Part shown: piece after piece, positions 1 to 64,000 of the stretch | Layout of the letters: each line of letters opens with the position of its first letter | Numbering within the stretch: position 1 is the first letter of the stretch | NCBI RefSeq assembly: GCF_028389875.1 | Contig: NC_084676.1 | Span: 1,550,001 to 1,614,000 of the forward strand | Direction of reading: 5' to 3' | Source of the DNA: Rhea pennata | Lineage: Eukaryota > Chordata > Aves > Rheiformes > Rheidae | Length of the DNA: 64,000 nucleotides | The notes under the pieces: model-generated | Told to the model about the DNA's origin: nothing | Seen by the model: only the letters and a program-made list of their open reading frames with translations | The model's database searches: none | Program-made: the position numbers and the translations under genes

Positions 1-1015
1 TAGTTGGCGTGTTCTGGTGGCTAGAAAAATTATTCAAAGAGATTTCATTTGAATTCAATAATACTAGATGGTTTGATTGAAAGCTCTTGTCTAAATGACC
101 TCTTCAGTCCATAAGCCACCAAATTTTTAGAGACAAAGTGGTGAATGAGGAAGGGTGGAACAGAATGAAAGCAAGCTGCTGTCTTGGCTGAGTATGTCAC
201 ATCATCAGAAACGTCTCCACAGGGAGACAAAGCTGCACAGAAATGCCTCCCTGCTTTCCCCCTTCACCAGGGGCACATCTGTTCTCACACTGACTTAGTC
301 GTCTTCTGACAAAGGTTCTTTAGGAAAGCAGAAGAGAAAACATACATGACACTCATAATGTATGGTCAGCTTGCATTAGCGGAAGTGAGCACCACCTGTT
401 CCTAGTAAACACCAGATTGTAGCTTTGGGGCTATACAGGGACAGGAAGATCACACATAGCCCCTCAAAAGAGAGTATTGTCACTGGGATTAAAAGCACTG
501 CACTCTTTACCTAGACTTGATACAGTATTGATTTATGGGCTGAATGATGCGATGTTCTGAGAAGGCATTTTTCCCCAACCGTAGAATACATCTCGATTTC
601 ACACTGTTTGTACTGATCACTCAGCATTTTGACTTTATTCCACTTACATATCAGCTCATATGGTTTACAAGCTGATGAAAGGCAACTCTTCAACTGAGTG
701 CATTCACAAATTTTGCCTTTGAAAAGACAGCACTGTAAATCTCAGTGACAGACCCGTATTTCAGAGTCTTTCCACAGAATGTTATTCAAGACCCAATCTG
801 CAGCTATCATTGCTGTCCTGACTGATATGTGGCCTTCTAAGGAGTGGAAATGAAGCATCCTTTACAGTATTACTGATTTCACTCAGGTATTTTTGAACAG
901 ATGGCGCCAATGCCTGCCTAAACACACAGAGAGATCAGGGCCGAGAAAGTGGCCACATCTTGCAAATCGTTGAACAGGATTTTTATGACTGTCACTATTA
1001 AAGAGATTAGTTTCC

Positions 1016-1018
<3 letters not shown>

Positions 1019-1051
<33 letters not shown>
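1019..1051. repeat. Poly-T tract (33 nt)
   Basis: This is an uninterrupted run of T. The flanking sequence shows no recognisable retrocopy or target-site duplication, so it is called a simple repeat only. Confidence 0.9.
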
Positions 1052-1052
<1 letters not shown>

Positions 1053-3680
1053 AGTATTCTGGCATGATCTTCGGTAAAACATCCCCCAAGCCATGATGTT
1101 GCTTGCTTTGCTTCTGAGCTTACACTTTGAGAGAGCTTCTGAGAGCACTTTGCATTAACCACCCAAGAATTAGTTGTCTAGTTTAAATTGGCTGTCTGGG
1201 CATTATTTGTAGCTAATGAAGCAAGGCAAGACAGCTCCAGGAGAGAGAGGACAGGGACACAGATAATTCATTCTATCTAAAAAAATACACATTTAAACTA
1301 GGTCAGTTGAACCACTGCCTGAGGGTGATTATCTATAGACTGTATTGAGAACTAGATTATATGGTTTAGACTAGATACCTACTATTTAGGTGGCTGAAGG
1401 TAGGATGGGGAAACCTCACTCTCTGTATTACATCTAAGAAAAAAAAAAAAAAAAGAATAGAGGCCCACAATGTAGGTACTAGTTAACTTTTAGGGATCCC
1501 ATTCCTTGTAGTATGTGCCTGGACTCCCTGTACCCAGCATGGGGAAAGTTGAAAGCTGATTATCTTTGAAAAATCTGTACACTGAGATCAGGACTACTTA
1601 GAGCACAGAAAAGAGAAGCACTGTGCTCAGCAGGCAATTCATCCCACCTACAACCTGCTCCCTTTCTGAGATCTTTGAGTTTATGACACCTGCATGGCAC
1701 TGGGTTTTTATAGGACTTGTTGAATATAGGCTTACTGAATGTAATTTGTGTGCTTTTCAAGTCATGTGAGAGGTAGAAGGCTGCAGCATATGACCCATAA
1801 GTGCTTCTGGAAGAAAAAAAGTAGCTATATACTATATCCTACTGATTCAAGCTTTCAGCTAGTTGCTATTAGAATGTGGTTTTGCATCTATGTCTGCCTG
1901 TTCATTTCAGGTAACAGCCACTGGATAGAAAAATAAGTATTTTAAAGTCCTTTCTTCGCAACTAAACATATGAACTACTCAACATCAATCTCTCTTTTTG
2001 TAGCTCTCTCTCAGAAGTATGCTAAGACACTTGTATTTTGATCAGAGCACAAAAAGATGGAAGAGGTGAAAAGTTCATCCTTCATTTTAGTATGCAGACA
2101 CAGAGATGAAGACGCATAAGGTGCTACAGATTCCTAGATTCTGGCTCTGGTGCATGCATACATTTTAAAAATGAATTATTTGGCCATTGAACGTGAAGGC
2201 TGCCATATTCCTTCAGAATAAGACAAGGAGGCAGGGGAGCAGCCCCTAAAGTAACCTATTGTGAAACATCAAAAAGTGGCCAGTCTGTACTTTTGTGTTG
2301 ACCTTGACAAAAACCTGTTTAGCTCAAGGAGGAAGAGAAAAGAAGTATAGCATTTTAAATTAAGTAGTATAAATATAGGAGGAGGATTTACTTTATATAG
2401 ATATTTCTCTAAGTTTAATAAACAACTTTAAAGCATTTAGTTAGAGCCAGAAAATAGGCAAGAGAAGCATAACTAATCTTGTTAAATGTAAAATAGCATT
2501 TAAATGGAAAGTTTTTGTTCTTAAATTCCCACTGATTAGAAACAGAATAGCTGTTTAAGGGGGCTTTGGAAACTAGAAGGTAAGTGACATTTATCCTTGA
2601 TCTGAAATGCCTAAACGTACAGCACTGTTGGTACAGCTGAACTGTGACCTTCCAACCTGCCAATCCAGATAAACACACATGTTATCAGATAAATCAAGCA
2701 GAAATTAAATTTCCTGAGAAGACTGCTGAAGCTCCACTCTTAGGAAATGATGATTATTAACTCATTATGTTCTGTCTGTCTCTGTCTTTTTGTACGTGAC
2801 TTCTCCACACAGCTGTAAGCGTAATTAGTTTCCTTTGGCTTAGTGAGTATTAAGGAGTATTAATATGTTTAGTTTATAACAACAATAAACATATTAAAGG
2901 ACCAGGAAAAATCACAGAAATGTAGGCAAACCCTTTAGTTTTTTGTTTGACAGAATCCTGATTCCAGAGTAGATATGATGGGTTTGTTGAGTTTGGTTGC
3001 ATTATATCAGAAGGATTTGTGATAAACGCTTCTAACTTCATCTGGTGAGTGGATTTGTCTAGGCAGAACCAGATTAAAGGGTCAGTGTCCTGTTTTGAAT
3101 TAGATTTCAATAATGCAGCAGACGTGTATATGCACCCTGTTAGGCTTGTGATAGTTTTCATGCAAAGAAAAAAAGACACTGTACCTCAAGGATACTTGTA
3201 TCCTTAAATGGGTCTTGCAGGTTATCATATTTATGTGGTAAGATGGTTAATATAAAATCATTGTCATTGCCTCATGTCCTAGTAAAGTCAAATGGCACTG
3301 TGGTCCATAGAGCATTGTAACCCTATACACTTCAAAGCAGTTTCTAGACTATTCACTGTTAGAGGATTCTCCCCAGCCCAGAACAAGGAGAGTTCAAAAC
3401 TGATTAGAGGGGCTTTTTAGCTGTTCCTCCGCCAGCAACAGGAAAAGAGCAGTGGATCTGGGCCAGTGTTATTTGGAATAAGTGCTGCATGGTGTTGTTG
3501 GGAAGGAGAAAGGTCTTATTGTCAAATAGGGCTTAATTTATTCTGTACAGTGTGAAAGCTCATATTTTTATATTGCTGAAGATCGACAATAGATTCATAG
3601 TTTGGAAATAGGCCAAGACACACAATGTTCAGCTAAGTAACTTATTATTTCAAAGAAACAATGAAATATACCTGGCCAAA

Positions 3681-3727
3681 ATACTTTATTTAACAGAAAT
3701 GAAAATATTTTACTTAACAGAAATGAA
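3681..3727. repeat. Tandem duplication, two 23-nt units
   Basis: Two adjacent units, 3681-3703 and 3705-3727, share TTAACAGAAATGAA and nearly all other bases, at a 24-nt period. It is a local duplication inside the intron. Confidence 0.75.
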
Positions 3728-6294
3728 GGCTGAAAGTTCGTATTAATGTATTGGGTAGGAAAGGACTTGTTAGGATGTAGCCATTATCAACAACAAACAT
3801 TTAAAAACCCTGAAATTGATAGGTAAGGCTATTAAAAATTAAGAAAAGCTACAATTTACAAAAAAAATATAGTAAGTTCCATGTTAACAATAACTTTAAA
3901 AAGAAATTTGAGAATAGAAAGATTAAAGTAACAACTTCACCAGTTCCTGGGGAGAATATAAACTCCAAGTCAAATCTTCATCGCTGAAAACAGGTTTAAG
4001 GGAAAAAGAAGTGTACAGGCTCTTCTATTCCTTAATTAAACATTACATTGTAAAAACAGTCATATCCCCTTTTTACAAAGATTGCATATGACAAATACAT
4101 TATAGAGGTGGCCTCAAAGATAGTTCTGATGTATCGTGTATACAGAATCCTTTGGGTCTGGAACATGAATATACTGCATAAGTATGAAAAACAAAGCTCA
4201 AAAGGAATCATGCTTTCCAGAGATGTTTGTTTTGTTACTAGACAGGAGAAAGATTGTCAAGTCCTCTTTAGTTATTTAATTATGAAAGCCTTCTGTTTGC
4301 ATGTATGACATACATGTTATTTCATGAAATAGGTAATTGTATGAACAACATTACAGAAAATAGAGAATCATAAAACAAGAATCAGCAGTACAGGAGATGC
4401 TGTTCGTTTCATGGAACGATTGCTAAAGTGAATGCAATGAACTCCTTTACCACTACAGTGGTGTAGAACAGTCAGTACATGAGGTTCATTGGATAGCATC
4501 TTCTGGTTTGGCAAACACTGGAGATCTCCCCCTAGACTGTGTACTGTGGTTCCTCTTCCTGCCCTTCCTCACCAGTGAGAGACCAAGGATTCCTACTCTG
4601 TTTGTTTTCCTCATTCCTGTGCACTGTCTCCTCTTCCAACCCTATGTGGAAAACCGTCTGTACTCTTTTCCCAAGCTTTCTTCATAGTGAAAAAGCTCTT
4701 CCTGTTTGGAAGAGCTTTACCTATTCAACAAGACAGCACTGATGCAAACAGGATGATGTTGAGACTTAATCAGATCTGTGGAGCTGGCACTGTGCACGCA
4801 GTATTGCAAACATTGGTGTGTAGGCAGTTACAAGTATGCCAGGTCGTATATTTGTAGTATTGCACTTTTAGAGTGTAGAGAAGAACATTCCCATCAGATC
4901 TGAGGGCTTTAGAATTAATTTATAAGCATCGAGTTTTCCCCTAAGCAGAATCCTTTAAGTACTTAAAAAGATACAAAAAAGTGAATATGTGGTACCTATT
5001 CAAAACTGGGAGTTATTTTAAGTTACAAAAACTCTCAAAGTTTAAGAAAAAATAAAACAGCTACTTTTTAAGACTTTCCTTATCACAGAAGAACACATCG
5101 TGTGCCATATCTCATTACACTAGAAAATTGCTGTTGTTAGAGTAACACACACAAAAAAAATCAATCTGACTGGCTCAATCTTGGAAAAATCAGGGAAGTA
5201 AGATTAAAATCTTGCTTCATAATGCAAGCCTAAAGTTAGTGACAGAGCTTCATTTTATATTTGCCTATGTAAAATACTGTGACTCTGTGATTCTGCCATG
5301 CCTATTCACAGAAAAAAACAGCAAGCTCTAGTGTTTCTTAACCTTGATACTGTTGTACTACAACAGGAAAAAAAGAAAAGAAGCATAATAGTATGGACCT
5401 TCCAATTTGAGAATTCACTGCTATATTGCTTTCCTTCCAAACAATTTTTGACAGCTCAACACAGTTTTGGCACTAGCCCTCTCTGTTTCTCCATTTCACA
5501 TACGATTTAATAATTTAGAAGAATTTTACAAATCTTTTAAAAGAGCCATCACATTCCCTTCCAAAAGGGATCAGGTTGTTAGAGCCTCACCTTGAAAAAG
5601 ACTGTGAATATTTCTGAGACCAGATCTTGTACCCTAGTTAAAGGAGTTCTGCAGTGTTTCTATGCAGACAATTCAGCTCACTCTCATTTTTGCTCCATGA
5701 CCTTCTCTGCATATCAGCCGCATTGAATACATACTAGCTTGGTCTCAGGCTCCTTTCTTGGGTGCACCATCTAATTCCCTCCACGGGGAATCCTGAACAC
5801 AGCTGACAAGATAGTTTGCTAAGGGCCCCAGTATGGATATGCACACTGCCAAGTTTGATTGCCTCTGACTTGACCTGTCAAGTCACAGTCCCAGAAGGCT
5901 TAGCACCATCTAACATACCTTTGTGTCATGCAATACACATGCTTGGGTATTGTGCTAAAAAACACCACTTTGATGGCTGCAACACAATGATCTCTATTTC
6001 AGACACCTCAAATCCAAAAGAAACATAAAGAATAATTGTATTCAAGGCACCACGTGGGATCCAGCGTGTGTTGGGCCAAGCACTATGTGGGGTGGGTCAG
6101 TGTGTACTAGCACTGAACAGTCTGGACCTGAACCAGTCAGTACCACACAGCTGAGCAGCCAGGTTCACACTGCTGCAACCACAGAATCAACACAGACCCA
6201 GGCTAAAGCTGTAGCTCTTGAACAGGAATCTGATAGTCACTAGGTGCTTGCTTAATGACGCTTTAAGTTTTTCTTGCTGTTTTTACTTTTTCAG

Positions 6295-6605
6295 AACCTG
6301 AAGCAGGAGAGGTGTCCCCCCCAGTGGGAGCTGGTGTGAACAGCAACAGCTGGACCTTTAAATTTGGACCGGGCAATCCCAAACAAGGTGGTCCTGGTGA
6401 GTTGCCAGACAAATTCATTATCCCAGGATCTCCTGCAATCATCTCCATCCGGCAGGAGCCGCCAAACAGCCAAATTGACAAAAGTGACTTCATTACCTTT
6501 GGCAAGAAGGAGGAGACCAAGAAAAAGAAGAAAAAGAAGAAGGGAAACAAGACTCAGGAGAAAAAAGAAAAGGGGAACAGCACCACTGAGAACAGTGACC
6601 AGTGA
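6295..6605 (+). CDS. PCDHA: Protocadherin-alpha constant exon 3 (C-terminal cytoplasmic end)
   Basis: This is the last of the constant exons spliced onto every alpha variable exon, so it forms the common C-terminus of all PCDHA proteins in the cytoplasm. The acceptor TTTTCAG ends at 6294. The exon opens in a split codon (phase 1: G from the previous exon plus AA), giving [20 protein letters not shown], and continues with [25 protein letters not shown] and [11 protein letters not shown]. It then runs into a block of lysines and ends in TTENSDQ before TGA at 6603-6605. This matches the mammalian alpha constant tail almost residue for residue, from memory. About 103 residues are encoded here, the usual size. 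The lysine-rich block is the known constant tail, not a low-complexity artefact. The exon has no start codon of its own, and the upstream exons are not in the window. Confidence 0.97.
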
Positions 6606-7732
6606 GGGGTTTATACTGAAAGAACCCACTTAGCCAGTTTTTGTAATAATGGCAGATTTCTCCTATGTAGCAACTCCCAACTTCTTCCTACTGTTAACAA
6701 ATTTCCTGTATGTACAGACTTCAGAAAATCAGCAGGAAATTCACAGTGTCTGTCTAAATTGCTTAACAGGTTTTGTCTTAAAAGCTTTATTAAGTCTGGT
6801 GTTAACTCTTTTTCTCCACTCTGGCTTGTTTTCAGAATCTAAAAAGCAGACACAAGTTTCCTTTCTCCTACGCCGAAAAGGAGAATCTTCACAGTACAGC
6901 CAGTGAGAGGTTGGACTCTCTGCACTGTGGTTCCTGTCCTCCTGTCTTGATGAGACTTATAGACAGGTTTAAAAGTTTTAATATTGTGCACCCTATATCT
7001 GATTGGAAATATTTGTGTGCAGATGTCAGCTAGGTGATGTGAGATCAGATTGTAAGATGCAAGAAGAGCTGATAAATATGCAACAGAGGAAACACCTAAA
7101 GAACAAAAATGTTCCAAGATGTTCGGGCTGGGGAGGAAATGTCTGAAAGGAGACGACCAGACTTTTCAAATCTAGAGAAGTAGCTGTGTGGGAATACTGA
7201 ATCCTGTACATGACGTATTGTACACACTCTTGCAAATTAAACCTCACATTTACAGCTCTTTAAGATACCATAAATTATATCTCTTTCCAAGCCATTGGGA
7301 ATATTGTCCCTTAAAGCCCTGCATTACCCTGGCAAGGCTAGCCCTCAGAGTGTAAGAAGGGCAGGGCTGACATCCCAGGAATGTAACTGACTGTGATGCT
7401 CTGTGTCCCTATTTCCACTCTAACATTATTTTGCACATTATGTCTCTGAAAAGGTCAGAGGTTTTCCACGACACATATGCAAAAGAGAGAGAAAAGAAAC
7501 GTTGACTATGCTATTTGTTGTTTAAGATATTTATTTATAAAGAAATATAGCTGTAAATGTAAAAAAGATGCCCTTTAACCCAAACAGAAGTCAGACTAGA
7601 GCCATTATAAATTAAATTGCTGCTATTAAAGTGCTTTAGAAAAATTGCCTGAAACATCTGTATTATATCGGCCACTTGCCAATAACAGCTTTATTCTGTC
7701 GGGTCACTTGGGGGCTGCCTCTTGCATGTATT

Positions 7733-7738
7733 AATAAA
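7733..7738 (+). terminator. PCDHA: Candidate PCDHA poly(A) signal, proximal
   Basis: A canonical AATAAA hexamer lies about 1.1 kb after the PCDHA stop. It could give a shorter 3' UTR; sequence similarity to the mammalian UTR seems to continue beyond it. Confidence 0.4.
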
Positions 7739-8375
7739 TACAATAATTTTGTTTTGCATTAATATGCACTTTGAATACACATTTGCAAACAAATTGTCCT
7801 ATTATGAAGAAACAGAAGCAAACTCCTCACAAATGGATTTACTAACCTGCTAGCTCTGTGCAGTACTTTGGTGTTACCTCCCACACGCCCTTTTCTGATT
7901 TTAGTTTTACTTTTATATAAGATTATGAATTGCTGACCCTACTAACACTCATTATGTAAAATTCAAGTACTGTATGTATGCTGTATGCTCTTATAGGAAT
8001 CCTGAAATATTTATTCTGTGCTTGTGTATGTGAATGTCAATGCAACTATTATTAGGGTGGACTTTAAGCTTTACTGTTGAATGTAAATCCATTATTTCTT
8101 TTTTTGTACACTTGTGAGAAGGTGGAGTAGTGTTAATTTTTTAAGCCACTGTTGATTATCAGTTTTTGTGTATGAAACACAAGTAAAATATCTTTCTTAA
8201 ATCGAGACATGCATGCATTTGGGGATTTATTGGTAAGCATCAGGTAAGCATCAGGGATGTAAATGGAGACTGACTGTGATGGAGAGTGTGGATATAAAGC
8301 CAATACATGTTTTTGAAACAGAATATAGCCGATGGGGAATTCCAAGGAGTTTTCTACTTTATTTTACATTCACAG

Positions 8376-8381
8376 AATAAA
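8376..8381 (+). terminator. PCDHA: Candidate PCDHA poly(A) signal, distal
   Basis: A canonical AATAAA hexamer lies about 1.77 kb after the stop and just beyond the last stretch that resembles the mammalian PCDHA 3' UTR. It is the preferred end of the transcript. Confidence 0.5.
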
Positions 8382-11300
8382 GCTCATATGATATTAATTG
8401 AAACTGTTTAAGAAACAGTTGTGAAACTACACAGCTCTAAAATTTTTAAGAGTCCTTTTAATCTAAGATCAAAGAGGACAATTGGATTTCTTGAGACATG
8501 CCCTGCATATTTTAAGTTCTCAAACTGCTGACAGTTCAGAATAGGCCAATTACCATTCATTTTTAAAACCTGCAGCAAGTCTTAAGACATCACCGAAGGT
8601 AAGACTTTAATAAAAGAACTTCATGTCTCAAAGTATGACCGTTATGAATCACAAATGGCCTTGTGGTTTATTTAGAATTTTCTTTTGCTACTAGTCTCAT
8701 ATTACTGGCAATTAAAAAAAACTGTTACTTGAGAAAGACATTCACTGATTCAGTTTTGCAGGCTAGCCAAGAAGAAAAAGTATAAGGTGTGCGGGTGGAG
8801 GGGGGATGCTATTAATTTTTCAGCCTTGCAAATGATGTGCACGGGTCTTATGTGAGTACAATTAACTTTTTTTCCTTGTGGTGACCTAAAGCAAGAGTTC
8901 ATAAACTGGAGTTACAGTGTTAATTTGAACACATAAAAGGATGCTGCTGTGTTATACTATAGATCAGAAAGTAGTTCTCATCAATGCCTCTGGCAAAAAA
9001 TGCACGACATAGATTTAACGCTTACAGGAATCTTTAACATTTTATTTCTTTTTGCTTTTGATTGAATAAATTGACCAAAGGTAGAAGAGAGTAGGGGAAA
9101 AGTAATAAAAATTTGCACTTATTATTTTTGTTGATCTGTTTTATCATGATTTTCAAGATTTTTGCTAGCAGTCTCATCTTTCCACTTCGTATCTTTTGGA
9201 TGCTTGTATTTTCCTTTATACAGGCCAGTCTGATTCTTCCATTTTCCATCAATGTTCTGGTTTGAAGGCTTTCTTCTCTCAGAACAGGTAAAGAGCTGTA
9301 GCATGTCTCTGATCTGCCCATTTTAACACAAAATTACATTTGTCAGTGCTGGCATTGACGCAGATGCTTACTGCAGGAAGTCTACGTAAAACCGCTTGGA
9401 TTGCCTGGTAAGGAAAAGCAGAATACATGAAGATAAGCATTCCTGTATGGAGGTCTGATAGAACAGAGAACAAACTCCCAGAGAAGGGAGGAAAGGGCTG
9501 GAGATGCTTTTGTTGGAATTCTTTAAAATAAGGCTGAATTGCAGCTGTGAAACATACGTTATACAGGTTCACTCTGTATTTTCAGGAGACTGAATCAGAT
9601 GCCTCACCACATTTTTTAAACATTTTTCTGTTTTTGAACCCTTTACCACAACTGGAATGCTGAGATGTCTGAAGTGAAATTTGGCTATTTCAAAACTAGT
9701 ATGCAAATGATACCATTAGCATCTTCGGTTTCAGATGTCCATGAAGAGAAGAGAAATGTGATTTACTGAATTAATTATTTTTGGAGGACTATGTGTTGGG
9801 AATCAGACTCTGGATAACACATTCTTCCAGGCAGTTTGGGGGTTTAGCATTTAAAAAATACCCAGCAATGAGAATCAAGAATCAGAAGTGGCCAAGAATA
9901 ATAGTAACCAAGAAACAAAATTTTCTTTTATCCTCTTGCTGACAATAAAATGAGCAAGACAAAAGTACATTGCACAATTTTTTAAAAAGGAAAAGAGCTT
10001 TTTTTTAAAAAAAAACAGTTGATTCCACAGTGCTAAACTGTGAATATATTGTTTTTGGAAATGTGGTTTTTACGCATATAAGGTCAGTGGTCACAATCAA
10101 TGGATTTTTATTACAGTTAAGACGGAGTTATGTTGCATATTAATTATATCCTGTCATTATGAAGATTTCTCATTTTTTTTAGACTTGCAAGACAGTCTTG
10201 TGTAGTTTCTTTCTGCTCTGTATTTAGGTCAGGATATCACAGGACAGTCAATTAAAATTTTCCACTGATCTTATGTAAGGGGAAGAATGTAGCACCCAAA
10301 ATGCATTTCTCAAATTTTATACATACAAATCTATTATGGAATTAATTGCAGTCAATTTTGATAACTTTTAGGATCATTTTTAATTTCACCTTCCTCTTCA
10401 TTCCCTTTATGTATTTGAAGAACCACTTCCATTTTTGGAAGAAGCTGTTAGGTTGTTAATTGACTTTCTCCCCAAGAGATATGTGAGTAAGCTGCCTTTA
10501 TAGAACAGTGCTTACTAGTACATAATAAACTGACTAAAATTTATATAATGTATGTCATTCATATTGGTCAGATCTGAGGTTTAAAAGTCTTAAGATTCCT
10601 GTAAATAGTATTTCCTCCAGAAAAAATTCTTATTTTGTTAGCTGCCTAATCTATATGTAACGTATTTAGGTACAAAATGAGTCCACGATTCTTCCTGCTT
10701 CATTTCACCAAAAACTTTGGTTAAAAAGAGCTTTCTGTTCTTCTAAAATTGTCTGTTCTTTAAATGCAATTACATTCTCAAAATGTAAAGTCAATTACTA
10801 CCTTTCTTTTGCACATTTGGCCTTGCTTATCTTAGTCTAGGTTGTGGCCAAGCCTGTGTCAACAACTGGGTAAAATAGAATGTATGCAATCTTCCTTTCT
10901 TTATCCCATCCTGCCCTAGCAGCAATTTTGTGGATCTCCTGTAAGGAAGGCAGTGGAAGGTACTCAGCCATTCTCCTTATTCGAGTCTTAAGGAATTAGT
11001 AAGATTCCTTGGTTATGCTGTTACTCAGTTACTACTGCTTGTTCCTTGACACAGAGCTCTACTTTTTTAAAATGGTACCAAGAGTCCGATGTCCTCTTAA
11101 TGCCTCTGCAAATATTCAGAAGTATCACTTTGATCAATAGGTTGTCTTTAGTGATTAAGTGTACACGGAAGACCTTCATTTTTTTTCCTTCAAATCTCTC
11201 TGAAGGAGAAATGAGTGAACAGCCGAACAGCATTTTAATATCATCATATATAGTTAAATCTGCATGAAGCAATTATATGCCCTGGAATGCATAGGACAGA

Positions 11301-11689
11301 CTGAGGACTGCAAGAGATGCATTAATAAATTGTGTACATAAAACTTATGTATGACGCTCGCACACATTTGAGTGGCTAGCTTTGCACAGTACTCATACAA
11401 CAAATTGGACATGCTAGAAGTGCACAGTGTAGCTATAACAAAATAAATGCTGTGACCATGACCTTGTGCTACTTAAACCAACATACCAGAAAATCAATAT
11501 AGCTAGCATACAAATTAGCTTTCCATAAGCTGTGGGTATGAAAATGCCATACTCTCAACTCTCCTGAGTTCTTTCTGCTCTCTGTGGTGTCCATCTCTCG
11601 TTAAAGGATCCATTGGCATTAGAGGATCCACTTGTAGATGTGTGTATATTTCTATATATTTTGTGACATAGTTATGTTGTTATACAGGA

Positions 11690-11790
11690 TGCTGCAACAC
11701 CTATTGCCAGGAGTCTCCTTCCTTCAAAAACCATCTGGACACAATCCTGGGCAATGTGCTCTAGGTGACCCTACTTAGAGAACTAATAAA
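11690..11790 (+). mobile_element. CR1 LINE fragment (near the 3' end)
   Basis: The stretch containing CCATCTGGACACAATCCTGG and then TAGGTGACCCTACTTAGAG matches the segment of avian CR1 that encodes the very end of ORF2 and the start of the short 3' UTR. The terminal GGTTGGACTAGATGA part and the octamer tail are missing, so this is a broken relic. Confidence 0.65.
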
Positions 11791-12466
11791 GAATCCTTCA
11801 GCACGAAGTACCAGAGAATTGGTTCTGCCATATGATGAATAAAGCACACCTTACACTGTACTGTAGATTCCCTTTCACATCCTCAAACTGCCCTGAAGCA
11901 AAGACTCTGACACTGAGGTTTTAACATCAAAAGATAACACAGAGATAGTGCAGTAATCATCTCTCATAATTCACACTGTTTGACTGCTCTTAAAAATGTT
12001 TGCCTAACAGTAATGTCCAGAGCCATGTAGTTGTTGTCTGAATAAAGATAGTAAGTAACTCACCAGCATTTAACAGCTGATGTCTACAGTGTATTATAAC
12101 ACAAATGTGCCAGGCTTGAAAATCAGATTTCCAAACTGGGACCCTGACGAAGGATTGGAAGTGTTAAATTGATCTTCATACAAGGTACAACAGCTGTAAG
12201 TCTGTTGTCACTCTCACCACTCAACTCACTTGTACCTCAGCTTGATGAGCTGCAAGGGGAAGAAGGGTTGTGTGATGAAGACACCCTATATATGCTGTCA
12301 TATGGGAAATGTTATCCTACAGTGTTATCATTGGGATGAGGCATATAGATCAAGTGCTCAGTACATCTATAGGGCATTATGTCGTGTGAAAGCTGAAAGC
12401 CCTTTTCACCAGTGTGCCAAGCAGACACCCCATTCCAGCATGATGGCCCAATAAACAGGACAAACA

Positions 12467-12491
12467 GCTGAAATCTGTGAGAGATTTCAGC
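12467..12491. repeat. Perfect inverted repeat, 10-bp arms, 5-nt loop
   Basis: GCTGAAATCT at 12467-12476 is followed after GTGAG by its exact reverse complement at 12482-12491. No coding or RNA context explains it. Confidence 0.8.
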
Positions 12492-13653
12492 ATTCAAGAA
12501 GACAGCAACAATCCACTGTCAATGTGTGAGAGGGACAAAGCAGTGCAAAAGCCTGAACACCACCTGCGTCTTGTACTGAATGTGAGTTCCGGATAAGTTG
12601 CCCTATGAACTTGTCAATGAGTTCATCAGTGACAGGGTACTACATCTGATCTGGGGCTTCAACACTGAAACGGGATAATGTTAGAGCTGGTCCTGGTGGT
12701 CATGTTTCAGCTGAGTTCTTGCTATCGGAAAATCCTTTGGTGATGCTTTATAGAGGCTTGGCACCCCTTGAGCAGCAGAGAGAATTAGAAAGTTCTTGCC
12801 CATTAATTTTAGGAAAGGTGCTGCACAGAAAACATGACAAGACACAGCAGTTATTACAACAAACCAATCGCAGCCACTCCAGACTTTAATCCTGTAAAAG
12901 TTTTTCTGTTACAATAAATCCTTATCCTTTGCTGAGACTCTAATTCCTCTCAGTGCAGTCTCAGTGGGAAAAATGTTGGGGGGGAGAAAAGACTAAAAAT
13001 GGGTTCAGATGAAATTCTATGCTACAGTTAAGCCTCCAGTGCATCATAGCTCTACTTTAGGAGCAAATGAATCACTCCCTCCCTTGAAAAATTTCTTTCC
13101 TTTGGTGTCTAAAGAAGCTAAAGTCTCTCTATCTATGTCCGCTCCACTCAGGTCCCAAGAGCAGCTATGAACTGAACCATTTCTGGTTCTGACACCTACC
13201 ATACTGGGAAATAAACCTGAAGGCAAAATGCACCAGTCCTCCAGGTTTGTCTACACTGTCAAAGTCATTGCAGGCTGATGTCTACCTTCCTCTCCATCAT
13301 CAACAGCGAAAGTAGCTTTAGGCTCAGTAAGGGTCTAGGATGTCATTATTATGGGCTGAGAAAATGGCTCAGACCTTGCCTAGACCAGGCCTGACTCTTC
13401 CCAGATACTGTGAACCCCACCTGCAGGCAACTTCAGCTGACTGTGTGGCCTCATGGTGACAGGACGAGGGGGCTCAGAATTGCTGAACTTGCTCTCAAGC
13501 ACCTGCCTTGCAATGTGGAAATCACATGAAGTGCAGGATCTAGTGTACGTTAGATAATGGGCAAGTCTGCAAATGTAAAATTCTGGTCATCTTAGGCAGT
13601 ATTTAGATACTGATATTTGAGAAAGTGATTAAGAATGCTCATAATGGGTAAAT

Positions 13654-13654
<1 letters not shown>

Positions 13655-13692
<38 letters not shown>
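13655..13692. repeat. Poly-A tract (38 nt)
   Basis: This is an uninterrupted run of A. It carries no recognisable retrotransposed sequence on its left side. Confidence 0.9.
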
Positions 13693-13694
<2 letters not shown>

Positions 13695-16600
13695 TTTACC
13701 TAACCCCAAGGTTTGTAAATCTCACTAAACCAGCTACTTCTAGACTCATGCAGTTCCCTAGATGGCTGAATTTAGGTGATCATCAAACATCACAAAAGTT
13801 GCCTTGATCTTTCCAAAACCACATGTAACCATCTCTTGTTAACCCACCTCATTGCAGTCGCAATATAAATGCAATATAGACAATAAGGTGTATCTTACTC
13901 TGAAGGGCTAATGCACTAAGAATTGGTGGAAGCAAATACCTTCCTCTGTTCTTAGGGAGGAAATTATACAAAAGTGGTGAAATCAGTTTTATTTTATCTG
14001 AGAGCTCCTCTCATACACACAATGGAAGGCCTCTGCTGTCCGATACAGTTAGATTCTTACTAGCAGTGCAAGCAGGGAGAAGGGGAGAAAAATCAGGCCT
14101 CTCAGACATATATTAACAAGGAAGCATTCAGATATTGTGTGGGTGAATCCTTCTGCAACACTAGAAGATACGAGACTTAACATGTAACAGGTCAACCCAG
14201 TGCACTAAATGCACTTACTTTCAGTCAGAGGGAGGGACTGCTTTACTTATAGATCTTGCTAATGGCCCCCTGGCTCAAGCACGCTTTCAAAATGAACAGC
14301 CTGTGTCAGCCACAAAGTTGTCAAATATGCTGTTTGGCTGATGGCAAGAACTGCTGACCTGTGAGTTGTATTGCTCCAGTTGTTCATACCTAAGCAGAAT
14401 TAAAATTCCTATCAGGTATCTTTGCTGAGTGCCTTTTGTGCACTGCTGGGCTCCCTGTGTGAACAGACCAAGCCAAATTATGTAAGTGCAAGTGTTCATT
14501 AGTGTGCGCACAGCCTGATGTAAAACATACTCTAAGTAAATCAAACTGCAAGTAACAGGATATTGCAGTTACTATAATGCCAAAGCTTTCACAACCTGAT
14601 CAATGTTGATGGTGCAGTTAGCTCTGCATTGATTAACTTGTGAAGTAAAACCCCTGCAGCAAGTTCACCATGAACTGCTTGGTGCCACAATGTCTGCAAC
14701 TGTATAAAATAATAAATAGGTCACAGGCAAATGACAAATGTAACCATGCACAGCCCAAAGTGTATGCTATGCAATAAACACTTGCAGGCCTGCTATACAC
14801 TCTGCAAGGTAAATACTAGAAAGGTGCTGAGTCCTGTTAAGACTTGTTCTACTTTAACATGGAGGGATGCAGTAAAATTTCTTAGCCTCAGAGACTCTAG
14901 TCCAGGCTCTCTGACCTTGCTTCTCATATCTGTATCATTGCCTGTGGATGCCTGTGGGCTTTGGGCTACTGGTACCTGCCCTGTGTAAAGACATTGAGCT
15001 GGCTATGAAAAGCAGATGTGCTGCCAATCAATGATGAGATTATGATGGCAAGCAAGTCAAATACCCTGATGCTCACTCGCTTGTATGGCAGGCAGTGATA
15101 TACCTCAGCCTGCACTGAATCTGCATGTTTTCTGCTTTTCCCCCTCCTTCCATCCCCAGGTCTCTTCGTATCTCTGCAGGTGTCCATCTGCATCAGGGGC
15201 AACAAGACAAGATTTGGGGTGCCAGTTCTCTCCTCTGATAAGGCAGCTCAACCGCAAGTCCTATGTCCTCTTATAAAAGCATATGGGAGATTATTTCTTT
15301 CTCTTTCCTATATACTGTCAAAACGGAGGATTCGGTGGTGAAAATCATACACTACCTCTTCCTGTCTTAGTTCAGCTCCCATAGCTGTCTCCAATAACTC
15401 GTCTTAAAATGTTGAATTGGGTAAATTCAGTGAGACTGAATTTGTATCCGTGTCCAGACTCACTTTCAAAATAGAGAGACTATACAAATTCTTTCTACCT
15501 TTACCTATGTTTGCTTTTCTTTGCTCTCCTACCCATGTACCCATCTCAAGCTCAATTTCAGAAAACTATTTAGTATGTTTTGAAAGCCCATTTACCTCCC
15601 TTTCTGGCAACTGATAGCTCACAGCTTTTCAGTGGTTTAAACAGGCAAATGGACCAAGAACTGACAAAGACAAAGAAAATAAACATCTCCCAAACCCATG
15701 TACAGGCTGTCCTGATCCTTTCCTGGCATCCATGACCAGCACTTATATATCTAAGGGCAATTTTAGCTGACATACTGTGCCTAAGCATCCTATGAAACTG
15801 ATTAGCTAACTAGCTCAGAGACCTTTTTAATACGATGGCTGTTATGGATATGATTCCCCTAGTCAGATGCATGACCTGATCACGTAAGGTGATGTCTTTG
15901 GCAGTGGTGAAGTATATGTGTTTCAGTTGTTCCTCATGTTCCCAAACAATTCAGGTCAGTCTGTATAACTGACATGGCTGTATCATTTTCTGTTCAAATA
16001 ATATGTGAACTAGATATTTTCCCTTAAATAATTTTGTATTTTCTTCCAGATTACTGATTTAGCAGCACTTGATGAAGAAACAATCCCCTCAAGACTCCCA
16101 GAGACACATTTTTTTTTTTGATGAAAATTTTCTATTTGTAGTTACTGGCCTCATATCTGTTGTAAGATTTTCAGTAGCAGATAATTTACAGCTCTATTAT
16201 GTATGATCTGTGTTGTGCAAAGCTAAGAAACACAAACTGATTTTCTTTTGTTAGTATAGTTTCCTTTATAAATTAAACTTATGATCATTAAAAGAATTTG
16301 CATTGCATTTATGTGACAAGACCTATTTTACATAAAACCATCATTTCAGTCATCACCATCTGCACAGTATATCACTCTTCCCTTAAATTTTCCCAGCACA
16401 AATTTCAGGTCCTTTGTCCTATAGTTTTCTAGGTTAGGCCATTTATCCTCTTTCACTGGTTTTTCTCCAGTGTTCCAGGAGGTGATAAAAATTATCAGCT
16501 TCTGAAGGGCCTTGAGCCAATTCTTTTGTTATTCTTGAATGAAGTTATCAATCTAACCTACAATCAGCTCCAAGCTGATTTATCCACACAGAAATGTAAG

Positions 16601-17251
16601 GACATGTAAATAGAAACACTATGCCATATCCTTCATGATGCTATAATGCAGATTTCAGTGCTGTTCTGCATTGAAATTCTTGTGCATTTTAAGCAAGTGA
16701 TTGGCCTATTCGAAACAACAATTTTTGTCATTAGCTGCACTGAGAACAAGACTTCTTTTGCCTCAGTCTCCAAACTTTGCCCTGAAGAGAGATATTAATG
16801 CTCATTTGTTGCTCTTTGTGTTTTGTTTGTATTGACTATAATCTCATCACAGCAGAGATTTATTGCATGCTTAACATAGTAGAACAAAAATTTGAAAGGA
16901 ATGTTCTGGGCCAATACTTTAATAAAATAATAATTGTTAATGAAAATCATTAGAAACCTGACCAAAACTGCTCTAATTATATCTAGTCATTTCTCATCCC
17001 CTTCAAGGTTCTGTAGAATGAAACACACATAGCATCACCATGCTTACATCTTATCTCATAAACAGATACATTTTAGAAGTGTTTCACTCAGGTTGCAATG
17101 AAGTGCAGTATTCAATATCATGCCTCTGGCAAATGCAGTTCGGTGTATGTAGGGAAATGTCACAAATCCAGTTGTCAAGGTATTGCACATGCTGCAGTGA
17201 ACTGAACCATAAATCCTACTTTCAAGTATTTGGATTTTCCAGACCCTGGTT

Positions 17252-17296
17252 AAAAAAAAAAGAAAGAAACAAAGAAAGAAAGAAAAAAGAAAGAAA
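17252..17296. repeat. Purine-rich (GAAA)n-like tract
   Basis: A run of A is followed by imperfect GAAA units. It accounts for most of the basic residues in the open frames that overlap it. Confidence 0.85.
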
Positions 17297-19419
17297 TTCT
17301 GCAGTGGCTTCATTTTCATCTTGCTTACATAATCAATACAATTCTTCTAAATTGTTTGGTTTAATACTACATTGCATGCATGACACGCTATTTTTTTTCT
17401 CCAGAGCCTTGATTTTCCTATTCACAGAAAATAGCCTCATAGAAAGTGTCAAGACAGAGGCTGGTTGTTTTGGGCAACAATTAGAGAAGAACTGGAGCTT
17501 TTGACACATGAAAAGAAATAGGAAGAAGTTGTGAATTAGTGAGCTTTTCTGCAAACTTGAACAAAAATGAAATAGTTAAAAATATTGATGTTCAAAATAC
17601 AAATGTTACGTTTCAACATCTTCAGCTCTTCGAGATCTGGCAATTCACACTCCTCTGCCTGGCTGGTGACTTATAATAATACCATCAAAATATAGACATG
17701 CTTGTGTCTGTCATCTTCTGTATGACAAAGATAAGCATCAAATAGCAGGAATAAAAGAGAAACTTTTATCTTGCAATAGGGAAATGGCACAAGTTCTTTC
17801 ACCAGCCTCTAGCTTTTAACTACAATGAAATGCAATGTGCCACTACAGAAGTTATAGAAAAGTTTGCATTTGTTTTGGCAAATTTTGCATTTGTATTTGC
17901 TGACACATTTTGAAAACTGTGTATTATGTACTTTGTTCTCCTCAGTCAATGGAAGATATTCCCTGTCACAGTCACGTATATGGACTTCCTCAAATACGTC
18001 CATCAAGGTGAATGTCTTTGCACTATCTTCTTATTTTTCTCCTTTTTTTTGATAGTAGATTACTATGACCTACGATGAATGAGGCTAAGAAAAGGCATAG
18101 TTAGATATGAAGCATTAGTAGGCACTATTTCTTTTCCACCTGAGCAACATTAATAATAAGCATCTGCTCTTTTTGCATTCCTACTGTGGGCAGTGACCAC
18201 ATCAGAGCCTATCACATGTACATGTGAGTGCAAGAAATGGTCAGAAACTGAGAATTTTAGGTAGCCACATGTTAAAGAAATAGGTCCAGCACTTTCAGAA
18301 AGCATTTAGTAATCCCACTGAACATACGCTGTCTAGGTGTTTTCTGTGGGAGATCCCAAAATAAACAGTGAAAAAATTCATTTTACATATCTTTAATGAA
18401 AATATACTTTTGTCCATAACAGTGAATCTGGAAATTGAATATTATTTGTAATAAAAGAACTGCTCAGCTGAGCTTATTATTTTGATTGAGGCTAGAATTT
18501 CTGTGTTTCTTACTAACCTAGTGCCTGTGTTTTGTGACTTTGAAATTTGATCCCTTAATGATTTATCTACCATACTTCTCATTCGTGCTATTTTTAAAGG
18601 ACAACACGTTATTTTACAAATGATTTTGCCATTTAAAAGGCAAGTAAGCTTCTTTTAATACACAGCTTAATTTGTTTCAGAGTCAGGTTATTCCATGTTC
18701 AAAATGCCCAGTCAAAATTCTGGGCATTAAGCACACAGGAAAGTAATTTGGTCACAGAAAGAGAGAGAGAGAACATCTATTAATAAATGTTTGGAGGCTC
18801 TAAATCTAAGGACCTAATAGATATTTCTGTGTAGGATAGCAGCATAATTTTGCCTATGAACTTGAAGTTCCTTTATTAGGTTCTTGAATCCCAGGATAAC
18901 TATTTTTCAAGCTTATGAAGATCTATTTCTAACACTTAAAAAGATAGAAACATAATTGAATGAATCTGGCACATTCTGATGAGGAAGATGCGTCGGTCAC
19001 AAAATATTTCATTGTAGCTCTGTTAAAACAAGGGACTAAACTTCAAACATATATGTGCTTCAAATAAACAAAGATACAAAAGATTTAGTCACAGTGCCTT
19101 CATCTATATAAAGAGAACTTCCTCCCATTTGCAGGTCTGAAGCTTCTCCCTTGTTTTCCTGCAGTTTGCCTTTCACTTAGAGCCCTGCAACTTCCACCTC
19201 TACCTCCAGGCTTCAGGGTAGTACTGGAATCCTCAGGGCTTTGCACCGGTTCGATACGAAAAACGTTGTTAGGTCTTGTTTGCTGGGTTTTGTTGTGGGA
19301 GACGATTGCCACTGATGGGTGAACCGCCCTTCCTTTTCCAGCCCCTCGCTTTGTACCTTTAGTCTGTAACTTTAGACTAGCAAACGCAGAGCTCGGTAGA
19401 TAACGATAGGAGACAATGG

Positions 19420-19640
19420 CCACTTGAACAACCAATAAACATTACCCAGTGATGCAGAGCACAAAGCTTAACGGCCAATTAGTGCTGCAACAGCTGCACC
19501 TGATCAAAGCCCGCTCCAATCAACACTATTAGCCTAATGAGGGAGACAGCCAATGGGGAGATTGAGTGGGGTTTAATGAAACCATTTTGTTAGTGTGGGA
19601 AAATTAGAGGACTACTGCATCAGAGAGGTTGTTTGACTGT
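19420..19640. promoter_or_regulatory. Candidate regulatory element with four CCAAT boxes and paired E-boxes
   Basis: Four CCAAT boxes in the same orientation start at 19432, 19475, 19516 and 19550, which is a spacing of 43, 41 and 34 bp. A back-to-back pair of E-boxes (CAGCTG then CACCTG) sits at 19491-19502. TAAT-type homeodomain sites are scattered around it. The block is less AT-rich than its neighbours and contains no coding frame of interest. Regularly spaced CCAAT boxes are a known arrangement for NF-Y-bound promoters. A good splice-donor match, GTAAGT, follows at 19781-19786, so a non-coding first exon is possible. Function is inferred from motifs only. Confidence 0.45.
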
Positions 19641-21388
19641 TGGGGAGAGTTCTCCTTTCTCCCTCCTTTTGCTTTCCTCCCTCTCAGTTTTTTTAATTTG
19701 TTTTTGTCTAGTGATGACTTCTGCTGCTAGGGTTCATGTGTGCTGTCAGCTGTGGATGCTATAAGTAAACCTATATGCATGTAAGTCTGTTTTAATACTT
19801 GCTTTGCTATATTGTTAAGCTCCTACTATAACATTAAATGTTGGGATTACTATAACGTTAAATATTATGAAGATGTTTAAATAGTTCCTTCCTCCCCTAA
19901 ACCTTTTTCTGGTAAATAAATGCATTGTATTACTTAAGTTACTCCTTTTAACAGAGACTCTCAGTCTTTCTTGCTTAGGCCCTTAAGTTGCAAATTGTTC
20001 TTAAAGTAAAATTACAGATGGGAACTTATCCTACTGAAACCTCCAATATTCAGTTAGTGGTTCTCAAACTTTTCAGGTTAATCTCTTCCTTTTTTTCTCT
20101 CCTCTGTAATGTGTTTTGATTATCCCTAGAGCTATGCCCACACAAATGCAGACATATGAGTCTCTCAGAAAAATAAAGACTGCAAGACTGTAAACTACTA
20201 ATTCAAACAACTATCTGAAATATAGTTACTAAAGTTTTGAACGAAGCTCCTGTTTTTTAGTGTAATGAATACTTGTCTCAAGTGCCCTGTCCAAAATACA
20301 GGTAGCCTTTTCTAGAGAAGATGAAGCATTCCAAATATCTGAGGCCTGAATGTAGCTGTAGCCAAATTGGAGACCAGTTGTACTCACGGTAGTAAGAGCT
20401 CAATAAGCAGAATATAATTAATATTGGCTTGTTTCGATCTCAAACACTAATTCTGCATAACTAGAAAAAAGTGTTCAAGTTTTTTTTTGTACCTAGTGTC
20501 CTAGTAAAAATAATACTGCCATTGCTATGAATAGGCCTCAGGCTCTATCCAAACTGTGCCTTATAATAACTGTGCCAGACTCCAGTCCTTACCTGTTAGG
20601 ATAACACACGCTCGCTGTGTGAAGTGGAGCTTGAACTAGGTGTCTTTCATTTTACATACATGATTTAAATATGAGACAGCAGTAAAGGCCTTGAAATAGG
20701 ATTCTATGTTGAAACAGGACCCCCAGAATTATGGAGAACTTGCTAGTGGTCAACTACTGGTTATTAAAGAAAGTTGAAGAGGGAGGACAAAGAAATAGCA
20801 GCAGCTATTCAAAACTTAAAAATAGAACAAACAAACAAATAGACAAGCAACAGGCCAGGACACTTGCAGCAGCCTGGGAAAGTAACACTCTCAGCCTTCT
20901 TCGGAAGGTGAGGGCTAAGAACTCTCTAAAGACTGAAACACGTTAAAAGAGAATATATTAAATTTGGAGGATGGTGGAGAAATAATTTGCACACTTAGCT
21001 TCCAGATTCCACTGTAAAGAGTTCTCAGATCTGACCCCTTCATCTCAAGGACTGAGAACATCAAGGACAGGGCAGCTGTCCCTAATTGTATGACATCTCT
21101 TTCTTAGTTTGACAGTCTTGTCCTAAATTAGCTGCAAGTGTACAATGCCAACTGCTTTGCATATGCAGTGATAATTATTAACAATGAGTAGGAACTATCA
21201 TTGGTAATATGAATTGTTAATGAATATCAGGCTGATTAAGTAGAGAGATTAAGTTTAAAGCTGCCTGAACTTACCTGTTTTCTAAACATTCTTGTCATAG
21301 CAATCTCTAATTCCTTAACTAATACAGATGTATTCAGTTGAACATGGCAAGAGGACTTGCAAGAAACTTTATTCTCAGAAGATAAATT
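19641..21388. other. Intergenic, little visible
   Basis: No gene is recognised. A 24-nt-period tandem duplication lies at 19824-19870 (units starting TACTATAAC). The rest is unremarkable AT-rich sequence. Confidence 0.6.
19824..19870. repeat. Tandem duplication, 24-nt period
   Basis: Units beginning TACTATAACATTAAAT at 19824 and TACTATAACGTTAAAT at 19848 differ at a few positions, so this is a short local duplication. Confidence 0.7.
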
Positions 21389-21814
21389 ACAGAATCACAG
21401 AATGGGTGGTGTTGGAAGGGACCTCTGGAGACCTTCTAGTCCAATCTCCCTGCTCAAGCAGGGTCACCTAGAGCATCTTAGACAGAATTGCATCCAGGGG
21501 GGTTTTGAATGCCTCCAGAGAGGGAGACTCTGCAACCTCCCTGGGCAACCTGTTCCAGTGCTCTGTCACTCTCTTCCTTATGGTCAGGTGGAACATCCTG
21601 TGTTTCAGTTTGTGCCTGTTACCTCTTGTCCTGTCACATGGCAGTACTGAAAAGAGTTTGTCCCCATCCCCTTGACATCCTCCCTTCAGGTACTTATACG
21701 CATTGATAAGATCTCTTCTCAGCCTTCTCTTCTCCAGGCTGAACAGGTCCAGCTCTTGCAGCTGTTCCTCGTAGGGCAGATCTGAAGTCCTCTGATCATC
21801 TTTGTAGCCCTAAA
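21389..21814 (-). mobile_element. CR1 LINE, 5'-truncated, minus strand
   Basis: On the + strand the copy begins with the reverse complement of the CR1 tail octamers (CAGAATCACAGAATG) and the terminal hairpin-type segment GGAAGGGACCTCTGGAG. It then runs through the 3' UTR and the end of ORF2 (TCTTCTCCAGGCTGAACAGG) to about GATCATCTTTGTAGCCC. About 425 bp survive and the rest of the element is absent, the usual 5' truncation of target-primed retrotransposition. Divergence looks modest compared with the older copies at 24.6 and 40.5 kb. Confidence 0.92.
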
Positions 21815-22964
21815 GAATAAAAGCATAATATGCAAGCATGTATTTCATGTTACAAAGGACAAATGAGAAACAGATAGATGGGATTTAGAAAGCTATGAGT
21901 GGGACTCATCTCATTTGCAAAGTTGGCAGCATGGATGTCTCTATCTGATCTAATCTCTGAGTCTCCTTTCAAATTCAGTGGAGGGAAATAAACTCTTCTG
22001 AAATTCTAGTGGTTTGTCCTATCTCTGAATGAGATCAGGTGACCCTTGAGAAGGTCTTCTAGTCTATTGAAGACAACACACTTGTAGGAGTATACCCATC
22101 ACGTCTGCTGTTCTTTGGAGTCTTTCTTGGAGCACATGTGCTTGCATTGCTTTTGCATTAAAATGGCTTCCAGGCAAGAGTAGAAATAAATGTAGAGAGA
22201 CAGATGTTGGAATTCAAGGACTAGGGAAAACTCTGGAGCTGTATTTTTTTCTACAGATCATGCACAGGTTGAAGTCATGTTTAAATTTTGTATCAGCTGT
22301 GTATTGCTGACTCAGTCCCCCAAAAATGCTATTTCTGGATGTATTAATTCTACTATGGCCTCCCTGACCTGCTGTATCACTCATGAATGTGGTGCAGCAT
22401 GTCTTTTGGGGTTTAAAAGCTAACTTGTTATAGATGAGGGAAATACAAATACAGTAAGAAAATATTTGCCCCCCACACACCACATACACACCTTTTTCCT
22501 CCCTGTTACCTAGCTAGCAGTGTATCTTTAGATTCTCTAAATGATTCTAGCTCCTAAAGACTAATACACTGGCCCACCCACATCAAGACTGTGTTGGATT
22601 TCTTCCAGCCTGTGTGGGTCTGAAGGTGTTCTTCCAATTCTCTCATACCAGTTTTATGGAACTCAGTCCTATTACCATGGAAAAAGGTAAGAGAGCATGG
22701 AACCCAGCCTGTCCTGTTGCTATTGATGAGCTCTTGCTGCTTTCTCTCTGAATTAATAATTTCAAGCACTAGGGAAAAGCTGAAGACTTCTGGATTGTAA
22801 CAGGTTGTTCCTTGTCATAGTAAAGGGACTGACAGTCAGTTAACTGGGTTGTCCAGCACTCATTTTCTGTCTAGGCCCAGAAAAACTACAGACACTTCCA
22901 AAACAGTCTATAAACAGCTCACACTTGTTGGTGGTTTCTGTGCTCACCTGCAGTGGGAGGAGTC

Positions 22965-22966
<2 letters not shown>

Positions 22967-23006
<40 letters not shown>
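22967..23006. repeat. Poly-T tract (40 nt)
   Basis: This is an uninterrupted T run, the longest homopolymer in the window. Confidence 0.9.
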
Positions 23007-23009
<3 letters not shown>

Positions 23010-23250
23010 TTACAGTGGTGTGCGAAAAGCATTGCATAACTTAAACTGCTCCTATTAGGTATACAATGTCTTTAAGATCACCTGATGGAATAAACCAGAG
23101 TTACATATACAAACTTTGAAATTCTCAGTCATGAGTTACACCAGCTAAAACACAAGCCAGCTCTGTTAGTGCAGTATCCTTGGTGTCTCATCATTGTTCT
23201 GACTGGTGCAGGGGTCAGCTTTACTGTGTTTGTAATCCTTTTTGTGTGGG

Positions 23251-23274
23251 TTTTTTTTTTTGGGGGGGGGGGGG
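23251..23274. repeat. T11-G13 homopolymer junction
   Basis: Eleven T are followed directly by thirteen G. The G run is a possible quadruplex component and a likely sequencing-error hotspot. Confidence 0.85.
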
Positions 23275-24594
23275 AAGGAGTAGGGGGAGTGGGAGAGTAG
23301 CTCTTTATCATGAAATCTAGTTAAGTAAATACAGACAAATGGTCTTTTCTTTTTGCATTTCTACACTGTTGTAATAATATCTGATGGATATTCTTTCATG
23401 CCCATTATTGCTTAACATTAGGCTTGTGGTTACAAGCCCATGAGTTAGTTGAAAGTTAAGTATTCTCATTTTACTGCATGCATCAATGATTACTTGTTAG
23501 AAAAATGTTCTTGTGATATACCTGCTGTTTTGAAAGGAATTGTTGAAATAGATTTAAACCTCTGTGCAAGCAAGCATATAATACATTTTTAAAACTCTAG
23601 TTCTATTTATTATTGGCAGTCACACAATGTAAGTGCTTTAATATGGCAAGTGAAAAGAAATTATGAAAATTCTAAACTACAAAGGTCACTATCACAATTC
23701 AATATATTTAACTTTACTCAAAACACTTGTCTAGATCATGGAGGACTTCTACAAAATTGAAACAAAAAATCCAATATTCTTAAATCTACAAAATTCGCTA
23801 TTCTTCTACCAAATTAAAATCTAATAAAACATTCTAGCCATATTATATGTTGTGAGAGATCAGTGTTGCCTTTTGTCAGATCTTGGGGGAGATGAATTCA
23901 ACATGCAGGTCACCAAGAAAAAATATCATAATAACTTCTTCTAATTTGAAAAGGTAATCGTATCAAAGCAGTGCAGTAAACAAGAATTCACTAAGCATCA
24001 TATGAGGAGAAATAGGATTTTTAAGGTAAACAAGACAAACAACAAAAGTTTTTCCACAGTTGCGAATTTCAAGGTATTGATTATCTATAACATTCATGGA
24101 CTCCATATATGCTGCATCATTCCTATATTTTAGTTATTACTTCACACACACAAGAATTGTGGAAAATTGAGAAGATCAGTATCAAAAATACTATGGCAAG
24201 CTGTCAACAAACTGATAGACTGCTCCAGCAGGATCTCTCCTGAAATAACTTCTTTTTTTGGTTCACAATGAAACACTCATCAAATACTACTGTTAATGGC
24301 CCTTGTTGGAATGTGTTAATGGTTGGTTATATCAGGGATGACTGGAATATACTCAATGTATCATTTACCAAACTTTTAAATAAGACTCTCACAAGGATTC
24401 TTGCTAATTTTGCTATCAAAATGCTCATCAGTGAGGCTGGATGAAGTCTTTTCCTGTATCATTCTGTGTACAATATATGTAAATACAGTGGTAAAATTAC
24501 ATTAAAGATGCAAGAGAAGATTACAGACCCTCTACCCCTACGTTGCTGCTTCTGCAATAGAATAAATATGTTGATCTTATTCATGACACCTCAG

Positions 24595-25080
24595 CCAAAA
24601 CTGTTCTTAAAATTTGCCGTTAAAGGAAACTTTACTGCCTCCTCAGATAGCCTGTTTCAGAGCTTAACTCTCCTTATAGTAGCAAGTTTTTTTTATAATG
24701 TGTAACCTAAATCCTCTTTACTGCAAATTAAGCTGATTACTTCTTGTCTTGCTCCAGAGGACATGGAGAATAATTGATTGCTATCTTCTTTATTATAACC
24801 TTTGAAGTATTGAAAGACTCTTCAGCCTTTACCTTATCCTATCAACATCCTTATTTGAAAAATTCCAATTCTTTCATCCTTTCTTTAAAAGTTGTATTTT
24901 TGAATATATCATTGTCACTGTTGGATGTTTTCCAAGATGTCCATGCTGCTTAAAATGCTATGCACAAAGCAGGAACCAAGTTATCACTACTAACAAATAC
25001 AGCAGGATGATTACCCACCTTGTCTTACCCACAATACCTCTGATAACATATCTCTGCTTTTATGATTATGTATTTCTTCA
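24595..25080 (-). mobile_element. Ancient CR1-family LINE remnant, minus strand
   Basis: The order of segments matches the reverse complement of a CR1 3' region: GCCTGTTTCAGAGCTTAACT, then CTAAATCCTCTTTACTGCAA, then CTTCTTGTCTTGCTCC, then CCAATTCTTTCATCC, and finally the part where AAGCAGGATGATTACC-like and CCTCTGATAACAT-like sequence occurs. It is much more diverged than the copy at 21.4 kb, with many small gaps, and has lost its 3' tail. It belongs to an old CR1 subfamily of the kind also seen in turtles and crocodilians. Confidence 0.7.
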
Positions 25081-25181
25081 GATATTAGTGAAAAAGCTGT
25101 ATAGAATTGGGTCTATAGCAGACTTCTGTAGTAGTAGACATGAAATGTCAAAGACCGGCAGTAAATTGTAGCATAAATGCT

Positions 25182-25183
<2 letters not shown>

Positions 25184-25253
<70 letters not shown>

Positions 25254-25256
25254 TTT
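25184..25256. repeat. (CT)n microsatellite followed by T11
   Basis: About 30 uninterrupted CT dinucleotides run straight into a T run. This is a long polypyrimidine strand. Confidence 0.95.
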
Positions 25257-26053
25257 CCCCACCAGTCAGCTGTAGGTACTTTACGGTGATTTAATCTTAA
25301 CCATTTTTTTAGGGTGTAATCAGGTTGGTTTTTCCTGTGTGAGGATTGTGTGTACTTGGGGAAGGGGCATCAGAGATAGACAATTGCATCATTAAAGCTG
25401 ACTGTCTAAATAGCACAATAAAGCATACTGTGAAAAAGAAAATGAGGCCTGGAAGGATTTTTTTCAAAGATTTGCCAGAGAATCTGGAGGAAGAAAAGAG
25501 AAACACTAGCAGAGAGTTAGTGGAGTCATACAGTATGTTGAGAAATAAATTTTGAGAAGAAACGCACTTCTGTCTAGTCGGGAGCAGATCTGACTTGAAG
25601 GAGAAATTGGAAAGAAGGAAGACAGTATTAGGACTCTTTGCAGACTCACTAAACAACAGAAGATTAAAAGCAACAGAAATGTTTGGGAAATAGGCCATAA
25701 TTCTTGATATGGGATGAATGGTTTTGCAAGGAAGGGCTAAATACCCAGAGGGAACAGAGGCCAGAAATCTCAATGCTGTAACAGAGAAGGAACACTGTGT
25801 AATAGGAGACTGAAGGCAAGGGGGCAGAGGATGCACAGCCGGGTGAAGGGGAAAAGAGCAATAGGAGATAATAGGTGTACTTTTTATCTTCTCTGAAAAA
25901 AAAAGTCAGTCTCTATAGCAGCAATATGGAAATTAGGATGGATTATGCATGGTGCAAGCTCAAATTCACATAGCCATTTTCAGAATTGGTTTGCTAAGCC
26001 AGAGAGTTTATAAGGAGTTTAACCCTCTGAGAAACTATATTAATTTTCTTTTC

Positions 26054-26076
26054 TTTTTTTTTTTTTTTTTTTTTTT
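26054..26076. repeat. Poly-T tract (23 nt)
   Basis: This is an uninterrupted T run after a TTTTC-rich lead-in. Confidence 0.85.
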
Positions 26077-26972
26077 CTGTCTGCTAACTGTTAATGAGAA
26101 CTAATATCAGCAGAAGACAGTATTAGGAGTTGTACCTCTATAGGAAGGACAGAAAAAACTTATTGGATAATCACTTTCTGTAACAGAAATCTCTCCTTTT
26201 ATGTGCTCTCTTTCTATGTCAGAGCATCTGGGATTTCCTTGTACAGGGATTGTCGTTTAAGATCCTTGTAATCAAGGGTGACAGTGCCATGGGGTAAGTC
26301 AGGCTCACTGGTGCCCATGTGACTGCATGTACCAGTGCACAATAAAGACCTTTTTACTGCACAGCTCACAACATCTCTTATGTGTAAATCAGTCTGTTTT
26401 GCTGACACCTCCTTCATTGTGCATGATTTTATTGCTCAAGGGCATTTTCTTCTTCTTCAGAGAAGACTATGCCTGCCTTCATTTTGATGCTTCACTGTGA
26501 TTTGTTTGTGTTTAAGAGCTATGAGCTGGATTTTAATTTGAATTCACTGAAGCCTACCTTTAGGTAGTCCTTACCTGCTTTATGGAGCACCAATCACCAT
26601 AAACTGTCTCTGTATGCAAGAACCAACTAGCTGTAAGAAAGGTCAATGCTTTTTAGTCATGTAAGAATATACAAAGGCAGACAGGTTCCTTTTTTAAAAA
26701 ATGTTATTTATAAGTGTTCCAGGCATTTAACTAAGCTACAGAGATGTTCTGGACAAATAGGAAGTTTTGCCCACCATTTCTGGCACAGGTTATGTGGAGA
26801 ACTGCATGAGGGATCTGAAGTAGATAAAAGTCAGGAATAAGGAAGGGATATTCAAACAGAGATGATGTGGTCAGACTGTACCTTTTTCACATCTGTATTG
26901 TGGCTCTATACCATATGTCGTAATGCATGTCAAGAGCCGTAACAAGGAGAACCCAGAAGTGGTGAGCCGCCG

Positions 26973-27038
26973 CCTTCTTCTTCTTCTTCTTCTTTTTTTT
27001 TTTTTTTTTTTTTAACATCTAAGAGAAGAAGAAGAAGG
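26973..27038. repeat. (CTT)n-T21 tract with a matching GAA block downstream
   Basis: A CTT repeat leads into a T run ending at 27013. An AGAAGAAGAAGAAGG block follows about 11 nt later and is complementary to the CTT repeat, so the two can pair as an imperfect hairpin. Confidence 0.8.
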
Positions 27039-28568
27039 AAAAACTTTCTAGTTGCATCCCAGCTACAACACATCTCCCTCCCTGGGGCTTGGGTTTGGTG
27101 AGCCAGTACAGTTAGAAAGCTGTGGCTGGCTGGTTACCAAGACTGTGCAAGTAATTTATGGCCCATGTTTCCATATAGGAAAATATGTCCAGGTTGGTGC
27201 CCTCAACTGTGACTTTTGCTTATTGACCTTTATGCAGTACTGCACAATCCCTTCTTCAGGTCTGTTGACCAATAGCTATTCCCATATTTATGTAAATAGT
27301 TGATGTGAATACTAATCATCAGCTGGAGGCATTAGTGGCATAGAAGTACTGCTTCTCTGGCTTCCTCCTTTCAATCACAAATCACTTCTGAAAGTGGATT
27401 TATGCATCTTTTACCCTGAGCCAGAACATTGGCAGTGGCTGTATGATGCAATGCAGCTTTCACACATGTACTCTATGTGCATATGGACAAATGCTACTCT
27501 AACATGCGACTTTTAAAACATTTTACAATGTGTGTGGAGCTAGAGGATTAAACTTTCCAAACATTGCTTTAAGTTGTTATTACATTTTCTTAGCAAGGAA
27601 CCTACAATCTTCCTTTCTGTCTATGAAATGACCTCAATATCAGCCTGACAGAGATGGATGTTTTGTTTTCTTGCTGCCAAATTGAAAGCCCCGAGATTCT
27701 GCAAATTGAATTCAGAATGTTATTGCACAGAATCAGTGTGGTCCCAGCTCTGATCTTCAGAACAGATAACAGTCAAAGTCTGCATTTAATTTCCTCCAAA
27801 ATATAGGGCTCTTTTCAAGTGACCATTGTAACAAATTACTTTGCTATAAACATGGTTGCTGGTAAAATAGATGATGAATTCTTTAACTTGCACATTCTTT
27901 ATTATTCTTTTGATGTTATCTAAAGTGACTGCCTATGTTCTTTCAACCTTAAACTCTTATCTAGAAATACATTTTGGATCTACACAACCAGCTTGACAAT
28001 ATCGGCTAAAGTACAGTTTTGGGACAAAAGTCGCCAAACTTAGTCTCTTTCAGGCTAAGGGGAGAGGTGAGTTTTAGAGCTGAGGAGCATTCACTGAAGA
28101 TGTTTTGCAACAAGCAATGACCTGTAGTTCTGTTAGAACTGCTTCCTGGTAGTACAGAGGTCATAGCTGACATAAGCTACCAAAGGACTGTACGAGAAGA
28201 TCAGCAGTCTTTTTAGGTTATGATTACAGTCCTTGCATTCAGTGAAGCATGGAGTGTGTTCCCTCCTGTTAATCCCTGGCATATTAACCACACTAAAAAC
28301 TACATGGAAAGGGTAGGTAGGTAGACACTGATTCATTTCCTGTCTGTGATATGCAGGCAGAAAAAGATTAAAAACACAGAAAGTCTGTTTTTTTCTGATG
28401 TTTTATTGAAGAAACAGTGCCTATTAGTATATTCTCTCTGTAGTAATGCATCGTTGTTTGTTCTCATCCTTCCCACCACCATCCCCGACCTCCCAACTGG
28501 GACGATAACTATAAGCGTAACTGGCCACATCATAAGAAACAAACAATAGTCAGAAAAGGAAACATTCA

Positions 28569-30963
28569 AACCGAGTTCTTGTGGGGTACTTTAACCACCC
28601 TGATATTTGCTGGCAGGATACTGCAGCAGGACAGAAGCAATCCAGGAGGTTTCTGAAGTGTATTGATGCTAACTGCTGAACACAGATGATTGAGCAGTTG
28701 AGGTGCTCTGCTGAACCTGAAACAAACAAGGAAGACCTGCTTGGGAATGTGAAGGCTGAGGGTAGCCTTAGCTGTAAAGGTGATGGGATGTTGGAATTCT
28801 GGATACTACAGTGAAGGAACTAGGCAAAAAGAATCATAATCCCAGACTTCAGGAGAGCACAATTTAGCCTGTTCAGGGACCTGCTTAGAATAATCCTATG
28901 GCAGACAGTTCCAGAGAGAAGACAGGTTCAGGAGAGCTGGTTAATATTCAAGGGGCACTTCCTTCCAGCTCAAGAATAGTCCATTTCAATGAGCAGAAAT
29001 CAAGTAAAGCTGGTAGAAAGCCTGCATGGATGAGCAAGGAGGTCCTGACTAAACTCAAACATTAAAAGGAATTGTATGAGAGGGGTGAAGCAGGGACAAG
29101 CGGTTCAGGAGGAATATAGAGACACTGTCTGAGTGTGTAGGAGTGGACTTAGAAAAGCCAAAGCCCATCTGGAATTAAATCTGGTGAGATGTGTGAAGGG
29201 CATCTAGAAAGGCTTCTACAAATGCGTTGACATCAAAAGGAAGGCTAGAGAAAATGTGCGCCTGCTGCTGAATGTGGCAGGGGCTTTGATGATAAAGGAC
29301 ATGGAAAAGACTGGGATCCCCACTGCCTTCTTTGCCTTAGCCTGACTGGTAAAACCAGCCTTTAGAAATCCCAGGTCCCTGAGACTAGTGGGAAAGTCAG
29401 GAGCAATCAAGATTTACCCATCAGGTTAAAAAACATTTAAGTAACATGAACATACCCAGCTCAATGGGTCTTGATGGAACGTACCCGTAAGTGTTGAGGG
29501 AATTGGCTGATGTCACTGCAAAGCCACTCTTAATTACCTTATTACCTTTGAAAGGCTGCAGCAATTGGGGGTGGTTCCTGAAGACTGAGAGAAAGTAAAT
29601 ATCACTACTATCTTCAAGAAGAGCAAGAAGGAGGATCTGGGGATCATCACTCTGGGAAGCTGATGGAGCAAATAATCCTCTTGAAAACCAGTTATGAAGG
29701 ACAAGAAGGTGACTGGGAGTAGCCAGCATGGATTTGTGAAGGGAAAATTATACTTGACCTAACTGATAGCTTCTATAATCAGATGACTAGCTCAGTGGAT
29801 GAGGGAAGAGCAGTAGATGTTGTTCATTTTGTCTTTAGCAAGGCTTTCAACAGTCTCCTGTAACTCCCTCATAGATAAATTGAAGAAGTATGGCTCAGAT
29901 TACTAATTAGTGAGATGAATTGAAAACTAACTGCACTGCTGGGCAAAAGGGAATGTGATCAGCAGTATGACATCCAGCTGGAGACCAGTCACTAGGAATG
30001 TAGTCACCAGGAGTCAATATTGGGGCAAATACTGTTTAATAGTTTCATTAATGACCTGCATAATGGGACAGAATGCACCTTCATCAACTTTGCAGATAAC
30101 AAAAAACAGAAAGGAGCATCAGATACACCATATGGTTGTGCTGTTCTTCAGAGGAATTTTGACAGGCTGGAAAAATGGGATGACAGGGATCTCATGAAGT
30201 TCAGCAAAGGGAAATGTAAAGTTCTGCACTTGAGGAGTAGTAACCCTATGCATTGGTACAAACTGTAGCTGACAAACTGAAAAGTAGCTTTGCAGAGGAC
30301 CAGGGAATCTGGGTGGACAGCGGTTTGAACATGAGCCAAGAATATGCCCTTGTAGCAAGGAAGACCAACAGTATTCCGGGTTGCATTAGAAAGAGTGTTG
30401 CAACCAGCAGGTTGAGGGAGGTGATTATTCCCCTCTTCTCAGCACTGCTGAGACCACATCTGAAGTGCTGTGCCCATTTCTGGGCTCCCCTGTACAAGAG
30501 AAACATGGACCTATTAGAGTGAGTCCAGCAAAGGGGCACAAAGGTAATTAAGGGATTGGCACATCTGACATATGAAAAGAGTCTGAGAGAGCTGGGATTG
30601 TTCAGCCTGGAAAAGAGAAGGCTCCAGGAAAAAATATCCATGTGAATAAATACCTAATGGAAGGGAGCAAAGGAGGTGGAGCCAGACTCCTCTCAGTGGT
30701 GATCAGTGTACAAAACAATGAGCACAAACTGAAATACAGGAAATTCTCTTTAAATATGAAAAAAGTACTTTTTTTTTTATTTAACTGCAAGGGTAATTGA
30801 GAAGTGGAGCAAGTTGTCCAGAGAAGTTGAGGATTAAGATATTTAAAACCCAACTGGCCAAGTGCCGGAGAAACCTACTGTAGCTGACCCTACTTTGAGC
30901 AGGGTGGTTGGACTAGATGATCTCAGAGGTCCCTTCCAACCTCAAGCATTCTGTGATTCTGTG
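28569..30963 (+). mobile_element. Long CR1 LINE with most of ORF2, decayed
   Basis: This copy of about 2.4 kb reads in the + direction and ends with GGTTGGACTAGATGATCTC, CCCTTCCAACCTC and the ATTCTGTG octamer tail at about 30963. It covers the end of the endonuclease domain, with a segment at about 28.57 kb recalling the family's DFNHPDICW motif, and the whole reverse transcriptase. RT traces are GQILFNSFINDL at about 30.02 kb and FADN where the family has the catalytic FADD or YADD box, plus LEKWDDRDLMKFSKGKCKVL just after. The frame is broken repeatedly by stops and shifts, so no functional protein is made. The start is set where similarity becomes visible; the missing front part reflects 5' truncation. 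Confidence 0.92.
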
Positions 30964-33900
30964 AACAATGGGGAAAATGCTTCCCAATAAAGTAAATGCA
31001 CTGTTAGCTCCCAAGGAGAAAAGACAAGACAAGACCAGAACCAAAGAAGCAGTGATCACCTTTAAGTAGTGTACAGTTCAGGCACATTTAGGTAAAAGAT
31101 GGGCCAGTAAAACATGAGAAGTCAGTTTAACTGAGTGAAATGGGTGTAGTCTTCCTCAGCCACTAGCTGACCAAAATATATGGGGCTAGGTAGGTATAGG
31201 TGATTTGATGGAGCTGAGCCAACTAAAATCTATTCTAAACATTATCTTTCCATTTTGTTTATTTCATTTAAAATCCAGGAATTCTTTTCCTTTTGTAAGC
31301 TTTTCATACTGCATATACCCTAATCATTAACTTTCTAATTTAACAGTATGCAGTACTGTGTCAAATCATTTTTATGTCCACAGTTTCCTTCTATGATATT
31401 TATCACTGTGAAATATTCTGTCAGGTTTGCTAAGAACAGTCTCTCATGTGTGAATCCTACTGAGCCAAACTCTCCTTAATTAAATCATAACAGTCCAGTG
31501 ACCTACTTCATCTCAGCTTAATGGTGTCCTCTGTTACCCTTCCAGTCTTAGATTTGCATTTTATTGCTTCTTGTATTTTCCCTAGCTTAAAAGACAGGTG
31601 TTACATTAGAGTCTTTCTAAATATCCACTTGCTTCCAGAAGGGTACTAAACTCATATGCTGAAAGCATCCCAGTTCTTCTGGAACTTGCCTCAGGATTTT
31701 GGGATGGAGGCTTTCTCATTTTGCACAGTTGCTTAGTCTTCAAATATTATTTTTCTTTTTTTCTTTCTTTTTTTTTTTTTTTTTTTTTTTTTTGTATTCT
31801 ATATGGCAAGTCTCCTGTTGCCCTCAGTAGGTTTTCTTTTCTAAAATAACACCATCTGTTAATGGGAAAAGTGACTTACTTCAATGATTATACGTTTATT
31901 AGTAGTTCCATGGGTCTTCTTGTTCCTCATGTAGTTCAAATACTATTGTCAGTTATTAACTGATGGTTACTTCTGAACAGCAAGCCATGAGCTTTTAGTA
32001 AGGAAGTATATAGTCTGGGCAAAAATAAGAAAGTTCAAAAACATTATATACCTGCTGATGTTCAAAATATCTGGTGGCACAATCTTTCTTCACCTTATGA
32101 TGACTATTTAACAAGTGATATGTATAGTACAAGGTGTAACTACAGGGCAGAGACAAAACACTCGATATTTCTTACTCATACCTTTCCTTCTCTTTCTACA
32201 TCTAGAGGCAATTAAAGTCAAAGTTAAACCTGGATTCCTGTATTTGGAACACTATTTTTTTTGTGCAACTACAACACTGCCTCTTAAATTTTGGATACTT
32301 CTCTGTAAACTTAAAATTTCTCTACTATAGTTTACAGTTGAGAAAAAGAATTTGAAGGAGAAATGATTAAGTAGGTTGAAAATATTGGTCACTCTTTCAT
32401 GATCTCTATATTTTTCTGTGTTGCTCCAGGATATTCACAAAATCTGCTATAACCAATTTTAGAATATGCTTTTATATGGAAATTGTATACAGATTTGCAG
32501 AGATCTATATGAAAATAAACTCCAACAGTTCCTCAACATACTGCCCATCTCTGCCCTAAGCCATTTTGTGTACATGCTTAGTTTGGTAACCCTGTGCCTC
32601 TGCAAAGATTTCTGTGTTCATTGTTGGCACACTTTTGATTTTTGCAGACTCATATCTCACCTCCTGATCTTCTCCATAAGCTATACTTATTTAACTCTCT
32701 TTCCTCACATTTAATTTCCTCCAAGCCTTTTATCAGTTGATAATATTTCTCTGGATTGGCTAAGTTTATGAACACCTCACATTTGAGCTACCCTGCGTGA
32801 TGTGGCCATCAGTTTCTTATAAAACGGATATTATAAAAACAGAGAAAAATACAAATCAGTCAGAATTACATGTGGACCTATGAACTTCAGTTAATTAAAC
32901 ATACTACAAAAGCTTCATGTGTGCTGTTTAGAAAATAGGAAGCTTATTTGAAGTTCATTGTACTGAAAAGAAAGAGATGCAACAGGTATATTTGAACTTG
33001 TCTTTACAAATTATACTGTATGGTGTAAAGAAATATATGAATAAAGCAGCAAGTGATGGTACAGGAAATTGCCAAAGTACGTAACTGACTTGCAGAGTAT
33101 ATTGTCTTTTACCTTACATCTTCTCCCAAGACAGTTCAGCTAAAACCAAGTTAACAGTCCAGAGTACATGTTACTTTTAAGAGTATTTCAGAAATCCTTC
33201 AAGTGATCAACATTTACTGAGCTGGCAAGATAAATAAGAAAGTTATTCAAATAGGAAATAACAAAAATTACACGAATTTTACCTTACAAGGGAAAATGAT
33301 TTTTGAATTTTCATTTTCTTTGGACTTTACAAACCCACAATTATTAGCAGAAGTAGCAGGAACAGTAGGAATTTTACAGTAGAAAGATCACCTCAGAAAG
33401 CCTATCCTGGGACTAAAACTGTATCTTTCTAGATAGCTACAAACACAAACAAAAATATGACCATTTTTCCAAGCCAGTATTCCAAGTAATAATTAACAAT
33501 GTTTGAGAAATCTGATATCTTCAATTTCATCTATCTTTAGTGATCGTATGTTTCCCTCCACTCTTGTGTTGTCAGATCTCAAAGTAACTTTTAATACAAT
33601 AAATTATTTCAAAAACTTTAAGCAAAGAAGAGTCTTCTGAGAGATCATCTTCTTGCCTCATATAATGTGGACTGCACTGTGGGTTTCTGAAAAAGGGTTT
33701 CTGCCTGAGATATTCTGTTCTTTTCTATATGTGTCCAGAACTCTGACGCCTTCAGTCTCTCTTCTTAAGACCTTACATACAATTAACTCAGGTTAATAGA
33801 TTCTCTGAGGCATTCTGTAACAGTGATATAATCTCTGAAATGTCAAGAGTTTAACAAAACAAAAAGGGAAGTTGTGTAGTCAGAGATTTGGAAGATGGCT

Positions 33901-36900
33901 GCTTTGGAGTCCTTACAAACTTTCACTTTCAAACTTTCAAGTTTCACTGATGACTCTTGGGACAGGCATGTGAGACCTCTTGGTACAAGAAAGATATGGA
34001 TGATATCTTGGAGCATGAGCTGTCCCTGAATATTAAAACTAAGCTCACCATTACTTTCACCATTGATTTGGGAAAATGAGCTGTTTTATTACAGAAGTCA
34101 CATACTCCTTTTACAAGTTTCTTGTGATTATCATGACTTAGCCAGAAAAAGTCTTTTGGAATCATCCTTCTTAGAGACCTTTCATATTCTTGCATAATGA
34201 GAGAATGTAGAGGTAGGATAAGCACAAAGTTAGCATAGAGTTCATCAAATATGATTTTACTGGTAACTTAAAAGGACTGCAGTGCTCTCTTTGCTCCCAT
34301 CACTATCCAATGCGGTACACACATGTCAGCTGCATTCTGTTTAGGCTCAGAGGAGAATGTAATAAATAAGGGATCCCAAGGATACTTTGGAATGAAGATA
34401 AGTTAGTGGATTTGGCATGAATAGATCTGATGGAGGGCTATTACCTGGAGAGAGTAGGTTCTTTAAGAAGGAACCTACAGATTAAGCATTGTTATCTCAG
34501 TCTAGAGGGAAAAATGGCATTACAATAGAATTGAAAGGCAGAAAAAGACTCTGTGGACATCTCTTCGAAGAAGTCATCAAAACTAACAGGTATTCATGAG
34601 CTGCTGTTACTTGGTTTCTCCTGAAATAAAGGAGGGAGCTGTGGAGCTCCACCCCTCCAAGTGTATGAACAGGTCGACTTTACCTTGTGATCAGTGGTAT
34701 CAGTGACATATGATACACATCAAGTGAAGAAATTTATTTTCTGTCTTTGTCAGGAGCTGGAAGATCATCAACAATGAAGATCATTCAGCAGGTGAAAAAA
34801 TCTCATATGAGGTGACTTATGATAAAACCTTGCCCAGAATCTGAAGGAGGGACTGGGAAAGTGCCTGCTTGCTTTACTGATCTGTGCTGAAAAAAGGGGA
34901 ACAACTGCCATGAGGAAATCCCTCTAAAGTATGAGGCTGGTATACGCTTCCAGTTACTACTATTAGGGAGAATGTAAAAGGAATACTAAAAGTAAAACTA
35001 GGATATTACTTCACTCTGCCAATCCTGAATTTATATTCAGGTCCGTTGAAAATTTCTACCAGCTGTCAGGCACCACAAGATCTTTGAAACATTTTTAATT
35101 TGTGCTAGGAAATAAACTGGGTCTTCTCAGAGTTGAGGAAAAGCTCCTCAGCTCCATCCTCTGGGAATACCCAGAAAAGAAAGATGATGAATTATTATGT
35201 CTCTTCTCTCAGTGTGCTTTATCACTACCCTGCAAGTACAGCAGGAAATAAATACACACCTTGGTCCTCAGGTGTCCCTCAAAATTTGCTCAGTGTCATA
35301 GTTTTTCTCATTTCTTTCAGATTTTGTCATTACTCAGAACTTGTTGTCTGAATTTCTCACAATGCACCGGATTGTGTCTGAGCATACTTTCCATATTTTG
35401 CAGAAATTCATCATCTCCTGCAAGTTGCTTCTTACACCTTCCTTCTCTAGTACTGTTCTTTTTTTCATCACAATCTTCCCTTAGGATAGGTTATTACTTT
35501 ATTTATAAATTCCGTTGTCTGAGGAGTAGACTTGTGGGTGAATCTTGATCTCTAAGGAGCAAAGGGAAAGCCGGTACTACAGTTGATGTTTTTTAAAGTA
35601 GATGTCAAGTTCTGTGCCATTGGTATAGGTCTGTTATTGCAAAGGATGTGCCAGGTGGTTAGTTCTATGCAGAGACATAATGCGTCTTAAAGAAACACCC
35701 AATACCTTTCAAAAACTAGCTCCAGATTTACCTTGTGCTTATAAGGAACTGGCATGCTCATGTAGCTTAACTTCAGACCTACTTCATTATTCTGACTTTG
35801 ATGATGTGTTCTGAATATCAGAATGGTGCCCAACTTTGGAAAGAGTGTGAGAAAAAGAGCACAGAGAAAGAGAAAAGGAAATGGAGATAAGCAGAAAAAA
35901 GAAAGAAAATATGGAGAACATTGGAAGAGTGAAGAGCTGAATGAATAATGCGGAAGGGAACAACATTCAATAGGAAAAAATAAATGCAATATTAATTTTA
36001 TATATGAAGCTCCTCCTTTCTGTAAACTGAACTCCACGGTAGCCTCTTTCTTTAACCCACTGTGCAGCTTACTCAGCCTGCTTGATAAAGTGTATAAAGT
36101 TCTCTTTTTTTTTAATTACAAACAAAAAACTTTCATATATCTGAACTTGTTTTAGGATGCCACAAGCAAATCAAAAGATTTGAAAAATCCTCACTTTGTT
36201 CAATCCAAATTGAAGGCAGGCTCCCCTCTGCTTCTGTCATGTCTAATCCCAATGGAGACATTAACAGTATTGTTCACCAGCAAGAACTACTCTTCCTGTC
36301 CAAAGATTGCTCATCGGATTCTATTTACATTTTTGGACAAGGGTGTTTGTGCTCTTCTGGTGTGCGGAGTTTTTCTGTCTTTACCCTGCTCTCCAGGTTT
36401 TTCTGTGTGTAAAATAAAAATGTGCACTGTGTAGGTTAAGCAGCTCTACAGACCTATATTGGAATAAAGGCCAGAGTTAACATCTAGGCACCGTAGGTGA
36501 ATAAGGTGCCCAGAGGGTAAGCAATCATGAGATGGCAAACACTAAAACTCTTCTGCATCACTAACCTATTAAAAGCAATCCAAACAGTTCTCTTTCGTTA
36601 CCACCTTATATCCCAGCCTATTTTAACCATATCCTAGTCACATTTCTTAGAAACTTCTGCTCAGTACCTCTCTTCTATGATGCTGAGGTTCTCTGTAACC
36701 AGTGTTTGTTTATATGAGGATGATTTGTATGTCTCTCTAAATTGTTCCATTATAAATTAATCCATACGTAATTACAAAGGATTCCTGGACTTATTACAAG
36801 AATGGGAGTAGATGATGAAATGTGGAACTGATTTTACACTCCTGAGTGAATTTAGGTCACTGTTAAGCAGAGACCCCCCCAGTAAGAGTGTTATCAAATG

Positions 36901-39004
36901 GAAAGAAAGTGCTCTGAGGGCAGCAAAATATACTATAAATCGGTGTTGAGCTTCTAATCGTAACTACTGCTTGACACTATAACACTACTTGAGATCAGGA
37001 TTAGTAAATGTTCAGTTTTGTGGATGAAAGAAATATTAGAGATAAAAAAAGAATTATAAAAGAAACTTCCCTGAAATATTTATTGAAACAAATTGAAGAT
37101 TATGAGGATTGGCAAGATTCACATAATATAGTCCAAAAATAGTTGTGGTGGCTGAAGTTTCACCCAAGTTTTATGCTCTCTATCGTTCTACAGTTCTATA
37201 GTTCTATTATTGTTATTATTATCTTCTGGAAATGGAGAATGAGCAGTAGGAGTTTGTACTACTAATGAAATAGGTACATTCTTTTAGCTCCACTGGCAAC
37301 TAGGATGACAGTTTATAAAGAAGAAATGGAGAACCAGCTTCTGAAACCAGGAAGAAACTTCATTAATTCAAAGAGAATCTTTATGAGCTTTTTTAGACTT
37401 TACAGAATCTTTAGAAACTGGGACTGTAACTGGTAGGAGATTGGGATACATGTACTGGCTTGACACAGGTTCCTGCATTTTTAGGAAGCTAAAGCTCACA
37501 GAATTTTGAGCAGTGGTTTTTTATATAAAAGCAGCAATATATAAAATCTAGTACTGTTCCTCAGAAACAAATGATGTCTTGTTTAAGATGAGAGACATGG
37601 TGTAACCAAGGAACTCCAGGGTATGAATCAAGGATTACTGGGATATTAAAAACAACTGAAATTTAAAAGAGCAGAAATATGAAACTCGCTTTCAGTTACA
37701 CAGCACTCACAGGCACTCTGTGTCAGAGACTATACCTAGATTGACCGTGGGGAGGGGGAGTGAAAAGTCACTTGGTCCTCTCTTCTTCTGGACCCACTTG
37801 ACCAGATCAGAGCATCTCCAAATACCTTCTCTGCTAGATTTTCCTTGTTGCAGCTGAATATGCTGCGCTGCAGCATGAAGTCATATACAGGGCATCTGAC
37901 TGGTCTCTTTCAAGTCTGTTATTTGTGTAAAAGACAGAATCTTCCATATACTCTGCGGGTGCCTCATGCTTTCTAACTTCATTGGACACGCAAAACAATA
38001 CCCAGAACATCAATCTGGGAAATGAGTTTTCCCCTGGGAAGCATTTTCTGGCTCTTTCCCTAGATTGAAGAAATGCGTCTATAGGTTCTGCTTGGATGAT
38101 GCTGCAAGAAGTATTGCTGTTGGAGACGGCCTACACCTGTTATGTGGCATGATGGACAGAGGGGTTGGTTACCAGGACAGGAGATTTATTGGTAAGGAAA
38201 GTTGTCATTCCTCAGAACTGAAAAAGAGAACTAGTGAAGAGCCATTCTGATGGCTCATAGTGAATGTCAGGATTGTTTGTGACTTCGTAGAAGAATCCTC
38301 CAAGAAACATAGGAGTAGTTTCGAACCAGTAACAGTTTCAGGTGAGTCAGCAGATGAGAAGCAGAGCAGAAAATATCCCCAGGCAAGCCAGCTCTAGAGG
38401 TCAGCCTAGCATAGCTGCGCTTACCCTTACTGCAGAGCACAGCACACATTGGCTGTAAGAAGCACTATAAACCGAAGTGCAGAAGGGGCAAGGTCATTTG
38501 AGGGGGCTGGGCATTCGAGTACATCTGTCCACCTCTGCCTAACAAACCAAGCATGCTGAATACTGAGATGGTAAGAGAAAAAGAGGCAGGCCCAGGGATT
38601 TAAAAGCAACTCTTGCTGGTCCAGGCAGATGCTCTTGTTGCATGCTCACTTTAAACCAATACAAACTGCCTTTTTGTCTGTGCTTAGTGCAAAATCTGGG
38701 GCAAGTTCATTCCTACAGAAGATTCCTCATACTGATCCACAATTTTATCATGTGCAGACTGTATCACTGCTGTAAGAAACCCATCATGGACCATGAACAA
38801 ACCAAGAAATCAGATAGCTAACATCAAGAGCACAAGCTTTTATTACTAGAGCTGAAAGAAAATAACTTGATTAAACTGAAGGAACCTATTTATGCTCTAT
38901 AAGAAGCTACTTGAAGGGCAATTACAAAGATGATAAAACCAAATCCTCCTTAATAGAGGCACATAATATTATAGTGGAACAGCAGCAACTTGCAGTTTGG
39001 GAGT
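30964..39004. other. Intergenic, no gene seen
   Basis: AT-rich sequence with only short frames. A T26 run lies at 31768-31793. I recognise no conserved protein, tRNA, snRNA or microRNA-like hairpin here. Confidence 0.6.
31768..31793. repeat. Poly-T tract (26 nt)
   Basis: This is an uninterrupted T run preceded by TTTC units. Confidence 0.85.
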
Positions 39005-39500
39005 AAAACAAACTAGAATTATAACACTGAACTTCAGGAAATCAGATTTCAACTGCTTAAGCAATCATCTTGGCAAGATCTCGTGGGAGACTGCTGTGGA
39101 GAGCAAACGATTGAGGACAACCCATTAATCTTCAAGGAAAACCTTCTCATAGCACAAGAAAGGGCCTTTCCAATGTGCAGGAAGTCAAGCAAGCATGGTA
39201 GAAGCCAGCATGGATGAGGAGGGAATTCCTGACTAAGCTCAAACGCAAAAGAAAATAAGCAAAGTGTATAAGTGCAGTCAGGCTACTCAGAAGGAATATA
39301 AAGACCAGGCTTGAGCATGCAGGGGTGGAGTTAGGGTAGCTGAAGTTGAGCTGAAATTGAACTGAGGAATATAAAAGGCAGCAAGAAGGCTTCTAGAAGT
39401 ACATTGATAGCAAAAGGAAAGCTAAGGAAAATATGGGCCAAGTGCTCAATGGGGCAAGGGATGTAGTGACAAAAGACATGTCAAAAGCAGTCCTATCCCA
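39005..39500 (+). mobile_element. CR1 LINE, internal ORF2 fragment
   Basis: The segment is colinear with about 28.85-29.31 kb of the long CR1 copy. Shared marks include CAGCATGGATGAG versus CTGCATGGATGAG, CCTGACTAAGCTCAAAC versus CCTGACTAAACTCAAAC, and the run GATAGCAAAAGGAAAGCTA versus GACATCAAAAGGAAGGCTA. It holds only the linker between endonuclease and reverse transcriptase and has neither the 3' UTR nor the octamer tail. Plain 5' truncation does not explain that, so later deletion is likely. Confidence 0.8.
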
Positions 39501-40449
39501 GTTAAGGCAGACTCAGCTCATATTTTGCTTTAAAAATAATGATGTAATTGCAGGATTTAAGAAGCCAATGTTTACCATCTGACTGAACACAAATCAAATA
39601 TGTTCCTAATACAACCAAAAAAATGCGATTTCTGTTGCCAGAAAACACCGTTTCTGATAAGGGTCAGACTGAATTTGAATGAGAAAATCTGTATAACATA
39701 TCACATCATTGATATTTATCTTCTGAAGGCCCATCATTTCAGAATATAAAGGCACTAGCTGAGCAGAGCAGCAACTAAGGCCAACATCTGGCCATGCAGG
39801 TGTATCTCAACTAATTATTCTGTTGGTATGTCTGAAATTGAATAGACAGAGTAGGGTTGGCCCTAGAGCTTTCAGAGGAGAAATAGTATCAAAATGACAT
39901 ACAGCTAGGGGATCAGGAGGATGTCTACTTTTCAGAAGATAATTGGAATTGAAAAGTGGTGCTTCCAAAATAGCAAAAGGCAGGAAAACACTACTAACAC
40001 ACATATATGCAGTTGCTGTGGGGCCACACAGAGGTTTTCCCAGAGGTGATCGTATCATTTGAAAGAATTCTGTGGGAGGCAGAGTCACAGAAAGCAACAT
40101 CTGAGGCTCACATATGTCTCCAGCAGAAGGAAAGAAACTTGTGTTTGTTTCCAAAGGTCTAAAGCATGATCTTTGTTTTCTCTTTGTCATTTCAGTAATT
40201 TTTGCAAAGCTCTCTAGCTCTATTTAACTCTATTAGCGGCATAAAGGAGAATAGAAATTGAATTCCATCTGTTGTATTTTTTTAAATGTAATTCCAGGGA
40301 ATTTAATGTCAATTTTTTAAAAAATAGATAATTTTGAAAGCTAATAATTATTCAAGACTTGGGAAGTAAATGTGGGGACATCAAATATCGAAAACATGAT
40401 ATATAACTGGAAGCAAGTTAGATACAAATGGATAATTCTCACAGATACA
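39501..40449. other. Intergenic, no gene seen
   Basis: No gene or repeat is recognised. A minus-strand open frame of 127 codons (39.8-40.2 kb) shows no domain or conserved pattern. Confidence 0.5.
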
Positions 40450-41010
40450 GGAGGAATTTTGTGATCATCTGATCTGTTCAGTGCATGACATACATACATC
40501 ACATATTCTTATCCACTGATTCCTACAGCAAGATCACTTGTGACAGAATTGTAACCTATGTTTAGAAAGACTTCTACTATTGACTTGAAAGTGTCAAATG
40601 AGAGGTAACTAACATGTCTTGGCCGTGTCCCCTTGCTGTTATAAACTGTGCCATATTCCTTAATTTCTTTAAATTTCCAGATGATAACAAGGACATGTCA
40701 GAAGTGCTTGCTAGATTAAACAGCACTTTAATAGATGTCTTTTCACGAGTCTGATCAAATTACCTATAGCCTTTCCCTTTGATAAGCTGGAGAATGGAGA
40801 TTTTTCATGCTGTGTCCTGTTCTCTACACCAATTATCATTCTCACTGTTCTTCCCTGAACTATTAACATTTTTGAAGTGCACATATGGAGACAATGTTCC
40901 CATAGCTGATATCAAGGAAATGCTATATTTCTATTCAATATTCTTCTGTAATAATCCATGCATCATATTAGTCTTCACAGTGGTGTTCAAAAACTGCCTA
41001 GAGAAATTTT
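40450..41010 (-). mobile_element. Ancient CR1-family LINE remnant, minus strand
   Basis: Segments in order match the reverse complement of an old CR1 3' region known from turtles and crocodilians. They are TGATCATCTGATCTG, ATCCACTGATTCCTACAGCA, GTTTAGAAAGACTTC, TGCTAGATTAAACAGC, CTGATCAAATTACC and CCCTTTGATAAGCTGGA. Divergence is high and the 3' tail is gone. The family assignment rests on segment order and is less certain than for the copies at 21.4 and 28.6 kb. Confidence 0.6.
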
Positions 41011-44000
41011 CTGTCTGTCAGAATCCTATGTTTTATGGAATACTGTCTCCTGTTTGTCTGTATAATTCTTTGCTTCAGCAGGCATGATGCTGTGATTTAT
41101 TGTATTAAAAAGTGCCTTGCTTGATTGTGTCTGCCATACCAAGCAATCCACAGATCAGTGAACTGATCATTGGCTCTCTTTTTTTGCTTATCGCCATGCC
41201 AATGTTTTATCATCTAAACAATGAACAAATGTATGTTTTCACTGTCATTATATCCTCAGATCATTTTAAAAAAAGATGATCTTATCTATACAGGTAAGAA
41301 AAAAACCTGTATAGGCCAAGCCAGCCTCCTGACATGCTTTGTATGCAGGTTTCCTTTTGGTTGTCACAGTGCAATTATTTGATACATCCACACTAATTGC
41401 AGTGAGACTATCAGGCAGATTTAATTCTATTCAGTATGTGCCATTTTGATTCTCCATGCAGTTGGTTTTTTTCACTTTTTTTATCTGGATGTTAGAGAAA
41501 TAAAGCCAAAAGTGTTACAAAAGTCTGATTATATTATATCAACAGTACAGACTCTGTTATCATTCATATTAGTAATCTTGCCAGAGAACAATATCAGATC
41601 TTTTTGACATAACCTATTTTCCGTTAAGCTGCATGGTCCTCATTAGTCACACGATGAGATTTTAAGCTATTGCCACACAATGAGAGCAGTATCTAGAAGA
41701 AAATAATGAAAAAGGTATACCACAGTAAGAATGGGGAAGGGGGAGTTGGTTTATATGTGCCTTCTACCTCCAGTTGATTGATGACCTCTACTTTCACTTG
41801 CTTGACTTCTGTTTTGCTACACTTTTGCCATTGTGCCCTGGCCCATTAACCACGGTTTAGACACAACAGCTCAGACTACATTGCCTGCTAATTTGTAGTC
41901 CAGTCCATACAAAGCAGTAACCGGCATATCCACCAAGGGTGGAAGAAACACAGGACCTGTGCAAGGCCAGAGTCCTGAAACTGATGAACAAGGCCAGATA
42001 TCTTAATCGTATGCACATATATATACTATACATATACACTATGAAGATATGTGCCATATGGCATCTTAGATCGCACTAGACAACTATTTTTAAGCACCTG
42101 AATGTCACTCACTGTGCACACTCTGTCCTGTAAATGTGCCCTCATCAGCACCTTCAGGATCTTTTCTGCCATCTTTTTGTTATATATATCTAGTGGGAAG
42201 TGTTGATTAATGAAGACTGGATAACTAGGACTCTATTTGTTTAGCATTTAACATTAGTAAAAGTAATTCATACTCTATCTGCTGAGCATTGATGTAATAA
42301 ATATATATATCTGTTCCTGTCATAGTATCTGAAACCCTGGTTTTACCCTCAGAATGGCTGATGACTGTCAACAGGGAATAGAGATGGGTTTTTCATATAT
42401 TCAAGTACACAGACTTAGGCTTGGGTTTGGGACTAAAAAGTTTAAGTCACGGGACATGTTTCTTATTCACACAGACAGCCTATAGCAATTCTTAACCTTC
42501 TCAGCATCATCCATGGCTGTTGTACTGACAGTTTTAGATAACTTCTTTTTTTAGCTACCTAGACTAATACATCAAGTAATCAAACAAGATAGACAAAAGT
42601 GATTAAATGAGGAAACAAATATTTAGTGGTGAACTGATGTCTGCAAAGGAATATAATCCCTGTTTAGACAGTAAGGTTGAGAACCCCTCCAGCCCCATGC
42701 TAGAGTTTCTGTAACCAGACAGTCAAAGGTGAGTTTGAACCCTGTTAAGCATCTTAAAAGTAGAAAGGTATTAGAGAAAAGCAAGTGGATCATACAATAT
42801 TCTCTTCTTTTTAGGTTTTAAAATAAAGCATTGCATTTTGCATAGGAGCACTGTATTTTGCATAGGTTCTGCATAACATCTGTCATTTAAATGCCACTGA
42901 TCCCAGCCCCTTTTGAAAGATAATCATAGAACCACAAACTTCTGGATCCCAACTGATCATATAAAGCAAGGTTGCATGTTATTGCCAGGACACATGTACA
43001 TGGCAGAGGTAGAATTTTGTGGGCTCACAAAACTCTAAAGTTAAAAAGCTAAAGCTTTTAAGCAGTATAAGTATCTCCAAGTTCAGGAGATGCTGAGCAG
43101 GGCTTTGGGGGTTGCATTTTTTTAAATGGGTTCTTTATTTCCAATAAAAGCATGTTTTAAGCAGCCTTTCCTCATATGGGCCTTGAAAGCTAGTCCTGAC
43201 TATGTAAAAGATTATTGGTGAGGCTGAACAAGACAGGCATTTTCTATAGATGCAATTCTCTTCAGCAGTGGAAGTATTATGTAGCTGCCTAATTTGGAGC
43301 ATGTAAATTCATTTTCTTCTTCTGTAACATAGTATAGAATACATTGCACATTTATGTTTCATATCCTTGTGTAATAGTCTCTTATCTGCCAAACTAGAGA
43401 ACTAAAATTATACAGCCTGAGAAAAAGTTAAACAATAAACTGATTCTGAGCAGAATTTAAATTGTACTGTGAAGTGCAGACTTGGTTTCTTTATTTATTT
43501 AGCACAAAATCTTTTTAACAGGAAGAAGAAAAAAATGGAACAAAAATTGTTTTGCTTGTGCCTTAAGAATATAAATAGGATTTTTTCAGGGATGCAAGAC
43601 ATACTTGCTTCTTAAAACTAAACTAGTTCACTGTACTTTGGCTGAAACACCTTGATGTGGAACCCCTCCATATCACTGATCTCATTTTAAAAACTTAGTT
43701 TAAACTTGTTAAGATATAGTTTCTTTAAAACAGATAAATTAGCCATAGATGAATCTGTGAATTCTACTTTAAATTGAGGTATGTGGTCAGGAATATATAT
43801 GTATTCCCAATTGAGATTTGTTTCACTTTAAACATGTTTCTCTATCTCTTTTCTCTGTTTTCTGTAAACATTGGAACAGAAAACAAACATGTAATGAAAG
43901 TTCACACACTGCTTTAGACACGTTTAAAATGATTATAAATATTTTCAGCATCTGGCTTAAAAGGGAAGGAACTACGAGATTATTCAGCCCTGGTCTCTCC

Positions 44001-44439
44001 TTTGACAAGCTCTGCTTCCCAGGCTTTAAGCCGACTTCTGGGAGATCACGTTTCCAGGTGGCCTGCAGTCCAAGTGCTGGGGGGAACCAACACACTGCTC
44101 AATACCACATTAGTTTCATTTTTTGATCTGTGGCAGGGGCCTTAGGGTTTCCATGGGATCCTGTGGACTGCTCCACGATCTACCTCCCCTCCCAAATACA
44201 GCTTGGTCCGGAGTACTGGGTCCTCCCTGAAAGTCTCACTGCATCCCTAGTGACCTTTTAATTCCCATTTATCTTCAGCCTCTTGCTCTGAGCCTAAAAC
44301 TCTCTCAGTCTGAGCTTATTCCCCTAAATCTGAGTGTGCTCCCGTTTTCCCCCAGGCACTGCACACCGTAATGGGAGCCAGCTCCTGTGGATAACGATGC
44401 CAAGCCCTGGCTCAGTGAGAGAAAGGCGACCAGTCTCTT
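41011..44439. other. Intergenic, no gene seen
   Basis: AT-rich sequence. A short imperfect tandem repeat of about 20 nt (TTTTGCATAGG shared) lies near 42.83-42.87 kb. Nothing else was recognised. Confidence 0.55.
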
Positions 44440-44750
44440 ACCTGGCAAATGAAAATCAAAGGGACCTGCCCTAGCCGAAACCGGGGAGCTGGCAGAGCCC
44501 AGTTCTCTGCAAGCCGTTTTTTGACGCTCCTTTCCGTGACTTGCAAATTCGCTGCTCTTTTTTTCTTTCCTCGGTGGCGGCCTCCCTCCACTGGCGCGAA
44601 GCGGGATTTGCAGCGCAATATCCTCTGCCAGCCGAGCCGAGCCGAGGCAGGGACGAAGCCACAAATCCAACACCCGCTGCCTGTAGTTCGCTCGTCTCTG
44701 GGCTGACCCGCGCTGGTCCAGCCAGCCCAGGGAAGGGGAAGGGGGGGTGA
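44440..44750. promoter_or_regulatory. Compact CpG-rich island, candidate enhancer or promoter
   Basis: GC content and CpG frequency rise sharply against AT-rich flanks. The island contains GGTGGCGGCC, CACTGGCGCGAAGCGG and a triple GCCGA repeat. It lies about 38 kb after the PCDHA stop and about 8 kb before the first downstream variable exon. In mammals the HS5-1 enhancer (CTCF- and REST-bound) lies between the alpha constant exon and the beta genes, closer to the beta side, so the position fits. I see no clear REST site and only a partial CTCF-like match at about 44.57 kb. Open frames on both strands across the island look like by-products of base composition. Confidence 0.4.
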
Positions 44751-47700
44751 ACTTGCTGGTGGACCTTAAACTCCATTTCATCGAACCCTAGGGTTAGCTG
44801 TGTGCGGGTCTCATCACCTTCTTGGCTGCACTTCATCAGATACTATTTTTAAATGTGAGAGTGGTCATGGAGTCCTGGCTGCTTTCCATTAGCGAGTCCT
44901 CCCCATCACTGCTGTGGTCCAGTAATTTTAATACAAAAGGATAAAATGTTCAGATGGAAGAATCTTAACATAAGAGGAATACTGCACCTACCCATGTATA
45001 AGATTTTCATAAAGTGAATTAGCCATGATGTACTTTTACCAGCACCTGTTAAATAAATTGTTTTCATACCTGTTTGCTTTATCATTTCTCAATAATAGCT
45101 GTATATATGCATCGATCATTAGGTTCATGTTCAGTTTTTCATTGCCATTGTTTGTCCACTCCATGAGTAAATGTGATATTGGGGTGAGTAAGTGTTTGTT
45201 GACTAAAGGGTGAATAAGGCCTTTCTAGATTTCTCCTTATAGGATGGATGTTTCCTGTCCTGGAAGGCTCCTTTACTTCGCTGAGTATCCACATATAACA
45301 TCGGATAGCAATGCAGAGCATGTCAAAACATCCTTCAAAAATAAAGATGGCTTTGCACAACTCACCTTTGTAAAGATACAACAGATATTAAACAAGATGG
45401 TGAAGATACCAGGACATCTCAGGATAATCAGAGCCTAAACCTCACTACTTTGTGTCAAAGATGTGACAGAAAGTTCATTCGTCATCCGGCTTTGCTAGAA
45501 ATGGTTTAGTTGTATCTGAGACACAAGGGTTATCCTGTGATGCAGGAGGGCGCCTGGTTTGCAGTTGCTGCTGAAACTGTAACCTGAGAAATCCCCCTCC
45601 ATGTTTCTGATGCTAGAAATAGTGGCTTTAAGAGATTTCTTGCAGACATAAGAGATTTTCCAAAAGGTGATACTGGAGGAACCACTAAAGACTTTTTAGA
45701 AGCCAGCATTTATGTCCTTACTTTCAAGGTGAGAGAAGAAAATCAAACAATTACGTCTTCTAAATGTGACTGTAATGTGACAGCTCCTGTTCAGAAGATA
45801 TGTACTGCTTGTGTCTTTCATAGTCGGATTTGGGAGCAATAGGGACAGGTAGGCAGAGGCAAGAAGACTGGAGATGCTGACACGGCATGGGAAAATCAAT
45901 CAGGATGCATTCTGTGTCTTTTTCTGAGGTTCATTATGGAAGCTGTCAAAAAGATACTGAGACTTACAGCTGACGGTAGAAAAGCAGAAGAAAGGCTTCA
46001 TGAAAAACCTTCCCCCCCCCAGCATCTTCCCCAGGTGGGAACTCTCTGCTGCTTCTGTAGAGCATAGGCCAGATTTCTCTTTTGTTGGGGTCAAATTGTC
46101 TTTGTCATTTAGTTGGAACAATACCAGCCACTTAGTTGTGAACTGCTGGATTGGTCATTTATCTTCAGATGCACTAGACAAAGAGAAGTGGAGATAATCC
46201 TTTAACACTGACCAATCTCCATGTTCACCTGTGACTGGAACAAATGTGACAGCTCCTGGCACCTTTGATCTCTCTGTCTTCCCAAGAGAGCCTCAGTTCG
46301 GAAGCTCTGTTTTCCTCCTGGGCAGTGACCAAGCTGTTCATGAGGTTGTGCTTAAATCAGATTTCCATTGAACTCTCAATTAGATAGCACTGAACTAGGT
46401 GTTTCCACCTTATGTTTTCATAGTCAATGTTTTCCACTTAGTGTTTTCATACTTGCTGAGAATTAAGTCCAAGAGTTACAGGATCTGGGAAACTAGCTTG
46501 AAGATGGGCCTAGCCTTGCATCAAGAGACTGAAAAGGTAGAGCACAGCTATCTGCCTTTTTCCAGACACTACATCCTGTAAAGCTGATTAGGATCCCCTT
46601 GATTTGCTGCTACATTTTCTAATTTTCTTGCTCCCCAAGAGGCAAGTGAGACTCTGAGGGAGAAAGATGGAAAAGAAGGAATCCTGTGCCTTGGGTTCAA
46701 CACTGAGAACCTGAGAAGGACAGACACAAACCGGAAGGACTGTGTCTCGACCTGTCTTCCTCTTCCTTCCTCCTCTGTTTCGTTGTTTTGTTTCTTCCTT
46801 CTTTCTGTACACTTCAGCTCCTTTCTGACTTATTCTCATGTTTTCACTTGAAACTACATCCACTGCCCTTCCTGCTTTTCTCTGTAAGTCCCATATTCTG
46901 GCTGATTGGACCTCATTTTTTGTTTGGTGATGGCCATTCTAATTCTTTACTGACAGGCTCTATACTGACAGACTCCTCACAGATTGCTTTCAAAACAGAT
47001 CCTATATGTATTCCTCTGTCTTCATCCTACTTGATCAGTCCTGTCAAAGCAACGGGTTGATACTCATCTTCTCTTGGCCTCTTTCCCTCCTCTAACTGCT
47101 GCTCATTCCTCCTGCTCTCTCTTTTCCCATTTCATTTGCAAATCTTCTTCTCAGTCCATGCCCCATTTCTCTCCTCAAACAGCACTTCAAAATTAGTCTT
47201 TCCCAAACCGACATCTTCTCAAATCCTATATTCACTTACTGGTCCATCCATTAAAAAGAACGAAAGAAAGGTGGGGGGGAGGTCTTATTTCCATGCCCAG
47301 AACAGCATAAGCCTGTCTTTCTCTCCTTTCCTTATTATATCACTTGACTGTCTTCCTTCAATCTCTCCAACTCTCCTTCTTGCAGAATTGCAGAAGGAGA
47401 GTTGCAAATTGCAGAAATATTTGTCCAAAAGCTGTAAGCGCCTTGCCCTTGTTCCAGTGATGCCTTTCTGTCTCTGAATTCTCTTTTCAAACCTATCCAA
47501 ATGTCACTTACAAATCATCTTATTTTCTTCTGTCTGTTGCTTCATGAAAAGCATGTGAACTGTTGATTCAGTGGGCTGTTGATCCAAGTCCAAGACTGTT
47601 CATACAGTGGACTTGAATTACTTAACATCCTTGTGCTGCTTGTAGGTTCTTCAAGTGATTTTTGATAAGTATTTCCTCCTAGTCAACTGGAGGGAAAGGG

Positions 47701-48639
47701 AGACATAAAGCTCAATAGATGGTATTTTCCTCACAGAATAAGTCGACAGAGGATTAGAGATTAAAGTACTAACTGTGGGCCACTTGAATCTTCAGGGTAT
47801 GAGAACACACTGTTCTAGGAATTTCTGAAGAAATCTCCCTACAATATGTTTGAACTAAAAGTGAGGTTGAAGATGGAAAAGCTGGATCCCACTGAGCAAA
47901 AAGTTTAGGAGGATGAGAATAATTACTTGGTTTACTAATATGATTGCCTTTTGAAGCTAAATGTTGAACCTGAGAAGGACTTGCTTTCAAATGGGAAGTA
48001 CTGAGGTTGTCATGGCTAAAGATAAGACAGCTGTTGTTTCTTTTCTCCAAAAGAAGTAGGAGGGCAAAGATGTGTTTAGATGTCTTCCAGGTGTCTTTTG
48101 GCCAGGGTAACCTTCAGTGGCTGGAGATAACATCTACCAGAATGTCACTGAGAAGGTATATACTCTTAGAGTATGTAAAATAGAATTTTCCTTTATTCTC
48201 CAAAGTTGTAAGGTATGCAGCGGAGATTTTAGAGCATGGATCCTCATAAACAGCTGTTAGTAGAAAGGAGGTGCAGTTATGTAGGAGGAAATGTGCTAAT
48301 ATTAATACTGAACTGGTTCTTAAATTCAGATTACTTTAGGCAAGAACATACAAGAGTTAGAGGTCTCCTTATAAAAATAAAATATCCAAATATTTGAGCC
48401 TGGTGCAATCAGTCTGAGCTTTATGATGTCTAGAATATTTATCTTATTTCTGGAAGATATTCTGAGCAAAGTTGCTACATTTACCAATGTCTTCATTAGG
48501 CATATTTAACAGAAGGTCTATGTAGGATGACTTCTAGATCTTTCACATTAGCCTGTACTGTTAATGCCAGATCAAATGTCTCAATAAGTGACAAGAAAGT
48601 GAGTCTATTTGCTAAATACTTCAAGTGGGAAATATATTT
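44751..48639. other. Intergenic, partly polypyrimidine-rich
   Basis: No gene is recognised. The + strand is rich in C and T between 46.75 and 47.5 kb, which opens frames with serine- and leucine-rich translations on both strands. Confidence 0.55.
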
Positions 48640-49820
48640 CATAATTCGCTCTGGAAATAGCCCAAACGTAATGGCAGCAACCCGCACTGAAAGCCCCAGA
48701 TGCAGGCACGCCTGTGTAGTTCCTGTTCTGGACGCTCAGTGCCGCTGTCGGCCAGCGCTGTGCGTCTACTGCTGTTGCTGCGCAGGGAATTAGCAAACAA
48801 GGAGGGACCAGCGAGAACCAGTCAGACGTTATCTGACTGATACTAGCTGAGAGCCTGGCTGAAATAACCTGGCTGGACCGGAATTGCCCTGGTTCAAAGC
48901 CTTTCTAAGGGCTCTGCTGGGAATAACCTCATCGAAAACCGCCTGGAAATGGAAGAGCACAACGCACAACTGAGGGTGTGGAGTAGGGAGAAAATCGCCC
49001 AGGCTCTGTCCCCAGCCCGCTGATGCGACTCTCTGCTCATGGAAAATTTGTAAGGATTTCGCCGAAGCTTTGTGGTGGCTCAGGCAGAGCCTGTTGGTTG
49101 GTAAGCACCGAGTTAATACCGGGAGAAACAAACGTTTACATTTAACAGAGTAATGTGGATTAGCTGGAGCGAATGAGGGTGGGGGGAAGCTTTTTTCTCT
49201 CTCCAGAATCGAATCACAAATGGGACACGTACCAACTGTATTTACAGTGAAAATGGAGACCTCGAAGATGGGAAAGAGTTCTGCCAGCTTTCCTCATGTC
49301 TGCATCCGGCTGAGTGCTCAAGGCAGCAATTCCTCCCGGGTGCTGGGAATCAAAGCGCTAGCTGAGTGTTAAAGACGAGAGAAGAAACCCGCTCTGGGAA
49401 CTGATTGTGAAAACAATTGTTCTCTCTTCTTTTCTTGGGTTTGGAAATCCATAATGACGTGCGAAAGTATCTGTGTTTTTGGTATGAAGGCAATTGCACC
49501 TCCCAGGTAAAGCTATCTGCAGCGTGTGGCCGAAGAGGACGATCAAAAGCGGCGTTTTAACAACAATTGAACTGATTGCGCCAGGGATGGGAAGGCGTCT
49601 TTATCCGGCGGGGAAAATCTGGGAAAAGAACATGGACTGTGACTGATGAGATTTTACTCAGCAGATCGGAATTCCCAACTAGAAGAGCACGAAGAGGATT
49701 TTGGAAACTGGAATTGCTCAGGCTGCAGAATTGGGAGAAGAAGGTCTTGCAAAATGATTTTTTTTTTCTTTTTAGGATCTCCATGTTCTGAAATACAGAG
49801 ATATCACAGGAACTGAGCAG
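48640..49820. promoter_or_regulatory. GC-rich, CpG-containing promoter-like stretch without a coding exon
   Basis: CpGs become frequent again, with GGACGCTCAGTGCCGCTG and CCAGCGCTGTGCG near 48.73-48.77 kb and further CpG-rich segments up to 49.65 kb. Similar CGCT-bearing GC-rich sequence precedes the two protocadherin exons. No cadherin-coding sequence follows. It may be a relic promoter of a lost variable exon or a distal regulatory element. This is inference from composition. Confidence 0.3.
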
Positions 49821-50740
49821 AATATGTTACTGTAGCTCTTTTTTAGGGTCAAGATGTAAATCTCTGGATAGGGAGGAAAACAGGTCTTCAGTCATTTAAG
49901 ACTTCTTTCTTAAGTTAAATAAATCATAACTCATTCAAAAATTCAAAGAAATCCAAAACATCACCGTGTGCTGAAGGAGATAGTGAATTCTCTGGCAACA
50001 TTAAAACACATTATATATCATATTTTGGCTGTAATTCCTACGTTACATTAAAAGACAATGTATCCTGGCCTGTCAGTACAGGTACTTCCTGTTTTCCTCT
50101 AGAACATGTCAATATTATTTTTGCAACCCAGTGGAAAATATCAGCATTAGTTATCTGGTGATGCATAGGAAGTGACTCACTTCATTTCCTCTAAAATGAG
50201 AAAGAATATGAGCTTCATTCTAAGAGCAGCACCTTCTAATGTGCCAAGATACATTGCTAAGAGTGTCGTTGTTAGGGTCACTGTTCCTGTTACATCTTCT
50301 TGACCGAGTCGGCTGAAGGACAACATCTCCCACCCGAAATGAGGGGAGCATGTTACCTGGTTACTATAGAGATGGTTTGTGCTCATAGAGATTCTTCTCA
50401 GACTGTTCCGTGCAGCGTACCACACATTACCAGGGCTTCAGTAGTGAGATGAGAGCCCCCGAAGTGATACCAAGAGATCAGGTAGCAGTCAAGAAAGGGC
50501 ACCTTCCCCTCTCTAAGAGGCCAAAAGGAGAGCAGAAGCACTGGTGAGGGTGCAAAGGGAATGGATTTCAGGTGTTAGCTATTTTTGCAGCCCGTGAATG
50601 GGGAGAGGAGTCGCACTCTCAATGCAGCCTGCGAATGTACCGGGCTTGAGATCGCTTTTACAACAAGCTTCTGTCATGTTGCCGTTGATGATAGAAACTC
50701 GAGAGTCGAACACATTCCCCCTTATATCTTTAGTCAGAAA

Positions 50741-50796
50741 GGAGAAGGAAGAAAGGAAGAAAGGAAGAAAGGAAGGGAGGGAGGAAAGAAGGAAGA
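50741..50796. repeat. (GGAA)n-like purine tract
   Basis: Imperfect AAGG/GAAGG units form a purine-only strand. Confidence 0.85.
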
Positions 50797-50871
50797 ACTG
50801 ACCTGGCTTTTGATATGATTTAGCCTTTAGAGCCTCTCACGGTTTGAAGTCAACGGGATATAAGGAAGAAA

Positions 50872-50872
<1 letters not shown>

Positions 50873-50906
<34 letters not shown>
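50873..50906. repeat. (CA)n microsatellite
   Basis: About 17 uninterrupted CA dinucleotides. Confidence 0.95.
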
Positions 50907-50910
<4 letters not shown>

Positions 50911-52620
50911 CACATCTGTGAAAAGTTACCTAGTATCTAATATTCTGGGTAATCCTAAAGTCAACCTTGACTGTCACTCTTTCTCCCAACAGGAAGTTTC
51001 TTTTAAAAAATCTACAAAATTTACAAATAATCTGAGTTTCTCAGACTTCACCTGGTGAATATATTTTGACGGGGTCTACCCTGTTAGCAAACTAAAAGAA
51101 GAAAAATAACATGTAGGAAATTAAAAGAAAGCTGTCAAAATCGAGGTGATTAGTATATTTCATACATTAAAAATATCTGTACGTTAAACGTGCATTTGCG
51201 CTGGCGGGGGGCGGGGGGGGAGGCAGCCAGAACTCAGCGGTGGATACCGAGGAGCCATCGGGAGGTAACCCAATTCTCAGGATTGGCAATTAAACCCTAG
51301 GTCTTTATCCAGTCTCCGACCCGGATCTTGGGTCAAGCTCATCAAGCCATTGCTCAAACACGATCAGCTCTTTTTACCCCCCCTCCCCACCATTTTCCCA
51401 TTTGTTCCTCCTCCATAACTGCTGACTCCTTCTGTTCCTCGAATTTGATCCTCCCACTGATCATCCCTTAATAAACTAAACTTTTTAGATTAACCCAGTC
51501 CGCCTCAAACAAACGTCCATAATCAGTTTGCTATTTCCTATGGACGGGTCCTGATAATCCACGATATTTTTTTTTCCTCCCCCTTCGTCGTCTCGTTTAC
51601 AAAGTTTCCGGTTGAATCTCTTTGAGGTTACACTTGAGCGGTTCCTTTAATGGCCCATCGATCAGTATGTTAAGGGCACTGGTCTTTGTCATCGTCTTCG
51701 TCTGCTCCTTCTCGTTAGGGTTTGTGTATCTGGGTGTTTAATTTATGACCTCTCCTGTTATGTTAAACAGCTTTTGTATCTTTACACAGCCGTTAAGTAT
51801 CCTTACACAGATGAAGTCCAGCTTTGATCTCTGAGTGCATTGTCCTTTAAGGTATTTCTAAGCCCGTGTGGTGAATATCAGAACAGAAAGAACTGTATCT
51901 CTCCAAAATATGAAAGTAGTTTGCAACATTTCGATTTTTTGACTAGGAAAGGGGACATTTTTCACGGACGTAGGAGCGCTGTGTCGTACAATCACGCATC
52001 TCAGGACGGATGGAAGAACCAGGCAGATCAGCAGGTAGCAGGGGAGAGTATTTTTGTCAGTTCACAGAGATACTTGTTGAGGTCTTAATATTTGGGAGAT
52101 GGAGAAGTGTAAGAGTCCTACAACCTTTGAGTGAGGTGTGATACAAATGTGGGGAAAACTGCATTACAGTGATCTATTAGAGTGATTAGTTATAATGATT
52201 TTACTGTGATGGTGAGCTCTTGTCATAAGAGTTTGCTTCCAGGAGCTTTCCCTATAAATTCCATGGCACCAGCTCTTCTGTTCAATAGCAGAGATTCTCT
52301 GGCCCGCCCCACTTGCTAAATGATCTACGGTGATTCTTTAGAGGAGAAGAAATTGAAAATACAGTAACGTATACTGTGGAAGTGGTAGATTTTACAAATC
52401 CTACGCAACATAAAGGGAAAACACAAGCTATTTCTGAAGAGCTTTCTGAAGAGCTCCCCACTGTGAGATAGCAAACTCCTATATACAAGGAGTAAGTCTG
52501 CTTCCAAACAAAGACGAGTATTTACATTACAGTGGTTCAGGTCGGCACGAAGAGTGCAGATTTAAGCAGTAAACTCAAAATGTCAGCACTTTCCCCGAAT
52601 GTGAAAGGCAAAGGAAAGAT

Positions 52621-52850
52621 TCGCCCTTGCGACGCTGGGTGGGGCTGTTGGCCACGGACCGGAAGGTTTCTCTGCCCACACCAGTTATTCAGTCAGCAGC
52701 AAGCAGGATATAGGGAGACAGAAAAGCCGATCGAGCTGCTCGGGAAGGGCGGCGGGGTGCAGAGTTTGGGAGGCTCCGGGGGGGTTCAGAAATAGTGTCT
52801 CGCCGCAGGATTCCCGGGAAACACCGCTCTGCTTTGGACGCTGTGTAAAA
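52621..52850 (+). promoter_or_regulatory. Probable promoter and 5' leader of the first variable exon
   Basis: Each clustered protocadherin variable exon has its own promoter, typically with a conserved element built on a CGCT core roughly 200 bp before the ATG. Here CGCT occurs at 52633-52636 (context TTGCGACGCTGGGTGGGG), about 215 bp before the ATG at 52851. A second copy, ACCGCTCTG, lies near 52833. Which one, if either, is the working element cannot be decided by eye. Confidence 0.4.
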
Positions 52851-55280
52851 ATGCTGAGAACCACAGAGGATGCCCCGAAAGGATGGTTTTCCTGGAAACT
52901 GATGGCGAGCAGAGGCATCAAAAGGCAAGTGAGCTTGTTTATTCTCTGTGTATGCGTCTGTCAAACCGGGTCTGAAACCCTGCGCTATACTCTGGCAGAG
53001 GAAATGGAGAAGGACTCCTTTGTGGCCAACGTTGCAAAGGACCTGGGGGTTTCTCTCAGCCAGCTCGCTGCTCGCAAGGCCCGCGTTGTATCCGAGGGGA
53101 ACGAGCAGTATTTCCTGCTGAATCAAGACACGGGAGTCCTGACAGTGAAGGAAACGCTAGACAGAGAGGAGATCTGTCCACAGAGCGATATCTGCACACT
53201 CTTCTTTAAGATATTCTTTGAAAATCCATTGCAACTGATACGAGGGGAAGTGGAGATTCTTGACATAAATGACAACTCCCCTGTATTCCTAGAAAAGGAG
53301 ATGGTTCTAGAGATTCTGGAAACGGCATCTCCGGGGTCTCGTTTCCCTTTGGAAAGTGCCAGAGACACTGACGTGGGGAGCAACGGCCTGCAAAAATACA
53401 GCCTCGGGCCCAACTCACATTTTTCTCTAGATCTTGGGACCGGAAAGGATGGGGGGAAATACGCAGAGCTTGTACTACAGCAGCACCTGGACCGCGAAGA
53501 CCAGCCAGAAGTAAATTTGCTTCTCATCGCCACTGACGGGGGCTCACCTCCCAGGTCAGGCACGGCTCAGGTCCGGATCGTGGTGCTGGATGCCAATGAC
53601 AATAATCCTGTCTTTGGTCGGGAAGTCTATGAGGTACGCCTGGCCGAAAACAGCCCGCCGGAGCAGCTAGTGGTTAGAGTCGCGGCTGAGGATCCCGATG
53701 AAGGGTCCAATGGCAAAGTGCGATATGCCTTCACTCAAACGTCAGAGCGGTCTCGCCACCTCTTTCAGCTGAACCCTGCCACCGGTGAGATATGGATCTC
53801 GGGCAACCTGGACTTCGAGGAAGCAAAAAGCCATGAGATGGTGGTGAGAGGCACCGATGGTGGGGGGCTGTCTGCGCATTGCAAAGTGCACGTGGAGGTC
53901 CTGGATGTGAACGACAACGCCCCAGAGATAGCACTTACCTCCATCTCCGCCTCCATTCCCGAGGACGCCCCACCCCGAACCGTGGTGGCCTTGTTCAAAG
54001 TGCGAGATCGAGACTCTGGAGACAACGGGAGAACGGAGTGTGCGATCAATGAGGACTTGCCCTTCGGTCTCACAGCCACTTTCGACAATTACTACGAGCT
54101 GCGGACAGACGCGGCCCTGGACAGGGAGAGAGCGGCGGAATACAACATCACCATCACGGCCATGGACTGGGGCACACCGCGGCTGAGTTCTGAGGAAAGC
54201 ATCTTCGTGCAGATATCTGATGTGAACGACAACCCCCCGGAGTTCACAAAGGCAGTTTACACCATGTCAGTGAAGGAGAACAACAGCCCAATGCTCCGAA
54301 TCGGCAGCGTGAACGCGACGGATGCTGACACGGGGAAAAACGCCCGCGTGAGCTACGCGCTGGTGTGGGAGCAGGGAAAGAAGTCCAATGTGTCAGTCAA
54401 CTCGGAGAATGGGGAACTTTATATCCTCCGTCCACTGGACTACGAGGAGGTGCGCGCCTTCCAGGTAGCCGTGCGTGCCGTTGACGGCGGCTCGCCGCCG
54501 CTCAGCACCGAGGCGCTGGTGCGTGTGGAGGTGCGGGACGAGAACGACAACGCGCCCGTCGTGCTGCACCCGCTGCCCAACAGCAGCGCGGCGGTGGGCG
54601 AGCTGGTGCCGCGCCGGGCACAGGCCGGCTACCTGGTGGCCAAGGTGGTGGCGGTGGACGCGGACTCGGGGCAGAACGCGTGGCTCTCCTACGAGCTGGC
54701 CAAGGCCACGGAGCCGGGGCTCTTCCGCGTGGGGCTGCACAGCGGCGAGGTGCGCACGGCGCGGGCCGTGTCGGAGCGCGACGCGGCCCGGCAGAGACTC
54801 GTGGTGCTTGTGAGAGACAGCGGGCAGCCGCCGCGCTCCTCCACCGTCACCCTCAGCCTCGCCCTAGTGGAGGGCTTTTCTGAAGCCCACCTGCGAGTCA
54901 GCGAGGAGGTGCCCGCCGACGACCCCGACGCGCCACTGACGCCGTACCTCATCATCTGCTTGTCCTCCGTGTCGGCACTGTTCCTGATCACCGTGGTGGC
55001 CATTGTGGTTGTGAAGGTGCGGCGGGCCAGGGGGAGGGAGGCAGAGACAGGGCCCGCTTTCCCGAAGATTGCCGGGGAAGGTAGCTCCGGCTCCCTGCCT
55101 CGCAGCTACGTGTACGATGTCTGCTTCGCTGCCGGGACTATCAACAGCGAGTTCCGGTTCCTCAGGCCCCTCTTCCCCTGTTTCCCAGCCGGACTGCCCC
55201 CCGGTCCAGGAGACCAGCGGAGCTCTGTGTGTTCGCAAGACGTGGCCAGCCTCAGGGAAGAAGGTGACTGGACAGCACAG
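52851..55280 (+). CDS. Clustered protocadherin variable first exon, beta/gamma type (first copy)
   Basis: This is a calcium-dependent, homophilic neuronal adhesion receptor of the plasma membrane. The 810 codons hold a signal peptide with hydrophobic core VSLFILCVCVC (about 27-37), then six cadherin repeats: EC1 about 41-143, EC2 144-253, EC3 254-358, EC4 359-463, EC5 464-569 and EC6 570-680. Linker motifs are DINDN, DANDN, DVNDN, DVNDN and DENDN, and EC1 has the clustered-protocadherin CX5C pair (C109, C115). The membrane segment is about 699-722, followed by a short tail with SYVYDVCFAAG and FRFLRP. The exon ends CAG/GTAAGG in phase 0 at 55280; read-through would add 26 residues before a stop. 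An alternative start at Met18 (52902), which opens a more typical signal peptide, is equally plausible. The constant exons lie outside the window. Confidence 0.95.
54429..54880 (+). repeat. Homogenised EC5-EC6 tract, copy 1
   Basis: These 452 bp, codons 527-677 of the first variable exon, are identical to 62881-63332 except T54524 versus C62976, a silent CGT/CGC change. Identity stops abruptly at both ends. It is read as gene conversion between neighbouring variable exons. Confidence 0.95.
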
Positions 55281-58200
55281 GTAAGGGACCTGCGCGGGGC
55301 AAGGCTCCAGGGAGGGAGGTGGATGGAGCAAAGGGAAGGGTGGGGGAGGTGTTATCGTTGACTATGGGTGCGGCACAGAGGGGAGTAGCAAACAGGCGGA
55401 GCTGGTGCAGCAGGAATCCCTGGAGAGAAGGCATGGGCCGGAGACGGTCTCACAGGCGCTGGTGGAGGCTTACCATGGAGATCTGGCACGGCCCAGCTGC
55501 ACTCCAAGTGCTGGATTACTGAACTTTTCTGCATCCGCTCTGTCGAGGTATAAAGCAGGATGTAAATGGAAAACAGCTTTCCCAGGACTATTGTCACTAA
55601 AGTGGAAATAAGTGACCCGGATCACAGCGCCACTGCAGATACCCGGAAGATCCTCTGATTATTTGCACTAGATAAAGTCTCTGGTGTCATCCGAATGGTG
55701 GGCAATTGGATCATGAGAAGACGAGGCCTGTGGAATGGATATATGAGCCACCGACAGATGAAGTAGAAGGTGGGGCATCTGTCCATGCACTGCAAAGAGC
55801 CCGTGGTGATCCAGGGCAGGAATGATACTGCTCCCAAAGAGACGGCCTCCCTGGGACGGTGGTGGTCCTGTCCGAGTGAACAAGCAGGACTCCGGGTACA
55901 ATAATATGGTGGGCTGCCCTATCGTTGACAACATCCTCCAACAGCTATTCGAAGCTGGGGTGGTTATCGGTGCTGGTGGTGGAACTGACTTGAGGCAGTG
56001 TTAAGGAAATTTCCAGTATACTCTGATTTTGCAGAAAAAGAACGTGCAAAGTCGCAAGCCCTGCAAGCAGAATATCTTCTCTGACCTTACCTTAGCCCTG
56101 TTTTTCTTGCAAAGTTGAAGAACTACAAAGAAACACGTTTAATCCAGCCAAGAGTACAAAAGTTGTTCAAAGGTAACACCGGAAGAGGTGTAAAAATTGG
56201 GTCAAATAAGGCTGGTACGGATCTCGTACTGTAACATGGCAAGGGGACTGGCAGAACTAAGAATCGTGGCTAGACCTGGTTAGTTATGTAAACTAAAGTA
56301 TTGAACACGTAATAACATATTATCACTTTAAAATTGTAACAAAAAGCTACTCGAGGTCCCTTCTTGTGTTCCCAGCCAAGAGACACCTTATTTCCAGCAA
56401 CAAAACTTTAAAAAATTAGAAATCTGGTTCCTGCTGCTCATTACCGCTGCCCACAACCGAAAGCAAGAGAACAGATAATTTTGAGAGCTGAAAGCCAGAG
56501 CGTTCTACAAGTTACTGAAAGCCACAGAGCACACCTCTGCCATTAACATCCATTGTATTTTTGTCATATATATTAATAATATTGGCCGGTTAGATGTGGA
56601 AATCTGGGCTTTGTAATGCATCCTCCCTGTTCGTTCCTGATCCACTCAAGCGCTCATGAAAAGCACCAGCAACCCTGTCCATAGTGCTGCTATGAAGATC
56701 CCTTGTCACTGATCTTGGGCATGGGGCAGTTTCACTGTCTGGGGTCCCACAGACTTTCATTTTCTCTGACGGGAGCAGAGCACCTGCTTGCAGCATCGCA
56801 TTAGCCTTGAAAGCACGAAAGAGAGTCCTTAGGAGAAATAAATGCTTTCATTACGAGTGCCATTGCATTGCACAAAGATCTTTCATTTCTAGTAGTTTTC
56901 TGTTATTGCTGTTCCTTCCCATTTCCATTTGGTTCAGATGGGTACACTCTCGTACTCTCTTCTCTCCCAGTTATCCTCTTAAGAAGACTCTGCAAACTGC
57001 TATTCTTGTCTCCTCAAGCTGTGTCATATCCAGCAAGAAAAGTTAATGGCTAACTAAGGAAAAACAAACCGGAGCTGCTTAGCGATTTGCAGGACATGCC
57101 TGCCGTTTAGAGACGTCTCTGTGGGCTCAGTAGAATACGAAAAACAATTAGGAATCTGATCTTATCTCTTTTTGAGTAATCTTAGCGAATCTCTTCTTTC
57201 TTTTTTTTCCCCGAGGGTAGTTTGCAGCTTGTATAGTTGATGCCTATTTCCAGATTTAAAAAGTCCAAGGACAAAAGAGAGAGAAAAAAGGTATCTGATC
57301 CCCCCACCTACAAGCTGCGCCTTGAATCTGCCATGTGAATATCTTCAATTCCATGCATTCAATCTTAGATGTCATCTTTCTCGGTCCAACGTCTGCCATT
57401 CACCACTATTGGCCCACAAATGCTATGAATTTCTCTGTCCTCCAGTGGAGGTTGCAGTGGCTGGAATGATGACAATCAGTGGACAAGGGGCAAGAGATTG
57501 GGGAGATGTGGCCCAAAGGCAGCTGAAAGCTGCCAAGGAAGAGGACGAACCAGAAGGACAAGGGAGAAATGCTGAGAGAAGTCGAGAAGTAACGCAGCCC
57601 AACTCATCTCTGTGGCATCTATTGTTAAGAGCTGAGATAAGAGAGATATCAGTGTTGTGCACAGGAGTTTTAAAATAGTAACAAAGGTTGTAACGTCCTG
57701 CTGCAGGGAGCCCAAATCCTTCATAGTGAGCACTTTGCTCTTTTATCACCAAAACCTCCTGCTATCTGTGGCAACAAGAAAAACAGTCTGTAAAAATATA
57801 CACCACCTGAAAGGAAAGGTCAGATCCTGCAGCTGATCTCAGTGACTCTAAGAAGAATAGTTGTTTTAGTCTCAGCAAATACTTAAAATGTTCTCTCACT
57901 GTGGGATTTCCTGATGGTTTCTTGAAGTAAATATTTGTACATTTGGGAGTATGTTTAAACTTACAATGTCCTCTAGTATTTGTATGTTGCATATGTCCTG
58001 AATAAATTTAATAACACTCGTCATTAAATTCTGTTGTGCTACATAAAAAAAAGAACGATTCCAGTTTTGCTTTGCTCTACGGAGCAAGGTGTTAGTAGGG
58101 GATATTAATTTTCTTAGGCCGATCTATCACAATTTAGTTTCCTACCAGTAGGATAGCCACATCCTCCGCAAGAAAGTACCTCACGTCCAACCCAGTGGAT

Positions 58201-61020
58201 AGCCGTTGCATAGCCAATACTGATCAGCCAAAAGCTGTTAGTGGGCCAAGACACAGCTGCTGCAAGGGAGTAAAGGGATTGGGAAGGGCACGGTGGAAGC
58301 TAATGGACATCAGAAGAGGTCTCTTTCTTGCAGCATTTCTCCTCCCTCTGGGCTGCATACCCCAGTGTTTGCAGCGTTTACGCAGTTGAAGGGACTTAAG
58401 GTTTCCAGGCATGATGCAAAGTAGGCGCCTGATATGGGTCATTTCTGAGGTTCCCTTTAATCTCTTGACTGTTTAAAAGAGCATGAGCAGACTACAGATG
58501 GTAGTTAAAAGAGCTCCTGTGACTTCTCTGTCTCTCCTTGTTCTAGAATCAAGTCTAGGTTCCCTTTTAACTCGAATTTCAGAGTTTTGGGGGATCCAGC
58601 TACCTCGTGCATTTCATGAGAGTCCACATAACAAACAGCTATGACAGTGAAGACTCCCATATATCCTGTCATGGTCACCCCACAGCATCGCCCTGTTTAA
58701 TAGCCACTGAGGCAGGGAAGTCTTCTATGCAAATGCCTCGGTGGGAAATGAGGATTCACCTCGAGACATCAATATTAAATCGAATTATTTCTTTTTTATG
58801 AAAGTGATTTTTTTTTTAGGATCTTCTCATGAAACAGTGCTCCCTCCCCCATCCCAGACTCATAAATGGTTTTCAGTAGTTCCCTTAGGATGTCCATAAT
58901 AAGGAGGATATGTTCAGGCTTTAGCTTTGCCCTGTTAGGATCAAAGAGACTCTGCTGCCCACCTTCACTTTTGTCTCTGGGTAGAGAAGAGTACCAAGGT
59001 ATAAGGCATATCTGGAAACCAGTGCGCTTCTCACTGACTTCTGCTTACTTTCAGCCTTCAAATTACAGACCTCTACTCTGTTCTTTGCAGGGCAGAGCTT
59101 CCCACTCTGAAGACACGGGTCCCAGGCCAGTGGAAGCAGACTGCGCTGCTAACAAGGTTATAGGGTTAAAGGATATTCCCGATCAAAACCCTTGGCTCAC
59201 CCATCAGTAGATGAGGACAAGAACAAGCATGTCTGTCTGCACCATTTAAAGCCATCATGGAGAAACCAGAACCAAGAGACATAACATACACCAAAAAGAA
59301 ATACCAAGAAGGCACAAGTCGTCTCTGCAAGAGAGCAAGGACACTCTCCTCTTATGTAGTATTTTGTTCACTTAGGTATTTTACAACTGTGATATGGATG
59401 GAGGAAAACTGTGTCGCATGCTGATTACACCTTTCTTGATGTATGATTGTGGGACTGCTGCTGCATCTGAATATCAAGGGAAATATGAAAACCAAAAGGA
59501 GATCTTCAAGGGTAATTTTTCCTTCATATGTTTTCTATATTTTTTTCCTTATGGAGGGGGTTCTGTAATACTGTCTTAATTTTCAGCAGTCTGCTAAATG
59601 CCACCCCAAACATTTGTTAAATGACATGAAGTAATACGTGCAAACAAACTCTTTAATAACAAGCAGAAGTTGATTACGTTAGAAACGGCTGACCTTAACA
59701 CACTTTGCCTATTAGACCAAGACTTTACAGATTTTCCACATTATAAAACGTGGATGATGAAGACTGCATTCCTTTTTTTTTCACAATATGAAATTGAATA
59801 GTTATAGAGCATTTCAGGATAGTTGAGTGTAAGGTGGTAGAGAATTAGAAGTAGTATTAGTGGTTTTACAGCAAAATAGGTTATAGCTTCTATAACAAAG
59901 ATAAGGCACTGTAAAATGCAGTGAGTCTGGAAACTTTTTATCTTCTTTTGCTTTCATTACTCGGTACTGAAATACGAATTCATGTGATATTTCCTGTTGC
60001 TCACACGTTTTTAAGAGTCAAATGTCTGATGAAAAAACCAATAAAACCTACTTGCTGGATCTGCCTCGGGTGAGTGTTCTGTTTCAGTCTGTGTTTGCTG
60101 CTGTTCGCTGCAGAGAGGCTTCCAGTCCATGAATGTGGTGTTAAAGCAGTGACTTTTAACGGTACTTCTCAGCTCAGCAGAAGGGCGATCAGCAGTTGTT
60201 AGGTATGGGAGGAAGGAACTGTGCTAGGAGTTAAGGGGCTCTAACGAGCTTCTCTGAAGTGCCTCTGAAGTCACCTGTCACAGCCACTGCCAAGGAAATA
60301 GCCTCACTAAGAGCAGTATTGCAGGAATAAACCAGAGCATTTTAGATTGGATTTTATGCCGGAGAAATCAGGTCATCCTGAAGAAGGCTGTGCTCAGGAG
60401 CCACAATAGGAAGGAGGGAGTTTGTCTGAGCCATGAGAGTCCTCCGCTGAGACTCAAGATGCAAGAGATGCTGCCCGGAAGCCGCTTTTCACGAGGGCTC
60501 TCGGCTTAAGGGGCTGTGAATCAGCAAAAAATCTCTATCCATTTCAGAAATCATCCCAAGAATTACTATCATCAGCTACATAGTCATCATTGGAACGGTT
60601 CATGGACCAGCTCGCTTTAGATACTGGGCAGCTATATCAATATACAGTTTTTTAGTTAAACAGCCTTCAGGGAGGACTCAGCACCTTGTGCTGCCTGCCC
60701 AGACGGTTCCTCCCATCTCTGCTGATTTTAATGGAAGGAAAGAACCTGTATGGCAGTCAGATAGACTTTCCATCAGCTCTGATAATGCCAGTGTCTCCAA
60801 CCCACCATCCACGGATCACAGACACCTGCGGATGATATGACAGGAATCTGCCTCTAAACTCAGAAGTTCAGCTTCGCAGAAGCTATTACTATTTATTTTT
60901 TGGGAGGGAGGTCAATCTCATCCACATTAAATTTATTGAGTAACCTAAGTGATGCACTTGCAGTTATAAGGCATAATATTCATCAGTCAGTGTCTAACCG
61001 TCTGACAGGTGTGTAGGCAG
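55281..61020. other. Intron of the first variable exon and spacer between variable exons
   Basis: The stretch starts with the GTAAGG donor. I find no cadherin-like remnant, constant exon or RNA gene. The many open frames near 55.3-56.0 kb and at 57.3-57.75 kb translate to sequence without domains. In a transcript from the first variable exon all of this, and the second variable exon, would be removed as intron. Confidence 0.6.
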
Positions 61021-61338
61021 TTAAATCCATACGCTCTGAGCTTTGAGTAGAGGAATCGAGCAGTCCGTTTTCTCGGCTTTGCACTCAGAAAATATCCCCG
61101 TCGGCCGCCTGGTGCCGCTGCTGACCGCGAAGGCGCGGAGGCGCCGCGCAGCTCCTGACCGCCGCCGCCGCCTCTGCGGGGCTCGGCCAGGCGGGGCGGA
61201 TCGCGGCGGCTGCACCGCCCTGAGGCTGCTCTGTTCGGGGGACGCCAGACTGAGATCCCTGCCCGCTAGATCGGCGGAGGGGCATCGGGAGCTCCCGCTC
61301 AGCTCATAGAGGGAGGAGAGCGCTTCAGCTAGGCAAAA
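61021..61338 (+). promoter_or_regulatory. Probable promoter and 5' leader of the second variable exon (CpG island)
   Basis: The sequence is very rich in CpG, with CCGCCGCCGCCG and GGCGCGGAGGCGCCGCG. CGCT cores occur in TACGCTCTGAGC near 61030 and in GGTGCCGCTG at 61111-61120, the latter about 220 bp before the ATG, the distance expected for the protocadherin promoter element. The start AAAATGG at 61339 has A at -3 and G at +4, a strong context. Confidence 0.5.
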
Positions 61339-63768
61339 ATGGAGCTGAGAAAGAGCGAGAAACCACTCCCAGGGCGAGCGATGCCTCTGATCCTGCTCCT
61401 CTGTGTGTCGGGGGTGAGTGGAGAAACCGCCCGGTACTCTGTGCCTGAAGAGGCAGAGAGAGGCTTCTTTGTGGCGAATATCGCGAAGGATTTGGGACTC
61501 ACGGCTGAAGAATTACTGACTCGCCAGGCCCGGCTCGTACCTGAAGGAAATGGGCACTATTTACAGCTGAACCAGCATACTGGGGATTTGGTGGTGCAAG
61601 AAAGGATGGATCGAGAGGTGCTGTGCGGGCAGAGTGAGCCTTGCCTGGTGCGATTCCAGGTGCTGCTAGAGAGTCCACTTCAGTCCTTCCGTGCCGAGGT
61701 AAGCATCACTGATATAAACGATCATGCTCCCATGTTCTTAAGCAATGAGATGATTTTAAGGATCCCAGAAACTGCAATGCCAGGAGCTCGATTTTTGTTG
61801 GAAAGTGCTTATGACCCAGATGTGGGGAATAACAGTCTCCATCATTATAACATCAGCTCCAATGACTATTTCCGTATTTCCACACGGAGGAGGAATGATG
61901 GCAGGCGCTATGCTGAGCTGGTCCTGGACCGAGCCCTGGACAGGGAGGAGCGGGCAGAAGTCACTTTAAGCTTCACGGCTGTGGATGGCGGGTCTCCACC
62001 GCGGTCTGCTACAGCCCTGATCCACGTGCAAGTTCTGGATGTAAACGACAACGTCCCAGTATTCACCAAGAGTCTGTATAAAGTCCGAGTGTTTGAAAAT
62101 AGCACTAAAGACACCTTAGTGGTGGCAGTGTCTGCTAGCGATTTAGACGCAGGAATGAATGGGGAAATAGCGTACTCCATCATTCAGAATTCAGAGGAGA
62201 ATCATCAGACTTTTAAAATAAATCCTAAGACAGGGGACATTCGACTCAAAAAGACAGTGGATTATGAAGAAACAAAGACTTACGAGATAGATGTCCAGGC
62301 CACAGATGGAGGGGGCCTGTCTACGCACTGCAAGGTTCTGGTGGAGGTCGTCGATGTGAATGACAATGCCCCCGAGGTGACCATCACTTCTCTGACGAGC
62401 CCCCTCTCGGAAGCAGCCCCGCCGCAGACCGTGGTGGCCTTGTTCAGTGTGCGAGACCGGGACTCGGGGGACAACGGCAGGACGAGCTGCGAGCTGCTGG
62501 GCGAAGTGCCTTTCAGTATCACGGCGCTGGCGGCAGGCTCGTACGCGCTAGTGACGACGGAGGCGCTGGACCGGGAACGCGAGGCCGCGTACAACATTAC
62601 TGTGCGGGCCCGCGATGCGGGGGCCCCCGCACTCTCTATGGCACAGACGCTACTCGTGCGGCTTTCGGACGTGAATGACAACGCGCCCACCTTCACCCAG
62701 GCCTCCTACACCATGGTGCTGCACGAGAACGAGCCCGCGGGGACAAGCCTGGGCCGCGTGAGCGCAACGGACACCGACACAGGGAAAAACGCCCGCGTGA
62801 GCTACGCGCTGGTACCGTCTGCGCTCGGCGTGCCCTCCTTAGTGTCGGTCGACGCTGAGAGCGGAGCCGTGCGAGCGATGCGTCCACTGGACTACGAGGA
62901 GGTGCGCGCCTTCCAGGTAGCCGTGCGTGCCGTTGACGGCGGCTCGCCGCCGCTCAGCACCGAGGCGCTGGTGCGCGTGGAGGTGCGGGACGAGAACGAC
63001 AACGCGCCCGTCGTGCTGCACCCGCTGCCCAACAGCAGCGCGGCGGTGGGCGAGCTGGTGCCGCGCCGGGCACAGGCCGGCTACCTGGTGGCCAAGGTGG
63101 TGGCGGTGGACGCGGACTCGGGGCAGAACGCGTGGCTCTCCTACGAGCTGGCCAAGGCCACGGAGCCGGGGCTCTTCCGCGTGGGGCTGCACAGCGGCGA
63201 GGTGCGCACGGCGCGGGCCGTGTCGGAGCGCGACGCGGCCCGGCAGAGACTCGTGGTGCTTGTGAGAGACAGCGGGCAGCCGCCGCGCTCCTCCACCGTC
63301 ACCCTCAGCCTCGCCCTAGTGGAGGGCTTTTCGGACGCCTTCCTGCAGCTTTCCCACGCTCCTGTGAGCAGGCCAGAGGCGGAGGAGGAGGAGAATCTGC
63401 TAGTCACCTACCTCATCGCTTCCTTGTGCTCCATCTCGTCTCTCTTCCTCTTATTCATCGTCGCCTTTTCAGGTGCGAAGGTCTGCAACGGTCGACTATG
63501 GGGAGGACGTTCACCTCCCTCTGCCCACTGCTACGCTGATGGTGATTTCTCCAGTAGTTTTGTGGACATGGCCGGCATGGCTACTCTGTCGCGGGGTTAC
63601 CGCTACGAAGTATGCTTGACTACTGGCTCAGGGAACAGCGGATTCAAGTTCCTAAGACCCGTCCTCCCGAGTCCACCTCCTCCACAAAGCTGCTCTGAGA
63701 TGGAAGCGGGCAAGGATGAAGAAATTCTGTCCCGCTCACAACCAACTTGTGAAAGTGAAGTTAATCAG
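61339..63768 (+). CDS. Clustered protocadherin variable first exon, beta/gamma type (second copy)
   Basis: This is a paralogue of the first variable exon, also 810 codons up to the donor and intact. The signal peptide core is MPLILLLCVSGVSG (15-28). EC1 spans about 29-132, EC2 133-241, EC3 242-345, EC4 346-451, EC5 452-557 and EC6 558-668. Linkers are DINDH, DVNDN, DVNDN, DVNDN and DENDN, and EC1 has the CX5C pair C96/C102. The membrane segment is about 689-711. The tail carries SRGYRYEVCLTTGSG and FKFLRP, strongly reminiscent of mammalian PCDHB tails. A CAG/GTGAGA donor in phase 0 lies at 63768/63769, one residue off the first exon's donor when counted from the shared FLRP motif. Without splicing, translation would stop after eight more residues (TAG at 63793-63795), giving a beta-like single-exon protein of 818 residues. 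Gamma-type splicing is favoured but not proven. Confidence 0.95.
62881..63332 (+). repeat. Homogenised EC5-EC6 tract, copy 2
   Basis: Partner of 54429-54880, covering codons 515-665 of the second variable exon, with one silent difference in 452 bp. It is strongly GC-rich, unlike the 5' half of the same exon. Confidence 0.95.
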
Positions 63769-64000
63769 GTGAGAACAACTTCACCGTATGTTTAGTTGCT
63801 CCTCCCCGCATGCAAATTGGAATATGGGGACGCGTTTACAAGTAAGCCTTCCTGGAACAGTGCTTCTCATCCTTAGAGCAAGACCGGCGATTAGATTCAG
63901 TGCCAGTGCTGTGCTGTAATATATATTGCCTATCTAACGTTAGCTCTGTGGTGTGTTGATTTCTCTGCTTCGGGTAACTTACGAGATCCCGTGACTTTAA
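63769..64000 (+). other. Start of the intron after the second variable exon
   Basis: The sequence begins with GTGAGA and turns AT-richer at once. No further exon is visible before the window ends. Confidence 0.6.

Follow-up and report, generated by a model that had tools for sequence, protein, structure and literature searches.

A near-identical EC5–EC6 tract in two otherwise diverged protocadherin exons of Rhea pennata, and its probable origin by gene conversion

Protocadherin exons at the locus

The window analysed in the present study is a 64,000-nucleotide stretch of the Rhea pennata genome (contig NC_084676.1), and its protocadherin features are collected in Table 1. Two ORFs of 836 and 818 aa carry the same series of domain matches (Cadherin_2, five Cadherin stretches and Cadherin_C_2), and the ectodomains of both match gamma B4 (6e6b) over their whole length. 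Judged by their sequence, both ORFs are clustered-protocadherin variable exons, being uninterrupted and specifying six EC domains, a membrane segment and a short tail. The predicted phase-0 donors of both look strong, so that the two exons are probably spliced to a constant exon. Mammalian beta genes are not known to have a donor for splicing of this kind, its possession being a gamma-type trait.

Table 1. Protocadherin features of the window (position 1 is the first nucleotide of the window; the slash marks the exon end).
Feature	Position	Strand	Basis and remarks
Alpha-cluster constant exon 3, 103 residues and stop	6294..6605	+	Protein match to a mammalian alpha constant sequence
First protocadherin variable exon, ATG to predicted donor	52851..55280	+	EC1-EC6, membrane segment, short tail; ORF to 55361
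Near-identical tract, copy 1	54429..54880	+	Pairwise match; late EC5 (about the last 40 residues) and EC6
Predicted splice donor CAG/GTAAGG, phase 0	55281..55286	+	Sequence
Second protocadherin variable exon, coding to predicted donor	61339..63768	+	Domain matches; ORF to 63795
Near-identical tract, copy 2	62881..63332	+	Pairwise match
Predicted splice donor CAG/GTGAGA, phase 0	63769..63774	+	Sequence

Over its 103 residues, the segment 6294-6602 has 96% identity to a mammalian alpha constant sequence, and it was identified as alpha constant exon 3. Its presence in the window supplies the setting of a protocadherin cluster and makes the two variable exons the first protocadherin exons found downstream of the alpha cluster. 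The protein specified by this constant exon is near-mammalian, and its stretch of lysine codons also registers as a tandem repeat, at 6504-6579. A gamma constant query gave nothing convincing there (best E 0.92), and tblastn searches of the window with both proteins, at E up to 1e-3, returned no further intact protocadherin exons there. The two exons named in the preliminary description are both present, but that number may understate the cluster, which probably extends past the end of the window. Just past the first exon, at 55473-55935, there is a weak protocadherin-like match in two frames with about 28% identity; stop codons occur in all three forward frames of this segment, which may be a decayed cadherin fragment.

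Extent of the shared tract

The two exons share a tract of 452 bp whose copies differ at a single base, T at 54524 against C at 62976. The change is silent, as had been described beforehand, and falls at a third codon position. Direct comparison showed that the match is maximal, the adjoining base differing on both sides, and so the sharp ends that had been placed at RPLDYEEVR and VEGFS could be upheld. Read in frame, the tract comprises codons 527-676 of the first ORF, 150 in all, followed by two bases of Ser677, a codon that differs between the copies at its third base (TCT/TCG). At the domain level it takes in approximately the last 40 residues of EC5 together with EC6, a region covered by solved homologs, and it is embedded in a 1058-bp BLAST alignment of 81% identity.

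The longest exact run within the tract is 356 bp. When the codon columns of the 799 aligned codons of the two exons were permuted 5000 times, none of the shuffles reached this length, the largest run being 45 bp, and chance was rejected as its source. As a repeat control, exact repeats measuring 30 bp or longer were collected from both strands of the whole window. The longest were the two runs of the tract, 356 and 95 bp, and the remainder were mono- or dinucleotide runs except for one 32-bp match (54333-54364 / 62782-62813), which again links these two exons and is situated 65 bp upstream of the tract. Since this run falls within the range of the shuffles, it can do no more than hint at an exchange that was older or patchy.

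Divergence and base composition along the exons

Residues are identical at 225/420 positions of EC1-4, at 34/65 of the part of EC5 that precedes the tract, at 150/150 within the tract and at 48/130 beyond it, in agreement with the earlier statements that EC1-EC4 and the adjoining codons differ heavily and that the similarity stops before the membrane segment. Synonymous divergence, estimated by NG86 with JC correction, was 0.008 in the tract, 2.92 in codons 42-526 and 1.34 in codons 678-780, the high values being near saturation and therefore rough. The preliminary description had set an exchange against equal synonymous divergence along the whole exons, and the divergence found is far from equal. 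Apart from the tract, the two exons are old paralogs.

Codon choice follows the same pattern. Where the amino acids are identical and are not Met or Trp, the same codon is used at 148 of 149 positions inside the tract, for which the codon usage of the tract itself gives an expectation of about 90, as against 135 of 313 outside. EC4-5 is somewhat more alike than elsewhere outside the tract, with the same codon at 53 of 98 such positions in codons 350-526, by way of base composition or older exchange.

The tract is GC-rich, with a GC3 of 0.92 and a CpG o/e of about 1.04. GC3 is 138/150 in the copy of exon 1 and 139/150 in that of exon 2, whereas the ORF of exon 1 gives 338/526 before and 121/159 after the tract, and that of exon 2 gives 327/514 and 86/153. 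Over all non-tract codons, including those past the donor, the values are 459/685 (0.67) and 413/667 (0.62), respectively, and the excess in the tract is significant in both exons (Fisher p = 3e-11 and 2e-15). The rise fits GC-biased gene conversion and suggests repeated conversion events but, as the neighbouring EC4-5 and tail codons are already raised in GC3, it is not a mark of the latest event alone.

The tract contains one synonymous difference in 123.3 sites, with a 95% interval of 0.0002-0.044 for the uncorrected proportion. An avian substitution rate near 2e-9 per site per year would place the exchange at about 2 million years, within a range from near zero to approximately 11 million. 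To call it very recent, as was done at the outset, is reasonable at a dS of 0.008, but the age is loosely bounded by this interval, and ongoing concerted evolution would look alike.

Cis-dimer positions and subfamily affinities

In cis dimers of clustered protocadherins, EC6 of one partner meets EC5-6 of the second (PMC8901172). The gamma B7 numbering of that study was checked and its positions land on the expected letters of gamma B4. All seven cis-dimer positions that could be mapped with it (7/7) lie inside the tract, where L555, K558, V560, V562, A570 and R595 are as in the carrier (beta/gamma) chains. The position of Tyr532 in gamma B7 is occupied by His in both tract copies and by Tyr in four aligned clustered gamma chains; in gamma B7 the change Y532G is reported to prevent binding of gamma C3 and to affect that of gamma A4 slightly (PMC8901172). 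At position 590 the tract carries His, as does gamma A4, while gamma B7 has Arg. Because these letters are common to both isoforms, equal cis surfaces are predicted for their late EC5 and EC6; in early EC5 the two are not the same. A functional link between the tract and cis dimerization is plausible. According to a 2025 preprint, the cis interface alone is insufficient to explain surface delivery (PMC12157453).

Subfamily affinities were compared over EC1-4 against solved chains. By best single-stretch bits, exon 1 scored highest with gamma A9 (434), followed by beta 6 (421), beta 8 (418), gamma B2 (395) and gamma B4 (385), and exon 2 with beta 8 and beta 6 (both 458), followed by gamma A9 (391) and gamma B4 (372). 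By whole-sequence score, which sums stretches in longer chains, the non-clustered protocadherin-10 came top for both exons (485 and 467), and for exon 2 gamma B4 drew level with the beta chains at 457. The beta-like label of this exon therefore depends on the single-stretch scores. By those scores, EC1-4 of exon 2 would be nearest to the beta protocadherins among the solved clustered chains, a loose assignment.

Comparison with known systems

Gene conversion in zebrafish and mammalian clusters was reportedly found by Noonan et al. (2004), as related in papers that cite them, and would represent the same process in the same family. For Pcdh2 subclusters of fugu, the authors describe 3' segments that are >99% identical, have a raised GC3 and are set off by a discrete boundary that falls in EC4 or EC5, and read them as regional gene conversion (PMC1852091). 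The rhea exons resemble these subclusters in having a near-100% identical 3' part, a discrete boundary, a diverged 5' part and a raised GC3, but in fugu the members of whole subclusters are involved, whereas here two exons are seen and the identity ends before the membrane segment. In the anole, low dS in ECD5-6 is given for one group, gamma-a, with little conversion in the other three of four (PMC2764143). Low dS in ECD5 and ECD6 is a feature in common with the present exons, although in gamma-a it is a subgroup average reflecting limited conversion and here it takes the form of a single near-identical patch. EC5 or EC6 is generally the domain of lowest dS in Xenopus and mouse (PMC4978886), and the coelacanth is cited in the fugu paper as having no conversion (PMC1852091).

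Conversion is not universal in protocadherin clusters, there being little in three anole groups and none cited for the coelacanth. The same papers bear out the proposition that EC6 of clustered protocadherins is homogenised by conversion, clearly for fugu and more weakly for other vertebrates. Considering the patterns in fugu, anole, Xenopus and mouse, the process is known and this particular patch is apparently new. Among the papers listed in searches of the open-licence literature, none dealt with conversion in the protocadherin cluster of a bird, which says little.

Origin of the tract

The explanation we favour, and regard as very probable, is a recent ectopic (non-allelic) gene conversion without crossing over, some 452 bp long, between two tandem, anciently duplicated variable exons. 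The tract is bounded and in register, has near-zero dS between diverged, homologous flanks that are near saturation, shows a rise in GC3 and contains a run longer than random placement gives, and the original reading of gene conversion confined to late EC5 and EC6 is sustained by these features. Since the patch has two ends and is in register in both exons, the conversion would be of the non-crossover type. A break in one exon may have been repaired from the other exon, or both exons from a third, with pairing over an EC5-EC6 stretch that was already similar and GC-rich, and the copied patch would have ended ahead of the membrane segment. Repair would be the route of exchange, and GC3 suggests that exchange may have taken place more than once over time. 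Selection could tolerate or even favour it, since the cis-dimer surface common to the isoforms is in EC6, whereas EC1-4 have to remain distinct. It is possible that the donor lies elsewhere in the cluster, beyond the window.

Strong purifying selection acting on EC6 alone might also keep the copies alike, and the EC6 protein is well conserved in comparison with the solved gamma chains, but the likeness extends to synonymous codons (148/149 inside against 135/313 outside), the change is abrupt at both ends and near-zero synonymous divergence is confined to the tract. Purifying selection alone was rejected on the synonymous codons, and its probability is practically negligible. Hardly more credible is an origin by unequal crossing over or by a partial tandem duplication of recent date. 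Although the exons belong to a tandem cluster and have the same orientation, unequal crossing over would join one flank to the other paralog and would leave no two-ended patch in both exons, and neither it nor a duplication would give each copy diverged flanks at its two ends. The flanks observed are diverged, homologous and in register at either end of each copy; unequal crossing over was rejected on this geometry.

An assembly artefact, in which one sequence has been collapsed or filled into both places although the real copies are less alike, deserves more attention but is improbable. A near-identical, GC-rich stretch of this length and composition (GC3 0.92, CpG o/e about 1.04) is hard for short reads, and a copying error would give the same picture, including the sharp ends and the single mismatch. 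On the other hand, both ORFs are open and in register across both joints, the copies are separated by one mismatch, and the pattern agrees with the conversion published for the same domains of the same family (PMC1852091, PMC2764143). Array-wide concerted evolution, in which repeated exchange has made the tract common to more exons, is a wider form of conversion and not exclusive of the local event, and we lean only slightly against it. It would account for the GC3 rise, which is as expected from repeated conversion, and fugu subclusters behave in this way (PMC1852091). The 32-bp exact match upstream of the tract could have been left by an earlier or patchy exchange, but its length lies within the shuffle range of up to 45 bp.

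If recent gene conversion is the correct explanation, the locus offers a clean case of a tandem receptor cluster in which the recognition domains diverge and the shared dimer module is nevertheless kept uniform, and in which the patch can be delimited to the single base at either end. A case in exons next to the alpha cluster would thus be added to a process already established for protocadherins. A more specific version, which we think rather unlikely, is that the exchange crossed subfamilies at the border that follows the alpha cluster, giving a beta-like and a more gamma-A-like exon one identical late-EC5/EC6 cis-dimer module together with different trans domains and tails. If true, such a cross-subfamily exchange would amount to a natural module swap, leaving two kinds of isoform nearly equal in cis behaviour.

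Other features of the window

Seven stricter patterns for a CTCF-type promoter element gave 0 matches in the window. A CTCF core pattern, allowed two mismatches at most, was found 11 times against 7.28 expected, a number reached by 11 of 100 shuffles. The closest of these core-like matches precedes the first ATG by about 810 bp, and the second ATG has none close upstream. Inside the tract there are two such loose matches on the minus strand, hence present in both copies, at 54626-54639/63078-63091 and 54857-54870/63309-63322, the total for the window being not above chance.

Diverged interspersed repeat pairs, 69–85% identical, are found at 28941-29303/39125-39480 and 21389-21811/30532-30962. 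The edge of the latter pair carries a motif like the 3' end of CR1 elements, which is exact at 30948 and is compatible with a bird as the source. With up to two mismatches this motif occurs three times in the window, compared to an expectation of 0.24, and only one of 100 shuffles reached three.
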